Assembly: GCF_013111185.1 (NCBI RefSeq)
Contig: NZ_WVRE01000004.1
Location: 248,001 to 312,000 of the forward strand
Direction of reading: 5' to 3'
Length of the DNA stretch: 64,000 bases
Source of the DNA: Ruegeria sp. HKCCD7303
GTDB lineage: Bacteria > Pseudomonadota > Alphaproteobacteria > Rhodobacterales > Rhodobacteraceae
Position 1 is the first letter of the stretch, and every line of letters starts with the position of its first letter. Positions 1 through 64,000 of this stretch are shown here, piece by piece. Below the pieces are notes generated by a model. It did not search any database and was not told the origin of the DNA. It saw nothing but the letters and a program-made list of their open reading frames with translations. A program made the translations under genes and the position numbers.

Positions 1-414
1 TTAGGCGACGATGAAATCACTCGTGAGGTCGAAAACAACGCTCAGGGCATTCTCGGCTATGTGGTGCGCTGGGTCGATCAGGGCGTGGGCTGCTCCAAGG
101 TGCCGGACATCAACGACATCGGCCTCATGGAAGACCGCGCAACCTGCCGGATTTCGTCTCAGGCGCTGGCCAATTGGCTGCACCATGGCATCGTGGACGA
201 AGCACAGGTAATGGCCGCGATGCAGAAAATGGCCGCTGTTGTGGATCGTCAGAACGACAGCGACCCCAGCTATACGCCTATGGCACCAAGCTTTGACGGC
301 ATCGCCTTTCAGGCAGCCTGCGATCTGGTGTTCAAGGGGCGGGTGCAGCCTTCGGGCTATACTGAGCCGGTTCTGCACGCCCGTCGTCTGGAGTTGAAGG
401 CAAGCCAGGCGTAA
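1..414 (+). CDS. glcB: Malate synthase G, C-terminal part (cut by window edge)
   Basis: The last 137 residues of malate synthase G, which condenses glyoxylate with acetyl-CoA to malate in the cytoplasm (glyoxylate/glycolate use). The frame is open from base 1 and ends with TAA at 412-414. The family-typical segment GCSKVPDI is followed by LMEDRAT. By comparison with E. coli GlcB, visible C31 corresponds to Cys617 and D45 to catalytic base Asp631, with the same spacing of 14. The end [15 protein letters not shown] is also typical. The family is about 720 residues, so some 580 lie upstream of the window. Nothing suggests a broken gene; the missing part is a window effect. The GlcG-like gene that follows fits a glycolate locus. 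Confidence 0.93.
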
Positions 415-493
415 ACGGTTTGGGTCGGGGCAAGGGGTAGTATCTACGCCTTGTTTTCCAAAGAAGATTTTATCCAAATGAAAGGGATCAGAG

Positions 494-919
494 ATGGCTA
501 TTTCTTTGCGCAAAGCGCGCACCATCATTCGTAAGGCTCTTGAGAAGGGGCGCGAGATGGAGTTGAAACCTCTGTCTGCCGTGGTTCTCGATGCGGGCGG
601 TCATGTCATCGCCTTCGAACGCGAAGACGGTGCCGCCCCGGGTCGTTTCGCGATTGCGCATGGCAAGGCCTATGGCTCGGTCATGTTGGGCATGGCCGGG
701 ACTGCGCAGATGCAGCGCGCCGAGGCGCAGGCCTATTTCATGGCTGCGGTGAATGGCGTTTATGGTGGGCAGGTTGTGCCGGTGCCGGGCGGTGTTCTGC
801 TGCGCGACCGAAAAGGCGCCGTGATCGGCGCTGTCGGCGTGACAGGAGACACCTCGGACAATGATGCAGTGGCTGCAATGGCTGGAATTGAGGCAGCCGG
901 TTTAGTCGGTGAGATTTAA
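494..919 (+). CDS. GlcG/HbpS family protein (DUF336)
   Basis: 141 residues, cytosolic, no signal peptide. The start ATG at 494 has AAAGGGA at 481-487. The GlcG/HbpS pattern is visible: a helix with EKGREMELKPLSAVVLD near the N-terminus, a DAGGHVIAFEREDGA strand-turn at about 33-47, and a glycine-rich end with VPVPGGVLLRD and GAVGVTGD. The family is linked to glycolate oxidation loci and, in HbpS, to heme binding; the exact biochemical role is unsettled. It lies 79 bp after malate synthase G in the same direction, so co-transcription is likely, and the context supports a glycolate or glyoxylate role. The family call is firm, the function is not. Confidence 0.85.
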   Translation: MAISLRKARTIIRKALEKGREMELKPLSAVVLDAGGHVIAFEREDGAAPGRFAIAHGKAYGSVMLGMAGTAQMQRAEAQAYFMAAVNGVYGGQVVPVPGGVLLRDRKGAVIGAVGVTGDTSDNDAVAAMAGIEAAGLVGEI

Positions 920-958
920 GTCTCCGCTTGGTTTGTCCTGCCAATGCCAAAACTTTTG

Positions 959-997
959 AATAATTTCCCGATTGAGGGAAATTATTGGGAAATAATT
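959..997. promoter_or_regulatory. 11-bp inverted repeat plus third half-site (operator-like)
   Basis: AATAATTTCCC (959-969) and its exact complement GGGAAATTATT (976-986) are separated by 6 bp. A third, near-identical unit GGGAAATAATT follows directly at 987-997. There is no T-tract as in a terminator. The array lies between the GlcG-like gene and the C26 hydrolase gene, about 140 bp before the latter. It looks like a dimeric repressor or activator site with an extra half-site; the protein is unknown. Confidence 0.5.
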
Positions 998-1040
998 CTG
1001 TCTAAAGTATCTTTTGAGGGATTGTATTGTGCACCCCTGA

Positions 1041-1071
1041 ACACGTCCCTGCGCTGTCATGCAGGGCGTGT
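1041..1071. other. Imperfect hairpin in leader of C26 hydrolase
   Basis: ACACGTCCCTGC (1041-1052) and GCAGGGCGTGT (1061-1071) pair with one bulge around an 8-nt loop. No uridine run follows, so it is not a classical terminator. It sits about 70 bp upstream of the start codon at 1139 and could be leader structure or a protein site. Confidence 0.35.
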
Positions 1072-1138
1072 ATTCTTGCACGTCTGAGAGGCTGCCGCTA
1101 GCTTCCCTGTTAAGCGCTGAAAAAACAAGGAAAGCGGA

Positions 1139-1912
1139 ATGTCTCGTCCTGTCGTCGGTATCATCGGCAACTCGTACCTCATGAATGACCAATACCCGAC
1201 CCATGCCGGCGGGACGATGAACTCGGACGCGGTTGCCAATGTGTCAGGATGTCTGCCGCTGCTGATCCCGGCGGATCCGCGCTATGTGACGGTCGATGAG
1301 TTGCTGGAGGTCTGCGACGGCTTTCTGCTGACCGGCGGTCGCCCTAATGTGCATCCGGAAGAATACGGCGAACCTGAAACCGAAGCGCATGGAGAGTTCG
1401 ACCGGGCACGCGACGCCATCACTCTGCCGCTGGTTCGCGCCTGTGTGGAACGTGGACAACCGTTTCTGGGCATCTGCCGCGGGTTTCAAGAGGTCAATGT
1501 GGCGATGGGTGGAACGCTTTATCCCGAGATCCGGGATTTGCCGGGGCGCATGAACCATCGAATGCCGCCCGACGGTACGCTGGAAGAGAAATTTGCGCTG
1601 CGGCATGTTGTGACACTGGATGAGGGCGGCGTGTTCCATGACCTGTTTGGTGCGGTCGAGGTCATGACCAACACGCTGCACGGGCAGGGCATCAAGACCA
1701 TTGGCGAGCGCGTCGTCATTGACGGTCACGCGCCCGACGGCACGCCCGAGGCGATCTATATCAAGGACGCGCCTGGCTTTACGCTGTCCGTTCAGTGGCA
1801 CCCCGAATGGGATGCCATCAACGACCCGGTGTCGCGCCCTCTGTTCGAGGCTTTTGGTGCAGCAGTGCAAGCCTGGTCCAAGGGTGCGCAGGTGTTCCAG
1901 AAAACTGCGTAG
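1139..1912 (+). CDS. Class-I glutamine amidotransferase-like hydrolase, peptidase C26 (PuuD-like)
   Basis: 257 residues. The start ATG at 1139 has AAGGAAAG just upstream. The nucleophile elbow GICRGFQ gives Cys113, and HPEW gives His221 and Glu223, the triad of the C26 gamma-glutamyl hydrolase family. The nearby VAMGGTLYPE is typical of PuuD (gamma-glutamyl-gamma-aminobutyrate hydrolase), which releases glutamate from gamma-glutamyl amides in the cytoplasm. No other putrescine-pathway gene is adjacent, so the substrate is not fixed by context; another gamma-glutamyl compound is possible. The gene ends 45 bp before the convergent end of the molybdenum hydroxylase gene. A palindromic array and a hairpin lie in its upstream region. 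Confidence 0.85.
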   Translation: MSRPVVGIIGNSYLMNDQYPTHAGGTMNSDAVANVSGCLPLLIPADPRYVTVDELLEVCDGFLLTGGRPNVHPEEYGEPETEAHGEFDRARDAITLPLVRACVERGQPFLGICRGFQEVNVAMGGTLYPEIRDLPGRMNHRMPPDGTLEEKFALRHVVTLDEGGVFHDLFGAVEVMTNTLHGQGIKTIGERVVIDGHAPDGTPEAIYIKDAPGFTLSVQWHPEWDAINDPVSRPLFEAFGAAVQAWSKGAQVFQKTA

Positions 1913-1957
1913 TTTTACGCCGGCGCGCCTAGGGGGCGGCGAGCCGACGTTTTGTGA

Positions 1958-4198
1958 TCAAACCAGCAGGTTGAACTGGTTGATCAGCGGCAGGCTGCGG
2001 GCGCGTTCTCCGGTCAGATCAAACAGGGCATTTCCGAGCGCGGGCATTGAGGGGGGCGTGCCGGGCTCTCCTGCGCCACCCATGTGGCGGTTGGTCTCGA
2101 GAACGCGCACCTCGACCTGCGGGGCCGTGTGCATGCGAATGGCGTCATAGTCGGGGAAGTTGAACTGTTCAGCTTCACCATCTGCAAAGGTGATTTCGCC
2201 ATAGCACGCGGCGGACAGGCCATAGATCATGCCGCCGAACATCTGCGCTTTGACGTTGTCAGGGTCCAGCGCAAGCCCCATGTCGCAGGCGATCCACGCC
2301 TTGTTGATGCGGATGGTGCCGTCTTCGTCGACGACCTCGATCACTTGTGCTACGGGTGTGCCAAAGCTGTAGGTAAAGGCGACGCCGCGGCCTACGCCTT
2401 CAGGCGTCTGGCCGGTCCAGCCCGACATCTCTTTCACCGCTTCAAGACACCCGGAAGAGGGGGCGTGTTCGGACTTCATCAACTCAAGTCGAAACTCCAG
2501 CGGGTCGCGCCCTGCGGCATGGGCCATTTCATCCATGAATGTCTCATGGAAAAAGCCATTGTGGCTGTTACCGACCGAGCGCCAGAAGCCCACCGGGACG
2601 GCCAGATCCGCGATATGACCACTCATGCGATAGTTTGGCACTGCATAGGGCTGGTTGAAGAATCCTTCGACCAGCACCTTATCAGGGCCGCCACCGGGGA
2701 AGCCGGTGTAGCGCTCGACTGCCTGCTGGGTCGGAGATTGCGCCGCCACCTTTCCGTCGATCAGCACAGCTTTGCCGTCGTGCACTGCACCACGCATCCG
2801 AGCGATTGCGCCGGGGCGGTAATAATCATGGCGCATGTCTTCTTCGCGGCTCCAGGTCGTCTGAACCGGCGTGCCGGGCATGGTCATGGCAACCTTTGTG
2901 GCGATCTCACCAAAATCCAACTCACCCCGGCGGCCAAAACCGCCACCCAGATAGGTGGTGTGAATCTGCACTGCCTCGGTGTCCAGATTGGCGGTGTTCG
3001 CAACGCGGAACTGAATCAGGGTCGGGGCCTGATTGCCGCACCACAGCTCCACTGCATTTCCGGTATACAGTGCGGTGGCATTCATCGGCTCCATCGTGGC
3101 GTGGGCCAGATAGGGCACTTGGTATTCGGCGGTGATTTCCGTCGCGCCCTCGGGCGTCACGCTGACATCGCCGTCGTCGCGCATGGTCGAATTCGGCGCG
3201 TCGTCAAACGCCTCGGCTATCTTGGCAAAGATACCGTCGGTTTCCGGTGGATAGGGCGCGTCGCCCCAGTCAACGTCGATGGCCTCAACCGCTTGGTTTG
3301 CCAACCAGGTGTTGTTGGCGATCACGGCCACACCTGTACCCAGATCGACAATCTTCTCGACCCCTGGCATGGATTGGGCGGCACCGTCATCAAAGCCATT
3401 CATCGCGCCGCCCAATTTGGGGTTCATGCGTACGGCCGCGAATTTCATGCCCGGCAGGCGGACATCAACGCCGAACTCGGCCGTGCCGGTCACCTTGCCA
3501 ACCATGTCCAGACGCGGTTGGGTCCGGCCCAGATAGCGCCACTCGGACGGATCGCGCAAAGGCACTTCGACCGGTTCCAATCCAGCTGCATCCTCGGCAA
3601 GCTCGGAATAGGCAATCTTGTCGCCGTTGGGCGCAATAACGTGGCCCGAGGCTGTTTGCAGCTCTAAAGGATCAACGCCTAACCGATCTGCGGCTGCGCG
3701 TTTCAGCGTTTCGCGCGCCGAAGCACCAGCTTGCCGCATCCGCTCGAACCCGTCTTTCATCGAGGTCGAACCACCAGTGACCTGCAGGCTCAGCGTCTTG
3801 CCCAAAACGCCCAGTGCTTCACCCAAATTGTGCTGGAAATTCGAGATGTCATAACCCTTGTTGGGCAGTCCTTCGCCCACCAGGGCGGAGTTGTAATAGG
3901 CCGCTGCCGCCGGGCCATGCAGAACGGTGATCTGATCCAGGTCGACGTCCAGTTCCTCGGCAATCAGCGCGGCCCAAGTGGTTTTCACGCCCTGACCCAT
4001 TTCAGCGCGGGGGGCGAACAGGGTGACGCCATTTTGATCGATCAATACGAACGGGTTCAGCGCGGCCTGACCTTCACCGGGTTTTAGCGGATTGGCGGCT
4101 GGGCGGGTGACGTAATATGCGCCAAAGGCCACACCGCCAACAATTGCAGCAGAGCCGATCAGGAACGTGCGACGGAGGATTTTGCCAACTTTACCCAT
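1958..4198 (-). CDS. Molybdenum hydroxylase large subunit, isoquinoline 1-oxidoreductase beta type
   Basis: 746 residues. The N-terminus carries a twin-arginine signal (R9-R10 in LRRTFLIG, then a hydrophobic stretch), so the enzyme is probably exported folded to the periplasm. Two aldehyde oxidase/xanthine dehydrogenase type molybdopterin domains follow. GGGFGRRGELD lies in the cofactor-binding part and GGAGEPGTPP near the C-terminus supplies the likely catalytic Glu711. The best match in type is IorB, which pairs with a two-cluster [2Fe-2S] subunit; the partner gene lies directly upstream with a 3-bp gap. A strong GAAGGAGG lies inside the end of that gene. The substrate is unknown (N-heterocycle or aldehyde). 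No cytochrome or XdhC-type maturation gene is adjacent. Confidence 0.9.
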   Translation of the reverse strand: MGKVGKILRRTFLIGSAAIVGGVAFGAYYVTRPAANPLKPGEGQAALNPFVLIDQNGVTLFAPRAEMGQGVKTTWAALIAEELDVDLDQITVLHGPAAAAYYNSALVGEGLPNKGYDISNFQHNLGEALGVLGKTLSLQVTGGSTSMKDGFERMRQAGASARETLKRAAADRLGVDPLELQTASGHVIAPNGDKIAYSELAEDAAGLEPVEVPLRDPSEWRYLGRTQPRLDMVGKVTGTAEFGVDVRLPGMKFAAVRMNPKLGGAMNGFDDGAAQSMPGVEKIVDLGTGVAVIANNTWLANQAVEAIDVDWGDAPYPPETDGIFAKIAEAFDDAPNSTMRDDGDVSVTPEGATEITAEYQVPYLAHATMEPMNATALYTGNAVELWCGNQAPTLIQFRVANTANLDTEAVQIHTTYLGGGFGRRGELDFGEIATKVAMTMPGTPVQTTWSREEDMRHDYYRPGAIARMRGAVHDGKAVLIDGKVAAQSPTQQAVERYTGFPGGGPDKVLVEGFFNQPYAVPNYRMSGHIADLAVPVGFWRSVGNSHNGFFHETFMDEMAHAAGRDPLEFRLELMKSEHAPSSGCLEAVKEMSGWTGQTPEGVGRGVAFTYSFGTPVAQVIEVVDEDGTIRINKAWIACDMGLALDPDNVKAQMFGGMIYGLSAACYGEITFADGEAEQFNFPDYDAIRMHTAPQVEVRVLETNRHMGGAGEPGTPPSMPALGNALFDLTGERARSLPLINQFNLLV

Positions 4199-4201
4199 AG
4201 C

Positions 4202-4666
4202 TTATGCCTCCTTCAGCTTGGACGCTGCGTCGTGGATTGCGGCCCGGATGCGGGGGTAAGTGCCACAGCGGCAAAGGTTGCCCTGCATTGCTTCATCGAT
4301 GTCTGCATCGGTAGGTGCCGGGTTTTCTGCCAGCAAGGCAGTGGCCTGCATGATCTGTCCAGACTGGCAATATCCGCATTGCGCAACCTGATGATCGACC
4401 CAAGCTTGCTGGATGGCGGCTAGGGTGTCTGGTGCTCCGATGCCTTCAATTGTGGTCACGTCACCCCAAACATCCGACAACGCGACCTGACAGGACCGCA
4501 CGGCCTCGCCGTCGATATGAACGGTGCATGCTCCGCAGGCGGCAACGCCGCAGCCGAATTTAGTGCCGGTCAATCCGACCTCATCCCGCAGAACCCAGAG
4601 CAGGGGGACGTCATCAGGCAGGTCTACCTGATGTTGCTTTCCATTGATCTTAAGGGCCGTCGTCAT
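4202..4666 (-). CDS. Molybdenum hydroxylase small subunit, two [2Fe-2S] clusters (IorA type)
   Basis: 154 residues from the ATG at 4666, chosen because AGAGGTG lies just upstream and the N-terminus MTTALKING matches the family; an upstream in-frame ATG at 4702 would fall among the TGACA half-sites and lacks a good ribosome site. The plant-ferredoxin-type cluster uses C39, C44, C47 and C59; the second cluster uses C97, C100, C132 and C134 (CGYC and CRC). It passes electrons from the molybdenum site of the large subunit. It has no signal peptide of its own, so it would be carried out with the Tat-bearing large subunit. First gene of a two-gene operon transcribed away from a TetR gene. Confidence 0.92.
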
Positions 4667-4696
4667 GGCGCACCTCTTCTTGCTGTGGCTGGTTTC

Positions 4697-4754
4697 TGAC
4701 ATATTTAGCGAAAAGTGTCATGCTGTCAATTGACAATTTAAACAAAAAATGTCA
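4697..4754. promoter_or_regulatory. Divergent operator/promoter with five TGACA/TGTCA half-sites
   Basis: Half-sites lie at 4697-4701, 4716-4720, 4724-4728, 4731-4735 and 4750-4754. The middle pair forms a perfect 12-bp palindrome, TGTCAATTGACA (4724-4735). On the minus strand this palindrome contains TTGACA (4729-4724) with AAATAT 17 bp downstream, a possible promoter for the hydroxylase operon. The location between the divergent operon and the TetR gene suggests the TetR protein binds here and controls both. The half-sites are seen; the binding is inferred. Confidence 0.6.
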
Positions 4755-4765
4755 GTGCTTCGGTT

Positions 4766-5344
4766 ATGAAAGACACGAATGACGATTCACGGCAAAAGGC
4801 GATCCTGAACTCGGCGTTTCAAGCCTTTTCCACCTACGGGTATCGAAAGACTTCGATGGACGATATTGCGCGTGGGGCGGGGATGTCGCGGCCAGCGGTC
4901 TATCTGCACTACAAGAACAAAGAGGCGATCGTCAGCAAGCTGACCGAATTGTACTACGCCGAAAAAAGCGTTGCGGTCGCCGAAGCACTGGCGACGCAAG
5001 GGTCGGTGCCCGAGGTTTTGACGCGTGCGGTGCAGGCGCAGACGGACGGGATGGCTAAAATCCTGGCCTCTCCACACGGGCTCGAGATGCTGGACAACAC
5101 CAAATCCCTGTCTTCTGAAATTATCGCTGCGGGTGAGGCTAAACTGGCAGGGCTTTATGCGGTTTGGCTGACGCAACAGGAGCAGGAGGGACGGGTTCGC
5201 CTTCAGACGGACGCGGCAGAGACCGGTCGGACGATCACCACCACGCTCAAGGGGCTAAAGCTGATCGGCGCCGGGGCCGAAGTCTATGAACAGCAGGTGG
5301 CGCAGGTTGCCGCCCTTTTCGGTGCTGGGCTTGAGGTCAGGTAA
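4766..5344 (+). CDS. TetR/AcrR family transcriptional regulator
   Basis: 192 residues. The N-terminal helix-turn-helix spans about residues 30-53 (SMDDIARGAGMSRPAVYLHY followed by KNKEAI), a textbook TetR DNA-binding domain. The C-terminal ligand domain is not assignable. The start at 4766 is the first ATG after the operator region; no strong ribosome site is seen. It is divergent from the molybdenum hydroxylase operon and its upstream region holds five TGACA-type half-sites, so autoregulation plus control of that operon is likely. Its last 8 bases overlap the convergent end of kynureninase. The ligand is unknown, perhaps the hydroxylase substrate. Confidence 0.88.
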   Translation: MKDTNDDSRQKAILNSAFQAFSTYGYRKTSMDDIARGAGMSRPAVYLHYKNKEAIVSKLTELYYAEKSVAVAEALATQGSVPEVLTRAVQAQTDGMAKILASPHGLEMLDNTKSLSSEIIAAGEAKLAGLYAVWLTQQEQEGRVRLQTDAAETGRTITTTLKGLKLIGAGAEVYEQQVAQVAALFGAGLEVR

Positions 5345-6530
5345 CGCGCTGGCGGATCTTGTATTCCGGCGCGTCCCACAACTTGTTCTGCATCACATCG
5401 GCCATAATCTCGGTTGCTCGGATTACGTCGGCCTCGTCGATGTAAAGCGGCGTAAAACCAAAGCGCATGATATCTGGCGCACGGAAATCGCCAATTACAC
5501 CCCGTGCGATCAGGGCCTGCATCGCAGCGTAGCCTTCTGTGAAGCGGAATGAGACCTGGCTGCCACGCACCTCTGGCGTTCTTGGGCTGGCCAGTTGCAG
5601 TTCGGGGCAGGCGGCTTCGACGCGGGTTATGAAGAGCTCAGTCAATTCAATGGACTTTGCTCGGACATCTGCCATTTCGGCCATGTCCCAGATGTCCATG
5701 GCCGCGGCTAAAGCCGTCATTTGGATCACGGGTGGCGTGCCCACGCGCATCCGTTCGATCCCGCTGCCGGGGCGATAATCCAGATCAAACGCAAAGGGGG
5801 CTTCGTGCCCCAGCCAACCAGACAGGGCCGGACGCACCGTTTCAGCCAGTCGAGGTGCGACATAGATAAAGGCCGGTGCGCCAGGGCCGCCGTTGAGGTA
5901 TTTATATGTGCAGCCTACAGCAAAGTCGGCATTGCAACCTTCCAGATCAACGGGAATTGCACCGGCGGAATGCGCAAGATCCCAGACCGTTATCACGCCG
6001 TTTGCATGTGCAAGTTCGGTCAGCGCTTTCATGTCATGCATCCGGCCCGAGCGGTAATCGACTTCGGTCAGCATCAAAACCGCGACCTCTTCTGTGATTG
6101 CTTCTGCCACATCCTCTGGGTCTACAATGCGCAGCTCATAGTCTTCGCCCAGCGAGCGTAGCAGGCCATCCGCCATGTACAGGTCTGACGGGAAGTTGCC
6201 GTTATCTGACAGCACAACCTTTCGGGACGGATTGAGTTCAAGCGCGGCAGCCACAGCCTGATACACCTTGATCGACAGGGTGTCGCCTGTGACGACGCTG
6301 CCTTGTTCGGCACCGATCAAGCGGCCGATGCGATCGCCCAGCCCAGTGGGCAGCCCCATCCAGCCCGCCTTGTTCCACCCGGTGATCAACATCTGACCCC
6401 ATTCATCTGTCAGCATATCCTGCACACGCGAGGTCGCTGATTTAGGCAGGGGGCCCAGAGAGTTGCCATCCAGATAGATCACACCCTCGGGCAGGTCGAA
6501 CATGGCTTTGGTTGCTGCGAAATCGGTCAT
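5337..6530 (-). CDS. kynU: Kynureninase
   Basis: 397 residues. A fold-type I PLP enzyme that cleaves L-kynurenine to anthranilate and alanine in tryptophan catabolism. IYLDGNSLGPLP at the N-terminus is characteristic. WDLAHSAGA provides Asp193 for the pyridine nitrogen, and CTYKYLNGGPGAPAF places the PLP lysine at K210. Length is normal for the family. The ribosome site upstream of ATG 6530 is weak. The usual partners, tryptophan 2,3-dioxygenase and kynurenine formamidase, are not in the window. It converges with the TetR gene with an 8-bp overlap, so the two transcripts meet tail to tail. Confidence 0.94.
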   Translation of the reverse strand: MTDFAATKAMFDLPEGVIYLDGNSLGPLPKSATSRVQDMLTDEWGQMLITGWNKAGWMGLPTGLGDRIGRLIGAEQGSVVTGDTLSIKVYQAVAAALELNPSRKVVLSDNGNFPSDLYMADGLLRSLGEDYELRIVDPEDVAEAITEEVAVLMLTEVDYRSGRMHDMKALTELAHANGVITVWDLAHSAGAIPVDLEGCNADFAVGCTYKYLNGGPGAPAFIYVAPRLAETVRPALSGWLGHEAPFAFDLDYRPGSGIERMRVGTPPVIQMTALAAAMDIWDMAEMADVRAKSIELTELFITRVEAACPELQLASPRTPEVRGSQVSFRFTEGYAAMQALIARGVIGDFRAPDIMRFGFTPLYIDEADVIRATEIMADVMQNKLWDAPEYKIRQRVT

Positions 6531-6665
6531 GAAAGCTCGTTTTTTGTGTTTATCTGTCGCTGTTTACCCACCGGCGTATCTGATCCGCAGCAGCCTGTCC
6601 ACTGATGCGACATCGTGGGTTTTGCTATTCTGACCTGAAAACGGTAGGACAGCGCCCAGAAACGA

Positions 6666-6681
6666 CACGTATCCTTACGTG
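6666..6681. promoter_or_regulatory. Small inverted repeat upstream of methyltransferase
   Basis: CACGTA and TACGTG flank TCCT, giving a 16-bp dyad 23 bp before the start codon at 6705. It could be an operator or leader stem; there is no other support. Confidence 0.25.
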
Positions 6682-6704
6682 GCGTCACCCACGAAGGACA
6701 GACT

Positions 6705-7154
6705 ATGCGCTGGATCGATGTTCCCCCTGTGTGGCTTGCGGGCTTTGTCCTGCTGGCTTGGCTACAGGGCCGATACATGGGGCTTGGCCTGTCGTTGGAC
6801 GGTGGGCTGACCGACCTAATCAGCGGTGTCTTGATCGGCGGCGGCGTTCTTCTTGCGGTTCTTGCGGTTTTTGAGTTTCGCCGGCATCAGACCACTGTGA
6901 TTCCACATGAAACGCCCAGTGCCATGGTACAGTCGGGCATTTACAGGCGCAGCCGCAATCCGATCTATCTGGGTGACGTTCTGATCCTAACCGGTCTGAT
7001 CCTTCGGTTTGATGCAATCTTCTCGCTGGTGCTGGTGCCCATCTTTGTCTGGGTACTGGAGCGTCGGTTCATTGTGCCAGAAGAGGACCGGTTGCGCCGC
7101 ACCTTCCGCGCGGATTTCGCCCGATATGAACGCAAAACGCGTCGCTGGGTTTAG
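6705..7154 (+). CDS. Membrane methyltransferase of the isoprenylcysteine/phospholipid methyltransferase type
   Basis: 149 residues with AAGGA before ATG 6705. Hydrophobic segments are visible at about 9-20, 40-56 and 88-117. The C-terminal half has the ICMT/PEMT S-adenosylmethionine signature: GIYRRSRNPIYLGD followed by a PEEDRLRRTF segment and the ending FARYERKTRRWV. Bacterial members are short inner-membrane enzymes that methylate thiol, hydroxyl or amine groups of lipophilic substrates; the substrate cannot be read here. It lies alone between kynU (divergent) and pntA. Family call good, function open. Confidence 0.75.
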   Translation: MRWIDVPPVWLAGFVLLAWLQGRYMGLGLSLDGGLTDLISGVLIGGGVLLAVLAVFEFRRHQTTVIPHETPSAMVQSGIYRRSRNPIYLGDVLILTGLILRFDAIFSLVLVPIFVWVLERRFIVPEEDRLRRTFRADFARYERKTRRWV

Positions 7155-7281
7155 GAGTGGGCACCTCCATGACACTACGTAACGGATGCTGCGCTTGCGA
7201 AATAAAGTTGCGCAAGATACATCTTTTCTTAACGAATCATACCCGAGGACCTGCTCGGCCTTAGAAATAGGGGGATTGCCA

Positions 7282-8853
7282 GTGAAAATAGGCACACCGA
7301 AGGAAATATTGGATGGCGAGAACCGGGTCGCGATGACGCCGGACTCCGCTGTGCAGTTGCAGAAACTGGGCTATGACTGCGCCATCGAGAAAGGCGCGGG
7401 TGCCGCTGCCGGGTTCTCGGATGCGGCTTATGAGGCGGTCGGTGTCGAGGTCGTCAAAACCGCCGCGTCTTTGTGGAAGAACTCGGACATCGTCGCAAAG
7501 GTTCGCATCCCAACCGAGACCGAGATGAAGCGTCTGACCAAAGGCAAGACGCTGATTTCATTCTTCAACCCAGCCGGGAACGAAGAGGGGATGGAGCTGG
7601 CCAAATCCAAAGGTGCCAACGTCATCGCGATGGAGATGGTTCCGCGTATCTCGCGCGCGCAGAAGATGGATGCGCTGTCTTCGATGGCCAATATCGCGGG
7701 CTACCGCGCGGTGATCGAGGCAGGCAACAACTTTGGACGTTTCTTCACCGGTCAGGTAACGGCTGCCGGTAAAGTGCCGCCTGCCAAGGTTTTGATCGTG
7801 GGCGCGGGCGTGGCGGGTCTGGCGGCCATCGGGACCTCGACCTCACTTGGCGCGATCACCTATGCGTTCGACGTGCGCCCGGAAGTGGCCGAACAGGTCG
7901 AATCCATGGGGGCTGAATTCGTCTATCTGGACTTCGAGGAAGAACAGCAGGACGGTGCGGCGACCGGTGGTTATGCCTCAGTTCAATCAGAGGAATTCCG
8001 CAACGCGCAGCTTGCCAAGTTCCGTGAGCTTGCGCCGGAAATGGACATCGTCATCACCACCGCCTTGATCCCGAACCGCCCGGCGCCGAAGCTGTGGCTG
8101 GAGGATATGGTCAAAGCGATGAAGCCGGGTTCGGTCATCGTTGACCTAGCAGCCGAGCGTGGCGGCAACGTCGAAGGCACCGTGCCGGACGAGAAGGTCG
8201 TGACCGACAATGGCGTGACCATCATCGGCTATACCGACTTCCCCAGCCGGATGGCGGCGCAGTCTTCGTCTCTGTACGCCACCAACATCCGCCACATGAT
8301 GACCGACCTGACGCCTGAGAAGGACGGTCAGATCAATCACGACATGGAAGATGACGTGATCCGCGGCGCGACCGTGACCCATGAGGGTGAGATCACGTTC
8401 CCGCCGCCGCCGCCCAAGGTGCAGGCGATTGCGGCGCAGAAGAAGCCGGAAGTCAAAGAACTGACCCCGGAAGAGAAAAAAGCGCAAGAGATCGCGGCCT
8501 TCAAGGCACAGACCAAACAGCAGTTCACCCTGCTGGGTGTTGGCGGCGCACTGATGCTGCTGGTGGGGCTGGTGGCCCCGGCCAGCTTCATGCAGCACTT
8601 TATCGTGTTCGTGTTGGCCGTATTTGTAGGTTTCCAGGTAATCTGGGGCGTAGCACACAGCTTGCACACTCCGCTGATGGCGATCACAAACGCAATCTCG
8701 TCGATTATCATCGTCGGAGCCTTGATGCAGATCGGGTCGGGGTCGTTCCTGGTCATCCTGCTGGCGGCGCTGTCTGTCTTCATGGCCGGGATCAACATCT
8801 TCGGCGGCTTCCTCGTAACCCGGCGCATGCTCGCCATGTTCCAGAAATCTTAA
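7282..8853 (+). CDS. pntA: NAD(P) transhydrogenase subunit alpha
   Basis: 523 residues from GTG 7282, chosen because MKIGTPKEI is the family N-terminus and AGGGGGA lies at 7269-7275; the frame is open upstream to 7186 but that extension is not conserved-looking. It couples hydride transfer between NADH and NADP to proton entry across the inner membrane. The NAD domain has [12 protein letters not shown] at about 173-184. A proline/lysine-rich linker (about 375-415) leads to four hydrophobic segments (about 418-520) that form the alpha share of the membrane domain. It is followed after 13 bp by pntB; the two form an operon ended by the terminator at 10341. Confidence 0.95.
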
Positions 8854-8866
8854 GGAGGCCGGGTAG

Positions 8867-10318
8867 ATGATTGGCTTCACTACTGCCGCTTACGTTGTTG
8901 CGGCTGTTCTGTTCATCCTGTCGCTGGGTGGTCTGTCGAACCAAGAAAGCGCTAAGCGCGCGGTCTGGTACGGCATCGTCGGTATGGCGCTGGCGGTCTT
9001 TGCCACTCTGGTTGGCCCTGGTTCCGGCCTGTGGCTGCTGTCGATCCTGCTGATCATTGGCGGCGGTCTGATCGGTCAATACGTGGCGCAACGCGTCCAG
9101 ATGACCGAAATGCCGCAACTGGTGGCAGCAATGCACTCGCTGGTCGGTCTTGCGGCGGTCTTTGTGGGCTTTAATGCGCATTTTGAAATCGGCAACGTGG
9201 CGCAGGTAATGGCCATCGTTGACAGCGCCAAAGATGCGGACCTGTCCGATCTGGGGGCATTCGCCAAGCTGATTGCCAAGAAAACCCCGGCGGAACTTGC
9301 AATCCTGCACGTGGAACTGTTCCTGGGTATCTTCATCGGTGCGATCACCTTTACCGGTTCGGTTGTGGCCTATGGCAAACTGGCGGGTAAGGTAACGTCG
9401 GCGGCGACCAAACTGCCCGGCGGTCATGCATTGAACGCGGCGGCTGCGGGTCTCTCGCTGATCTGCCTGTTCTGGTATACCAGCACCGGTGGCTTCCTCC
9501 CGCTGTTTTTGATGACCCTGGCGGCACTGTTCATCGGCTATCACCTGATCATGGGCATCGGCGGGGCCGACATGCCGGTGGTTGTGTCAATGCTGAACAG
9601 CTATTCGGGCTGGGCGGCTGCCGCGATCGGCTTCAGCCTGGGCAACGACCTTCTGATCGTCGTCGGTGCGCTGGTGGGCTCGTCCGGTGCGATCCTGTCT
9701 TACATCATGTGTAAGGCGATGAACCGGCATTTCGTCAGCGTGATCTTGGGCGGCTTTGGCGGCAGCTCGGGCCCGCAGATGGAGGTCGAAGGCGAGCAGG
9801 TGGCTATCGAGGCTGATGGTGTGGCTGCGGCTTTGAACGATGCGGACAGCGTTATCATCATCCCGGGTTACGGTATGGCCGTGGCGCAGGCGCAGCAGTC
9901 AGTCAGCGAGCTTGTTCGCAAGCTGCGCGCCAAGGGCAAGAACGTGCGCTTTGCGATCCACCCTGTTGCGGGTCGTCTTCCGGGTCACATGAACGTTCTG
10001 CTGGCCGAGGCGAAAGTGCCATATGACATCGTACTTGAGATGGACGAGATCAACGAGGACTTCCCTGAAACGGATGTGGCCATCGTCATCGGTTCGAACG
10101 ACATCGTGAACCCGGCCGCACAAGAAGATCCAAACAGCCCCATTGCTGGCATGCCGGTTCTGGAGTGCTGGAAGGCCAAGCAGGTGTTTGTGTCGAAACG
10201 TGGTCAGGGCACCGGGTATTCCGGTATCGAAAACCCGCTGTTCTTCAAAGAGAACACCCGCATGTTCTACGGTGACGCAAAACAGTCGCTCGACAAGCTG
10301 CTGCCCATGATCGACTGA
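8867..10318 (+). CDS. pntB: NAD(P) transhydrogenase subunit beta
   Basis: 483 residues. ATG 8867 has AAGGAGG at 8852-8858, overlapping the end of pntA. The N-terminal two thirds is a run of membrane helices forming the proton path. The soluble C-terminal domain binds NADP(H): [13 protein letters not shown], the family fingerprint, at about 326-338, then [14 protein letters not shown] and [12 protein letters not shown]. It partners with PntA to make NADPH at the expense of proton-motive force. Length and composition are normal. Confidence 0.96.
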
Positions 10319-10340
10319 TCAAAAGGCTTAATCCAATTGC

Positions 10341-10372
10341 AAAGGGCGCCTTTGGGCGCCCTTTTCTTTTTT
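10341..10372 (+). terminator. Rho-independent terminator of pntAB
   Basis: A perfect 10-bp stem, AAAGGGCGCC (10341-10350) with GGCGCCCTTT (10355-10364), around a TTTG loop, runs into a T-rich tract to 10372. It lies 22 bp after the pntB stop codon. Confidence 0.92.
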
Positions 10373-10378
10373 GTATTG

Positions 10379-10426
10379 CAGGAGGCTTTGCCTCCTGACC
10401 TCCAAGGTATTTTTAGCCAGATGAAG
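10379..10426. repeat. Extragenic repeat, copy A (hairpin plus conserved tail)
   Basis: CAGGAGGC-TTT-GCCTCCTG (10379-10397) is a perfect 8-bp hairpin. It is followed by a 29-base tail (10398-10426) ending in AGCCAGATGAAG. A second copy with a different stem sequence but 26 of 29 tail bases identical lies at 24058-24105. The design of a variable stem that keeps its pairing plus a constant tail suggests a dispersed repetitive element, not chance. Confidence 0.75.
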
Positions 10427-10466
10427 CAGCGGATTGTGATAAAATGGCTTGGTCAGGAGGTTTGTG

Positions 10467-10823
10467 ATGCAGAAGGTGAATGGCATAGGGGGCGTGTTCT
10501 TTCGGGCACGCGATCCAGAAGCTTTGAGTGCGTGGTACGCGGAACACCTGGGCGTCGATCATTACAATCCCGTGCCTTGGAAACAACGCGAAGGCTATAC
10601 TGTCTTTGCTCCGTTTGCGCAGGACACCGAGTATTTCGGGCGGGAAGATCAGCAATGGATGATCAACTTCCGTGTCGATGATCTGGCGGCCATGACTCGG
10701 CAACTGGAGGCGGCTGGAATCGCCGTTGAAACGCATCCGGATTGGGACAGCGAGGTTGGGAAATTCGCACGCATCCACGATCCCGAGGGCAACCCGATCG
10801 AGCTGTGGCAACCAAATCAATGA
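10467..10823 (+). CDS. VOC (glyoxalase/bleomycin-resistance fold) family protein
   Basis: 118 residues from ATG 10467, selected because AGGAGG lies at 10455-10460. A single vicinal-oxygen-chelate unit is visible: VNGIGGVFFRARDPEALSAW at the start, a middle with MINFRVDDLAAMTRQLEAAG, and the C-terminal strand FARIHDPEGNPIELWQP whose Glu is a usual metal ligand. Such small proteins are dimeric metal-dependent lyases, dioxygenases or resistance proteins; the substrate cannot be inferred. Context gives no clue: it follows an extragenic repeat and precedes an independently promoted DUF3422 gene. Confidence 0.82.
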   Translation: MQKVNGIGGVFFRARDPEALSAWYAEHLGVDHYNPVPWKQREGYTVFAPFAQDTEYFGREDQQWMINFRVDDLAAMTRQLEAAGIAVETHPDWDSEVGKFARIHDPEGNPIELWQPNQ

Positions 10824-10833
10824 GATAGCCGGC

Positions 10834-10906
10834 TTGTATACCTTTGTATCCCTGTAAGTATATGAAACAAAAAGAGAATTGAAGAAAGTCATATGTATCG
10901 TATAGT
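10834..10906 (+). promoter_or_regulatory. Promoter of DUF3422 gene with upstream 10-bp tandem repeats
   Basis: TTGAAG (10879-10884) and TATAGT (10901-10906) are separated by 16 bp: four and five matches to the sigma-70 consensus, placing a start site about 20 bases before the ATG at 10931. Upstream, TTGTATACCT (10834-10843) and TTGTATCCCT (10844-10853) are near-identical tandem 10-mers, possibly an activator or repressor site. Confidence 0.5.
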
Positions 10907-10930
10907 GCGCGTGACGAGGCGGAGCCCTGA

Positions 10931-12208
10931 ATGACACCGATAGACGACCATCCCCTTCGATATGCGTTGGCCAATGAATTGCATGCGCGACCGTTTCCTG
11001 TCGCTTCGATGCCGTGTACGGTGGCCTTTCTGGCGATCAAAAAACCGGAGGCTGCCGTCGCCCGTGATCGGCGCGAGGATTTGGCCCATTTGATCAATCT
11101 TCTGGATCGCCATGGCGCGCAGCACCCTCAGCCTGATGCCACGCATTACGCCGGACAGATCGGTCGACATTGGCTGAAATGGGAGCAACACACAGAGTTT
11201 GTCACCTACACGGCAATCGCTCAGAACGTGAGCGACCGTGCGTTCAATCCGGCCGATTTCGAAGTCTTTCCACCCGATTGGCTGATGGCCAGTCCGGGCC
11301 AAAGGGTCACATCTGCGATGGTTCGTGTCGTAGAGCGCGAAAGTGACGATGTGATTAAGTCCAAATTGCTGGATTGGTTCGAGCCTGAAAGCCTGGCCGT
11401 GGCCAGGGTGTTGGACGATGCCGCTGTTTGCGCCAGCGATTTTCGCATCGATCCGGCAGGTCACATGCGTTTTGCTTTGTTTGTGGCTGAAGGTACCGGT
11501 CGGCGCCGTACGGGACGAATTGTCCAACGCCTCTGCGAAATTGAGACCTACAAGGCGATGTCCATGTTGGGCTTCGCGCGTGTCAAGCAGTTGATGCCGC
11601 GTATCGGAGAGTTGGATGGACAGTTGACACAATTGCTGGGACAGATGACCGATAACTCGGCTCAGCCTGACGCGCTGCTGCAGGATCTTTTGTCGACGTC
11701 GATTGAACTCGAAACACTGTCCGCCTGGTGTTCGTTCAGGTTCGGAGCCACGGGTGCTTACGAAGCTATTGTCAATCAGCGGATCGAAGTGTTGCGAGAA
11801 GAGCGGTTCCAGGGCGGTCAGAACTTTGCCGATTTTATGATGCGGCGCTATGATCCTGCGATCCGGACAGTTAAGTCCACCGAACGCCGCCTTCAGGCAT
11901 TGTCCGACAGGGCCATCCGAGCTGGCGAGTTGTTGCGGACCAGGGTGGATGTGGAACGCAGTGCGCAGAACCAAGCGTTGTTGGAAAGCATGGACCGTCG
12001 GGCGGATCTGGCGTTACGGCTGCAACACACTGTCGAAGGCCTGTCCGTTGTTGCAATCAGCTACTACGCGGTTTCTTTGGTAAGCTATCTTTTGTATCCG
12101 CTAACGGCGTCGGGGATCAGCAAGGGTATGCTGACGGCGGCGGTAACGGTCCCGGTGGTGGCCGGAGTCTGGTTCGCAATTCGACGGATCCGCAAGCGGC
12201 TTGGTTGA
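10931..12208 (+). CDS. DUF3422 family membrane-anchored protein
   Basis: 425 residues, starting MTPIDDHPLRYALANELHAR, the typical opening of DUF3422 (RYxLxNELHARPFP). The long hydrophilic body includes a helical, possibly coiled-coil stretch at about 290-370 (QFxxxxNFADFMMRRY, TERRLQALSDRAIRAGELL). Two hydrophobic segments at about 373-391 and 397-415 end in a basic tail (RRIRKRLG), so the bulk probably lies on one face of the inner membrane. The family is widespread in proteobacteria and has no firmly established function. A short leader follows a good promoter; the ribosome site is GGAG at 10920-10923. Confidence 0.85.
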   Translation: MTPIDDHPLRYALANELHARPFPVASMPCTVAFLAIKKPEAAVARDRREDLAHLINLLDRHGAQHPQPDATHYAGQIGRHWLKWEQHTEFVTYTAIAQNVSDRAFNPADFEVFPPDWLMASPGQRVTSAMVRVVERESDDVIKSKLLDWFEPESLAVARVLDDAAVCASDFRIDPAGHMRFALFVAEGTGRRRTGRIVQRLCEIETYKAMSMLGFARVKQLMPRIGELDGQLTQLLGQMTDNSAQPDALLQDLLSTSIELETLSAWCSFRFGATGAYEAIVNQRIEVLREERFQGGQNFADFMMRRYDPAIRTVKSTERRLQALSDRAIRAGELLRTRVDVERSAQNQALLESMDRRADLALRLQHTVEGLSVVAISYYAVSLVSYLLYPLTASGISKGMLTAAVTVPVVAGVWFAIRRIRKRLG

Positions 12209-12277
12209 GCGTCAATTGCCAAATTCGGCCGGACCTGTAGAACAGGGGACGTTTGGCGAGCGACGCGAGGGTTTTCG

Positions 12278-13414
12278 GTGATTACCATAATTGCAGCATG
12301 GCGAGCGGTTGCCGCCATGTTTATCCTGAATGGGGCACTGTTCGGAATATGGGCCTCGCGCATCCCTGCTGTGCGCGACAGGTTGGGTCTGTCGCATGAG
12401 GAACTGGGTTATGGGCTGCTGTTCATGGCGGCTGGTGCTGTTTGTTCTTTCCCCATCACCGGGCGGCTCACGGATCGGTTCGGGGCTGTTGCCATTACCC
12501 GTGTCATTGCGGTGCTTTATACTCTGTCGCTAATCCTGCTAGCCATGGCCGGTGGATTTTGGGGGTTGGCGGTCTTCCTGTTCATCTTTGGTGCCTTCCA
12601 CGGCTCTATGGACGTGGCAATGAACGCTTGGGCGGCTGAGGTTGAACAGACCTTTGACAAACCTGTAATGTCCTCTTTCCATGCGATGTGGAGTCTGGGC
12701 GCGGGCCTTGGCGCGCTGAGCGGATATGTTGCTGTTCAGATGGGGCTGAGTGTTCTTGCGCACTTCCTGCTGGCGGGAGGACTCGTCGTGGCCTTTGCGC
12801 TCGCCTCTTCCTGGGTGCGTTGGACTTCAAAACGTTCAGAGCGCGGGCAGGGATCCGTGTTTGCTCTGCCGTCCGGTATATTGGTTTTGGTTGGGTTTAC
12901 CGCATTGTGCGGAGCCCTGGGGGAAGGCGCTGTCGCGGATTGGAGCGCGATCTATTTGCGCGACATTACGAATGCGACCGAAAGTGTTGCGGCCTTGGGC
13001 TACGCCGTTTTCTCAGTAACAATGGTGGCCTTTCGCCTGGCGGGCGCAGTTGTCATTACACGCTTCGGCCCGGTTGCCACGGCGCGATTTGGCGGGTTAT
13101 GCGCTGCAGTTGGCGTGTTTGCTGTGGTATCAGCAGTGACACCTCTGCCCGCATTGGCCGGTTTTGCACTGATGGGTGTAGGCTATGCCGTGATTATGCC
13201 GCTGGCGTTCAGCCGGGCTGCAAGTGACCCGGATGTGCCGCCGGGGCAGGCCATCGCCAGTGTTGCCACTTTGGGATATGGGGGGCTGTTGATCGGACCG
13301 CCATTGATCGGGTTTTTGGCCGAACTGTTTGGCTTGCGTTTGGCGTTTTCAGTGTTGCTGCCGCTGGCGGCCCTGATCATAGTTTTGGCCGGCGCGCTCA
13401 GGCGCGCCGACTGA
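12278..13414 (+). CDS. Major facilitator superfamily transporter
   Basis: 378 residues from GTG 12278 with GCGAGGG just upstream. About eleven to twelve hydrophobic segments are visible. The MFS loop motif appears as GRLTDRFGA after the second segment. The N-terminal pattern RIPAVRDRLGLSHEELGYGLLFMAAG resembles YbjJ-like transporters. Substrate unknown. It converges with the peptide permease operon (6 bp between stops), with no clear terminator between them. Confidence 0.85.
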   Translation: MITIIAAWRAVAAMFILNGALFGIWASRIPAVRDRLGLSHEELGYGLLFMAAGAVCSFPITGRLTDRFGAVAITRVIAVLYTLSLILLAMAGGFWGLAVFLFIFGAFHGSMDVAMNAWAAEVEQTFDKPVMSSFHAMWSLGAGLGALSGYVAVQMGLSVLAHFLLAGGLVVAFALASSWVRWTSKRSERGQGSVFALPSGILVLVGFTALCGALGEGAVADWSAIYLRDITNATESVAALGYAVFSVTMVAFRLAGAVVITRFGPVATARFGGLCAAVGVFAVVSAVTPLPALAGFALMGVGYAVIMPLAFSRAASDPDVPPGQAIASVATLGYGGLLIGPPLIGFLAELFGLRLAFSVLLPLAALIIVLAGALRRAD

Positions 13415-13420
13415 GTTTGC

Positions 13421-14401
13421 TTAACGTCCGCGAATTCGCGGATCCAGCGCGTCGCGTAGGCCATCGCCCAGGTAATTCACGCTGAGCACGGTCAACGAGA
13501 TTGCCAGTCCGGGCCAGAACACACGCTCAGGGTACTGCTGCAGATAGTCTACCCCGTCGAACAGTAGGCGGCCCCAGGTTGGAAAGTCGGGCGGGAAGCC
13601 CAATCCAAGGAAGGACAGCGCGCTTTCGGTAATGATCGCCGTGGCAATCCCAAGCGTCGCAGACACCATGATCGGTGACAGCACGTTCGGCAGGATATGC
13701 CGCGTGATGATTTGGCTGTTGCTGGTGCCGATAGAGCGCGCCGCCAGAACGAATTCTCGTTCCTTGATGGCCAGCACGTCGCCCCGCACGATCCGGGCGG
13801 TTGGCATCCAAGAGGTGATGCCGATGGCGCAGACAATCAGGATGAAAATTCCGCGCTCCAACCCAAAGGCAGCCGATAAAGGCTCGCGGAACAGAAGCAT
13901 CATGACCAACAGCAGTGGCAGCAGGGGCAGGGCCAGGAACAGGTCCGTCAGGCGCATCAGCGGTCCGTCAAGCCGTTTGAAGAACCCGGCCAAGACACCG
14001 ATAAACGACCCTAGGAAAAGCGCCAGAAGCATTGCCGTGATGCCCACCGAAACCGAGGTCTGCCCGCCTGACATCATGCGCGCCAGAATATCTCGACCCA
14101 ACTGGTCGGTTCCAAACGGATGTGCCCAGCTTGGCCCCTGATTGCGCGAACGGATGTCTATTTGCGTTGGATCAATGCTCCACAGGTACGGTCCCAGATA
14201 GACGCCTGCAACGATGAAGAGGAACAGGATCGCACCAACCATCGCGCCCTTGTGGGTCTTGAACTGATCCCACACATCGCGCCATTGGCTGCGCGGAGGG
14301 GTTGCCAGTTCCTCCATAGCGCCTGCGCCCGGCACGGCGGTCGATGCGGCTGCCAGTCCTTCATCCGGGATCAGCGTGTCTGATTTGTCGGTATCAGTCA
14401 T
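13421..14401 (-). CDS. Peptide/opine-type ABC transporter permease (OppC/DppC type)
   Basis: 326 residues from the ATG at 14401, whose ATGACTGA overlaps the stop of the upstream permease gene, a typical coupled pair; a longer reading back to 14437 has no support. A cytoplasmic N-terminal stretch of about 60 residues precedes six hydrophobic segments. The DppC/OppC N-terminal element HPFGTDQLGRDILARMMSGG and the inner-membrane EAA loop (EREFVLAARSIGTSNSQIITRHILPN) that contacts the ATPase are both clear. It ends DALDPRIRGR, the usual C-terminus. Last gene of the binding protein-permease-permease operon. Confidence 0.93.
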   Translation of the reverse strand: MTDTDKSDTLIPDEGLAAASTAVPGAGAMEELATPPRSQWRDVWDQFKTHKGAMVGAILFLFIVAGVYLGPYLWSIDPTQIDIRSRNQGPSWAHPFGTDQLGRDILARMMSGGQTSVSVGITAMLLALFLGSFIGVLAGFFKRLDGPLMRLTDLFLALPLLPLLLVMMLLFREPLSAAFGLERGIFILIVCAIGITSWMPTARIVRGDVLAIKEREFVLAARSIGTSNSQIITRHILPNVLSPIMVSATLGIATAIITESALSFLGLGFPPDFPTWGRLLFDGVDYLQQYPERVFWPGLAISLTVLSVNYLGDGLRDALDPRIRGR

Positions 14402-15401
14402 AGCGAATCCTCGGGTCCAGAATGCCGTAAAGAACATCGGCGATCAGGTTGAACAGCACGATCAGCACGGCAAAGATGAAGGTCAGGGTTTGCACCATCG
14501 GCAGGTCGTTGGCCTGAATTGCGCCGATCAGCAATTGGCCGATGCCGTTCACTTTGAACACCTGCTCGGTGATGATGGCACCCCCGAAGATGGCCGGAAT
14601 ACCCAGCGCAATCACGGTAACCACGGGGATCATCGAGTTGCGCAGGACGTGGACCATAACGACCGTGTATTCACTCAGGCCCTTGGCGCGTGCGGTCCGG
14701 ACGTAATCCTGATTGAGGTTGTCCAGCATCGAGGCGCGCATGAACCGGCTGAGCTGTGCGGTAATCTGCAAGGCCAGAACCATGACCGGCATGATCATCT
14801 GTTTCAGCTGTACGACAAAGCTGTCCCAGCTGTTGACCACATGGGTTGTGTCATAGATCGACGGGAACCAACCCAGCTGGACCGAGAAGATCACGATCAC
14901 CAGAACGCCCGAGAAGAAGGGCGGGACCGAGAAACCAACCATCGACACGAATGTGCCCATCTGATCGAACCACGAATACTGGCGGTAGGCCGAATAGATG
15001 CCGATGGGCAGAGCGATCAGGATGGCGACCACATAGGCGGTGCCGACAACCCACAGGGTCTGGGGGATACGCTGAACGACGATGTCCATGACCGGCGAGC
15101 GGGTCTGCCACGAAATCACACGCAGGTCACCTTCGGAAAAGGTGGTGCCAAACATGTGGTCGATCAGAACCTGCGGTTCGATCCAGAAGAATTGCACGAT
15201 CCATTTCCAGAACCGGATATGCATCGGCTGGCCAAGGCCAAGCGCCTCGCGCATCTTCTCTTTGACTTCAGGCGGAACGGTGAGCGGGACCTGCGCCATC
15301 GGATCGCCAGGGGCAAGCTCGAGCAGCAGGAAAATGACGAGGCTGATGAACAGCAGCGTGGGTACGGCCAGCACCAGTCGTCTGATTGTGAAATTGAGCA
15401 T
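14394..15401 (-). CDS. Peptide ABC transporter permease (OppB/DppB type)
   Basis: 335 residues beginning MLNFTIRRLVLAVPTLLFIS, the classic DppB/OppB first helix. An extracytoplasmic segment with ELAPGDPMAQ follows. About six membrane segments are visible, with the EAA loop YVRTARAKGLSEYTVVMVHV near 230-250, and the ending GILDPRIRYD. It forms the heterodimeric channel with the next gene. A 94-bp gap with a strong hairpin separates it from the binding-protein gene upstream, which may lower its expression relative to that gene. Confidence 0.94.
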   Translation of the reverse strand: MLNFTIRRLVLAVPTLLFISLVIFLLLELAPGDPMAQVPLTVPPEVKEKMREALGLGQPMHIRFWKWIVQFFWIEPQVLIDHMFGTTFSEGDLRVISWQTRSPVMDIVVQRIPQTLWVVGTAYVVAILIALPIGIYSAYRQYSWFDQMGTFVSMVGFSVPPFFSGVLVIVIFSVQLGWFPSIYDTTHVVNSWDSFVVQLKQMIMPVMVLALQITAQLSRFMRASMLDNLNQDYVRTARAKGLSEYTVVMVHVLRNSMIPVVTVIALGIPAIFGGAIITEQVFKVNGIGQLLIGAIQANDLPMVQTLTFIFAVLIVLFNLIADVLYGILDPRIRYD

Positions 15402-15450
15402 TAAGAGGCGCCTTTATATGCGTCTTCTTGTTGGGGTGGTGTGCAAATGA

Positions 15451-15478
15451 CCGCGCCCCGATAACGACCGGGGCGCGG
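15451..15478. other. Intercistronic stem-loop between binding protein and permease genes
   Basis: CCGCGCCCCG (15451-15460) and CGGGGCGCGG (15469-15478) form a perfect 10-bp GC stem with an 8-nt loop. In the minus-strand transcript it follows the binding-protein stop by 17 bases and no uridine run comes after it. Such stems in ABC importer operons protect the upstream message and reduce downstream expression; that role is inferred here. Confidence 0.7.
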
Positions 15479-15495
15479 CTTTGCAAGATCAGTGC

Positions 15496-17202
15496 TTAGG
15501 AGCCGGTTTTGCGGTACCAGTCCGCAATGTTCCACAGCTCGCTGTCCCAAACGTTCAGGACAACGCCACCCAAGGTGTTCGCGTGCGCCGACAGACGACC
15601 ACGGTGAACCAGCGGGATCATACCGCCATTCTGAACCATGATGTCATTCAGCTGTTTCGCGATCTCGGCGCGAGCTTCCAGACCAGCGGTCTCGGCCAGT
15701 TTGGCGTGCAACGCGTCAAACTCTTCGTTGCAGAAGCGGGAGATGTTTTCACCCTGCCACTGGCTTTCCGGCTTCGGTGCTTTGTCGCACAGGCCGTTGC
15801 CAAGATAGGACTGCGGGTCGGTGCCGTTGAAGGTGTTGGCGTACATCTCAACGTCAGCATAGAACTTCTGGAAGGTGTCAGGCGAACCCGGGTCACCACC
15901 AAAGAAGACCGACGCGTTGATGTTGCGCAGCTCGGTTTCGATGCCGATTTGGCTCCACCATTCTTTAATCAGCGCCTGGAAGTCCTGACGGACAGCGTTG
16001 GTCGAGGTTTGGTAAACCACTTTCAGCGGAACGCCGTCTTTCTCGCGAATGCCGTCGCCGTTGGTGTCAACGATTCCGGCCTCGTCCAGCAGCGCATTTG
16101 CACCTGCGATATCCTGCGTGTCACAGGTCATCGAAGTCGAGTTGAAGGCCGCAGGGGCGGGAACCCAGTTACAGGTCACCTTACCGGCCTGACCATATCC
16201 GATCTCAACCAGAAGCGGACGGTCGATGGCCATGGACATGGCTTTGTAGACCGCCGGATCTTGCAGGAACGGGTGCGGATGAGCAGCCGTTGAACGCTCG
16301 CCTTCTGGCAGGTCGGGCGATGGGTTGGTCTGGTTCAGCATGATACGCTCGACCAGCGGGCCAAAGCCTGCAACCGGGGTACCTTTGCCGCCTTCCTGCA
16401 TCTGCGCGATCACTTCGGGCGCCAGCTGAAGGTTCCAAGCGTAGTCGAATTCACCCGTTTCCATGACAGCACGACCCGCGGCCGTTGCATCGCCACCGCC
16501 CTTGAAGGTCACGCTCGCAAAGGCAGGTTTTGCCGGGTCACGATAATTGTCGTTGGCTGCGAAAGTGATGACGTCGTTCGGTTTGAACTCGGTTACAACA
16601 AACGGGCCGGTTCCGATCGGGTTAAAGTTCTGGTCGGTGCATTCGGGGGCTTTCGCGCCAAGGCAGTCCGCGAACTGAGCCGCCTGAATGATCGGGCTTT
16701 CACCACCTACGAACGGGCCATAGGGGAAGGGGGTCGGCTTGTCGAATGTGACTTTGACGGTCAGGTCATCCACCGCCTCGACCGAGGTGACGCCCTCGAA
16801 CTTGGTGACCTGCGCGCAGCCGCCTTCGGGATGCATGCAGTAGTCAGCAGTGAATTTCACGTCAGCCGAGGTGAATGGAGAACCGTCCGACCAGGTGATT
16901 CCGGGCGCGATCTTCCATGTGATCGATGTCAGGTCTTCGCTGACACCACCATTTTCCACGGTCGGGATTTCCGATGCCAGATAAGGCACCATGTTGCCGT
17001 CTTGGTCGTAACGCGCGAGCGGCTCAATCACCAATGAGGCTGATTCCACATCTTTCGTACCACCGGATAGAAACGGGTTCAGGATCGACGGCGCTTGCCA
17101 ATAAATGATGCTGACATTGCCGTCCGATCCGCGCTCGGCAAAGGCCATCGGAGCCATTGCCGTGCTCGCAATCGCACCAAGCAAAAGGGTTTTGATTTTC
17201 AT
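15496..17202 (-). CDS. Peptide ABC transporter substrate-binding protein (family 5)
   Basis: 568 residues with a clear Sec signal peptide (MKIKTLLLGAIASTAMAPMAFA, cleavage near residue 22). GGGAG precedes ATG 17202. The family 5 solute-binding pattern is visible: LVIEPLARYDQDGNMVPYLA, then ITWSDGSPFTSADVKFT, PIGTGPFVVTEFK, and late LNDIMVQNGGMIPLVHRG. These proteins bind oligopeptides, dipeptides or acylated amino compounds in the periplasm and deliver them to the permease pair. First gene of the minus-strand importer operon, divergent from the ATPase gene. The neighbouring amidohydrolases suggest a peptide or N-acyl amino acid ligand. Confidence 0.93.
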   Translation of the reverse strand: MKIKTLLLGAIASTAMAPMAFAERGSDGNVSIIYWQAPSILNPFLSGGTKDVESASLVIEPLARYDQDGNMVPYLASEIPTVENGGVSEDLTSITWKIAPGITWSDGSPFTSADVKFTADYCMHPEGGCAQVTKFEGVTSVEAVDDLTVKVTFDKPTPFPYGPFVGGESPIIQAAQFADCLGAKAPECTDQNFNPIGTGPFVVTEFKPNDVITFAANDNYRDPAKPAFASVTFKGGGDATAAGRAVMETGEFDYAWNLQLAPEVIAQMQEGGKGTPVAGFGPLVERIMLNQTNPSPDLPEGERSTAAHPHPFLQDPAVYKAMSMAIDRPLLVEIGYGQAGKVTCNWVPAPAAFNSTSMTCDTQDIAGANALLDEAGIVDTNGDGIREKDGVPLKVVYQTSTNAVRQDFQALIKEWWSQIGIETELRNINASVFFGGDPGSPDTFQKFYADVEMYANTFNGTDPQSYLGNGLCDKAPKPESQWQGENISRFCNEEFDALHAKLAETAGLEARAEIAKQLNDIMVQNGGMIPLVHRGRLSAHANTLGGVVLNVWDSELWNIADWYRKTGS

Positions 17203-17486
17203 AATTTACTCCCGAATTGGACACGTTTGTGTCTCGATTATTTCCGCAATGCCTGCGGACTTGGCGTTGCTGCCTTGGGGCAAGGTTTTGATCGGTAACG
17301 ATAATAGCGCTAACGTTTTAAAGCGCGCTCTCTCCCCAAAGCAGTTACGTGGGGTATCGAAACAGAACTTAAGAAAAATGCAAGTGGTGCCGTCGCGAAA
17401 ATGTGTATTGCGTTTGACTTTTCCCGGTAGCCCGCCGTAGCGTTCGGCACTCAGAACAAAAATGACAACGTCAGGGGAGCGTGCGC
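17203..17486. promoter_or_regulatory. Divergent intergenic region between importer operon and ATPase gene
   Basis: About 280 bp that must hold promoters in both directions. Small dyads are visible: GACAC-GTTT-GTGTC (17220-17233) just upstream of the binding-protein start, and CCTTG-GGG-CAAGG near 17273-17285. A GATAAT/TATTAT-like hexamer near 17300 has no convincing -35 partner on either strand. No regulator gene is adjacent. Confidence 0.35.
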
Positions 17487-19307
17487 GTGCTGGATCAGCC
17501 TATTGCACAGATCAAAAAACTGCGGGTGGAATTTCAGACCAAGGATGGCCCTGTCGTCGGCGTCGAGGACGTCTCGTTCGAGGTCAATCCGGGCGAAACC
17601 GTTTGTATCGTTGGCGAATCGGGCTCTGGAAAGTCGGTATCATCGCTGTCTCTGATGCGGTTGGTTGAATTCGGCGGGGGCGAGATTGCAGGCGGCCAGC
17701 TGCTGTTTGATCGGCGTGATGGCGAAGAGATGGACCTGTCCAAAGCCGACCAGGATCTGATGAAACAGATTCGCGGAAACGAGATCGGGATGATCTTTCA
17801 GGAGCCGATGACCGCCCTGAACCCCGTTTTCACTGTCGGTCGCCAGTTGACTGAAGGGTTGCGAATCCACAAGGACATGTCGAAATCCCAGGCCGAAGAA
17901 CGGGCCTTGGAACTGTTGCGCCAGGTACGGATCCCTGAACCCGAGCGCCGTTTGCAGCAGTATCCGCACGAGCTGTCGGGAGGTATGCGTCAGCGTGTTG
18001 TCATTGCGATGGCCATGGCGTGCGAACCGCGTCTGTTGATCGCGGATGAACCAACGACGGCCTTGGACGTGACCATTCAGGCCGAGATTTTGGCTTTGAT
18101 GGACCGTCTCAAGCGGGAAACCGGCACAGCAGTGATGTTCATCACCCATGACATGGCAGTCGTTGCCCAGATGGCCGACCGAGTGGTGGTCATGTTCCGC
18201 GGCAACAAGGTCGAAGAGGGCACTGTTAAAGAGATTTTCGAAAACCCGCAGCATGACTATACCAAGGCCCTTCTGGCCGCGGTCCCAAAGCTGGGTGAGA
18301 TGCGCGGGAAATCCGCGCCTGAACCTATGAAACTGTTGGGTGTGGAAGGACAAAACATTGCCCCCATCCCCGGCACGGAAGATGTACTGCTGACCGTCAA
18401 GAATCTGACGACGCGTTTTCCGGTCAAGGGTGGGTTGTTGCGGCGCACGATTTCGAACGTCCACGCAGTTGAAGACGTCTCATTCACGCTGAACAAAGGT
18501 CAAACACTCAGCCTTGTGGGCGAATCCGGTTGTGGCAAGTCCTCGGCTGGGCGCTCGATCCTGCGACTGGTTGAGCCGATGGCGGGTGAGGTCAATCTGG
18601 ATGGCGTGGACATCATGAAACTGGATCAGTCCGGGCTGCGCAAGGCGCGGTTGGACATGCAGATGATCTTTCAGGATCCCTTCGCGTCGCTGAACCCGCA
18701 AATGCAGTTGCTGGATCAGGTGGCTGAACCAATGCGCAACTATGGGGTTGCATCTGGATCAGAACTGCAAGACCGCGTCGCACAGCTGTTCGACAAGGTG
18801 CAGCTGCCCCGCAGTTTCATGCGTCGTTTCCCGCATGAAATGTCAGGCGGTCAGCGTCAGCGGATCGCCATTGCACGGGCTCTTGCCCTGAACCCAAAGC
18901 TGATTATTGCGGATGAAGCCGTTTCGGCCCTCGACGTGTCGGTGCAGGCACAGGTACTTAACCTAATGATGGAACTGCAATCCGAGCTGGGCCTGTCCTA
19001 TTTGTTCATCAGCCACGATATGGCTGTGGTTGAACGGGTCAGCCATTATGTTGGGGTCATGTACCTGGGTCGCATCGTCGAACTTGGCCCGCGCGCACGT
19101 GTCTTCGAGAACCCGCAGCACGCGTATACTCAGGCATTGATGAAGGCGGTTCCAATTGCAGATCCGAACAAGCGGAAGTCCGAAAAGGACCTGAATTTCA
19201 AACCGATTCCGTCTCCTATTCATCCTGTTGGCCACAAGCCTGAACCTTCGCATTATCAAGAGGTTGAGCCGGGTCACTTCATCCTAACGACGGATAGCGG
19301 ATACTAA
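17487..19307 (+). CDS. ABC transporter ATP-binding protein, two fused ATPase domains (DppD-DppF type)
   Basis: 606 residues. GTG 17487 is preferred over GTG 17481 because AGGGGAG (17473-17479) is then 7 bases away. Two complete nucleotide-binding domains: Walker A GESGSGKS at 43-50 and GESGCGKS at 345-352; signatures LSGGMRQR near 163 and MSGGQRQR near 452; Walker B LLIADEP (D187) and LIIADEA (D476). The peptide-type C-terminal element with HPVGHKPEPSH is present. In Opp/Dpp systems these two ATPases are often separate genes. It probably powers the divergent importer, which lacks its own ATPase. ArgE-like and M20 genes follow in the same direction. Confidence 0.93.
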   Translation: MLDQPIAQIKKLRVEFQTKDGPVVGVEDVSFEVNPGETVCIVGESGSGKSVSSLSLMRLVEFGGGEIAGGQLLFDRRDGEEMDLSKADQDLMKQIRGNEIGMIFQEPMTALNPVFTVGRQLTEGLRIHKDMSKSQAEERALELLRQVRIPEPERRLQQYPHELSGGMRQRVVIAMAMACEPRLLIADEPTTALDVTIQAEILALMDRLKRETGTAVMFITHDMAVVAQMADRVVVMFRGNKVEEGTVKEIFENPQHDYTKALLAAVPKLGEMRGKSAPEPMKLLGVEGQNIAPIPGTEDVLLTVKNLTTRFPVKGGLLRRTISNVHAVEDVSFTLNKGQTLSLVGESGCGKSSAGRSILRLVEPMAGEVNLDGVDIMKLDQSGLRKARLDMQMIFQDPFASLNPQMQLLDQVAEPMRNYGVASGSELQDRVAQLFDKVQLPRSFMRRFPHEMSGGQRQRIAIARALALNPKLIIADEAVSALDVSVQAQVLNLMMELQSELGLSYLFISHDMAVVERVSHYVGVMYLGRIVELGPRARVFENPQHAYTQALMKAVPIADPNKRKSEKDLNFKPIPSPIHPVGHKPEPSHYQEVEPGHFILTTDSGY

Positions 19308-19312
19308 TACCA

Positions 19313-20479
19313 ATGGCAAAACGCCTGACGCCGCTTGAGATCATGACCAAGCTGATCTCTTTCCCGACCGTAAGCCGTGAAACCAATCTGCCGCTGGTGG
19401 ATTGGGTTGAGGAATATCTTCAAAGCCACGGAATCGAACCGCATCGGTGGCCGGACCCGGACCAACCGCACAAGGCCGCGATTTTTGCGCAGGTGGGTCC
19501 GAACGAAGAAGGCGCGGTGGTTTTATCCGGTCACACCGATGTTGTGCCAGTGGATGGGCAACCGTGGGATACGGACCCTTTCACCGTGATCGAGAAAGAC
19601 GGTAAGTATTTCGGCCGGGGCACCTGCGACATGAAGGGCTTCGATGCGCTGGCCATTTGGGCCCTTGTCGAGGCACATCACGCTGGGGTCAAGAGGCCAT
19701 TGCAGCTTGCCCTCAGCTTTGATGAAGAGGTCGGCTGCACTGGTGCGCCGCCCATGATCGAAGCGATGCAGGAAGTTCTGCCCAAAGGATCCGCCGTGAT
19801 CGTGGGTGAACCATCCATGATGCAGGCCGTGACGGGGCACAAAGGTGGTTTCGGCTTTGACACCCACATCACGGGATTCGAAGTTCATAGCTCGATCATG
19901 CACACAGGCGTCAACGCGATCATGGAGGCCGCGCCTCTGATCGATTGGGCGAACCAACAGAATGCTAAGAACATGGCTGCAGAACCCACCCCGGTTGCCG
20001 CGGTGTTTGATCCGCCGTGGACAACATGTCATGTCGGGATGATCGAAGGTGGCACAGCCCACAACATTACGGCCAAGGATTGCCGGTTTATGATGGATTT
20101 CCGAACCGTGCCGGATGAATCCAAGGCGCAATGGCAGGATGCGTATTTTCAACAGGTCCGCGCGATTGAGGCCAGGATGCAAGCAGTGCACCCGGACGCC
20201 CGTATTGAGCTGTCTGAAAACTTCTCGATTCCAGGGCTTGTGCCTGAACAGGACGGTGAGGCAGAAACTCTGGTGCGTGCCTTGACCGGCGACAATGCCA
20301 GCCATGTTGTCAGCTACGGAACCGAGGCGGGCCAGTTTCAGGAAGCTGGTTATTCGGCAGTTATTTGTGGCCCCGGCGATATTGCGCAGGCGCATCAGCC
20401 GAACGAGTTCATCTCGGTTGCGCAGTTCGAAGCCGGTCACAAATTCATGCAGCGCTTGGTTGAAAAGCTGAGCACTTGA
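19313..20479 (+). CDS. argE: Acetylornithine deacetylase (ArgE) family metallohydrolase
   Basis: 388 residues, 5 bp after the ATPase gene. An M20 di-zinc amidohydrolase: H74 and D76 in SGHTDVVP, D106 in GTCDMKGFDA, and E138-E139 in SFDEEVGCTG are the family's metal and catalytic residues; the dimerisation domain follows (GFEVHSSIMHTGVNAI). Family members release acetate from N-acetylornithine in arginine synthesis. Location inside a peptide importer and amidohydrolase cluster argues for a catabolic role on imported N-acyl amino acids, so the biosynthetic symbol is tentative. Translation may be coupled to the gene before it, as the ribosome site is weak. Confidence 0.85.
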   Translation: MAKRLTPLEIMTKLISFPTVSRETNLPLVDWVEEYLQSHGIEPHRWPDPDQPHKAAIFAQVGPNEEGAVVLSGHTDVVPVDGQPWDTDPFTVIEKDGKYFGRGTCDMKGFDALAIWALVEAHHAGVKRPLQLALSFDEEVGCTGAPPMIEAMQEVLPKGSAVIVGEPSMMQAVTGHKGGFGFDTHITGFEVHSSIMHTGVNAIMEAAPLIDWANQQNAKNMAAEPTPVAAVFDPPWTTCHVGMIEGGTAHNITAKDCRFMMDFRTVPDESKAQWQDAYFQQVRAIEARMQAVHPDARIELSENFSIPGLVPEQDGEAETLVRALTGDNASHVVSYGTEAGQFQEAGYSAVICGPGDIAQAHQPNEFISVAQFEAGHKFMQRLVEKLST

Positions 20480-20522
20480 TCAGACGTAAAGCGGCGACGG
20501 CAGCCGAGAGGGAGATCTTAAG

Positions 20523-21689
20523 ATGCCCGTTAAAAACAGACTTGCGGAAATGCATGGCGAGATTACCAAGTGGCGCCGACACCTGCACGCCCATCCCGAG
20601 CTGATGTATGACGTCCACGAAACTGCAGCATTTGTTGCGGACCGCCTGAAAGAGTTTGGCGTTGACGAAATTACACCCGGCATCGGCAAAACCGGTGTTG
20701 TAGGGGTGATCAAGGGGCGTTCGGACACACATGGGCGCGTCATCGGATTGCGGGCTGACATGGATGCGCTCCCGATTGAAGAGGCAACGGGGCTGGAGTA
20801 TGCCTCAACTGTTTCGGGCAAGATGCATGCTTGCGGGCACGACGGGCATACGTCAATGCTGCTGGGGGCGGCGCAATATCTGGCCGAGACGCGCAATTTC
20901 GACGGCACCGTGGTTCTGATCTTTCAGCCAGCCGAAGAAGGCGGTGCAGGTGGATTGGCCATGTGTCAGGACGGGCTGATGGACCGCTGGGGTATTCAGG
21001 AAGTTTACGGAATGCACAACATGCCCGGTCTTCCTGTGGGTGAGTTTGCCATTCGGCCCGGTGCGCTGCTGGCCTCATCCGATGAGTTCAAAATTACCGT
21101 AACCGGCAAAGGCGGGCACGCTGCCGCACCTCATGACGCTGTGGATACGACGCTTGTGGCTTCACATATCGTTGTTGCCTTGCAATCCGTGGTCTCGCGC
21201 ACGGTTGACCCGATCAAACGCGTTGTGTTGACAGTTGGAACCTTTGAAACGGACAGTGTAGCGTCAAACGTGATTGCGCATACCGTGCGTCTACAGGGAA
21301 CCGTCCGGACGCTGGATCCTGAATACCGCGCAATCGCGGAAGAGCGGGTGCGCCGGATTGCCGTGGATACGGCGTCGGCCTTTGGAGCCAAGGCCGAGGT
21401 CGATTGGAAGCCGGGATACCCTGTGACAGTGAACTCTGAGGCCGAAACAATATACGCGGCCGAAGCGGCGGCGGCTGTCGCGGGCAAAATCAATGACGGA
21501 ACGGACCCGATCATGCCGTCCGAAGATTTCGCCTATATGCTTGAAGAACGGCCAGGAGCCTACATCTTTATCGGGAACGGGGACACGGCCATGTGCCATC
21601 ACCCCGAGTATAATTTTGATGACGACGCAATTCCCGCCGGCTGCAGTTGGTTTGCCGAGCTTGTGGAACGACGATTGCCCGTCGCTTAA
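20523..21689 (+). CDS. M20D amidohydrolase (hippurate hydrolase-like), copy 1 of 3
   Basis: 388 residues; GAGGGAG lies 10-16 bases before ATG 20523. Metal-binding features of M20D carboxypeptidase/aminoacylases: C104 and H106 in MHACGHDGHT, E138/E139 in FQPAEEGG, H165 in GMHNMPG, and a late MCHHPEYNFDDD. A dimerisation domain with GGHAAAPHDAVD lies in the middle. Such enzymes split N-acyl or N-benzoyl amino acids to amino acid plus acid. First of three tandem paralogues that share start, motifs and end (ASGCSWFAELVERR-like). It is the most divergent of the three by eye. Confidence 0.9.
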   Translation: MPVKNRLAEMHGEITKWRRHLHAHPELMYDVHETAAFVADRLKEFGVDEITPGIGKTGVVGVIKGRSDTHGRVIGLRADMDALPIEEATGLEYASTVSGKMHACGHDGHTSMLLGAAQYLAETRNFDGTVVLIFQPAEEGGAGGLAMCQDGLMDRWGIQEVYGMHNMPGLPVGEFAIRPGALLASSDEFKITVTGKGGHAAAPHDAVDTTLVASHIVVALQSVVSRTVDPIKRVVLTVGTFETDSVASNVIAHTVRLQGTVRTLDPEYRAIAEERVRRIAVDTASAFGAKAEVDWKPGYPVTVNSEAETIYAAEAAAAVAGKINDGTDPIMPSEDFAYMLEERPGAYIFIGNGDTAMCHHPEYNFDDDAIPAGCSWFAELVERRLPVA

Positions 21690-21704
21690 ATCTGGGAGAA
21701 TGAC

Positions 21705-22868
21705 ATGCCGATCAAAAACCGCCTTGCAGAGATGCACGATGAAATCACAGGTTGGCGGCGTGACATTCACCAACATCCGGAAATTCTGTATGACACCCAC
21801 CGCACCAGCGCGTTGGTCGCCGAAAAGCTGAAGGAATTCGGCTGCGACGAGGTTGTAACCGGCATCGGCCGTACCGGAGTGGTCGGCGTTATTCGCGGCA
21901 AAAGCGACACGCAGGGCCGCGTGATCGGGCTGCGTGCGGACATGGATGCCCTGCCGATGCAGGAACAAACCGGGCTGGAATATGCCTCGAATACCCCGGG
22001 CGCGATGCATGCCTGCGGCCACGATGGGCATACTGCTATGGTCTTGGGGGCAGCGAAATACCTGTCTGAGACGCGCAATTTTGATGGAACGGCGGTCGTA
22101 ATCTTCCAGCCTGCCGAGGAAGGCGGTAATGGGGCTGAAGCCATGTGTAAGGACGGTCTGATGGACCGGTTCGGCATTCAAGAAGTCTATGCGATGCACA
22201 ACGTGCCTGGTTTTCCAACCGGGCAGTTTGCCATTCGTTCTGGCCCGTTGCTGGCTGCGGCGGACGAGTTTGACATCCACCTCGAAGGGCGCGGTGGTCA
22301 CGCGGCAAAACCGCATGAGACAGTTGATACCACTGTGATGTTGTCGCAATTGATCGTGGCGTTGCAAACGATTGTGTCGCGCAACGCGGACCCGATCCTG
22401 CAAGCCGTGCTGTCTGTTACTTCGGTCGAGACGTCGTCAAAAGCGTTCAACGTGATTCCGCAATCGGCACAGATACGCGGCACGGTCCGGACACATTCCA
22501 ATGAGATGCGGGACCTGATCGAACAGCGCCTGAAAGAGGTCGCGAAGGGGATCGCCGCGACATTCGGCGGATCTGTGAATGTCGAGTATACGCGCGGTGT
22601 ACCCGTGACGATCAATGCTGAAACACAGACCGGATATGCCGAGGAAGCCGCCGTTTCGGTGGGAGGCAGCTGTATCGAAGCGCCGATGGTGATGGGCGGT
22701 GAGGATTTCTCGTTCATGCTTGAAGAACGACCCGGAGCCTTCATTGTGCTGGGCAACGGTGACAGCGCCGGGTTGCACCACCCCGAATACAACTTCAACG
22801 ACGAGATTATCCCAATCGGATGCTCGTGGTTTGCAGAAATGGTCGAGCGCCGGATGCCGGCTGCTTGA
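21705..22868 (+). CDS. M20D amidohydrolase, copy 2 of 3
   Basis: 387 residues, 15 bp after copy 1, with TGGGAGAA before the ATG. The same motifs are present: MHACGHDGHTAM, FQPAEEGGNGAEAMC, AMHNVPGFPTGQFAIR, GGHAAKPHETVDTT and HHPEYNFNDE. It is much closer to copy 3 than to copy 1 (shared KLKEFGCDEVVTGIGRTGVV-like segment and long identical runs), which points to a recent duplication. Predicted cytosolic metallo-amidohydrolase for N-acyl amino acids; the three copies may differ in acyl or amino preference. Confidence 0.9.
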   Translation: MPIKNRLAEMHDEITGWRRDIHQHPEILYDTHRTSALVAEKLKEFGCDEVVTGIGRTGVVGVIRGKSDTQGRVIGLRADMDALPMQEQTGLEYASNTPGAMHACGHDGHTAMVLGAAKYLSETRNFDGTAVVIFQPAEEGGNGAEAMCKDGLMDRFGIQEVYAMHNVPGFPTGQFAIRSGPLLAAADEFDIHLEGRGGHAAKPHETVDTTVMLSQLIVALQTIVSRNADPILQAVLSVTSVETSSKAFNVIPQSAQIRGTVRTHSNEMRDLIEQRLKEVAKGIAATFGGSVNVEYTRGVPVTINAETQTGYAEEAAVSVGGSCIEAPMVMGGEDFSFMLEERPGAFIVLGNGDSAGLHHPEYNFNDEIIPIGCSWFAEMVERRMPAA

Positions 22869-22885
22869 ATTAGGAGAGAGAAGAT

Positions 22886-24049
22886 ATGCCAGTTAAAAAC
22901 CGCTTTGCCGAATTGCAGGATGAGATCACAGCATGGCGACGGGATCTGCACGAGAACCCGGAAATCCTGTTTGAAACCCACCGCACCAGCGCAGTTGTGG
23001 CCGAAAAGTTGAAAGAGTTCGGTTGTGATGACGTCGTCACAGGAATTGGGCGCACAGGTGTTGTGGGCGTAATCAAGGGGAAGTCGGACAGCAAAGGCAA
23101 AGTGATTGGCTTGCGCGCGGATATGGATGCGCTGCCGATCCACGAGGCGACCGGGCTGGATTATGCCTCAAAGACGCCGGGGGCCATGCATGCCTGTGGC
23201 CACGATGGACATACAGCGATGTTGCTGGGCGCGGCGAAATACCTGTCTGAAACCCGTAATTTCGATGGCACCGTTGTTGTGATTTTCCAGCCCGCCGAAG
23301 AAGGCGGCGGCGGTGGTCGTGAGATGTGCGAAGACGGCATGATGGATCGCTGGAACATTCAGGAAGTCTATGGAATGCATAACTGGCCGGGGCAGCCTGT
23401 CGGCAAGTTCGCGATCCGTCCGGGCTCGTTCTTTGCTGCGACCGACCAGTTCGACATCACCTTTGAAGGACGTGGTGGTCACGCGGCCAAGCCACATGAG
23501 ACGGTCGATACGACCGTCCTGGCCGCGCAGGCGGTTTTGGCGCTGCAAACTATTTCCTCGCGCAATGCGGACCCGATTGATCAGGTGGTTGTGTCTGTGA
23601 CGTCGTTTGAAACCTCGTCAAAAGCCTTCAACGTGATTCCGCAGACGGTGCAGATCAAAGGAACCGTGCGGACGATGAGCAAGGATATGCGCGATCTGGC
23701 AGAAATGCGGATCAACGAGATTTGCAATGGAGTCGCGGCGACCTTCGGAGGCACCGCAGACGTGACCTATATCCGCGGTTATCCGGTAATGGTGAACAGC
23801 GACGAACAGACGGAGTTTGCCGCAGATGTCGCCCGTTCGGTTTCCGGGGATTGCGACGATGCGCCTTTGGTCATGGGGGGCGAGGATTTTGCGTTCATGC
23901 TGGAAGAACGTCCTGGCGCATATATCCTGGTGGGTAATGGCGACACGGCCATGGTTCATCACCCGGAATACAATTTCAACGACGAAGCCATTCCGGCTGG
24001 ATGCAGCTGGTGGGCTGAGATTGTTGAACAAAGAATGCCGGCGGCTTGA
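22886..24049 (+). CDS. M20D amidohydrolase, copy 3 of 3
   Basis: 387 residues; TAGGAGAGAG precedes ATG 22886, 17 bp after copy 2. All family ligands are present (MHACGHDGHTAMLLG, FQPAEEGGGG, GMHNWPGQPVGKFAIR, VHHPEYNFNDEAIP). Last gene of the plus-strand cluster; 8 bp beyond its stop begins an extragenic hairpin repeat that could end the transcript. With the ATPase, ArgE-like gene and the divergent importer it forms a plausible uptake-then-hydrolysis module. Confidence 0.9.
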   Translation: MPVKNRFAELQDEITAWRRDLHENPEILFETHRTSAVVAEKLKEFGCDDVVTGIGRTGVVGVIKGKSDSKGKVIGLRADMDALPIHEATGLDYASKTPGAMHACGHDGHTAMLLGAAKYLSETRNFDGTVVVIFQPAEEGGGGGREMCEDGMMDRWNIQEVYGMHNWPGQPVGKFAIRPGSFFAATDQFDITFEGRGGHAAKPHETVDTTVLAAQAVLALQTISSRNADPIDQVVVSVTSFETSSKAFNVIPQTVQIKGTVRTMSKDMRDLAEMRINEICNGVAATFGGTADVTYIRGYPVMVNSDEQTEFAADVARSVSGDCDDAPLVMGGEDFAFMLEERPGAYILVGNGDTAMVHHPEYNFNDEAIPAGCSWWAEIVEQRMPAA

Positions 24050-24057
24050 TGGAGGCG

Positions 24058-24105
24058 GTGGGGGCTCTGCCCCCACACCCCCGAGGTATTTCTAGCCAGA
24101 TGAAG
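24058..24105. repeat. Extragenic repeat, copy B (hairpin plus conserved tail)
   Basis: GTGGGGGC-TCT-GCCCCCAC (24058-24076) is a perfect 8-bp hairpin followed by a tail (24077-24105) that matches copy A at 10398-10426 in 26 of 29 positions and ends AGCCAGATGAAG. On the minus strand the tail encodes the last residues (SSSG) and the stop codon of waaA. The hairpin lies between converging genes and could act as a terminator for either side. Confidence 0.78.
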
Positions 24106-25414
24106 AAGGATCCTGTGTGTACAGATTAAGTTCTGAACACAAGGTATTGATGACCGATTCCAAAGCATCTGACTGCGTGTTTACACAAGATTGTGCAGCT
24201 TCCTGTGCGACTTGCAGAGCGTTTTGATCTGACAACCAGTGCGCCACGATCTTGGAAAGGTCAGTGGAGTTTTGAACTTCGACAGCGCCACCGGTTGCGA
24301 TCAGCGGGGAAAATGTTTCGCCAAAGTTGAAATACCCCGGACCAGTAATCACGGCGGCCCCGGCCTGAGCTGGTTCAAAGGGATTGTGACCTCCGATTTC
24401 TTTTAGCGAACCGCCAAGAAAAACAATGGGACAAAGCGCGTACCAAGTTCCGGTCTCTCCCAATGTATCTGCCACATAGATCTGGGTGTTTTCCCCGATC
24501 GTTTCGTTATTGGAGCGGAAAGATGCCGTCATCCCAGCGTCATTGATCAGCGTGGCGATATCGCCTCGGCGTTCGGGGTGGCGGGGTATCAAGAGTAAGA
24601 GCAGGTCGGGCCACCGCTCGAGCAAGGTCTTGTGTGCGGCAAGAACGATTTCTTCTTCGCCTTCGTGGGTCGAGCTTGCGATCCAGACGGGGCGGTTCGC
24701 GATCTGTGCTTGGATGTCTTGCAAAGTGGCTTGATCCACGGGCAACGGATCAGACATTGCTTTGAGGTTGGTGCCCGGTAGTACGCGGTCCGGCGCTGCG
24801 CCAATGTTGACCAGATTGGTTGCCGTTTTGTCATTCTGGGTCAGGAACAGGCTGAATCTGGACAAGATGAAGCGTGCGGTGTCCGGGCGTTTTTTCCAGC
24901 CTTTGACGGATTTTTCAGACAATCGTGCGTTCAAGAGCGCGAGTGGTATATTCCGCTGATGACTCTCCACGATCAGACGGGGCCAGATTTCGCTTTCGAC
25001 AAATACGCCCGCATCTGGACTCCAATGATCGAGGAAGCGTTTCACCGGACCTGCAGTATCCAGCGGCGGATATTGATGACGTGTTCGTGGAGGCAGGCGT
25101 TTGGCAATCAGGGCAGCTGATGTGGGTGTGCCAGAGGTGATGAGGAACGCGGCATCCGGCAGACTTTCTGCCAGCCGATTGATCAAGCTGAGAACTGAAA
25201 GGCTTTCGCCAACGCTGGCGGCGTGAAACCAGATCAGGCGACCGCTGGGTCGGGGAAGGCTGGCGTAGCCAAGTCTTTCCCTCTGACGGTTTTCGGGTAC
25301 ATCTGCGGCGCGCAGCTTCTTGCGCACGGTAAGCCAAGCCAAGGGTTGGGCCATAGCAGTGAAGCCGCAGTACAACCGGTACAGCAGCGTCGGGCGGTCG
25401 TTTGCGCCGGGCAT
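24092..25414 (-). CDS. waaA: 3-deoxy-D-manno-octulosonic acid (Kdo) transferase
   Basis: 440 residues. Adds Kdo to lipid A at the cytoplasmic face of the inner membrane; it starts the LPS inner core. A hydrophobic N-terminal anchor region is followed by RLGYASLPRPSGRLIWFHAASVGE, where the Glu in ASVGES is the expected catalytic base. Other family signatures: ESEIWPRLI, LLNARLSEKS, LLIPRHPER and GGSLKEIGGHNPFEPA. The stop (24094-24092) and last residues SSSG lie inside an extragenic repeat, so the C-terminus has been extended or trimmed by that element. It follows moaA after a 1-bp gap. Confidence 0.94.
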   Translation of the reverse strand: MPGANDRPTLLYRLYCGFTAMAQPLAWLTVRKKLRAADVPENRQRERLGYASLPRPSGRLIWFHAASVGESLSVLSLINRLAESLPDAAFLITSGTPTSAALIAKRLPPRTRHQYPPLDTAGPVKRFLDHWSPDAGVFVESEIWPRLIVESHQRNIPLALLNARLSEKSVKGWKKRPDTARFILSRFSLFLTQNDKTATNLVNIGAAPDRVLPGTNLKAMSDPLPVDQATLQDIQAQIANRPVWIASSTHEGEEEIVLAAHKTLLERWPDLLLLLIPRHPERRGDIATLINDAGMTASFRSNNETIGENTQIYVADTLGETGTWYALCPIVFLGGSLKEIGGHNPFEPAQAGAAVITGPGYFNFGETFSPLIATGGAVEVQNSTDLSKIVAHWLSDQNALQVAQEAAQSCVNTQSDALESVINTLCSELNLYTQDPSSSG

Positions 25415-25415
25415 G

Positions 25416-26423
25416 TCAGCCGCCTGTGTGGCTCATGTGGCGGGTCATCTGGCCATCAACAGCCTGACGGGAATAGTCGAAATCGTGACCTTTGGGCTTT
25501 AGGTTGATCGCGGCGCGGATCGCGTCTTCCAGAGATTCTTCGCTGTCCGGGTGATCGCGCAGCGGGGCGCGCAGATCAGCCATATCTTCCTGTCCCAGGC
25601 ACATATAAAGCTTACCGGTGCAGGTCAGGCGCACGCGGTTGCAGCTTTCGCAAAAGTTATGAGACAGCGGTGTGATGAACCCGATCTTTTGGCCTGTTTC
25701 CTCAAGGCGCACATAGCGGGCGGGGCCACCGGTGCGTTCGGCCAGATCGGTGACGGTATAGTGGTTTTCGTATTCCTTACGCACGTCCTTGAGCGACCAA
25801 TATTGATCCAGACGGTCTTCGTTGCCGATGTCGCCCATGGGCATGACCTCGATCCAGGTCAGGTCCATGTCGCGTTCGGCGCACCACTCGGTGATTTTTG
25901 GCAGTTCGGGTTCGTTGAAACCTTTCAACGCGACCGCGTTGATCTTGATCCGCAAGCCTGCTTTTTGCGCGGCGTCGATACCGTTCAGGACTTGTTTCAA
26001 GCGCCCCCAGCGCGTGACTTTGGCGAATTTGTCATCGTCCAACGTATCCAGAGAGACATTCACCCGCCGCACACCTGCGGCATAGAGGTCCTCTGAGAAG
26101 CGATGCAATTGCGAACCGTTTGTGGTCAGTGTGAGTTCTTTCAGCGCGCCGCTGTCCAAGTGACGGGTCATTGCGTTGAAAAAGGTCATGATATTGCGGC
26201 GGACCAAGGGCTCTCCGCCCGTGATGCGCAGTTTCTCCACACCCATCTTCACAAAGGTCGAACACATCCGATCCAGCTCTTCCAGCGTTAGCAGGTCTTT
26301 CTTGGGCAGAAAGGTCATGTTCTCGGACATGCAATACACGCAGCGAAAATCGCAGCGGTCCGTGACTGAAACGCGGAGATATGTGATGGCGCGGGCAAAC
26401 GGGTCGATAAGCGGAGCTGTCAT
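25416..26423 (-). CDS. moaA: GTP 3',8-cyclase (molybdenum cofactor biosynthesis protein A)
   Basis: 335 residues from ATG 26423, the first start consistent with the family N-terminus ([24 protein letters not shown]); no strong ribosome site is seen. A radical-SAM enzyme that, with MoaC, turns GTP into cyclic pyranopterin. The SAM cluster motif is CDFRCVYC; the second [4Fe-4S] site is [18 protein letters not shown]; the essential C-terminal GG is present (SHTGG). Its product is needed by enzymes such as the molybdenum hydroxylase at 1958-4666. No other moa gene is adjacent; it is paired with waaA, likely an accidental operon. Confidence 0.95.
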
Positions 26424-26514
26424 GGCGTAATAGGTAAAGCCGGAACCGGGTCCCGACAAGGGTGAACTGTGCTTTGCGCTGGTACAGATGCGCGCAGGGC
26501 TGTAGGATTTGGGC

Positions 26515-26946
26515 ATGAAGAAAATGCTTTTGTTACTGTGCGTGCTGGTCGCTGGCTGCGACGCGGTCCGGTCCACGACTGACCGCGTTTTCGGAAGAGA
26601 CGATGCGCCTGCGCAGACCGTTACCGAAACGGAGTCCACGACATCGGTTTCAGAAGAAGTGTTGGAGCCCGAGCCTGTATCTGCGCGCCCCACCTGGGCC
26701 GGGGCAAAAACCAGTATCGCCGGGCTGGGTGATCCAACCACGCCCGGGCGATGGATGCAGACACCTTTGGTCAAAAGCGAGGTAACGGCGCGCGTTGTGG
26801 TGCCAAGAACCGGGTCGCAGGCTTACATCACTCTGGTTCCGATCCCGGGCCCAGCCAGCGGTGGCAGCCGGTTGTCGCTGGACGCCATGCGGGCTTTGTT
26901 GGTGCCGCTGGATGAACTGGTCGAGGTCGAGGTCTACGCCAACTGA
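26515..26946 (+). CDS. Putative lipoprotein of unknown function
   Basis: 143 residues from ATG 26515 with AGGA at 26504-26507. The N-terminus [15 protein letters not shown] is a lipoprotein signal with a lipobox (LVAGC). A Thr/Glu-rich spacer (about 30-60) leads to a small domain with [20 protein letters not shown] and [12 protein letters not shown] at the very end. I do not recognise the family. Its last 13 bases overlap the convergent end of the AlkD-like gene, and it is divergent from moaA by about 90 bp. Confidence 0.65.
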
Positions 26947-27623
26947 TCCTTCAGGTATTTGCCAGCTTCACGGCGGGCAAATGGCTTCATCGCGTTGCCG
27001 TATTCTTCCAGAAATGCAATCACGCGATCTGGGTCATGTTTGGACAGCTCACGCAGCCACCAAGCTATGGACTTCTGAATGAACCAGTCGCGATCCGGGA
27101 CATATCCGGCAGCCCAGCTTAGAATACGGTCGCGGCGCAGTATGTCTTCGGGCTTGGGGTGGTTCTGCTTGGTCCAAGGCAGGGTCGCAACCATCGCCGC
27201 GCGGCGGGTCCACATGTGGTTGGATTGGGTCCAGCCTTCAACCTCTTCCAACCGTTCGGGGCTGGCCGTCAGGCGCTTTTGCATCGCCACGCTGGCATGA
27301 TCGGCAATGGCCCAGGCGTCGAAATCCGGCAACCAACTTTGCAGCAAGGCCCAAACTTCTTGGTCGGGGCGGATACGGGCTTGGGTCAGCAGTTTGGCCG
27401 CTGCAATCCGGCCTTCGTGAATATTGGTTTGCCACAGTGCGCCAGCGAGGTCGACGCGTTTGAATACGTCCAGCTCTTGCCGCCACGCTTTGGTCAAGTC
27501 GTTGAGCACTGGGTTTCCAACGCCCAGATATGGGCGGTCGGTCTTGTGATAGGCCGCCATCTGCTGGGCGCGTTCGGGGTCGGCATGGGCCTGCAGCGCG
27601 GCCAGCGCTTCGTCCATTGTCAT
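26934..27623 (-). CDS. DNA alkylation repair protein (AlkD-like HEAT-repeat glycosylase)
   Basis: 229 residues of all-helical repeats. The AlkD active-site pattern is visible: W104 and D108 in FDAWAIADHAS (same four-residue spacing as Trp109/Asp113 of Bacillus cereus AlkD) and an Arg at 140/141 in MWTRRAAMVATLP. Such proteins excise 3- and 7-alkylated purines without base flipping. The ATG at 27623 overlaps the TGA of the GNAT gene (27622-27620), so it is translationally coupled and is the last gene of a glmU-glmS-GNAT-alkD string. A repair gene in an amino-sugar operon is unexpected. Confidence 0.85.
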   Translation of the reverse strand: MTMDEALAALQAHADPERAQQMAAYHKTDRPYLGVGNPVLNDLTKAWRQELDVFKRVDLAGALWQTNIHEGRIAAAKLLTQARIRPDQEVWALLQSWLPDFDAWAIADHASVAMQKRLTASPERLEEVEGWTQSNHMWTRRAAMVATLPWTKQNHPKPEDILRRDRILSWAAGYVPDRDWFIQKSIAWWLRELSKHDPDRVIAFLEEYGNAMKPFARREAGKYLKDQLA

Positions 27624-28189
27624 TGTTCCAGCTTATGGAGCAGATGCGCGTGCACTATAGGCCATTCCGCGGCAACGATCGAATATACTGCCGTGTCGCG
27701 CAGCGTGCCGTTGGACATCACCATATGGGCCCGAAGGATGCCATCCAGCTGCGCGCCGAGCCGCTCTATGGCCCGTCGCGACTGAAAGTTCATCCGATGG
27801 GTTCGGAACTCGACCGCATTGCAAGAAAGATCCTCGAAGGCGTGGCGCAGCATCAAGAACTTCGCTTCGGTGTTCAGCGGGGTGCGCTGGACAGCGCGCC
27901 CGATCCAGGTCGACCCGATTTCGACACGCCGGTTGACCTCATCCGTGTTCATGAAGGTGGTCATGCCCACCGGAGTGCGGTCGGGGGTCATCACGGTAAA
28001 GGGCTGCATGTCGTGCAACCCGATGCGGCGGGTAATTTCAGCCTCCATCCCTTTGACAGTAGGAATAGAGGTATACCAAAGTTGTCCCAAATCTGCCGCC
28101 GAAGCCTTCAGCGCTTCGGCATGTGCAATATTCAGCGGCTCCAGCCGAACGTGATCTCCGGCAAGGGTGACAGGGGCAGGCCAGGTCAT
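27620..28189 (-). CDS. GNAT family N-acetyltransferase
   Basis: 189 residues from ATG 28189, whose ATGA overlaps the TGA of glmS. The RimJ/RimL-like GNAT fold is visible: VRLEPLNIAHAEALKASA at the start, VGMTTFMNTDEVNRRVEIGSTWI in the middle, and the acetyl-CoA region FRTHRMNFQSRRAIERLGAQLDG with the typical N-x-x-S-R-x-A-I-E-x-L-G pattern. Proteins of this type acetylate ribosomal protein N-termini, other proteins, amino acids or small amines; the coupling to glmS hints at an amino-sugar link but does not prove it. Confidence 0.87.
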   Translation of the reverse strand: MTWPAPVTLAGDHVRLEPLNIAHAEALKASAADLGQLWYTSIPTVKGMEAEITRRIGLHDMQPFTVMTPDRTPVGMTTFMNTDEVNRRVEIGSTWIGRAVQRTPLNTEAKFLMLRHAFEDLSCNAVEFRTHRMNFQSRRAIERLGAQLDGILRAHMVMSNGTLRDTAVYSIVAAEWPIVHAHLLHKLEQ

Positions 28190-30009
28190 TCCACTGTGAC
28201 CGACTTGGCCAGATTGCGAGGTTGATCCACGTCTGTGCCTTTGGCAACGGCCGTGTGATAGGCAAGCAGTTGCGCGGGAACGGAATACAGAATAGGCGCA
28301 AGGCTGCTGTGAACGTGGGGCATTCGGATGGTGCTCCAAACACCGTCACCAGCTTCCGTTATACCGTCATCATCTGACACCAGGATCACTTTGCCTTTTC
28401 GGGCCATCACTTCCTGCATGTTCGACACGGTCTTGTCGAAGACAGTGTCACGCGGGGCCATGACCACCACGGGCATATGTTTGTCGATCAGGGCAATGGG
28501 CCCATGTTTCAGCTCACCCGATGCATAACCTTCGGCGTGGATATAGCTGATTTCCTTGAGCTTCAGCGCGCCTTCCATTGCAAGCGGATACATCAGGCCA
28601 CGGCCCAGAAACAGCACATCGCGGGCTTCAGACAACCTTTGGGCGGCTTTACGGATCGCCCGGTTCTGATCCAGCGCCGCGTTCAAAATAGTCGGTAATC
28701 CACGCAGTGCCGCAGCATGATCGGCGATTTCTTCATCGGTCAACGTGCCCCGGTCAGCAGCAGCCTTGAGTGCCAGCATCAGCAGTACACTGAGCTGACA
28801 GGTAAAGGCCTTTGTCGAGGCAACGCCGATTTCAACACCTGCATGAATCGGCAGGGCAATATCGCTTTCGCGGGCAATCGAGCTTTCCGGCACGTTTACA
28901 ACCGAAACAATCTTGTCAGCTTTACCTTCGCAATAGCGCAAGGCGGCCAGCGTATCGGCGGTTTCTCCTGACTGGCTGACGAACAGCGCCAGGGTGCGCC
29001 CGGTGATCGGAGGCTCGCGGTAACGGAACTCGCTGGCGATATCGACCTCGACCGGCATCTTGGCCAGTTGTTCGAACCAGTATTTCGCGGTCAGACAGGC
29101 GTAGAAAGCCGTGCCGCAGGCCACCATGGTCAGACGGTCCAGCTTGGTGAAATCCAGCTCGGTGTCCGGCAGCACAACGCGGTCACCGCCGGTGGGCAAG
29201 TAAGATCGGATAGCCTCGGCCACGACGATTGGCTGTTCGGCAATTTCCTTGGCCATGAAGTGCTTGTGCTCGCCCTTGTCAGCGCGTGCGTGATCCAGCT
29301 TGATCTTGCGCTTTTCACGGTTGGCTAGCTCACCGGCCTCATTGCGGATTTCCAAAGAGGTGCGGGTCAGAACCGCGCGGTCTCCTTCTTCAAGATACGT
29401 GATCTGATTGGTCAATGGCGCTAAGGCAATGGCGTCAGACCCGACATACATCTCACCATCCCCGTGGCCGATGGCCAGCGGCGACCCCTTGCGGGCAGCA
29501 ACGATCAGGTCGTCCTCTCCGTCGAACAAAAACGCCAACGCAAAAGCGCCTTCGAGTTGATCGATCGTTTTGAATGCGGCTTCAACCGGCGACATGCCCG
29601 AGTTGAGGTGATGCTCGGTCATCAAGGCAACGGTTTCGGTATCCGTTTCGGTCTGAAAATCGACGCCATGCTGGGCCAGTTCGGCCCTTAGGTCGCGGTA
29701 GTTTTCGACGATGCCGTTATGAACCACGGCCACAGGACCTGCTTTGTGCGGATGCGCGTTGTTGACCGAGGGCGCGCCGTGTGTGGCCCAACGGGTATGA
29801 CCGATACCGGACTTTCCGGGCAGCGGCTCGTGCACCAACAGGTCGCTGAGGTTGACCAGCTTGCCGACCGCGCGCCTGCGGCCCAGCGCGCCATCATTCA
29901 CAGTAGCAATTCCGGCACTGTCATAGCCGCGATATTCCAGCCGTTTCAGGGCCTCTACCAGAATAGGGGCCGCCTCGTGCTGCCCCAAAACACCTACAAT
30001 TCCACACAT
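28186..30009 (-). CDS. glmS: Glutamine-fructose-6-phosphate aminotransferase (isomerizing)
   Basis: 607 residues. Makes glucosamine-6-phosphate, the entry step to UDP-GlcNAc for peptidoglycan and LPS. MCGIVGVLG puts the N-terminal nucleophile at Cys2 of the glutaminase domain (to about 240), followed by two SIS isomerase domains (FVSQSGETADTLAALR, GRGLMYPLAMEGALKLKEIS). It ends NLAKSVTVE, the invariant C-terminus. It sits 3 bp after glmU, so the two pathway enzymes are co-expressed; there is no room for a glmS ribozyme leader. Confidence 0.97.
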   Translation of the reverse strand: MCGIVGVLGQHEAAPILVEALKRLEYRGYDSAGIATVNDGALGRRRAVGKLVNLSDLLVHEPLPGKSGIGHTRWATHGAPSVNNAHPHKAGPVAVVHNGIVENYRDLRAELAQHGVDFQTETDTETVALMTEHHLNSGMSPVEAAFKTIDQLEGAFALAFLFDGEDDLIVAARKGSPLAIGHGDGEMYVGSDAIALAPLTNQITYLEEGDRAVLTRTSLEIRNEAGELANREKRKIKLDHARADKGEHKHFMAKEIAEQPIVVAEAIRSYLPTGGDRVVLPDTELDFTKLDRLTMVACGTAFYACLTAKYWFEQLAKMPVEVDIASEFRYREPPITGRTLALFVSQSGETADTLAALRYCEGKADKIVSVVNVPESSIARESDIALPIHAGVEIGVASTKAFTCQLSVLLMLALKAAADRGTLTDEEIADHAAALRGLPTILNAALDQNRAIRKAAQRLSEARDVLFLGRGLMYPLAMEGALKLKEISYIHAEGYASGELKHGPIALIDKHMPVVVMAPRDTVFDKTVSNMQEVMARKGKVILVSDDDGITEAGDGVWSTIRMPHVHSSLAPILYSVPAQLLAYHTAVAKGTDVDQPRNLAKSVTVE

Positions 30010-30012
30010 ATC

Positions 30013-31365
30013 TCAGGCCTCTTTATCGCGGCGAGCCTTCTTCGCCTTTAACATATCAAACAATTTACGCGCATATCCGGGCTTGTTTTCCTGCTTGGCG
30101 CGAGCCACAGCCAACGCGTCAGGTTCCACATTCTTGGTCACGACAGTGCCCGTTGCTGTCATTCCGCCGTCGCCTACGGTTACGGGGGCGACAAGCATGG
30201 TGTTCGACCCGATAAACACGTTCTCACCAATGGTGGTCTTGTGCTTCATCACGCCGTCATAGTTGCAGGTGATTGTTCCTGCGCCGATATTTGTTGCAGC
30301 ACCCACAGTCGCATCGCCGATATAGCTGAGGTGGTTGACCTTGGCACCTTCGGCGATTTCAGCGTTCTTGATTTCGACGAAGTTTCCAACCCGCGTGTTT
30401 TCGGCCAACTCGGCGCCGGGGCGCAAACGGGCATAGGGCCCAATGATCGCGCCGCGACTGACATGGCACCCTTCCAGATGCGAAAACGCCCGGATCGTCG
30501 CGCCGCTTTCAACCGTGACGCCGGGACCAAACACCACATTGGGTTCGATCACTGTATCGCGCCCGATCACAGTGTCAGCGGCCAGATAAACCGTCTCAGG
30601 GGCCATCAAGGTGACACCCATGTCTAAAAGCTCAGCACGTGCGCGGGCCTGGTACACGGCATCCGCGGCGGCAAGATCCGTGCGCGAGTTCACCCCCAGT
30701 GTCTGGGACTCGTCACAGGCGACGGCGGTCACGTCCAAACCACGGTTGCGGGCAATTTCCACCACGTCAGTCAGGTAGTATTCATCGGAAGCGTTGTCGT
30801 TTCCGACAGCATCGATCAGCGAAAACAATAGTTTTGCGCTACAGGCAAGAAGTCCGGAATTACAGAAGGTTACAGCACGCTCTTCATCAGTGGCGTCCTT
30901 GAATTCGACGATGCGTTCCAGGCTGTCGCCCTTCATCACCAACCGGCCATAACGTGCTGGGTCGGCGGCTTCGAACCCCAGAATGACCAGATCGTTTGTC
31001 GACCGTGCCTCGATCATCCGTTCCAGCGTGTCGGGTTGCAGAAACGGGGTGTCGCCATAAAGGACGACAACATCGCCATCGAACCCCTCTAGCGCTTGTC
31101 GGGCCTGCGCGACTGCGTGGGCAGTGCCCTGCTGTTCTTCCTGAACTGCGATCTGCGCCTCTTCGTCTTCGCCCTGTGCCGCCTTAGCCACAGCTTCCGA
31201 CCCGTGGCCGGTGACGATCACGGTGCGGTCGGGCGACAGAACGGACCCGGCGCGCATCGCGTGGACAAGCATCGGCACTTGGGCGATGGGGTGCAGGACT
31301 TTGGGAATATCCGAATTCATCCTGGTGCCTTTTCCGGCGGCAAGGATGACAAGGGCAATGCTCAT
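30013..31365 (-). CDS. glmU: Bifunctional GlcNAc-1-P uridyltransferase / glucosamine-1-P acetyltransferase
   Basis: 450 residues from ATG 31365 (MSIALVILAAGKGTRM), the family start; longer readings are not conserved. The N-terminal nucleotidyltransferase domain has LAAGKGTRMNSDIPKVLHP and YGDTPFL; the C-terminal half is a left-handed beta-helix of hexapeptide repeats (GATIRAFSHLEGCHVSRGAI, VNHLSYIGDATVGAATNIGA). It makes UDP-GlcNAc from glucosamine-1-phosphate. First gene of a minus-strand operon with glmS, GNAT and AlkD; divergent from the HAD phosphatase gene across about 130 bp. Confidence 0.97.
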   Translation of the reverse strand: MSIALVILAAGKGTRMNSDIPKVLHPIAQVPMLVHAMRAGSVLSPDRTVIVTGHGSEAVAKAAQGEDEEAQIAVQEEQQGTAHAVAQARQALEGFDGDVVVLYGDTPFLQPDTLERMIEARSTNDLVILGFEAADPARYGRLVMKGDSLERIVEFKDATDEERAVTFCNSGLLACSAKLLFSLIDAVGNDNASDEYYLTDVVEIARNRGLDVTAVACDESQTLGVNSRTDLAAADAVYQARARAELLDMGVTLMAPETVYLAADTVIGRDTVIEPNVVFGPGVTVESGATIRAFSHLEGCHVSRGAIIGPYARLRPGAELAENTRVGNFVEIKNAEIAEGAKVNHLSYIGDATVGAATNIGAGTITCNYDGVMKHKTTIGENVFIGSNTMLVAPVTVGDGGMTATGTVVTKNVEPDALAVARAKQENKPGYARKLFDMLKAKKARRDKEA

Positions 31366-31499
31366 GAAATCGTTTTCTCTTTGTGTTTTGTTGCCGACCG
31401 TTTTATCCGCTGAGGGCAAAGGCGCAAGCCGTTCGGCCATCAAACAAGATTGCCGATTGAAACAGGACACGGCGAAAACCTGCCGAATAAGGAGGCGAT

Positions 31500-32171
31500 A
31501 TGCGCACCGTCATATTCGATTTGGACGGCACATTGGCGGACACGTCAGGCGATTTGCTGGCCGCAGCGAACCATTGTTTTCGCGAAATGGGGCACGGCGA
31601 TGTGCTGGTCCATGGACAGGATGCTGGTATAGCGCTGCGCGGTGGCCGCATGATGTTGACCCACGGTTTAAAACGCGTGGGTGCCTTTGATGAGAATACG
31701 GTCCACGCCTATTACCCGGTTCTGCTTGAAGCCTATGCGCAGGACATCGACACCCACACCAGTTTTTATCCCGGCGCGTTGCAAGCGGTCGAGATGTTGA
31801 GCAAGGCGGGGTACGGTGTTGGCATTTGCACCAACAAACCTGAACATCTGGCCGAATTGTTGCTGAACCGCATGGGTGTACGAGACCGCTTTGCCTCATT
31901 GGTCGGTGCCGACACGCTGCCGGTGCGCAAACCTGATCCGGCGCCACTCCGCGAAGCTGCGCGTCGCGCCGGGGGCGACCCTGATTGGTGCGTGCTGATC
32001 GGAGACTCGGATACAGACCGCAACACCGCCAAAGCCGCAGGGGTTCCATCTGTTTTGGTGACATTCGGACCGTCAGGGGATGACATGGCGGCATTGGAAC
32101 CCGAAGCCCTGTTGCACCACTTCGACGATTTGCCGGACCTCGTGCCCGATCTGATAGGTGCGGCAGCCTGA
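31500..32171 (+). CDS. HAD-superfamily phosphatase (phosphoglycolate phosphatase-like)
   Basis: 223 residues; AAGGAGG precedes ATG 31500. HAD motif I FDLDGTLADTSGDLLAAAN carries the nucleophile and acid Asp residues; motif II is GICTNKPEHL; motif III/IV is RKPDPAPLREAA and LIGDSDTDRNTAKAAGV. The cap and wording resemble Gph, which removes phosphate from 2-phosphoglycolate, but the superfamily is too promiscuous to fix the substrate. A glcB/GlcG pair elsewhere in the window deals with glycolate products, which is compatible but not proof. Confidence 0.85.
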   Translation: MRTVIFDLDGTLADTSGDLLAAANHCFREMGHGDVLVHGQDAGIALRGGRMMLTHGLKRVGAFDENTVHAYYPVLLEAYAQDIDTHTSFYPGALQAVEMLSKAGYGVGICTNKPEHLAELLLNRMGVRDRFASLVGADTLPVRKPDPAPLREAARRAGGDPDWCVLIGDSDTDRNTAKAAGVPSVLVTFGPSGDDMAALEPEALLHHFDDLPDLVPDLIGAAA

Positions 32172-32210
32172 AACCTTGACCGGACTCACTCGGAGCCCCA
32201 GAAAAAGACC

Positions 32211-33401
32211 ATGACCGAAACATTTACTGGCAATTTCACGCAGCAGGAACCCCTTCCCGAGGACGCGATAGAGGCGGCTCTGGCCGTTCTGCGCCACGGG
32301 CGTCTGCATCGCTATAACGTGGCGGCGGGCGAATTGGGGGAAACGGCTCTGCTGGAGCAGGAATTTGCGGCGCAGATGGGGGCGAAATACTGTCTGGCTG
32401 TGTCATCTGGCGGATATGCTCTGGCCACCGCCCTTCGCGCGGTTGGAGTTCAGCCCGGTGATCCTGTCCTGACCAACGCCTTCACGTTGGCCCCGGTGCC
32501 GGGGTCGATTGCTTCGGTTGGGGGGCGGGCCATCTTTGTGGGCGTGACCGAAAATCTTACCATCGATTTGGATGATCTTGAGCGCAAACTGGATCAGGCG
32601 CGCGTGCTCATGCTCAGCCATATGCGGGGCCACCTGTGCGACATGGACCGACTGATGCAGATGTGCGATGCCGCCGGGGTGATCGTGATCGAAGACTGCG
32701 CGCATACTATGGGTGCAGCCTGGCGGGGCCAGTTGTCAGGGCGGCAGGGCGTGATCGGCTGTTATTCGTGCCAGACTTACAAGCACGTGAATTCGGGCGA
32801 GGGCGGTTTGCTTGTCACCGATGACGAGGAGTTGGCGGCCAAAGCCACAATGCTGTCGGGATCCTACATGCTGTATGAGCGCCATCTGGCCGCACCGGGG
32901 CCCGAGGTGTTCGAGCGGATCAAATACACGACGCCGAATGTCTCTGGCCGGATGGACAATTTGCGTGCTGCAATTCTTCGCCCGCAATTGCGCGATCTGG
33001 ACCGTCAGGTGGAGCGTTGGAATGAGCGCTATCGCGAGATCGAAACCGGTTTGCGCGGAACGCCGGGCCTGACCATAGTTGAGCGGCCCGAGGAGGAAAC
33101 CTATGTCGGATCTTCGATCCAGTTTCTGCTGCTGGACTGGTCGTCCGAGGGGGTTGCCGACGTGATCAGCCGTTGTGCGGCGCGAGGGGTCGAGTTGAAA
33201 TGGTTCGGAGGGGCCGAGCCAACCGGGTTCACATCACGCTATGACAGTTGGCGTTATTTCGACAGTGAGCGTATGCCAGAAAGCGATCGTGTTCTGGCTG
33301 GCGTCATGGACATGCGTGTACCCCTGACGTTTTCACTGGAAGATTGCCAGATGATTGCGCGGATAATCCGGACCGAGGTGGGCGCGGTCTATCTGTCGTA
33401 A
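32211..33401 (+). CDS. DegT/DnrJ/EryC1/StrS-type PLP aminotransferase
   Basis: 396 residues. Sugar-aminotransferase fold: the PLP lysine is K191 in CYSCQTYKHVNSGEGG, and EDCAHTMGAAWRG supplies the usual Asp/His around 162-165. The start at 32211 has GAAAAAGACC upstream, only a weak ribosome site. Family members transaminate keto-sugars in LPS, capsule or antibiotic synthesis, but no nucleotide-sugar or glycosyltransferase gene is next to it, so the substrate is open; the preceding HAD phosphatase gene (39-bp gap) may be co-transcribed. Two hairpins follow the stop. Confidence 0.85.
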   Translation: MTETFTGNFTQQEPLPEDAIEAALAVLRHGRLHRYNVAAGELGETALLEQEFAAQMGAKYCLAVSSGGYALATALRAVGVQPGDPVLTNAFTLAPVPGSIASVGGRAIFVGVTENLTIDLDDLERKLDQARVLMLSHMRGHLCDMDRLMQMCDAAGVIVIEDCAHTMGAAWRGQLSGRQGVIGCYSCQTYKHVNSGEGGLLVTDDEELAAKATMLSGSYMLYERHLAAPGPEVFERIKYTTPNVSGRMDNLRAAILRPQLRDLDRQVERWNERYREIETGLRGTPGLTIVERPEEETYVGSSIQFLLLDWSSEGVADVISRCAARGVELKWFGGAEPTGFTSRYDSWRYFDSERMPESDRVLAGVMDMRVPLTFSLEDCQMIARIIRTEVGAVYLS

Positions 33402-33410
33402 CCATGCGGA

Positions 33411-33469
33411 GTGCGCCTGCGGCGCACGCTCAATCTTTTGCAACGCCGCCCTTGTTGGGCGGCGTTTTG
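33411..33469 (+). terminator. Tandem hairpins ending the aminotransferase transcript
   Basis: GTGCGCC-TGC-GGCGCAC (33411-33427) is followed by AACGCCGCCC (33442-33451) pairing with GGGCGGCGTT (33457-33466) around TTGTT, then a short T-rich run. The second hairpin has the form of an intrinsic terminator. Confidence 0.75.
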
Positions 33470-33489
33470 CTTTGGTGTGCTCACAAAGA

Positions 33490-33537
33490 TTGACCGGGCA
33501 CGAATTCGCTGATACTGATTTATTGAACACTTGTTCA
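33490..33537 (+). promoter_or_regulatory. Candidate promoter and operator of ivd
   Basis: A perfect dyad TGAACA-CT-TGTTCA (33524-33537) lies 22 bp before the ivd start. TTGACC (33490-33495) with GATACT at 33511 or TACTGA at 33513 is a weak sigma-70 candidate that would place the dyad around the transcription start, a classical repressor position. The form suits a TetR-type regulator; none is encoded next to it. Confidence 0.4.
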
Positions 33538-33559
33538 TTAACGCGGAGGGAGGACGCAG

Positions 33560-34723
33560 ATGTTCATGGCCACGATGAAGTTCGATCTGGGTGAGGATGT
33601 GAATGCCCTGCGCGAAATGGTGCATCGCTGGGCGCAGGAACGGGTCAAGCCCATGGCGGCTGAGATTGACCTGAACAACGCTTTTCCGAATGAGTTGTGG
33701 AAAGAGATGGGCGAACTTGGCCTTTTGGGCGTCACCGTGCCCGAAGAATATGGCGGTGCAGGTATGTCCTATCTGGCGCATACGATCGCGGTCGAAGAAG
33801 TCGCGCGTGCCTCGGCATCGGTTTCCCTGTCATACGGGGCGCATTCGAACCTCTGCGTGAACCAGATCAAGCTGAACGGCAGTGAGGAGCAGAAGCAGAA
33901 ATACCTGCCGCGCCTGATCTCGGGTGAGCATGTCGGCGCGCTGGCCATGTCGGAACCGTCAGCTGGATCGGACGTTGTGTCGATGAAGTTGCGGGCGGAG
34001 AAGCGGAACGATCATTACCGTTTGAATGGCAATAAATACTGGATCACCAACGGACCGGACGCGGATACACTGGTGGTCTATGCGAAGACAGATCCGGATG
34101 CCGGGTCAAAGGGGATCACGGCCTTTCTGATCGAGAAGGAAATGAAAGGGTTCTCGACCTCACCTCATTTCGACAAGCTAGGGATGCGCGGGTCGAACAC
34201 GGCTGAACTAATCTTTGAAGACGTTGAAGTGCCGTTCGAGAACGTGTTGGGCGAAGAGGGTAAAGGCGTGGCCGTGCTCATGTCGGGGCTGGACTATGAA
34301 CGTGTGGTTCTAGCCGGGATCGGCACCGGCATCATGGCCGCCTGTCTGGACGAAGTGATGCCCTATCTGGCCGAGCGCAAACAGTTCGGCAAACCCATCG
34401 GAAGCTTCCAGTTGATGCAGGGCAAGATCGCCGACATGTACACGGCGATGAACTCGGCTCGGGCTTATGTTTATGAGGTCGCCAAGGCCTGTGATCGGGG
34501 CGACGTGACGCGTCAGGACGCGGCGGCGTGCTGTCTGTATGCCTCGGAACAGGCGATGGTGCAGGCGCATCAGGCGGTTCAGGCGCTGGGCGGGGCCGGG
34601 TTCTTGTCGGATTCGCCGGTCAGCCGGATTTTCCGGGATGCCAAGCTGATGGAGATCGGCGCTGGCACTAGCGAGATTCGCCGGATGCTGATCGGCCGTG
34701 AAATGATGAGCGAAATGCTCTGA
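33560..34723 (+). CDS. ivd: Isovaleryl-CoA dehydrogenase
   Basis: 387 residues; GGGAGG lies before ATG 33560. An FAD acyl-CoA dehydrogenase that makes 3-methylcrotonyl-CoA from isovaleryl-CoA in leucine breakdown. Family motifs: [16 protein letters not shown] near 129, [16 protein letters not shown], and [20 protein letters not shown] at the end. E247 in [11 protein letters not shown] sits where isovaleryl-CoA dehydrogenases carry the catalytic base, unlike other acyl-CoA dehydrogenases. The mcc, HMG-CoA lyase and hydratase genes downstream confirm the pathway. It ends in a bidirectional terminator before the convergent porin gene. Confidence 0.95.
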
Positions 34724-34730
34724 GAAAAGA

Positions 34731-34764
34731 CGCCCCGCAGACGAGGTCACTGCGGGGCGCTTTT
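34731..34764. terminator. Bidirectional terminator between ivd and OmpW gene
   Basis: CGCCCCGCAG (34731-34740) pairs perfectly with CTGCGGGGCG (34750-34759) around a 9-nt loop. TTTT follows on the plus strand, and the minus strand also reads into a TCTTTTCTC run, so it can serve both convergent genes. Confidence 0.88.
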
Positions 34765-34773
34765 GAGATGGGA

Positions 34774-35376
34774 TTAGAATTTATGGACGTAGGAAATGCC
34801 GACCAGGAACGGATCGATTTCTGCGGTGCCGATATTGGTACCGTTCAGCGATACGTCCGAGTCGATGTCGAACCAGCGTACGTTCAAACGGACTGCGCCG
34901 TTATCGCTGACCATGTAGTCCAAACCGGCCTGCAGCGAGACACCGAAGGAGTCATCGACCTTGAGATTGCCCAAAGCGGTCTGTTCATCGAAGAAGATGG
35001 TATAGTTCAGACCGGCACCCACATAGGGTTTCCAAGCGCTGTTGGTCGGGAAGTGGTAGTTCAACGACAGTGTGGGCGGCAGGTGCTTGACTGTGGCCGC
35101 ATCAACACCGCCAAGGGCGATGGTGTGTTTGAACGGAGTTGCGGCCAGCAGTTCGATGCCCAGGTTGTCACGGATGAAATATTCAGCGGTGAAGATCGGG
35201 CGTGTATCTGCGTCAATCGTCGCAGGTGCGCCAGCGATCGTGCCGTTGTCGGATTTCGGGTCCAAATAACCCACACCGATGCCGACGGTCCAATCTCCTT
35301 GCGATTGGGCGAATGCAGGGGCGGCCATCGCCACAAGGGCGGTGGACAGGGTCAATGCGGCGAGTTTCTTGGTCAT
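34774..35376 (-). CDS. OmpW family outer-membrane protein
   Basis: 200 residues from ATG 35376 with AAGGCAAGA upstream; a longer reading to 35448 would place non-signal residues before the signal peptide. The signal peptide (MTKKLAALTLSTALVAMAAP, cleavage after AFA) is followed by alternating beta strands: GDWTVGIGVGYLDPKSDN, NLGIELLAATPFKH, YVGAGLNYTIFF, and the C-terminal IDPFLVGISYVHKF ending in an aromatic residue, as in eight-stranded OmpW barrels. OmpW porins pass small hydrophobic compounds. It sits between ivd and the acyl-CoA synthetase, which may hint at uptake of a branched or fatty acid. Confidence 0.9.
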   Translation of the reverse strand: MTKKLAALTLSTALVAMAAPAFAQSQGDWTVGIGVGYLDPKSDNGTIAGAPATIDADTRPIFTAEYFIRDNLGIELLAATPFKHTIALGGVDAATVKHLPPTLSLNYHFPTNSAWKPYVGAGLNYTIFFDEQTALGNLKVDDSFGVSLQAGLDYMVSDNGAVRLNVRWFDIDSDVSLNGTNIGTAEIDPFLVGISYVHKF

Positions 35377-35512
35377 ATTCTTGCCTTTGGTTCTGTTGAT
35401 GGGACTGGAGTCGCAGACTGGCGTCCGGGTCGCCCTGATCTGCATCAAATTCCGGTGACTGCGGGACCGGATGAAATCTGGTTAAGTGCAAGAGAAACAA
35501 GGGAGTTTCACG

Positions 35513-37042
35513 GTGCTAAACGCTGAGCGCATACCGGGTTTGCGCCCAGGGGGTGGCTGGGACGTGCCTGCGCAATTGAACATGGCGTGGCAATGCCTGC
35601 GCCATGCTGATGATCAGGTGGCGTTGATTGATTTGACCGGTACGGATGCACGCCAAGTCACCTGCGGACAGCTGGCTAATATGTCGGATGATCTGTCCCG
35701 CGCCCTGCTGCGCCGTGTGCAGCCCGGAGACCGCGTCGGCGTGCTGCTGAGCCAGTCCGCCTGGTGCGCCGCAGCCCATCTGGCCATCTGGAAGATCGGA
35801 GCGATCTCTGTCCCGCTGTTTAAATTGTTCAAGCAGGATGCCCTGAGGTCGCGGGTCGGAGATGCGGGCGCCAAAATTGTGCTGACCGATGCCGAAGGGG
35901 CTGCACTGCTGGGCGATTTGGCCGAAGCTCTGATTGCATCAGAAATTGGTGAGGCTGGCGCACCCGTTCCATTCGCCGACACCGGTCCCGAGGACCCAGC
36001 GGTGCTGATCTATACCTCAGGTACCACAGGAAGCCCAAAGGGCGCGCTGCATGGGCATCGTGTGCTGACCGGGCATTTGCCGGGTGTCTCGATCAGTCAT
36101 AACCATTTGCGTGAGGGCGATTGCCTGTGGACACCGGCGGATTGGGCATGGATCGGCGGTTTGTTCGATGTGCTAATGCCGGGCCTGGCGCTTGGTATTC
36201 CCGTGGTCGCGGCGCGGCTTGAGAAATTCACGCCCGAAGCCTGCGCCGATATTGTCGCGCGCGGCGGAGTGCGCAACGTGTTCTTCCCACCCACGGCCTT
36301 GCGAATGCTGAAAGCGGCAGATCAGAGTATTCCCGGCCTGCGCTCGGTCGCGTCCGGGGGCGAGCCCTTGGGGGTCGAGATGCTGGCCTGGGGGCAAAAA
36401 GCGTTTGGTCTGACGATCAACGAGTTCTACGGCCAGACCGAATGCAATATGGTGGTGTCCTCTTGCGCCGAGGATTTCCCAGTGCAGCCCGGTTGTATCG
36501 GCAAACCCGTGCCGGGGCATGACGTGGCGGTGATCGACGAAGACGGCAATCCGACGACCGAGGAAGGCGACGTGGCGATCCGGCGCGGGTCCGCCTCGAT
36601 GCTGCTGGAATATTGGAAACGGCCCGAGGCGACGGCTGAGAAATTCCGGGGCGATTGGTTGATCACCGGAGATCGAGGCGTTTGGGAGGGTGAGTTCCTG
36701 CGCTTTGTTGGTCGCGACGACGACGTGATTACCTCAGCCGGATACCGCATCGGCCCTGCCGAGATCGAGGATTGCCTGCTGACCCATCCCGCGGTGGCGA
36801 CAGTAGGTGTGGTCGGCAAGCCCGACCCGCTGCGGACCGAGATCGTCAAGGCGTATGTGGTGCTGAAACCGGGGGCTCAGGCTGCAGAGCGTGAGTTGCA
36901 GGATTGGGTCAAAGACCGTTTGGCGCATTACTCTTATCCGCGCGAAGTGGCGTTTCTGGAGGAATTGCCGATGACGGTGACGGGGAAGGTGATCCGGAAA
37001 GAGTTGAAGGCTCGGGCGGCGGGGGAGACCGACAATGAATAA
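35513..37042 (+). CDS. AMP-dependent acyl-CoA synthetase
   Basis: 509 residues from GTG 35513, preferred to GTG 35486 because AAGGGAG lies seven bases upstream. The adenylation core is clear: YTSGTTGSPKGALHGH near 172-187, NEFYGQTECN near 304, TGDRGVWEGEFLRFVGRDDD, GYRIGPAEIEDCLL, and TGKVIRKELK with the catalytic lysine near the C-terminus. It activates a carboxylic acid to its CoA thioester. Position at the head of the mcc operon suggests isovalerate, methylcrotonate or acetoacetate as substrate; the sequence does not decide. The next gene overlaps its stop by 8 bp. Confidence 0.9.
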   Translation: MLNAERIPGLRPGGGWDVPAQLNMAWQCLRHADDQVALIDLTGTDARQVTCGQLANMSDDLSRALLRRVQPGDRVGVLLSQSAWCAAAHLAIWKIGAISVPLFKLFKQDALRSRVGDAGAKIVLTDAEGAALLGDLAEALIASEIGEAGAPVPFADTGPEDPAVLIYTSGTTGSPKGALHGHRVLTGHLPGVSISHNHLREGDCLWTPADWAWIGGLFDVLMPGLALGIPVVAARLEKFTPEACADIVARGGVRNVFFPPTALRMLKAADQSIPGLRSVASGGEPLGVEMLAWGQKAFGLTINEFYGQTECNMVVSSCAEDFPVQPGCIGKPVPGHDVAVIDEDGNPTTEEGDVAIRRGSASMLLEYWKRPEATAEKFRGDWLITGDRGVWEGEFLRFVGRDDDVITSAGYRIGPAEIEDCLLTHPAVATVGVVGKPDPLRTEIVKAYVVLKPGAQAAERELQDWVKDRLAHYSYPREVAFLEELPMTVTGKVIRKELKARAAGETDNE

Positions 37043-37403
37043 GATTCTGCGGCGTCTGTCAGGGTTAAAGTACCCCAAATATGGGGTGCCGCAGCCCTTA
37101 AGTGTTTTGAACACTATGGTTGGCAGTGAGGAGTACGAGCCAGCTGTAAGGTGTGGCAATTGCGAAGCTTGGCTGCGCGTTAAGTCCAAGAATGGGGTTT
37201 TTCATTTCTTACTACTGTTTTTTCTGATGACGCTGCCTTTGCCTTTCGTGGCACTGGATGAGATTAGTATCAATTTGAACAACCCTGAAGGGCTGTTGAA
37301 TTGGCCCCTCTCGTCTTCTGCAGAGAGCGTAACCTTCTACATAATTTACTTCGCAGTGGTGGTCTTGCCCATAAGTAATCGGGCATTGAAGGTGGATATC
37401 TAA
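37035..37403 (+). CDS. Small membrane protein of unknown function (AT-richer)
   Basis: 122 residues. ATG 37035 overlaps the end of the acyl-CoA synthetase gene. A CxxC pair (C40, C43 in RCGNCEAWL) lies before two hydrophobic segments at about 55-74 and 98-114. I do not recognise a family. Base composition is visibly more AT-rich than the flanking genes and codon choice is less biased, which suggests acquisition by transfer or relaxed selection. The mccB start follows after 2 bases, so translation of mccB may depend on it. Confidence 0.6.
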
Positions 37404-37405
37404 AA

Positions 37406-39013
37406 ATGAAACTCACATCAAAAGCCATGCCCGCCTCCGAGGGCTTCAAAGCAAACCGCGCCGCTCATCTCGACGCGCTGGCCCAAATCTCAGCTGCTGC
37501 CGAAGCGGCCCGGATGGGCGGGGGCGAGAAATCCCGCGCGCGGCATGAATCACGGGGCAAGATGCTGCCTCGGCGCAGGGTCGCGAACCTGTTAGACGCG
37601 GGCTCTCCGTTTCTGGAAATTGGTGCGACGGCGGCGCATGGGATGTATGGAGATGCCGCGCCTTGTGCCGGGGTTATTGCGGGCATCGGCCGGGTGCAGG
37701 GGCGTGAGGTCATGGTGGTCTGCAACGACGCCACCGTGAAGGGCGGCACGTACTACCCGATGTCGGTCAAGAAACACCTGCGCGCGCAGGAGATTGCTGA
37801 GGAAAACCATCTGCCCTGCATCTATCTGGTCGATAGCGGCGGTGCGAACCTGCCCAATCAGGATGAGGTTTTTCCCGACCGCGACCATTTTGGCCGCATC
37901 TTCTATAATCAGGCGCGGATGAGCGCGAAGGGGATCGCTCAGATCGCGGTGGTGATGGGGTCGTGTACGGCGGGCGGGGCTTATGTGCCCGCGATGTCTG
38001 ATGTGACGATCATCGTGAAAGAGCAGGGCACCATTTTTTTGGCCGGGCCACCTCTGGTTAAGGCCGCGACGGGCGAGGTCGTCAGTGCCGAGGAATTGGG
38101 TGGGGGAGACGTCCACACCCGCTTGTCCGGCGTGGCGGATTATCTGGCCGAGGATGACGCCCACGCGCTTGCGTTGGCCCGGCGCGCGGTTGGGTCGTTG
38201 GGCGGTGCCGAACTTAAGCGTGGCCTACAGTTTGAAACGTCGGAGGAACCTGCGTACGACCCTGAGGAAATTCTTGGCGTCGTCCCTGCTGATCTGCGCA
38301 CGCCCTATGATATCCGCGAGGTGATTGCACGTTTGGTCGATGGCTCTCGGTTCGATGAGTTCAAACCGCGCTTTGGCGACACGCTGGTAACTGGATTTGC
38401 CCATGTCAAAGGGTGTCCGGTCGGGATCATTGCCAACAACGGCGTTTTGTTTTCTGAGGCCGCCCAGAAGGGCGCGCACTTTGTCGAGTTGTGTTCGCAG
38501 CGCAAGACGCCGCTTGTGTTCCTGCAGAACATCACCGGCTTCATGGTGGGGCGGAAATACGAAAACGAAGGTATCGCCCGGCACGGGGCCAAGATGGTGA
38601 CTGCGGTGGCGACGACCTCGGTGCCGAAGGTCACGATGCTGGTGGGCGGCTCGTTCGGGGCCGGGAACTATGGCATGGCTGGTCGGGCCTATCAGCCAAG
38701 GTTCTTGTGGACATGGCCAAACTCGCGCATTTCGGTGATGGGCGGTGAGCAGGCGGCGGGCGTTCTGGCCACCGTCAAACGTGACGGGATCGAACGGCAG
38801 GGCGGCACTTGGTCGGCTGAGGAAGAGGCCGAGTTTAAACGCCCAACGCTGGAGATGTTCGAAGAGCAGTCCCACCCGCTCTATGCCTCGGCGAGGCTAT
38901 GGGATGACGGCATCATCGATCCGCGCAAGTCGCGCGACGTTCTGGCCCTGTCGCTGAGCGCGGCGCTGAATGCACCGATTGAGGAGACACGTTTCGGCGT
39001 GTTCAGGATGTGA
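37406..39013 (+). CDS. mccB: Methylcrotonyl-CoA carboxylase, carboxyltransferase (beta) subunit
   Basis: 535 residues. Transfers the carboxyl group from biotin to 3-methylcrotonyl-CoA, giving 3-methylglutaconyl-CoA. Crotonase-fold carboxyltransferase domains: [57 protein letters not shown], and in the C-domain [20 protein letters not shown] and [19 protein letters not shown], which distinguish MccB from propionyl-CoA carboxylase. It ends [11 protein letters not shown] as expected. Partner subunit MccA is encoded after the ASCH gene. Confidence 0.96.
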
Positions 39014-39014
39014 G

Positions 39015-39440
39015 ATGAGCGTTTGTGTGAATGATGTCGTGGCGCGCTATCCAGGCGCGCAAACCTTCAAGTTTGGCGACAATGCTGAATTGAGCGCTGA
39101 GCTGTTGTCTCTGGTGCGAACGGGTCGGAAAACGGCGACTTGCGGAGCTTTGCGTGACTATCCCGAAGACAGCCCGGCGAAGCCTGTCGTGGGGCGACGT
39201 GATATCGCACTGGAATGGGATGATCGCCCGGCATTGGTGATCGAAACGGTCGACGTGGCGATCTGTCGGTATTGCGACGTGACCGAAGATTTTGCGTTGG
39301 CCGAAGGCGAAAATGAGACCCTTGAAGGGTGGCGTGAGCACCACCGCCAGTATTTTGAGCGCAATGGCGGGTTTGATCCCAAGATGGAATTGCTCTGCGA
39401 ACGGTTCCGCCTCATCGAAGATCTAGCGTCTGAGGAGTAA
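39015..39440 (+). CDS. ASCH domain protein
   Basis: 141 residues from ATG 39015, one base after the mccB stop. The ASCH (PUA-like) fold is suggested by FGDNAELSAELLSLVRTGRKTATC, then PVVGRRDIALEWDDRPALVIET, and EGWREHHRQYFE with the late FRLIEDL. ASCH proteins are predicted RNA binders; some members are amidohydrolases on N4-acetylcytidine. Placed between the two subunit genes of one carboxylase with one- and three-base gaps, so it is surely co-translated, but no link with leucine catabolism is known to me. Confidence 0.8.
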   Translation: MSVCVNDVVARYPGAQTFKFGDNAELSAELLSLVRTGRKTATCGALRDYPEDSPAKPVVGRRDIALEWDDRPALVIETVDVAICRYCDVTEDFALAEGENETLEGWREHHRQYFERNGGFDPKMELLCERFRLIEDLASEE

Positions 39441-39443
39441 ACT

Positions 39444-41375
39444 ATGTTCAACAAAATCCTGATTGCCAACCGGGGTGAGATAGCCTGCCGCGTTATGGAA
39501 ACCGCTCAGAAGATAGGCGTGTCCTGCGTTGCGGTGTATTCGGACGCGGACGCCTCGGCCAAGCATGTGCAGATGGCGGATCAAGCTGTTCATATCGGTG
39601 GTGCGGCCCCTGCCGAGAGTTATCTGAAGGGCGATGTGATCATTCAGGCCGCGTTGGATACTGGTGCGCAGGCGATCCATCCCGGCTATGGGTTTCTGTC
39701 CGAAAACCCTGATTTCGTGGATGCGGTTGAGGCTGCGGGGTTGGTATTCATTGGCCCGTCGGCTGAGGCGATCCGCAAGATGGGCCTGAAAGATGCCGCC
39801 AAGGTTCTGATGGAGCAGGCCGGAGTTCCGGTGGTCCCAGGCTATCACGGTGACAATCAGGATGCCGAGCATCTGGCGGGCGCAGCGGATACCATAGGCT
39901 ATCCGGTTCTTATCAAGGCCGTGGCAGGCGGTGGCGGCAAGGGCATGCGGCTTGTCGAACGGCCCGAGGATTTTGCCGCAGCGCTGGACAGCGCCCGCGG
40001 TGAGGCCAAGACCGCGTTCGGCAATGATGCGGTGCTGGTCGAGAAGTTCGTCGCCAAGCCGCGCCATATTGAGGTGCAGGTTTTTGGCGATGGCACCCAT
40101 GCGGTGCATTTGTTCGAACGCGATTGCTCTTTGCAGCGGCGACATCAGAAGGTGATCGAAGAGGCTCCGGCCCCCGGCATGACGCCTGAGATGCGCGCGG
40201 CTATGGGGCAGGCTGGCGTGCGTGCCGCCGAGGCGATTGGCTACAAAGGCGCGGGCACGGTTGAGTTCATTGTGGACGCCTCGGACGGGCTGCGCCCAGA
40301 CAGGTTCTGGTTCATGGAGATGAACACACGCTTGCAGGTGGAACACCCTGTGACCGAAGCGATTACGGGTGTTGATCTTGTCGAATGGCAATTGCGCGTC
40401 GCGGCGGGTGAAAGCTTGCCGAAGCAGCAGGAAGACCTGTCGATCCGGGGCCATGCGTTTGAGGCACGGCTTTATGCGGAAGATGTTCCGAAAGGGTTCC
40501 TGCCTGCGACGGGTACGCTGACGCATCTGGAATTCCCAGCCAATTGCCGCGCCGACAGTGGCGTGCGGGCAGGGGATACGATCAGCCCATGGTACGACCC
40601 GATGATTGCCAAAGTGGTTGTGCACGGGCCGACCCGCTCTGTCTCGCTTGAGACGTTGCACCGGGTTTTACAGAAAACCAAAGTTGCGGGTACCGTAACA
40701 AACCTGGCTTTCCTGGGGGCGTTGACTCGTCATGCGGGGTTTGCCTCGGGCGATGTGGATACGGGTCTGATCGGGCGGGAACTTGAGGAATTGGTTCAGG
40801 AAGCAGAACCTTCGGTCGTGGCAGTCGTTGCAGCAGCGATGACAGCCTTGGACCTGGTGAATGTCGCGCTTGAAACCGGGTTCTCTCTTTGGGCTCCGTT
40901 GCATCGCGCCGTGCAACTCTCCGCTGAGGGCGAAACCTTGGATCTGGATGTGCAAGTCGACGGGCCGGATCGACAGATTTGGCAAATGGGAGAGGATCGC
41001 GTCTTGGCCGAGCGGACCTCGGATCGCTGGACACTGAACGGTGCGCCGATGCCAGACGTTTCTGTAAGTGGGTCGACCCTGACCGTGTTTAAGGATTATG
41101 GCCGCAGCTTTGATCTGATCGACCCGCTTGATCGGGATGCCAGTGCTACGGGCGATACCAATGTGATCGAGGCGCCGATGCCAGGTCTGGTCAAAGCGGT
41201 CTTTGCGACAGCGGGTCAGGCCGTGCAAGAGGGTGATCGCTTGGCCATACTTGAGGCGATGAAGATGGAGCATTCCCTGCTGGCGGCGCGCGATGGCGTT
41301 GTGGCCGAGGTGCTGGTCGAAGATGGTGCTCAAGTCGAAGCCGGGGCAGCCTTGGTGCGGTTGGAGGAAGAGTGA
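39444..41375 (+). CDS. mccA: Methylcrotonyl-CoA carboxylase, biotin-carrying (alpha) subunit
   Basis: 643 residues. The N-terminal biotin carboxylase (FNKILIANRGEIACRVM; HPGYGFLSENPDF; ATP-grasp KAVAGGGGKGMRLV; EMNTRLQVEHPVTE with the catalytic Arg/Glu) is followed by a linker domain and the biotinyl domain, where LEAMKMEHS places the biotinylated lysine at K607. It carboxylates its own biotin with ATP and bicarbonate and pairs with MccB. Biotin is attached by BirA, encoded at 61301 in this window. The downstream HMG-CoA lyase gene begins after a 78-bp gap. Confidence 0.96.
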   Translation: MFNKILIANRGEIACRVMETAQKIGVSCVAVYSDADASAKHVQMADQAVHIGGAAPAESYLKGDVIIQAALDTGAQAIHPGYGFLSENPDFVDAVEAAGLVFIGPSAEAIRKMGLKDAAKVLMEQAGVPVVPGYHGDNQDAEHLAGAADTIGYPVLIKAVAGGGGKGMRLVERPEDFAAALDSARGEAKTAFGNDAVLVEKFVAKPRHIEVQVFGDGTHAVHLFERDCSLQRRHQKVIEEAPAPGMTPEMRAAMGQAGVRAAEAIGYKGAGTVEFIVDASDGLRPDRFWFMEMNTRLQVEHPVTEAITGVDLVEWQLRVAAGESLPKQQEDLSIRGHAFEARLYAEDVPKGFLPATGTLTHLEFPANCRADSGVRAGDTISPWYDPMIAKVVVHGPTRSVSLETLHRVLQKTKVAGTVTNLAFLGALTRHAGFASGDVDTGLIGRELEELVQEAEPSVVAVVAAAMTALDLVNVALETGFSLWAPLHRAVQLSAEGETLDLDVQVDGPDRQIWQMGEDRVLAERTSDRWTLNGAPMPDVSVSGSTLTVFKDYGRSFDLIDPLDRDASATGDTNVIEAPMPGLVKAVFATAGQAVQEGDRLAILEAMKMEHSLLAARDGVVAEVLVEDGAQVEAGAALVRLEEE

Positions 41376-41453
41376 TCTGTACCCGCGTCGCCACACGTGG
41401 CACGGTCAGATCATCCGTTTTGAAAACAAAAAGCAGCCAGAAGGGGCACAGAC

Positions 41454-42305
41454 ATGGGTGATCAGGTCGAGATTTATGAAGTTGGGCCGCGCGATGGGCT
41501 GCAGAACGAAAAGCGTGAGATACCTGTTGCCGACAAAGTGGCACTGATCGACTGCCTCAGCCGTGCCGGGTTCCGTCGGATTGAAGTCGCAAGTTTTGTG
41601 TCACCAAAATGGGTGCCGCAGATGGCCGGGTCAGCACAAGTTCTGGCCGGGATCAACCGCGCGGATGGTGTCCGCTACGCGGCGCTAACGCCCAATATGC
41701 GTGGGTATGAGGATGCGCTGGCGGCCAAGGCAGACGAGATTGCCGTGTTTGCCTCGGCGTCCGAGGGGTTTTCCAAGGCCAATGTCAACGCGTCAATCGC
41801 GGAATCGATTGAGCGGTTCGTTCCGATTCTGGAAGCAGCGCGCCATATCGACCTGCCGGTACGCGGTTATGTCTCATGTGTGACCGATTGCCCGTATGAC
41901 GGCCCAACCCCGCCCGAGAAAGTGGCCGAGGTTGCAGACCGGTTGTTTGCGCTGGGCTGCTACGAGGTCTCGTTAGGTGATACGATCGGGCAGGGAACGC
42001 CAGACAAGGTCGCACATATGCTTTTGGCGGTGCGCGAAAGGGTTCCCGTGACGCGGCTGGCGGGGCATTTCCACGACACCAATGGACGCGCAATTGACAA
42101 TATCGATGCGGCGCTGGCGCTGGGCGTGCGTGTGTTCGACGCAGCCGTAGGCGGGTTGGGCGGTTGCCCCTATGCGCCGGGGGCCGAAGGCAATGTGGCC
42201 ACTGAAGCCGTCGCCGAGCATTTGCAACGACTAGGATATGAAACGGGGCTGGACCTCGATGTGATTGAAGAAGCCGCGCGGATGGCAAAGGCACTAAGGG
42301 GCTGA
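41454..42305 (+). CDS. mvaB: Hydroxymethylglutaryl-CoA lyase
   Basis: 283 residues; AAGGGG lies 8 bases before ATG 41454. A TIM-barrel lyase that splits HMG-CoA into acetoacetate and acetyl-CoA, the last step of leucine breakdown. VEIYEVGPRDGLQNEKREI carries the catalytic Arg/Asp of the first strand; HFHDTNGRAIDNIDAAL carries metal-binding His residues; GLGGCPYAPGAEGN supplies the reactive C238. It ends one base before the hydratase gene. Confidence 0.96.
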   Translation: MGDQVEIYEVGPRDGLQNEKREIPVADKVALIDCLSRAGFRRIEVASFVSPKWVPQMAGSAQVLAGINRADGVRYAALTPNMRGYEDALAAKADEIAVFASASEGFSKANVNASIAESIERFVPILEAARHIDLPVRGYVSCVTDCPYDGPTPPEKVAEVADRLFALGCYEVSLGDTIGQGTPDKVAHMLLAVRERVPVTRLAGHFHDTNGRAIDNIDAALALGVRVFDAAVGGLGGCPYAPGAEGNVATEAVAEHLQRLGYETGLDLDVIEEAARMAKALRG

Positions 42306-42306
42306 A

Positions 42307-43089
42307 ATGTTTGAAACACTCGCGATCTCGACCGATTCACGAGGGATAGCCACTCTGACCCTGAGCCGGGCAGAAAAGCACAACGCTTTGTCTGGTCAGA
42401 TGATCACCGAGCTGACCCAGGCCGCAGAGCAATTGGGGCAGGACGATACCGTTCGGGTCGTTGTTCTGGCCGCAGCCGGAAAGAGCTTTTGCGCAGGTGG
42501 CGATCTGGGTTGGATGCAGGATCAGATGGCGGCGGATAAAGCGACCCGTTTCACCGAGGCCCGCAAGCTGGCTGAGATGCTGCAAGCTTTGAACACACTG
42601 CCCAAGCCTTTGATCGGCGCGCTACAGGGTAACGCCTTTGGCGGCGGTGTTGGGATGGCTGCTGTCTGCGACATCGCAATAGGGGTGGACAGCCTCAAGA
42701 TGGGTCTGACTGAAACCCGGCTGGGCCTGATCCCTGCCACCATCGGGCCTTACGTCATCGCCCGTATGGGCGAAGCGCGTGCGCGCAGAGTGTTTATGTC
42801 GGCCCGATTGTTCGATGCTGCAGAAGCTGTTGAGCTGGGCTTGCTGGCAAAGACGGTGTCCGCGGAACAGCTTGCGGATGCGATAGAGGACGAAATTCGC
42901 CCCTATCTGTCATGCGCGCCCGGCGCGGTTGCCTCGGCCAAAGAGCTGATCAGAACTCTGGGCCCGCGCATTGATGACGCTGTGATAGACCAGACCATTG
43001 GGGAACTGGTTGAACGCTGGGAAACGGAAGAGGCGCGTGAAGGAATTGCGGCGTTCTTCGAAAAACGAAAACCTGCATGGAATAAGTAG
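42307..43089 (+). CDS. liuC: Methylglutaconyl-CoA hydratase (enoyl-CoA hydratase family)
   Basis: 260 residues of the crotonase fold: SRAEKHNALSGQMITELTQA, AAGKSFCAGGDLGWMQDQ forming the oxyanion hole, GNAFGGGVGMAAVCDIAIG, and TETRLGLIPATIGPYVI with the active-site Glu. In this operon it would hydrate 3-methylglutaconyl-CoA to HMG-CoA, joining MccAB to HMG-CoA lyase; the GDLGWMQ segment resembles LiuC proteins. Last gene of the leucine block; no clear terminator is seen before the nuo leader. Confidence 0.9.
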   Translation: MFETLAISTDSRGIATLTLSRAEKHNALSGQMITELTQAAEQLGQDDTVRVVVLAAAGKSFCAGGDLGWMQDQMAADKATRFTEARKLAEMLQALNTLPKPLIGALQGNAFGGGVGMAAVCDIAIGVDSLKMGLTETRLGLIPATIGPYVIARMGEARARRVFMSARLFDAAEAVELGLLAKTVSAEQLADAIEDEIRPYLSCAPGAVASAKELIRTLGPRIDDAVIDQTIGELVERWETEEAREGIAAFFEKRKPAWNK

Positions 43090-43187
43090 GTTTAACAAAG
43101 AACCGCTTGGCCTTGGCAAGAAACCCCACTGCGATTCTATGCCGCGCTGTCAAGCGCATGTTTGATGTCGTGGGGCACTGTGTTCGG

Positions 43188-43216
43188 TTGACCCCCTGAC
43201 CCCGCAGGGATAGAGA
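43188..43216 (+). promoter_or_regulatory. Candidate nuo operon promoter
   Basis: TTGACC (43188-43193) and TAGAGA (43211-43216) are separated by 17 bp, about 65 bp before the nuoA start. CCCTG and CAGGG (43194-43209) form a small dyad in the spacer, which could be a regulator site. Only a moderate consensus match, but it is the best in the 192-bp gap. Confidence 0.35.
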
Positions 43217-43281
43217 ATGTCCAGTCAACACGCCAATTGACGGCGCACCCTTTTGGGATATGCGCAGGAAAGGAGCTATTC

Positions 43282-43647
43282 GTGGAAGACCTGCTGCGGG
43301 AGTACCTCCCGATTCTGGTGTTTCTGGCCGTTGCCGTTGGCCTTGGGATCGTCCTGATTCTGGCTGCTGTGGTTCTGGCCGTCCGCAATCCAGACCCCGA
43401 AAAGGTCAGCGCATATGAATGTGGTTTCAATGCCTTCGACGATGCGCGGATGAAATTCGATGTCCGGTTCTATCTGGTGTCGATTCTTTTCATCATCTTC
43501 GATCTTGAAATCGCCTTCCTGTTCCCTTGGGCCGTCGGCTTCAAGGACATCAGCGATGTCGGATTTTGGTCGATGATGGTGTTCCTTGGTGTTCTGACCA
43601 TCGGCTTTGCCTATGAGTGGAAGAAGGGGGCCTTGGAATGGGAGTGA
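43282..43647 (+). CDS. nuoA: NADH-quinone oxidoreductase subunit A
   Basis: 121 residues from GTG 43282 with AAAGGAGC upstream. Three membrane helices; the conserved loop with [21 protein letters not shown] contains the Cys that sits at the quinone-tunnel region, then [12 protein letters not shown]. Head of the complex I operon. The last ten bases overlap the start of nuoB, a usual arrangement. Confidence 0.96.
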
Positions 43648-44171
43648 TGACGGGTGCAAACATTGCTGGCGTCGACAAAGAAGTCGCCACCCAGGCCCTG
43701 AACGCTGAGCTGCAGGATAAGGGCTTCTTGCTGACCTCGACCGAGGACATCATCAACTGGGCGCGCACCGGGTCGCTGCATTGGATGACCTTTGGTCTGG
43801 CCTGCTGCGCGGTTGAAATGATGCATACCTCGATGCCCCGTTATGATGCGGAACGGTTTGGTATCGCGCCGCGTGCGTCCCCACGCCAGTCAGACGTGAT
43901 GATCGTGGCAGGCACGCTGACCAACAAGATGGCCCCGGCGCTTCGTAAAGTTTACGACCAGATGCCCGAGCCGCGTTATGTGATCTCGATGGGATCCTGC
44001 GCCAATGGCGGTGGCTATTATCACTACTCTTACTCGGTCGTACGTGGCTGTGACCGGGTTGTGCCTGTGGACATTTACGTGCCGGGCTGCCCTCCGACCG
44101 CTGAGGCGTTGCTGTATGGTCTGATGCAACTGCAACGCAAAATCCGCCGTACCGGCACCATCGTCCGCTGA
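43638..44171 (+). CDS. nuoB: NADH-quinone oxidoreductase subunit B
   Basis: 177 residues from ATG 43638, chosen over ATG 43647 because AGGGGG lies seven bases before it. Carries the terminal [4Fe-4S] cluster N2: adjacent C56-C57 in [12 protein letters not shown]121 in [10 protein letters not shown] and C151 in VPGCPPT. It passes electrons to quinone at the junction with NuoD and NuoH. Length matches alphaproteobacterial homologues. Confidence 0.97.
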
Positions 44172-44182
44172 GGAGAGAGTTG

Positions 44183-44785
44183 ATGAGCGAAGCACTCAAA
44201 GAACTCGGCGCACAGCTGGAGCTGAAGCGGGCCGATTGCGTCTTGTCCTGGGATGTCACCCATGGAGAGCTGAATGTCGATGTGGCGCCGTCAAACCTGG
44301 TTGAATTTATCGAATTTCTGAAAAGCGACCGGTCTTGCCAGTTTTCAACCCTGGTGGACATCACCGGTGTCGATTATCCCGAACGCGCCAAGCGGTTCGA
44401 TGTGGTCTATCACTTCCTGTCGATGTACCAGAATCAACGCATCCGCCTGCGGGTTTCGATCCGCGAGGAGGACATGGTGCCCTCGATCGTCGATGTTCAC
44501 CCCTCGGCCAATTGGTTCGAGCGTGAGGTGTTCGACATGTTTGGCATCCTGTTCTCGGGTCACCCGGATCTGCGGCGTATCCTGACAGACTATGGTTTCC
44601 GCGGCTATCCGCTGCGCAAGGACTTTCCGACCACCGGATATACCGAGGTTCGCTATGACGAGGCGCAAAAACGCGTGGTCTACGAACCCGTCAGTCTGGT
44701 GCAGGAATACCGACAATTCGATTTCATGTCCCCATGGGAAGGTGCCAACTACATTCTGCCAGGGGATGAGAAACAGGAGACCTAA
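44183..44785 (+). CDS. nuoC: NADH-quinone oxidoreductase subunit C (30 kDa)
   Basis: 200 residues from ATG 44183 (AGGAGAG at 44171-44177). The 30-kDa family signature is visible: [22 protein letters not shown], then [26 protein letters not shown] and the [22 protein letters not shown] end. It is a separate subunit here, not fused to NuoD as in E. coli, as usual for alphaproteobacteria. Two very small genes lie between it and nuoD. Confidence 0.97.
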
Positions 44786-44787
44786 TC

Positions 44788-44964
44788 ATGTTCGAGTTCC
44801 TGATCTGGATTGTTTTGGTGGTTGCAACGGTTGTACCGATGATCAAGCTGCTGCCGCATTTCGGGATCAACAAGAACTGGGCGTTTGCGTGCATCATCTC
44901 TCCGGTCGTGATTGTCCTCCTTTGGATGATGGCCATGAAATTGCAAGAGATGGAGCGGCGTTGA
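44788..44964 (+). CDS. Very small membrane protein in nuo operon (58 aa)
   Basis: 58 residues starting MFEFLIWIVLVVATVVP, two bases after nuoC, with AGGAGA upstream. Two hydrophobic segments at about 3-19 and 31-50 are joined by the short loop KLLPHFGINKN; the end is basic (KLQEMERR). No known complex I subunit matches by eye. Its good ribosome site, position and one-base gap to the next small gene make it a real gene; it could be an assembly or accessory subunit. Confidence 0.65.
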   Translation: MFEFLIWIVLVVATVVPMIKLLPHFGINKNWAFACIISPVVIVLLWMMAMKLQEMERR

Positions 44965-44965
44965 C

Positions 44966-45091
44966 ATGATAGGTGAACTGATCGTTTTGGGCGCTTTGGG
45001 CGTCTTGCTTGCAGGGGCCGCTGCCAAAGCGGCCGAAGCCGAAAAGGTCCGGGTGCGGGCTGAGGCGAAAAAGAAGAAACGAGGGCGTTGA
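44966..45091 (+). CDS. Very small protein in nuo operon (41 aa)
   Basis: 41 residues: a hydrophobic N-terminal half ([20 protein letters not shown]) and a strongly basic tail (AKKKKRGR). It begins one base after the preceding small gene and its TGA overlaps the ATG of nuoD. It looks like a single-span membrane peptide with a cytosolic basic end. Unknown function; accepted because of the coupling on both sides. Confidence 0.55.
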
Positions 45092-46314
45092 TGGACGGCT
45101 CAAGATACGATGATGGCAGCACGGACGCGCTGAGCGGAGAACAGAAGATCCGCAACTTCAACATCAACTTCGGCCCGCAACACCCTGCGGCGCACGGGGT
45201 TCTGCGTCTGGTTCTCGAGCTGGACGGCGAGATCGTCGAACGTTGCGATCCACATATCGGCCTGCTGCACCGTGGTACCGAAAAGCTGATGGAAAGTCGG
45301 ACATATCTGCAGAACCTGCCGTATTTCGACCGTCTGGATTATGTGGCGCCGATGAACCAGGAACATGCCTGGTGTTTGGCCATCGAAAAGCTGACCGGTG
45401 TCGAAGTACCGCGTCGGGGTTCGCTGATCCGGGTTTTGTATTCCGAAATCGGGCGCATCCTGAATCACCTGCTGAATGTGACCACCCAGGCAATGGATGT
45501 AGGTGCTCTGACCCCGCCGCTCTGGGGCTTTGAAGAGCGCGAAAAGCTGATGGTGTTCTATGAGCGCGCCTGTGGAGCCCGCCTGCACGCCGCCTATTTC
45601 CGCCCTGGCGGTGTCCATCAGGACCTGCCGCCGGAACTGCTGGACGATATCGAGGCGTGGAGCCACGAGTTCCCCGCCGTTCTGGACGACATTGACGGAT
45701 TGCTGACCGAAAACCGCATCTTCAAACAGCGCAACGCTGATATTGGCGTTGTGACCGAGGATGACATCCAGAAATACGGCTTCTCGGGCGTGATGGTCCG
45801 TGGGTCCGGTCTGGCTTGGGACTTGCGCCGTGCGCAGCCCTACGAATGCTATAACGAATTCGAATTCCAGATCCCCGTCGGTAAAAATGGCGACTGCTAT
45901 GACCGTTATCTCTGCCGCATGGAAGAGATGCGCCAGTCGCTGTTGATCATCCGTCAGGCCATCGCCAAGATTCGTGAATGCCCGGGTGACGTTCTGGCCC
46001 GTGGCAAGATCACCCCGCCGAAACGGTCAGACATGAAGACCTCGATGGAGAGCCTGATCCATCACTTCAAACTGTATACCGAAGGCTTCCATGTCCCCGC
46101 AGGCGAGGTCTACGCCGCGGTCGAAGCCCCCAAGGGCGAATTCGGCGTCTATCTGGTCGCCGACGGCACCAATAAGCCTTACAGGGCCAAACTGCGCGCG
46201 CCGGGCTTTCTGCACCTGCAAGCCATGGACCACGTTGCCGGAGGTCACCAATTGGCTGACGTCGCCGCCATCATCGGAACCATGGATGTAGTGTTTGGGG
46301 AGATTGATCGCTAA
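45091..46314 (+). CDS. nuoD: NADH-quinone oxidoreductase subunit D (49 kDa)
   Basis: 407 residues from ATG 45091, overlapping the stop of the 41-aa gene by one base; GAGGG at 45081-45085. The quinone-site subunit related to hydrogenase large subunits: [30 protein letters not shown], then RADxG-like segment and the end [27 protein letters not shown]. Its TAATG end overlaps the start of an unrelated gene, which separates it from nuoE. Confidence 0.97.
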
Positions 46315-46943
46315 TGGATTGGCTTACAAATAATGCCGAAGAAATCAGGTTAATCTCAACTGTTCTCGGTATCGTAGCGGCACTTTTTGGGTTCTATAAG
46401 TTCTACCTGCAAAGGGTTGAACAATCCCAGAAATTAGATGCGGAACGGCGTCAGCAGACGATAAGCAGTTGGCGCAAGGCAAAACTCCAAGAGATTATGA
46501 CTCAATCGGATAATTTACTTTCGATAGGTCAACTCACCGAAAAGCTTAAAGCATCAGCATTTGATGTTGAATTCGATATTGAGAAAGATGACTTGAAAGA
46601 ACAGACTGTGCGTTTGCTGGTCTTGGAACTGGTCCGAGATGGTATTCTGGTCCAATTCCTAAAGGATATCTATGGACTCAAATTGCTACCATACAATCCA
46701 GCCGCGCAGTTGACCGCAGATCAAGTCAAGGGAAACCAGGCTTTGCGCGCAGCGTTTGCGAAAATAGTTGACTTTCCAGGCAGATATGACAGTGCCCGAT
46801 TGTTCGACGAAGTCGGCGTGGAGGCGGGGTTGTCCAAAGCGGACTTTTTGCTGGCGATAAGCGACTTCGAGAGAATGAATCTAGCTAGCAAAAATGCTGA
46901 GGGTTTTTGGTCACCCAATTCAAGCTCTTCGGTACCGAATTAG
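46314..46943 (+). CDS. Unknown membrane-anchored protein inserted between nuoD and nuoE
   Basis: 209 residues. ATG 46314 overlaps the nuoD stop (TAATG). A hydrophobic anchor at about 12-32 (LISTVLGIVAALFGFYKFYL) is followed by a charged, probably coiled segment (QRVEQSQKLDAERRQQTISS) and a soluble domain with helices (DLKEQTVRLLVLELVRDGIL, SKADFLLAISDFERMN). I recognise no family. Codon use and base composition are visibly more AT-rich than in the nuo genes, pointing to later insertion. It does not resemble any complex I subunit. Confidence 0.65.
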   Translation: MDWLTNNAEEIRLISTVLGIVAALFGFYKFYLQRVEQSQKLDAERRQQTISSWRKAKLQEIMTQSDNLLSIGQLTEKLKASAFDVEFDIEKDDLKEQTVRLLVLELVRDGILVQFLKDIYGLKLLPYNPAAQLTADQVKGNQALRAAFAKIVDFPGRYDSARLFDEVGVEAGLSKADFLLAISDFERMNLASKNAEGFWSPNSSSSVPN

Positions 46944-46982
46944 TGCATAGCGAAGTTACAGAGAGAACATGAGATAGCCGAG

Positions 46983-48101
46983 ATGCTCCGTCGCCTCCAT
47001 TCAGATCAACCCGAAAGCTTCGCTTTTACCGCTGCCAACCAGCAATGGGCCGAAGCTCAGATCACCAAATACCCCGAAGGCCGTCAGGCCAGCGCGGTCA
47101 TCCCGCTGCTTTGGCGCGCGCAAGAGCAGGAGGGCTGGCTAAGCCGTCCGGCGATTGAATCTGTTGCCGACATGCTGGGCATGGCCTATATCCGCGTGCT
47201 CGAGGTCGCTTCGTTCTATTTCATGTTCCAACTGCAACCGGTTGGGTCTGTTGCACATATTCAGGTCTGCGGCACGACCTCCTGCATGATCTGCGGGGCC
47301 GAAGATCTGATTGCGGTGTGCAAGGAAAAGATCGCAGCCAAGCCGCATGAGCTGTCTGCCGATGGCAAGTTGAGTTGGGAAGAGGTCGAATGCCTCGGCT
47401 CCTGCACCAACGCTCCGATGGCCCAGATCGGCAAGGATTACTACGAAGACCTGACGGCTGAGAGTTTTGGCAGGATCATCGACGATCTGGTCGCTGGCAA
47501 GGTGCCGACGCCTGGACCGCAGAATGGGCGCTATGCGGCTGAGCCGTTGAAGGGGCTGAGCAGCTTGTCGGAATATGAAGCTGGAAAGCCGGAACACAAC
47601 GCAAGCGTTGAGCTGGCGACGGATCTGGGCGACACGGTCAAGCGCATCGACGGAACCGAAGTGCCGATCCTGACGCCGTGGTTGGGCAAGGATGGCAAGC
47701 AGGCTAGGGCCTCGGCTGCGGCGAAGCCTCCCAAAGCACCAGAACCCGCGAAACCGGCGGTGAAGCAAGCGGAAGAAGCAAAAGCCAAGGCCGAGCCGGA
47801 AGCTGTCAAAGAAGACGCGCCCAGAACGCTGAACGAGGCCCGAGGCGGATTGCCGGACGACCTCAAGCTGCTGAAAGGCGTTGGTCCCAAGCTGGAAGAA
47901 ACGCTGAATGAGCTGGGTTTCTATCACTACGACCAGATCGCATCCTGGACACCCGAACATGTGGCCTGGGTTGATGCACGCCTGAAGTTCAAGGGCCGGA
48001 TCGAACGCGACGGCTGGATCGAACAGGCGGCCAAGCTTGCGGCGGGTGAAGAAACCGAATTCGCCAAACGTGCCAAGGAAGACGGCACCTACGAAGACTA
48101 A
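46983..48101 (+). CDS. nuoE: NADH-quinone oxidoreductase subunit E with C-terminal helix-hairpin-helix extension
   Basis: 372 residues, about twice the usual NuoE. Residues 1-175 are the thioredoxin-like [2Fe-2S] subunit (cluster N1a) with C96, C101, C137 and C141. An Ala/Lys/Glu/Pro-rich linker (about 240-280) leads to a helix-hairpin-helix type module at 288-350: [20 protein letters not shown] then [20 protein letters not shown] and [16 protein letters not shown]. This tail also occurs in relatives of the organism and resembles DNA-binding HhH domains; why complex I carries it is unclear. The ribosome site is weak. Confidence 0.93.
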
Positions 48102-48131
48102 GCGGATGCCCACCCGGGGCATCAGGGAAAG

Positions 48132-48353
48132 ATGGACAAAGATAAGGAACAGGCCATAGCCCGCAAGGGTCGACACATCGGAGTGGTCATCGCCGTGACC
48201 ATGCTGATCTGGCTTGCCATGAACCTGTTCATCGGCCCCGCGCTGGGTTTGACCACCCGGCACGCTCTGCTGTTTGATCTCGCTGCTTTGGCGGGTTTCA
48301 TCTATGCGGGCATCAACATTTTTCAACTCTGGCGCATGCGTCAGGACAGCTGA
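48132..48353 (+). CDS. Small two-helix membrane protein (DUF5337-like) in nuo operon
   Basis: 73 residues with GGGAAAG before ATG 48132. A charged start (MDKDKEQAIARKGRH) is followed by two hydrophobic segments at about 17-36 and 44-62 and a short basic tail. It resembles the DUF5337 family, which I associate with nuo clusters in Rhodobacterales. Lies 30 bp after nuoE and 12 bp before nuoF, so it is co-expressed. Possible accessory or assembly protein. Confidence 0.65.
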   Translation: MDKDKEQAIARKGRHIGVVIAVTMLIWLAMNLFIGPALGLTTRHALLFDLAALAGFIYAGINIFQLWRMRQDS

Positions 48354-48365
48354 AGGTAACACGCG

Positions 48366-49664
48366 ATGCTGAAGGATCAGGACCGGATCTTTACCAACAT
48401 CTACGGGATGCATGAGCGCACGCTGAAAGGCGCGCAGGCCCGCGGGCATTGGGACGGCACTGCTGGCCTGATCGAAAAGGGCCGTGATTGGATCATTCAG
48501 ACGATGAAAGACTCGGGTTTGCGCGGTCGCGGCGGTGCGGGCTTTCCGACGGGCCTGAAATGGTCGTTCATGCCCAAGGAAAGCGACGGTCGTCCGGCTT
48601 ATCTGGTGGTGAACGCGGATGAATCCGAGCCCGGCACCTGCAAAGACCGCGAAATCATGCGCCATGACCCGCATACGCTGATCGAAGGCTGTCTGATCGC
48701 GTCTTTCGCTATGAACGCGCATACTTGCTACATCTACCTGCGCGGCGAATACATCCGCGAGCGCGAGGCGCTACAGGCCGCGATTGATGAGGCTTATGAC
48801 GCCGGTCTGCTGGGTAAAAACGCGGCGGGTTCAGGCTGGGATTTCGATCTGTTCCTGCATCACGGTGCGGGCGCCTATATCTGCGGTGAGGAAACCGCGC
48901 TGATCGAAAGCCTTGAGGGCAAAAAGGGCATGCCGCGGATGAAACCTCCGTTCCCGGCAGGGGCTGGCCTCTATGGCTGCCCGACCACGGTGAACAACGT
49001 GGAATCGATTGCCGTCGTGCCGACCATCCTGCGCCGAGGCGCGGACTGGTTCGCAGGCTTTGGCCGTCAGAACAACGCGGGCACAAAGCTGTTTGCGATC
49101 TCGGGCCATGTGAACAACCCTTGCGTCGTGGAAGAGGCGATGTCGATTTCCTTCGAGGACCTGATCGAAACCCATTGCGGTGGCATTCGCGGTGGATGGG
49201 ACAACCTGTTGGCGGTTATCCCGGGTGGCTCGTCTGTTCCTTGCGTGCGCGGTGAAAACATGCGCGACGCGATCATGGATTTTGACTACCTGCGCAATGA
49301 TCTGGGCTCGGGCCTTGGTACGGCTGCGGTGATCGTGATGGACAAGTCGACGGACATCATCAAGGCGATCTGGCGGCTGTCGAAATTCTACAAGCACGAA
49401 AGCTGCGGTCAGTGCACGCCATGCCGGGAAGGCACCGGCTGGATGATGCGCGTTATGGATCGTCTGGTGCGCGGCGAGGCCGAGTTGGAAGAGATCGACA
49501 TGCTGTTTGATGTGACCAAACAGGTCGAAGGCCATACCATCTGTGCTTTGGGTGACGCGGCCGCCTGGCCGATCCAGGGCCTGATCCGCAACTTCCGGGA
49601 AGAGATCGAGGACCGCATCAAGGCCCAGAAATCGGGCCGCATGGGTGCGATGGCAGCGGAGTAA
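48366..49664 (+). CDS. nuoF: NADH-quinone oxidoreductase subunit F
   Basis: 432 residues. Binds NADH, FMN and cluster N3. Glycine-rich [16 protein letters not shown] (51-66) and [19 protein letters not shown] line the nucleotide and FMN sites; C347, C350, C353 ([15 protein letters not shown]) and C393 (TICALGD) ligate N3. Length and end are normal. It forms the NADH dehydrogenase module with NuoE and NuoG. Confidence 0.97.
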
Positions 49665-49669
49665 ACCGA

Positions 49670-50086
49670 ATGGAAGCCTTTGCTGAATATTCACACGCCA
49701 TAGCATCCGTTGTGTTCTTCACATTGGTCGTTTTGTTTCTGGCCCCGTTTTCCGCGTTGGCCAAGCAGGGCAAGGGCTTGGCACCTGGTGCCACGCCCGA
49801 GCAGGATTATGGCGATCAAGCCTATCGTCTGAACCGGGCCTATCTGAACGGGACCGAAACGCTCCCGGCGTTTCTAACCGTTGTTGTGGCGGCAATTTTG
49901 CTGGGGGTCAGCCCATTCTGGGTCAACCTTCTGGCGTCGGTCGCATTGGTTGCACGGCTACTTATGCTGGTGGTGCATCTCAGAGGGATCGGCAAGCCGA
50001 ACAGCGGTCTGCGCTCCGTGCTGTATGTGCTGGGCTGGGCCTGCATGTTTGTGATCGGGCTTATGGCATTGGTGGCGGCGTTTTGA
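49670..50086 (+). CDS. MAPEG family membrane protein
   Basis: 138 residues with four hydrophobic segments. The MAPEG pattern (eicosanoid/glutathione metabolism membrane proteins) is visible: QAYRLNRAYLNGTETLPAFL, then a segment with LLASVALVARLLMLVVHLRG, close to the family's asparagine/arginine-containing helices. Members form trimers that may conjugate glutathione or reduce peroxides. Five bases after nuoF and in the same direction, so part of the nuo transcript; a direct link to complex I is not known. Confidence 0.8.
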   Translation: MEAFAEYSHAIASVVFFTLVVLFLAPFSALAKQGKGLAPGATPEQDYGDQAYRLNRAYLNGTETLPAFLTVVVAAILLGVSPFWVNLLASVALVARLLMLVVHLRGIGKPNSGLRSVLYVLGWACMFVIGLMALVAAF

Positions 50087-50123
50087 TGGCGACATGGCGG
50101 AACAAAAAACAATGAGGGAATGT

Positions 50124-50474
50124 ATGAAGGCCCCTAAAACTCTTGTTGTTGTGCTGGCTTTGGCAAGTGTGTCTGCCTGTGGTCTGATCAGACCGTCAGA
50201 GGACCGTATTCTGTTCGATGGCAAGGCGTTTCGGACCAAAGCCAAAGCGGTCGACAAAAAGAACTCACCTGCTGAGTTTACTGTTGTCGTCAAAGGTGTA
50301 TCGGCGTCATTGGACGGTGCGCGCGAAGCTGGACGGCACGAGGGCACAAAGTTCTGCGTCCAGAATTTCGGGTCGTCGCGGATCAATTGGAAAGTGGGGC
50401 CAGACACAGAACCGCAGCAGCTTACCATTGCCGACGACCAACTCACATTTGCAGGAACTTGCCAACGGCCATGA
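50124..50474 (+). CDS. Small putative lipoprotein in nuo operon
   Basis: 116 residues from ATG 50124 (GAGGG just upstream); an upstream ATG at 50094 would bury the signal peptide. MKAPKTLVVVLALASVSAC is a lipoprotein signal, with Cys19 the lipidated residue. The mature part is short and strand-like (PAEFTVVVKGVSASLDGARE, FCVQNFGSSRINWKVG). Family not recognised. Codon use fits the neighbours. Confidence 0.6.
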   Translation: MKAPKTLVVVLALASVSACGLIRPSEDRILFDGKAFRTKAKAVDKKNSPAEFTVVVKGVSASLDGAREAGRHEGTKFCVQNFGSSRINWKVGPDTEPQQLTIADDQLTFAGTCQRP

Positions 50475-50540
50475 TGACCGGTGTTTTTGCATATCGTGAC
50501 GTGTCGCGCATGGCGTTATTGCCTAGCAGACGCACATTCC

Positions 50541-50565
50541 TTCGTCTTGGACAGTCCAAGACGAA
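50541..50565 (+). other. Perfect 11-bp stem-loop just before the DUF5333-like gene
   Basis: TTCGTCTTGGA (50541-50551) and TCCAAGACGAA (50555-50565) pair fully around CAG. The stem's last bases abut the ribosome site AAAGGAA (50564-50570) of the gene at 50576. It has no T-tract, so a terminator is unlikely; a translational control stem or RNA processing site is possible. Confidence 0.65.
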
Positions 50566-50575
50566 AGGAAAACCC

Positions 50576-50980
50576 ATGTCATTTGCAAAAACAGTCGCTC
50601 TGGCCGCTTTGATGGCTTTCCCTGCCGCAGCAGATGCAAAGCCGCCCTTGAGGGAAGTCAAAGAGATCGACAACGAACTCTACTACATCGCCATCGCAAA
50701 CGAGATTTCGGAATTCTGCCCTTCGATCAGCGGGCGGCGACTGAAGGCGATCAGCGTGATGTGGGGGCTGCGGTCCAAGGCAAACGAATTGGGGTATTCG
50801 GATACGGAAATCCGGTCTTACGTGGAATCGGATGCGGAAAAAGACCGGATGCGCGCCAAGGGCGAGGCGTATCTGGCCTCAAACGGCGTGACGTATGAAA
50901 ACCCCACCACATTCTGCACCCTGGGGCAGAAGGAAATCCAAAGAAACAGCGCAATTGGCGTTTATTTGAGGGCGAACTAG
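50576..50980 (+). CDS. Exported protein, DUF5333-like, in nuo operon
   Basis: 134 residues from ATG 50576 with AAAGGAA. A Sec signal (MSFAKTVALAALMAFPAAADA) precedes a helical domain: KEIDNELYYIAIANEISEFC, RRLKAISVMWGLRSKANELG, YSDTEIRSYVESDAEKDRMR, and a late FCTLGQKEI. Two cysteines (in FCPS and FCTL) could form a disulfide in the periplasm. It resembles DUF5333, a small family of Rhodobacteraceae of unknown function. Three bases before nuoG. Confidence 0.65.
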   Translation: MSFAKTVALAALMAFPAAADAKPPLREVKEIDNELYYIAIANEISEFCPSISGRRLKAISVMWGLRSKANELGYSDTEIRSYVESDAEKDRMRAKGEAYLASNGVTYENPTTFCTLGQKEIQRNSAIGVYLRAN

Positions 50981-50983
50981 ACC

Positions 50984-53005
50984 ATGTCTGACCTCCGCAA
51001 GATCAATATCGACGGGCAGGAAATCGAAGTCGAAGGCGCGATGACCCTGATCCAGGCTTGTGAGCAAGCCGGGGTAGAAGTGCCGCGCTTCTGTTACCAC
51101 GAACGTTTGTCGATCGCCGGGAACTGCCGGATGTGTCTGGTCGAGGTTGTTGGCGGCCCACCGAAGCCTGCGGCCTCGTGCGCGATGCAGGTTCGGGACC
51201 TGCGTCCCGGGCCAGAAGGGCAGCCGCCTGTGGTCAAGACCAACTCGCCTATGGTCAAAAAGGCCCGCGAAGGGGTGATGGAGTTCCTGCTGATCAACCA
51301 CCCGCTGGATTGCCCGATTTGCGACCAGGGCGGTGAGTGCGACCTGCAGGATCAGGCGATGGCTTATGGTGTCTCGGGTTCACGCTTCAAAGAGGCGAAG
51401 CGCGCGGTCGATGATCTGGATCTTGGTCCGCTGGTTGGCACGGCGATGACCCGTTGCATCAGCTGCACCCGCTGCGTGCGTTTCACGACCGAGGTCGCTG
51501 GGATCGCTCAGATGGGTCAGACCGGGCGGGGTGAGGATGCCGAGATCACCTCGTACTTGAATCAGACTCTGGATTCGAACCTGCAGGGCAATATCATCGA
51601 TCTGTGCCCGGTCGGGGCGCTGACGTCGAAACCTTACGCCTTTACTGCCCGCCCATGGGAGTTGACCAAGACAGAAAGCATCGACGTTATGGATGCCCTT
51701 GGATCGAACATCCGCGTAGATACTAAAGGGCGCGAAGTGATGCGCTTTTTGCCACGCAACCATGATGGCGTGAATGAAGAGTGGATCAGCGACAAGACCC
51801 GCTTCGTCTGGGATGGCTTGCGCCGCCAGCGATTGGATCGGCCGTATATCCGAGAGAACGGCAAGTTGCGCCCGGCTACATGGCCCGAGGCGCTGACCAA
51901 AGCTGCTGAGGCACTGAAAGGGGCTGAAAAGCTTGCGGGGATCGTAGGTGATCTGACCTCGGTCGAAGCAACCTTTGCCCTGAAGCAGATGATCGAAGGG
52001 CAGGGCGGTGTTGTCGAATGCCGCACCGATGGGGCCAAGTTGCCTGCGGGCAATCGGGGTGCCTATGCCGGAACTGCTGCAATCGAAGATATCGATACGG
52101 CGGAACGTATTCTGTTGATCGGTACCAACCCGCGTGATGAAGCCCCTGTTCTGAACGCGCGAATCCGCAAAGCCTGGACGCACGGGGCCGAGGTGGCTCT
52201 GGTCGGTCCGGCAGTCGATCTGACCTATGACTATCATCACATGGGCGATGATCGTGCGGCCTTGCAGAAGGTCGTCGACATGGGGGGCAATGAGGCCATC
52301 AAAGGTAAGCCTTCGCTGGTCATCGTAGGGCAAGGCGCGTTGCAAGAGGCAGATGGCGAGGCCGTTCTGGCGGCGGCGCAAATCATTGCAACCAATACAG
52401 AAAGCGGGTTGATCGTACTGCATACGGCGGCCTCACGCGTGGGCGCGATGGATGTAGATGCAACCAACGAAGGTGGCATGGATCCAATCAGCGCAGCGGA
52501 CGTAATCTATAACCTCGGCGCGGATGAGGTCGAGATCGGTGAAGGTGCGTTTGTCATATATCAAGGCAGCCATGGGGACCGGGGTGCGCACCGCGCCGAC
52601 GTGATCCTGCCGGGCGCGGCTTATACCGAGGAAAACGGTCTGTTCGTGAACACCGAAGGTCGCCCGCAACTGGCCATGCGCGCTGGTTTTGCACCGGGCG
52701 GCGCCAAAGAAAACTGGGCGATTCTGCGTGCGCTTTCGGCCGAGCTGGGTGCAACACTACCCTTCGACACGCTGGCGCAATTGCGGACCCTGCTGATCGA
52801 GGCCGTGCCACATCTGGCGCAGATCGATGAGGTCATCGAAAACGAAGTCCAGCCGCTCGACACAGCGCCGCTGGGTCAGGCCACGTTCCGCAACGCGGTC
52901 AAGGATTTCTACCTGACCAACCCGATTGCCCGTGCGTCTCAACTTATGGCCGAGCTTTCGGCACAGGCCCAGGCGCGTCAGGCCGAAAAGATCGCGGCGG
53001 AATGA
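50984..53005 (+). CDS. nuoG: NADH-quinone oxidoreductase subunit G
   Basis: 673 residues. N-terminal [2Fe-2S] N1b: C37, C48, C51, C66. Cluster N5 with its unusual His ligand: H106, C110, C113, C119 ([15 protein letters not shown]). Cluster N4: C158, C161, C164, C208. The rest is the molybdopterin-oxidoreductase-like domain ([19 protein letters not shown]), without a molybdenum role in complex I. Compared with E. coli NuoG it is shorter and lacks the extra N7 cluster motif, as in mitochondria-like enzymes. Confidence 0.97.
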
Positions 53006-53217
53006 ACCAGAACCGTTTCATATCGCTTGCAAAAGCGGCTGCCGGGTGGCAGTTCGCCGCGCTGGATTTGTGTGTGAAACTTAAGATTAAGGGTAGCGCA
53101 GAAGCAGCAGATGCTGTTTACACCAACGCGCCGACCCAGTCGCTCTTTGCGCAGGCATCTGGCCTTTGCATCGCGGGCGGAAAACGGAATACCCACGGTG
53201 TGAGGACCAATGGCTGA
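53002..53217 (+). CDS. Short hypothetical protein between nuoG and nuoH
   Basis: 71 residues; ATGA at 53002 overlaps the nuoG stop and the 3' end overlaps nuoH by 8 bp. The product (start [20 protein letters not shown]) has no membrane segment or known motif. It fills the only sizeable gap between nuoG and nuoH, which favours a gene; but its content is weakly coding-like and it could be a non-coding spacer. Confidence 0.4.
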
Positions 53218-54247
53218 ATTCTTTAACACCCCAGGCGGAATAGCCATCATCATTCTAGCGCAAGTGCTTGCCGTTGTAGCGTTCGTGATGATCTCGCTTT
53301 TGTTCCTTGTTTACGGCGACCGCAAGATCTGGGCCGCTGTCCAGATGCGCCGAGGTCCGAACGTTGTAGGCGCTTACGGCCTGCTGCAATCGGTGGCCGA
53401 CGCGCTGAAATACGTGGTGAAAGAGGTCGTCATCCCTGCTGGGGCAGACCGGACCGTCTTTATCCTTGCGCCGCTGACCAGCTTTGTTCTGGCGATGATC
53501 GCCTGGGCTGTAATTCCGTTCAACGATGGCTGGGTGCTGTCGGATATCAACGTTGCCATTCTCTATGTTTTCGCTGTGTCTTCTTTGGAAGTTTATGGCG
53601 TGATTATGGGTGGTTGGGCGTCGAACTCAAAGTACCCGTTCCTTGGCTCGCTGCGCTCTGCCGCGCAGATGATTTCTTACGAAGTCTCCATCGGTCTGAT
53701 TATCATCGGTGTGATCATCTCGACCGGGTCGATGAACTTTGGCGACATCGTGCGTGCGCAGGACGGCTCGTTTGGGTTCTTCAGCTGGTATTGGCTGCCG
53801 CACTTCCCGATGGTGTTCCTGTTCTTCATCTCGGCATTGGCAGAAACTAACCGCCCGCCGTTCGACCTGCCCGAGGCGGAATCGGAACTGGTGGCCGGTT
53901 ATCAGGTCGAATACTCGGCCACGCCATTCCTGCTGTTCATGGCGGGCGAATATATCGCCATCTTCCTGATGTGCGCCCTGACCACGCTGCTGTTCTTTGG
54001 CGGCTGGCTGTCGCCGATCCCGGGACTGCCGGATGGCGTGCTGTGGATGGTCGCCAAGATGGCGTTCTTCTTCTTCATCTTCGCGATGGTGAAGGCGATC
54101 ACGCCTCGATACCGGTATGACCAGCTGATGCGCTTGGGCTGGAAAGTGTTCCTGCCGTTCTCGCTGGCTTGGGTGGTCTTCGTGGCTTTTGCTGCAAAAT
54201 TCGACTGGTTCTGGGGCGCGTTTGCCCGTTGGAGCGTGGGAGGCTGA
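53210..54247 (+). CDS. nuoH: NADH-quinone oxidoreductase subunit H
   Basis: 345 residues with eight or more membrane helices. It forms the quinone chamber with NuoB and NuoD. The signature ERKIWA-like [20 protein letters not shown] near the start and [20 protein letters not shown] with its acidic loop, then [15 protein letters not shown], are decisive. Normal length. Confidence 0.97.
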
Positions 54248-54248
54248 T

Positions 54249-54743
54249 ATGACGCAAATCGATTACACCCGCGCTGCCAAGTATTTCCTGCTTCAGGACT
54301 TCTGGGTCGGTATGAAATTGGGGCTGAAGTACTTTTTTGCCCCGAAAGCCACCGTGAACTATCCACACGAAAAGGGCCCTCTCAGCCCGCGCTTCCGTGG
54401 CGAACACGCCCTGCGCCGTTATCCCAACGGTGAAGAACGCTGTATCGCTTGCAAACTGTGCGAAGCGGTTTGTCCGGCGCAGGCCATCACCATCGACGCC
54501 GAACCGCGCGAGGACGGCAGCCGCCGCACCACGCGCTATGACATCGACATGACCAAGTGCATCTATTGCGGTTTCTGCCAAGAGGCCTGCCCGGTCGATG
54601 CCATCGTCGAAGGCCCGAATTTCGAATTCGCCACCGAGACCCGTGAAGAGCTGTTCTACGACAAGGAAAAACTGCTGGATAACGGCGAACGCTGGGAAGC
54701 CGAGATCGCCCGCAACTTGGAACTGGACGCACCGTACCGATGA
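54249..54743 (+). CDS. nuoI: NADH-quinone oxidoreductase subunit I
   Basis: 164 residues from ATG 54249, one base after nuoH. Two [4Fe-4S] clusters, N6a and N6b: C65, C68, C71, C75 ([12 protein letters not shown]) and C104, C107, C110, C114 ([12 protein letters not shown]). The alphaproteobacterial N-terminal extension ([20 protein letters not shown]) anchors it to the membrane arm. ATGA overlap with the next gene. Confidence 0.97.
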
Positions 54744-55150
54744 GTGACAGCCCGAAAAATCCGTTCGAGCTGATGATGAAGCAGGCTCAGGACATGGCCA
54801 AGGCGATGAACCCGGCGATGGAGAATTTCTCGCCCAAGGGGTTCGAGGCGCTGTGGCCGACCATGCCCAAAGAGGTCATGGAGATGATGTTCGGTAACAC
54901 CGTCAATAAAGACGGGCTGGATGCCAAAACCCGCCTGCTGCTGACGCTGGCCGGGCTGACCTGTCAGGGCGCGCAAGCGGATAGTGCCGTGCGCCAAACT
55001 GTGCGCCACGCGCTGGAAGCGGGTGCCAAGAAACAAGAGATCGTGGAAACGATCGGTCAGATGTCGGTCTTTGCCGGCATCCCGGCCATGACCCGTGCGC
55101 TGGATCTGGCGCAAGAGGCCATGGGCGACAACGAGGATGAGGATCAATGA
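54740..55150 (+). CDS. Carboxymuconolactone decarboxylase-like (AhpD fold) protein in nuo operon
   Basis: 136 residues coupled by ATGA overlaps at both ends, to nuoI and nuoJ. The CMD-type helical core is visible: [20 protein letters not shown], then [20 protein letters not shown] and [13 protein letters not shown]. The AhpD redox CxxC is missing: only one Cys (C75) occurs, so a peroxidase-coupled disulfide role is unlikely. It starts with a Met-rich amphipathic stretch and ends in an acidic tail (DNEDEDQ). Unknown role; perhaps assembly. Confidence 0.78.
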
Positions 55151-55749
55151 CCGTCTTTGCCTTCTATCTGTTTGCCATCAGCGCCATCACCGGCGGACTG
55201 TTCACGGTGATCAGCCGCCAGCCGGTGCACTCGGTGCTGTGGCTGATCCTGTCCTTCCTGTCGGCGGCGGGGCTGTTCGTGCTGCTGGGGGCCGAGTTCG
55301 TGGCTATGCTGCTGATCATCGTCTATGTTGGCGCGGTTGCGGTTCTTTTCCTGTTCGTGGTGATGATGCTGGACGTTGACTTTGCCGAGCTCAAGGCCGA
55401 GATGGCGCGCTATATGCCGCTGGCCTTGCTGATCGGTCTGGTCATCCTGATGCAGTTCGTCATGGCCTTTGGCGCATGGGACAGCGCGCAGGGTGCTGCG
55501 GCCAATCTGGCCCAGCCGGTTCCAGCAGACCGCCATAACACCGAGGCGCTCGGCGTCATCCTTTACGATCAATACTTCCTTCTGTTCCAACTGGCGGGCC
55601 TGATCCTGCTGGTGGCGATGATCGGTGCTATCGTGCTGACCCTGCGCCACCGTCAGGACATCAAGCGTCAGGACATCGTCGGCCAGATGATGCGCGACCC
55701 GGCCAAGGCGATGGAGTTGAAGGACGTGAAACCGGGGCAGGGACTTTGA
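55147..55749 (+). CDS. nuoJ: NADH-quinone oxidoreductase subunit J
   Basis: 200 residues, five membrane helices. The third helix has the family motif [22 protein letters not shown] with its pi-bulge region, followed by VVMMLDVDF. It starts from an ATGA overlap with the CMD-like gene. The C-terminal tail [20 protein letters not shown] is cytosolic. Confidence 0.96.
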
Positions 55750-55753
55750 GACG

Positions 55754-56059
55754 ATGATCGGACTTGAACACTATCTTACGGTCGCGGCGACGCTGTTCGT
55801 CATCGGCATCTTCGGTCTCTTCCTGAACCGCAAGAACGTCATCATCCTGCTGATGAGCATCGAACTGATGCTGTTGGCGGTGAATATCAACCTCGTGGCG
55901 TTTTCCAGTTTCCTCGGCGATCTGGTTGGGCAGGTGTTTACGCTGTTCGTGCTGACCGTTGCGGCAGCCGAGGCGGCGATTGGTCTGGCCATTCTGGTCT
56001 GCTTCTTCCGCAACCGTGGCACCATCGCGGTTGAAGACGTCAATATGATGAAGGGCTAA
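55754..56059 (+). CDS. nuoK: NADH-quinone oxidoreductase subunit K
   Basis: 101 residues, three membrane helices, MrpC-like. The conserved glutamates are present: in [17 protein letters not shown] and in [19 protein letters not shown], both on the proton path. Normal length; starts 4 bp after nuoJ. Confidence 0.97.
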
Positions 56060-56066
56060 GAGAACT

Positions 56067-58244
56067 ATGGAAACCACCATCCTCTTTGCCCCGCTCGTGG
56101 GCGCGCTGATCTGCGGCTTTGGCTGGAAGTTCATTGGCGAGAAAGCCGCCATGTGGACGTCCACGGGTCTGCTGTTTCTGGCCTGTCTGCTGTCGTGGAT
56201 CGTTTTCTTCACATTTGATGGGGTGACCCAGCAGATCGAGATCATGCGCTGGATCGAAAGCGGCTCGCTGTCGACAAGCTGGGCTATTCGACTGGACCGT
56301 CTGACTGCGATCATGCTGATCGTGGTGACGACCGTTTCGGCGCTCGTGCATCTCTATTCCTTCGGGTACATGGATCATGATCCGCAGTGGCGTGAGGGCG
56401 AAAGCTATAAACCGCGTTTCTTTGCCTATCTGTCCTTCTTCACCTTCGCCATGCTGATGCTGGTGACAGCGGACAATCTGGTGCAGATGTTCTTTGGCTG
56501 GGAAGGCGTAGGCGTCGCTTCGTACCTGTTGATCGGCTTCTACTATCGCAAATCTTCGGCCAATGCGGCGGCGATGAAAGCGTTCATCGTGAACCGGGTG
56601 GGTGACTTCGGCTTTGCGCTTGGGATCTTCGCAATCTTCTTCCTGACCGACAGCATCAATTTCTCGGACATCTTTGCATCCGCCCCTGCGCTGGCCGAAG
56701 AAAAGCTGCACTTCCTGTGGGGTGAGTGGACTGCGATTGAGGTCATCTGTGTGCTGCTGTTCATCGGCGCCATGGGTAAATCGGCTCAGTTGATCCTGCA
56801 CACCTGGTTGCCGGACGCGATGGAAGGCCCGACTCCTGTGTCTGCCCTGATCCACGCCGCGACCATGGTGACGGCGGGTGTCTTCCTGGTCTGCCGCATG
56901 TCGCCGCTGATGGAGTTTGCTCCGGGCGCAACCGGCTTCATCACGGTACTGGGCGCGTCCACCGCGTTCTTTGCGGCCACCGTGGGTCTGGTGCAAACCG
57001 ACATCAAGCGCGTGATTGCGTATTCGACCTGTTCTCAGCTTGGATACATGTTCGTGGCTGCAGGCGTGGGCATGTACTCGGCGGCGATGTTCCACCTGTT
57101 CACACACGCCTTCTTCAAAGCTTTGTTGTTCCTTGGCGCCGGGTCAGTGATCCATGCGATGCATCACGAGCAGGAGATGACTGAATACGGCGGTCTGCGT
57201 AAGAAAATCCCCTATACCTTCTGGGCGATGATGATCGGCACGCTGGCTATCACCGGCGTTGGTATTCCGCTGACCACATTTGGCTTTGCCGGTTTCCTGT
57301 CGAAGGATGCCATTATCGAGAGCGCTTATGCGGGCGGCTCGGGCTATGGCTTCTGGTTGCTGGTTGTGGCGGCTGCGTTCACCTCGTTCTACAGCTGGCG
57401 TCTGATCTTCCTGACCTTCTACGGTGAGCCGCGTGGCGACAAACATACGCATGATCACGCGCATGAAAGCCCGATGGTCATGCTGGTGCCGCTGGGCGTT
57501 CTGTCACTGGGCGCAGTTTTTGCCGGGATGATCTGGTACGGCAATTTCTTTGGCCACGCCGACAAGGTTGGCAAATTCTATGGCATCCCGGTTGCTGAAG
57601 CGTCAGAGCATGCAGAGGCCAGCGATCATGGTAAAGCCGAAGGGCATGACGATGCCGCACATTCGGATGACGGTCATGCGGATGATGGTCATGGCGCTGA
57701 AACACATGCGGATGAGGGCCATGCAGACGACGGCCACGGTGACAAAGACGCTCATGGCGGTGATCACCACTATGCCTTTGTCGGCGAACCGGGCGAGGGC
57801 GCGCTGTATATGGCACCGGACAACCACGTGTTGGACGATGCGCACGCCGCTCCGAAATGGGTTAAGGTCTCGCCCTTTGTTGCGATGGTGCTGGGCTTTA
57901 TCGTGGCATATTGGTTCTACATCGTGAACACGACGCTGCCCGCGCGGTTGGCCGAGAACCAGCGCCCTCTGTACCTGTTCCTCAAGAACAAGTGGTACTT
58001 TGACGAGATCTACAACGTGATCTTTGTCAAACCCACCATCGCCCTTGGTCGCTTCCTGTGGAAACGCGGCGATGGAAATACAATTGATGGCTTCCTGAAC
58101 GGAGTAGCAATGGGCGTTGTTCCCTTCTTTACCCGCCTCGCAGGCAAGGCGCAGACCGGGTACATCTTTACCTATGCCTTCTGGATGGTGCTGGGCATCG
58201 CAGCCCTTGTAACGTGGATGTCTATCGGCGGAGGGGCCAACTAA
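56067..58244 (+). CDS. nuoL: NADH-quinone oxidoreductase subunit L with His/Asp-rich insert
   Basis: 725 residues, longer than the E. coli subunit of about 613. Antiporter-like core: [19 protein letters not shown], then [20 protein letters not shown] with the conserved lysine, and [20 protein letters not shown]. The lateral helix lies in the C-terminal part. Residues 513-568 form a periplasmic-looking insert with twelve histidines and a five-residue spacing (H-A-D-D-G type), preceded by a shorter His cluster ([11 protein letters not shown], about 458-468). The final helices are intact. TAATG overlap with nuoM. Confidence 0.96.
57603..57770 (+). repeat. Imperfect 15-bp repeats encoding His/Asp-rich pentapeptides in NuoL
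   Basis: Units such as GGTCATGCGGATGAT recur with changes, giving His at 532, 537, 542, 547, 552 and 557, and further His at 515, 521, 527, 563, 567 and 568. The reading frame is kept. Repeats of this sort usually arise by slippage, and unit number may vary between strains. The peptide would bind divalent metals. Confidence 0.8.
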
Positions 58245-59788
58245 TGGACAATATCCTTTCCATCGTTACGTTCATCCCGGCGATTGCAGCAGGTATTCTG
58301 GCCCTGTTCCTGCATGGGGATGACGCTGCGGCCCAACGCAATGCCAAGTGGATTGCTCTGCTGGCGACAACCGTGACCTTCCTGGTGTCGATTGGCATCT
58401 ATACCGGTTTTGATCCTTCGAACCCCGGCTTCCAGATGGTGGAAGAGGGTGAGTGGCTGATGGGTCTCAAGTACAAGATGGGCGTTGATGGCATAAGCGT
58501 TCTGTTCGTGCTGCTAACCACCTTCATCATGCCATTGACCATTCTGGCCAGCTGGAATGTGACCGACCGCGTCAAGGAATACATGGTGGCTTTCCTGCTG
58601 CTGGAAACCCTGATGCTAGGCGTATTCATGGCGCTGGATCTGGTGCTGTTCTACCTGTTCTTCGAGGCAGGCCTGATCCCGATGTTCCTGATCATCGGCA
58701 TTTGGGGCGGTAAGGACCGCATCTACGCCAGCTTCAAGTTCTTCCTCTACACCTTCCTCGGCTCGGTGCTGATGCTGGTTGCGATGGTTGCGATGTACGC
58801 AGATGCGGGCACCACGGATATTGAGGCGCTGATGAGCCACCAATTCTCATCGGAAAGCTTCAGCGTGCTGGGCATCTATGTTGTCGGCGGTATGCAGACT
58901 TTGATGTTCTTGGCCTTCTTTGCGTCGTTTGCGGTGAAGATGCCGATGTGGCCGGTGCACACCTGGTTGCCGGATGCGCACGTTCAGGCCCCAACTGCAG
59001 GGTCGGTCGTTCTGGCGGCGATCCTGTTGAAAATGGGTGGCTATGGCTTCCTGCGATTCAGCCTGCCGATGTTCCCTGTGGGTTCCGCAGTGATGACCGA
59101 TCTAGTGCTTTGGATGTCTGCGATTGCGGTTGTCTACACCTCGCTGGTGGCGCTGGTGCAAGAGGACATGAAGAAGCTGATCGCTTACTCGTCGGTCGCG
59201 CATATGGGCTTTGTGACTATGGGTATCTTTGCGGCAAACCAGCAGGGCATCGATGGCGCGATCTTCCAGATGCTGAGCCACGGGTTTATCTCGGCCGCGT
59301 TGTTCCTGTGTGTCGGCGTGATCTACGACCGGATGCATACTCGGGATATCGAGGCTTATGGCGGTCTGGTCATTCGGATGCCTGCCTACGCGCTGGTCTT
59401 CATGCTCTTCACCATGGCCAATGTCGGCTTGCCGGGCACATCCGGTTTCATCGGTGAATTCCTGACCCTGATGGGGGCCTTCCAGGTCAACACTTGGGTA
59501 ACGGCTGTGGCCGCGACCGGTGTGATCTTTTCGGCCGGTTATGCGCTGTGGCTGTACCGTCGCGTGGTCTTTGGCGATCTGATCAAGGAAAGCCTGAAGG
59601 CAATGACCGACATGAGCTCACGCGAACGTCTGATTTTTGCCCCACTGATCGTGATGACCATCCTTTTGGGCGTCTACCCGTCGCTGGTAACGGATGTGAT
59701 CGGGCAATCCACTGCCGCACTGATTTCGAACTATGACACGGCTCTGGCCGCGGCTGAGGCTGCGAACCAGACGGCCGCTTCGCACTAA
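58244..59788 (+). CDS. nuoM: NADH-quinone oxidoreductase subunit M
   Basis: 514 residues from ATG 58244, sharing the TAATG with nuoL. Antiporter-like proton-pumping subunit: [20 protein letters not shown] with the key Glu, [20 protein letters not shown] with the key Lys, and [20 protein letters not shown]. About fourteen membrane helices. Length normal. Confidence 0.97.
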
Positions 59789-59803
59789 GGGAGCTTTGGA
59801 GAC

Positions 59804-61246
59804 ATGATCCAGGCTGATCTGACAACTATCCTGCCGGAAATCATTCTGGCGCTTTATGCGATGGCGGCGCTGCTGGGGGCTGTCTACACGACGAAAGACG
59901 GCATGGCACCTTTGCTGGTCTGGACCACGGCCGGTTTGATGGCCCTTCTGGCGATTTGGATTGCCACCCAGGGTGAAGGCACCAATGTGGCGTTCAACGG
60001 TATGTTCGTCGATGATGGGTTCGCCCGCTTTGCAAAAGTTTCCATTCTGCTTTCGGCAGGTGCCGTACTGGTCATGAGCCAGGAATACATGGCGCGCCGC
60101 GATCTGCTGCGTTTTGAGTATCCGCTGCTGGTTGCACTTGCCGCCGTTGGCATGATGATGATGGTCAGCGCGGGCGATCTGATGTCGCTGTATATGGGGC
60201 TCGAGCTGCAATCGCTATCGCTTTATGTAGTTGCTGCACTGCGTCGTGACAGCGCCAAGTCGACCGAAGCGGGTCTGAAGTATTTCGTGCTGGGTGCGCT
60301 CAGCTCAGGCTTGCTGCTTTATGGTGCGTCGCTGGTTTATGGCTTCACCGGAACCACGCTCTTTTCGGGCATCATCACGACCGTTCAGGCCGGAGACGTT
60401 TCGATTGGTCTGCTATTTGGTCTGATCTTCCTGATCTCAGGACTCGCTTTCAAAGTCTCGGCCGTGCCGTTCCACATGTGGACACCGGACGTGTACGAAG
60501 GCTCGCCCACGCCGATTACTGCCTTCTTCGCGACCGCGCCGAAAGTGGCTGCCATGGCCCTTTTTGCCCGGCTGATGCATGACGCGTTCGGAGGCATTGT
60601 GAAAGATTGGCAGCAGGTGATCGTTCTGCTTTCGGCGCTGTCGATGTTGCTGGGTGCTGTCGCCGCGATTGGCCAGCGCGACATCAAACGTCTGATGGCA
60701 TTCTCGTCAATTGCCCATATGGGCTATGCGCTGATCGGTCTTGCTGCAGGTACTGAGTTGGGCATCAAAGCGATGCTGATGTATCTGGCCATATACGTGA
60801 CCATGAACATCGGAACCTTTGCCTTCATCCTGATGATGGAACGTGACGGAAAACCGATAACCGATATTGACGCATTGCGCCAGTATTCCAAGCGCGATCC
60901 GGGCAAGGCCCTTGCCGTTTTGATCCTGATGTTCTCGCTGGCCGGTGTGCCGCCGATGCTGGGCTTTTTTGCCAAGTTTGGGGTGTGGCAAGCGGGTGTA
61001 AGCGCAGGGTTGACCGGCCTTGTGATCGTCTCGGCCATCGCGTCCGTCATTGGTGCGTTCTACTACCTGCGGATCGTGTTCTACATGTATTTCGGGGCTG
61101 AAAACGAAGAGCCAATCGAGACCCGATCGACGCCCGTTCTGTGGGTGGCTTTGATGGGATCTGCGGCGTTGATGCTGGTCGGCATCTTCTATCAGTTCGG
61201 TGTCGAGGGCGCAGCAGCAGCTGCTGCGGCGACGCTTGTCAACTGA
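59804..61246 (+). CDS. nuoN: NADH-quinone oxidoreductase subunit N
   Basis: 480 residues; AAGGGAG lies before ATG 59804. The third antiporter-like subunit: [20 protein letters not shown], then [20 protein letters not shown] and [20 protein letters not shown]. Last complex I gene. The transcript appears to end at the palindrome 25 bp downstream. Confidence 0.97.
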
Positions 61247-61270
61247 ACGTCTTGAACATTCGAAAGGAGG

Positions 61271-61297
61271 GGCTCGGTCACGTGACCGAGCCTTTTT
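61271..61297 (+). terminator. Palindromic terminator of nuo operon, placed inside birA leader
   Basis: GGCTCGGTCA followed by CGTGACCGAGCC (61271-61292) is a perfect 22-bp palindrome; TTTTT follows (61293-61297), so it has the form of an intrinsic terminator with a minimal loop. AAAGGAGG (61263-61270) directly precedes it and the birA ATG (61301) directly follows TTTTTGAT. If the hairpin folds, the ribosome site ends up 8 bases from the start codon. Confidence 0.85.
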
Positions 61298-61300
61298 GAT

Positions 61301-62050
61301 ATGAGTAAATGGCCCCAAGGCTACGGTCTGCACGAGGTGCAGGAAGTCGATAGCACCCTGAACGAGGCGGCGCGGATCGCGCCCAATGCCCGTGGTCCTG
61401 TCTGGATCATGGCACATCATCAGACAGCAGCCCGCGGACGGCGTGGACGGGCCTGGGCTAATCCTATGGGCAATCTGGCCGCGACGTTGCTGATGCGTCC
61501 GCAAGGCGCGCCGGAACAGGCGGCATTGCGCAGTTTTGTGGCCGCGCTGGCCCTGTTCGACGCCTGTGTCGCCGTAACCGGAAGAACGGCCGGGCTGTCG
61601 CTGAAGTGGCCCAATGATGTCCTGCTGAATGGCGGTAAGCTTGCCGGTATCTTGCTGGAAAGCACCGGGCAGGGGCACGGTGTGGCGCATCTGGCGATCG
61701 GTATCGGGGTAAACCTGGCCAATGCACCGGATGCGGATGCGGTCGAACCTGGTGCGATGCGGCCTGTTTCACTGCTGTCAGAAACCGGGACGCACGTCTC
61801 GCCAGAGGATTTTCTGACCGAGCTTGCAGGCGCCTTTGCCACTTACGAAACCCAATTTACCACTTATGGGTTCGAACCGATCCGTACTGCTTGGTTGGCC
61901 CGCGCGGCCCGGTTGGGAGAGGTTATCACCGCACGTACCGGAACGTCAGAGACGGTAGGAACATTCGAAACAGTGGACGCAAGCGGCAACCTTGTCTTAA
62001 ACACCGCCAAGGGCCGCGTGAGCATTCCCGCGGCAGACGTGTATTTCTGA
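61301..62050 (+). CDS. birA: Biotin-[acetyl-CoA-carboxylase] ligase, without DNA-binding domain
   Basis: 249 residues, a group I enzyme lacking the N-terminal helix-turn-helix, so a ligase but not a repressor. HEVQEVDSTLNEA begins the catalytic domain; ARGRRGRAW (R45-W52) is the biotinyl-AMP loop; K102 in LKWPNDVLL is the catalytic lysine; LAIGIGVNLAN follows. A small C-terminal SH3-like domain ends at VSIPAADVYF. It biotinylates carrier domains such as K607 of MccA here. The only nearby Shine-Dalgarno sequence lies on the far side of the nuo terminator hairpin. Confidence 0.95.
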   Translation: MSKWPQGYGLHEVQEVDSTLNEAARIAPNARGPVWIMAHHQTAARGRRGRAWANPMGNLAATLLMRPQGAPEQAALRSFVAALALFDACVAVTGRTAGLSLKWPNDVLLNGGKLAGILLESTGQGHGVAHLAIGIGVNLANAPDADAVEPGAMRPVSLLSETGTHVSPEDFLTELAGAFATYETQFTTYGFEPIRTAWLARAARLGEVITARTGTSETVGTFETVDASGNLVLNTAKGRVSIPAADVYF

Positions 62051-62062
62051 AAGGGGCGTTAA

Positions 62063-62842
62063 ATGCTTCTGGCCATTGATTGCGGCAACACCAACACCGT
62101 TTTCTCGATCTGGGACGGCGAGAAGTTTCTGTGCACCCTGCGCACGTCGACCCACCATGCGCGTACGGCGGATGCATATTTCACATGGTATTCGACGCTG
62201 GTGAAACACTATGGCATTGAGGCGGTCATAACGGATGTCATCATCGCCTCGACTGTGCCGCGTGTGGTGTTCAATCTGCGCATTTTTGCGGATCGCTTCT
62301 TTGGGTGCCGCCCGCTGGTGGTTGGCAAGCCTGACTGTCTGTTACCTGTGCCCCCTCGTGTGGATGAGGGAACCGTACCCGGGCCTGACCGGCTGGCCAA
62401 TGCAGTGGGCGCGTTTGACCGGCACGGCGGAAACGTGGTCGTGGTGGATTTTGGCACTGCAACGAACTTTGATGTGGTTGCAGCCGATGGGGCCTATGTC
62501 GGGGGAATTATTGCGCCCGGTGTGAACCTGAGCCTTGAAGCTCTGCATCAAGGGGCGGCCGCGCTTCCGCATATCGACATTACCCGACCGGATAAAGTGA
62601 TCGGGACGAATACGGTTGGATGTATCCAATCTGGCGTGTATTGGGGCTATTCCGGCCTGATCGAAGGCCTGATCGCCCGGATCAAAAACGAATACGGAAT
62701 GCCGATGAAAGTTGTCGGAACAGGAGGGCTAGCCCCTTTGTTCGATCAGGCCGACGTAGGGTTTGACGCAATCGAAGATGATCTGACGATGCACGGATTG
62801 ACCGTGATCCATCGCTATAACAAGGATAATAGCTCCGCATGA
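62063..62842 (+). CDS. coaX: Type III pantothenate kinase
   Basis: 259 residues; AAAGGGG before ATG 62063. First step of coenzyme A synthesis. The ASKHA nucleotide-binding fold shows MLLAIDCGNTNTVFSIW with D6, GPDRLANAVGAF for pantothenate, and VVVVDFGTATNFDVV. The type III family replaces CoaA and is insensitive to CoA feedback. 12 bp after birA; ATGA overlap with rnj, so translationally coupled. Confidence 0.96.
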   Translation: MLLAIDCGNTNTVFSIWDGEKFLCTLRTSTHHARTADAYFTWYSTLVKHYGIEAVITDVIIASTVPRVVFNLRIFADRFFGCRPLVVGKPDCLLPVPPRVDEGTVPGPDRLANAVGAFDRHGGNVVVVDFGTATNFDVVAADGAYVGGIIAPGVNLSLEALHQGAAALPHIDITRPDKVIGTNTVGCIQSGVYWGYSGLIEGLIARIKNEYGMPMKVVGTGGLAPLFDQADVGFDAIEDDLTMHGLTVIHRYNKDNSSA

Positions 62843-64000
62843 GCAGTGAAAGATTGATCTACCTGCCGCTGGGTGGCGCGGGTGAAATTGGCATGAATGC
62901 CTATGTGTACGGTTATGGTAAACCGGGACAGGAGCGCCTGATCCTTGTCGATCTGGGCGTCACCTTTCCGGACATGGACACAACACCCGGTGTTGACCTG
63001 ATTTATGCAGATATTTCTTGGTTGAAAGAGCGTGCGGATCAGCTGGACGGCGTCTTTATCACTCACGCGCATGAGGACCATGTTGGCGCGGTGGCGCATT
63101 GCTATGAAGCCTTGGGTGCCCCGATTTATGCCCGCGCGTTCACGGCCAACATTGCACGCCGCAAGATGGAAGAACACGCGCACCCAACCGAGGCGGTGAC
63201 GACCGTATCTGCCTGGCCTGAACAGGTCTCGGTTGGTCCTTTCACAATTGGGTTTCTGCCTGTATCGCACTCGATCCCTGAAAGCGCGGCTTTGGTCATC
63301 GACACGCCTGCAGGACGAGTGGTGCATTCCGGTGACTTCAAGCTGGACGAGAATCCGGTCGTGGGCGAGGCTTTCGACCCAGACCTTTGGACCGAAGTGG
63401 CCAAACCCGGTGTCAAAGCCCTGATCTGCGACAGTACAAACGTGTTTTCGGCCCATCCCGGCCGTTCGGAATCCGAAGTTGGGCCGGAAATCACCAAACT
63501 GGTTGAAAACGCCGAAGGCATGGTCGTGGCGACCACGTTTGCCTCAAATGTTGCGCGGGTCAAAACACTGGCCGAAGCGGGTCAGCGGGCAGGGCGATCG
63601 GTTGTTCTGTTGGGCCGCGCCATGCGCCGGATGATCGAGGCCGCAACCGAAACTGGCATCCTGTCGGATTTCCCAAAGGTGATCAGCGCGGAAGAGGCGT
63701 TGGATCTTCCGCGTCAGAATCTGATGCTGATCGTAACCGGCAGCCAAGGCGAGCGCCGTGCCGCCAGCGCCCAGCTGGCCCGTGGTAAATACCGAGGTCT
63801 GGAACTGGCCGAGGGCGACCTGTTTCTGTTTTCTTCTAAAACCATTCCGGGCAATGAGCGGGGCGTGATCTTCATCATGAACCAGCTCAGCGAAAAGGGC
63901 GTGGATGTGGTGGATGACAGCTCGGGTCTTTATCACGTGTCAGGCCACGCCAACCGGCCTGATCTTGAGAAGGTCCATGCGCTGATTGACCCGCAGGTCA
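62839..64000 (+). CDS. rnj: Ribonuclease J (cut by window edge)
   Basis: The first 387 residues of a family of about 555. ATG 62839 overlaps the coaX stop. A metallo-beta-lactamase/beta-CASP RNase: YLPLGGAGEIGMNAYVYGYG, then the zinc motif HAHEDH at 76-81, VSHSIPESAALVIDTPAG, HSGDFKLDENP and, in the beta-CASP part, VVATTFASNVARVK, LIVTGSQGERRAA and YHVSGHANRPDL. It has endonuclease and 5' exonuclease activity in RNA turnover in related organisms. No stop within the window. Confidence 0.95.
   Translation, partial: MSSERLIYLPLGGAGEIGMNAYVYGYGKPGQERLILVDLGVTFPDMDTTPGVDLIYADISWLKERADQLDGVFITHAHEDHVGAVAHCYEALGAPIYARAFTANIARRKMEEHAHPTEAVTTVSAWPEQVSVGPFTIGFLPVSHSIPESAALVIDTPAGRVVHSGDFKLDENPVVGEAFDPDLWTEVAKPGVKALICDSTNVFSAHPGRSESEVGPEITKLVENAEGMVVATTFASNVARVKTLAEAGQRAGRSVVLLGRAMRRMIEAATETGILSDFPKVISAEEALDLPRQNLMLIVTGSQGERRAASAQLARGKYRGLELAEGDLFLFSSKTIPGNERGVIFIMNQLSEKGVDVVDDSSGLYHVSGHANRPDLEKVHALIDPQV

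Follow-up and report, generated by a model that had tools for sequence, protein, structure and literature searches.

A conserved terminator hairpin as a candidate folded spacer of a split birA ribosome-binding site in Ruegeria

We find that the presumed terminator hairpin at the nuoN–birA junction of Ruegeria lies between a Shine–Dalgarno (SD)-like sequence and the birA start codon, and we propose hairpin-bridged initiation, in which this hairpin forms the folded spacer of a split birA ribosome-binding site, a reading to which we give a little better than an even chance. The initial annotation had suggested such an arrangement from one genome, and aligning the junction across relatives bore out its anatomy: the SD-like foot, the hairpin and the 8-nt spacing are kept in Ruegeria, with compensatory changes in the stem. 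Under this mechanism, most RNA polymerases would stop at the T5 tract that follows the hairpin. In the RNA of those that read through, the 22-nt hairpin would stay folded and bring the foot SD from 30 to 8 nt of the ATG, and a 30S subunit would then pair with the foot SD, displace the weak G·U and A–U pairs between the foot and the U-tract, and start at the ATG. More tentatively, and with somewhat more doubt than belief, we consider that the one hairpin may do two jobs, ending nuo transcription and then bridging the birA ribosome site, where it would be indispensable, with the U-tract forming a weak lid over the SD.

The features of the junction are collected in Table 1, with coordinates in the window, by which we mean the whole 64,000-nt stretch of DNA that was analysed, G000:C18:248001-312000 of a Ruegeria genome. 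The nuoN stop codon occupies 61244–61246 and the birA start codon is an ATG at 61301, leaving 54 nt between the end of nuoN (61246) and birA; the positions first assigned to the SD-like site, the palindrome, the 8-nt tail and the ATG were correct base for base. In DNA, 61271–61292 reads GGCTCGGTCAC/GTGACCGAGCC, a perfect 11+11 palindrome (22 bp) for which the chance expectation in the window is about 64000/4^11 = 0.015. The 22-bp palindrome initially described is thus real as DNA, but the RNA stem comprises 9 bp closed by a 4-nt loop, not 11 bp. Between the palindrome and the birA ATG, TTTTTGAT spans 61293–61300, and its T5 tract would open the 8-nt spacer of the folded read-through RNA.

Table 1. 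Features of the nuoN–birA junction and neighbouring genes in the window
Feature	Coordinates	Strand	Details
nuoN, last gene of the nuo operon	59804–61246	+	NCBIfam NF004440, 687 bits
Linker, nuoN stop to SD-like foot	61247–61262	+	
SD-like foot of the hairpin, AAAGGAGG	61263–61270	+	Anti-SD energy −12.4 kcal/mol
Terminator hairpin, 9-bp stem GGCTCGGTC/GACCGAGCC, loop ACGT	61271–61292	+	
T5 tract of the terminator	61293–61297	+	Predicted pairing partner of the SD-like foot
birA, biotin--[acetyl-CoA-carboxylase] ligase, 249 aa	61301–62050	+	NCBIfam TIGR00121
coaX, type III pantothenate kinase	62063–62842	+	NCBIfam
Start of a presumed RNase J-type gene	62839–63999	+	Overlaps the coaX stop (ATGA)

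The element has the form of an intrinsic terminator, a GC-rich stem-loop with a U-run directly after it, and the fold of 61245–61330 has a z-score of −3.07, with 1 of 200 shuffles folding as well. A simple terminator scan of the window did not list this hairpin, probably because G–T pairs extend its stem into the T-run; between 48000 and 64000, the same flaw could hide further terminators whose foot is G-rich. An Rfam search of 60900–61500 returned no family at gathering score, the best being sX14 with 24.9 of 80 bits.

The birA product scores 124.5 bits against TIGR00121 (cut-off 83.1), and bifunctional repressor models match it only from about position 78 onward. The position of its start codon does not shift among the aligned genus rows; the codon is ATG, or GTG in L016. 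The gap from birA to coaX is 12 nt, and birA, coaX and the following gene, which we take to be RNase J-type, look like one transcript, which must pass the hairpin or start nearby. A transcription start of birA's own, at or after the palindrome, would give a leaderless mRNA for which the SD is irrelevant. Leaderless mRNAs exist in alphaproteobacteria, but between 53251 and 64000 a crude promoter scan found nothing sigma-70-like on the + strand, we know of no familiar −10 box that the T5 tract and the 3 nt before the ATG resemble, and the G-rich foot would go unexplained; we consider this reading very improbable. A leader peptide after the SD (GTG-ACC-GAG-CCT-TTT-TGA) was also rejected, as it requires a GTG in the loop that is unconserved.

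The hairpin is a property of the genus. We compared 54 Ruegeria genomes, in all of which birA was found and the junction read, and applied a fixed rule that allowed no mismatches and up to three G·U pairs; a terminator hairpin upstream of birA was present in 49 of the 54, with a spacing to the start codon of 8 nt in all of these but one, which has 9 nt. Judged from these alignments, such conservation excludes a chance origin of the hairpin. An imperfect hairpin is retained in L026 and L128, and it has been lost in the other three genomes (L009, L130 and L131). Covariation in the stem was assessed in 52 of the 54 rows (L130 and L131 left out): 96.8% of 468 cells are paired, four of the nine pairs have changed on both sides, and none of 500 shuffles scored as high on any of five measures. 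The stem tolerates a U·G pair in 41 of the 52 rows and the loop is near-random across the genus (mean identity 0.29, 51 rows), making a DNA operator for a dimeric protein unlikely.

The linker between the nuoN stop and the foot is nearly saturated with changes (mean pairwise identity 0.33, 51 rows), and its length is almost fixed. Among the 49 hairpin-bearing genomes, 43 have 24 nt and 5 have 23 nt between the nuoN stop and the stem, the remaining value, 29, coming from L113, where the script picked a shorter stem. This constancy could mean that indels have been rare, or that the hairpin must lie at a set distance from a terminating ribosome. Of the same 49, 45 have 54 nt and 4 have 53 nt from nuoN stop to birA start, and it is this regularity, despite the saturated linker, that speaks for coupled re-initiation, in which a 30S subunit from the nuoN stop would be caught by the foot SD and reach birA along a path shortened by the hairpin. 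Yet 54 nt is a long distance for translational coupling, L131 has 36 nt and no hairpin, and the junction varies widely in other genera, and we regard coupling as improbable. The four 53-nt cases also break an in-frame continuation of nuoN into birA, for which 54 nt would supply 18 codons.

The end of nuoN itself (61235–61246) reads CTT GTY AAY TRA in 53 of the 54 genus genomes. The Leu codon of this terminal region is CTT in 54 of 54, when only 12 of the 67 Leu codons of the window nuoN are CTT, a pattern that may reflect synonymous constraint; CTTGTC recurs at the nuoN end in many other genera, with CTG in some. No −10 box was seen at a fitting distance from this motif, and a promoter with TTGTCA at the nuoN end was discarded when the alignment, read by eye, held no conserved −10 at 16–18 nt.

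The foot of the birA hairpin differs from that of other terminators in the genus. Controls came from 864 kb of sequence in five Ruegeria genomes, made up of the window, a further 400 kb of G000 and 400 kb from four other genomes; 772 genes were called there and 55 strong terminators found outside genes, 50 of them with no called start within 60 nt. Positions −1 and −2 of the birA foot are G in 80% and 88%, respectively, of the 49 hairpin-bearing genus genomes, whereas in the 50 control rows they are A in 70% and 74% and G in 16% and 10%. Sixteen of these control rows are both strands of eight two-way terminators, whose foot is inherently an A-tract; when they are set aside, the remaining 34 rows have A in 56% and 62% and G in 24% and 15% at −1 and −2, respectively. 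Anti-SD energies, calculated over 10 flank and 2 stem bases against ACCUCCUUU, of −6 kcal/mol or lower were found for 42 of 49 birA feet versus 1 of 50 controls (1 of 34 without the two-way terminators), with medians of −8.8 and −2.55 kcal/mol (−2.4 for the 34), and the formal p-value of 4e-16 is not to be taken literally, the birA rows being orthologues and not independent. At −12.4 kcal/mol, the window foot is stronger than any control (strongest, −10.2). One further terminator, L199, stands 4 nt from a called start and has an A-rich foot (+2.2), although that start call is doubtful.

The 16S rRNA of the genus ends in CCTCCTTT: in G043 the SSU match stops on the last base of this motif, and G000 has the motif too, without a match in the SSU search. 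The ordinary SD of coaX, which reads AAAGGGG, AGAGGGG, AAGGGGG or AAGGAGG in most of 30 genus loci (median anti-SD energy −7.8 kcal/mol), shares its motif family with the birA foot, which suggests that the genus uses such SD sequences. An A should be at least as good a partner for U as a G, so the switch from A to G in the foot is explained by complementarity to 16S rRNA and not by the U-tract. Selection for ribosome binding at the foot of the birA terminator is likely.

In linear RNA from the window, the foot SD lies 30 nt from the ATG with no strong SD nearer. Anti-SD energy at −20 to −4 of birA has a median of −2.5 and a minimum of −5.8 kcal/mol over the 54 genomes and is −5 kcal/mol or lower in only 7 of them, which supports the original view to the extent that the linear RNA has no strong SD. 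With the hairpin skipped, a strong SD is separated from the birA ATG by 8 nt, and the hairpin that would provide this functional spacing is predicted to be stable, with a median stem probability of 1.00. The idea that the folded spacing is ideal did not hold as first put: the 8 nt are kept in the genus, but folding predicts that the GGAGG of the foot pairs with the UUUUU of the spacer, with a probability of about 0.96 and an extra −4.0 kcal/mol in the window and a median probability of 0.83 in the computed ensembles of 49 genomes.

This predicted pairing admits the reading that folding masks the ribosome site, the U-tract acting through G·U and A–U pairs as a lid on the SD that keeps birA low. 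The extended helix is favoured by just the 4.0 kcal/mol and the probabilities given above, but pairing of the SD with the anti-SD, at −12.4 kcal/mol in the window, exceeds the 4.0 kcal/mol gained from the U-tract, and A would presumably make a better lid than G; we see a slim chance of this being the main role. For hairpin-bridged initiation, the same calculated energies indicate that a ribosome could pay for displacing the U-tract out of SD pairing, with the folded state partly masked.

The hairpin could instead be a terminator or attenuator only, with birA starting SD-free and the G-rich foot being either a purine-tract variant that pairs with the U-tract, as the folding predicts, or a leftover. 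L009, L130 and L131, which lack the hairpin, also have no strong SD (linear −4.3, −3.3 and −1.7 kcal/mol, respectively) and keep an intact birA frame, and an SD is therefore apparently dispensable for birA in these 3 of 54 genomes. Furthermore, GGAG, GAGG or AGGA occurs near the start of 44% of 395 called genes in the G000 sample versus 6% of 2000 random places, figures that are rough given start calls from a simple codon-bias caller, and SD-poor starts are therefore common. Both observations make the initial assertion that birA is translated 'only' when folded too strong. Against a terminator-only role stand the control feet, which are mostly A-rich and SD-like in just 1 of 50 or 1 of 34 rows, and the adjacent linker, nearly saturated at an identity of 0.33, beside which a mere leftover should have decayed. 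We hold this reading to be unlikely, albeit the one among the alternatives that we take most seriously.

In a structured scan of 702 sampled gene starts, only birA had the SD–hairpin–start architecture, and a genome-wide device was rejected on this basis. Shuffled sequences gave 0.9 matches on average under a lax 6-bp stem rule, and a hairpin of any kind occurred at 16 of the 702 starts versus 17.9 in shuffles. The architecture alone therefore proves little, and it is conservation that makes the case convincing. A pattern search in G000 gave 54 matches versus 34 for the reversed pattern.

Known systems share parts of this arrangement. Like intrinsic terminators and in-operon attenuators, the birA hairpin has a GC-rich 9-bp stem, a 4-nt loop and a T5 tract and stands at the end of the nuo operon; unlike them, it has a G-rich, SD-like foot where controls mostly have A, and it abuts the next start codon. 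In E. coli thrS, the SD itself adjoins the AUG, a difference from birA. The likeness is that the thrS ribosome tolerates a folded hairpin inside the binding region; a further difference is that ribosomes bind thrS only with the help of unpaired RNA upstream of the hairpin (PMC3936740). For phage T4 genes 38 and 25, a review describes a hairpin that cuts the SD–AUG distance from 22 to 5 and from 27 to 11 nt, respectively, and reports that destabilising the hairpin of such split initiation regions lowers initiation (Nivinskas 1999; Malys and Nivinskas 2009; via PMC3014915). The T4 genes resemble birA in that an over-distant SD is brought near the AUG by a hairpin (30 to 8 nt for birA) and that the arrangement is conserved among close relatives. 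By contrast, the birA hairpin is of terminator form with a U-tract, belongs to a bacterial housekeeping operon and has a U-tract capable of pairing with the SD. The T4 hairpins have been tested for function, whereas that of birA is a predicted bridge.

Within the literature found, hairpin-bridged SD–AUG spacers are described for those two phage T4 genes (PMC3014915), and the matches listed from the open-licence PubMed Central literature contained no report of the nuoN–birA junction or of a terminator as an SD–AUG spacer. A chromosomal case conserved across a genus, with a bridge of terminator form, would show that transcription stop signals can form part of translation start signals, and start-site and SD predictors that use linear spacing would miss such sites. 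Were the two-job reading true, one RNA element would set both read-through into birA and its translation, as well as read-through into coaX and the next gene. The junctions with the bridge, with a separate SD and with neither offer a natural series for tests of the folded spacer.

Beyond the genus, we read the junction in the 60 genomes of the family that scored best among 248 searched. Of these, 47 were scorable; 13 of the 47 have a scored hairpin, as do 19 of the 55 named loci (L056–L110). With duplicates (L056/L205, L057/L208 and L068/L215) counted once, all nine distinct junctions outside the genus set whose hairpin abuts the start (7–10 nt) have a foot of −6 kcal/mol or lower, several of the nine being close relatives and not independent events. 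Where 22 nt or more part the hairpin from the start codon, an interval that usually has its own SD, only 4 of 20 junctions have such a foot, all of them Leisingera (L066, L067, L069 and L070). The association between an abutting hairpin and an SD-like foot, as read from these junctions, is thus strong but not perfect. The feet of these four, out of eight junctions in the Leisingera group (L063–L070), have energies of −10.2 to −10.5 kcal/mol despite an SD of their own downstream, which indicates that an SD-like foot can exist where there is no apparent need for it, a point in favour of the terminator-only reading.

A FastTree tree of 40 taxa, built from birA and nuoN pieces, places the abutting state in a Ruegeria-like group, which separates from Leisingera and all other taxa with local support of 0.907. 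The state occurs once elsewhere, in L283 (identical to L226; G162), which falls among those other taxa (local support 0.955) at an exact position that is weakly supported (0.584). This junction has AAGGAGG at the hairpin foot and 8 nt to the ATG, and is apparently a second, separate origin in a distant genus. The relatives with a separated hairpin suggest that the abutting state was made by loss of the spacer and its SD. On the tree, the proposed bridged arrangement probably arose when the spacer and the separate SD, kept downstream of the hairpin in Leisingera and other relatives, were lost, the purine-rich foot being left to serve as SD. If the two-job reading is right, most of the Ruegeria clade has retained the element, and L226/L283, in another genus, acquired it independently.

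Two minor observations arose from these comparisons. An element like CCTCCGGCGGGAGTATTTTTG..AAGATG precedes birA in several other genera (L071, L106 and L264), with variations, and CCTCCGGCGGGAGTATTTTTG-like elements occur elsewhere in the same genome (G000:C12:9429-9470 and G000:C1:1003920-1003957). A record titled Nocardioides marinus DP1N28-1 (L068/L275) has a Leisingera-type junction and groups with Leisingera, and is probably mislabelled.
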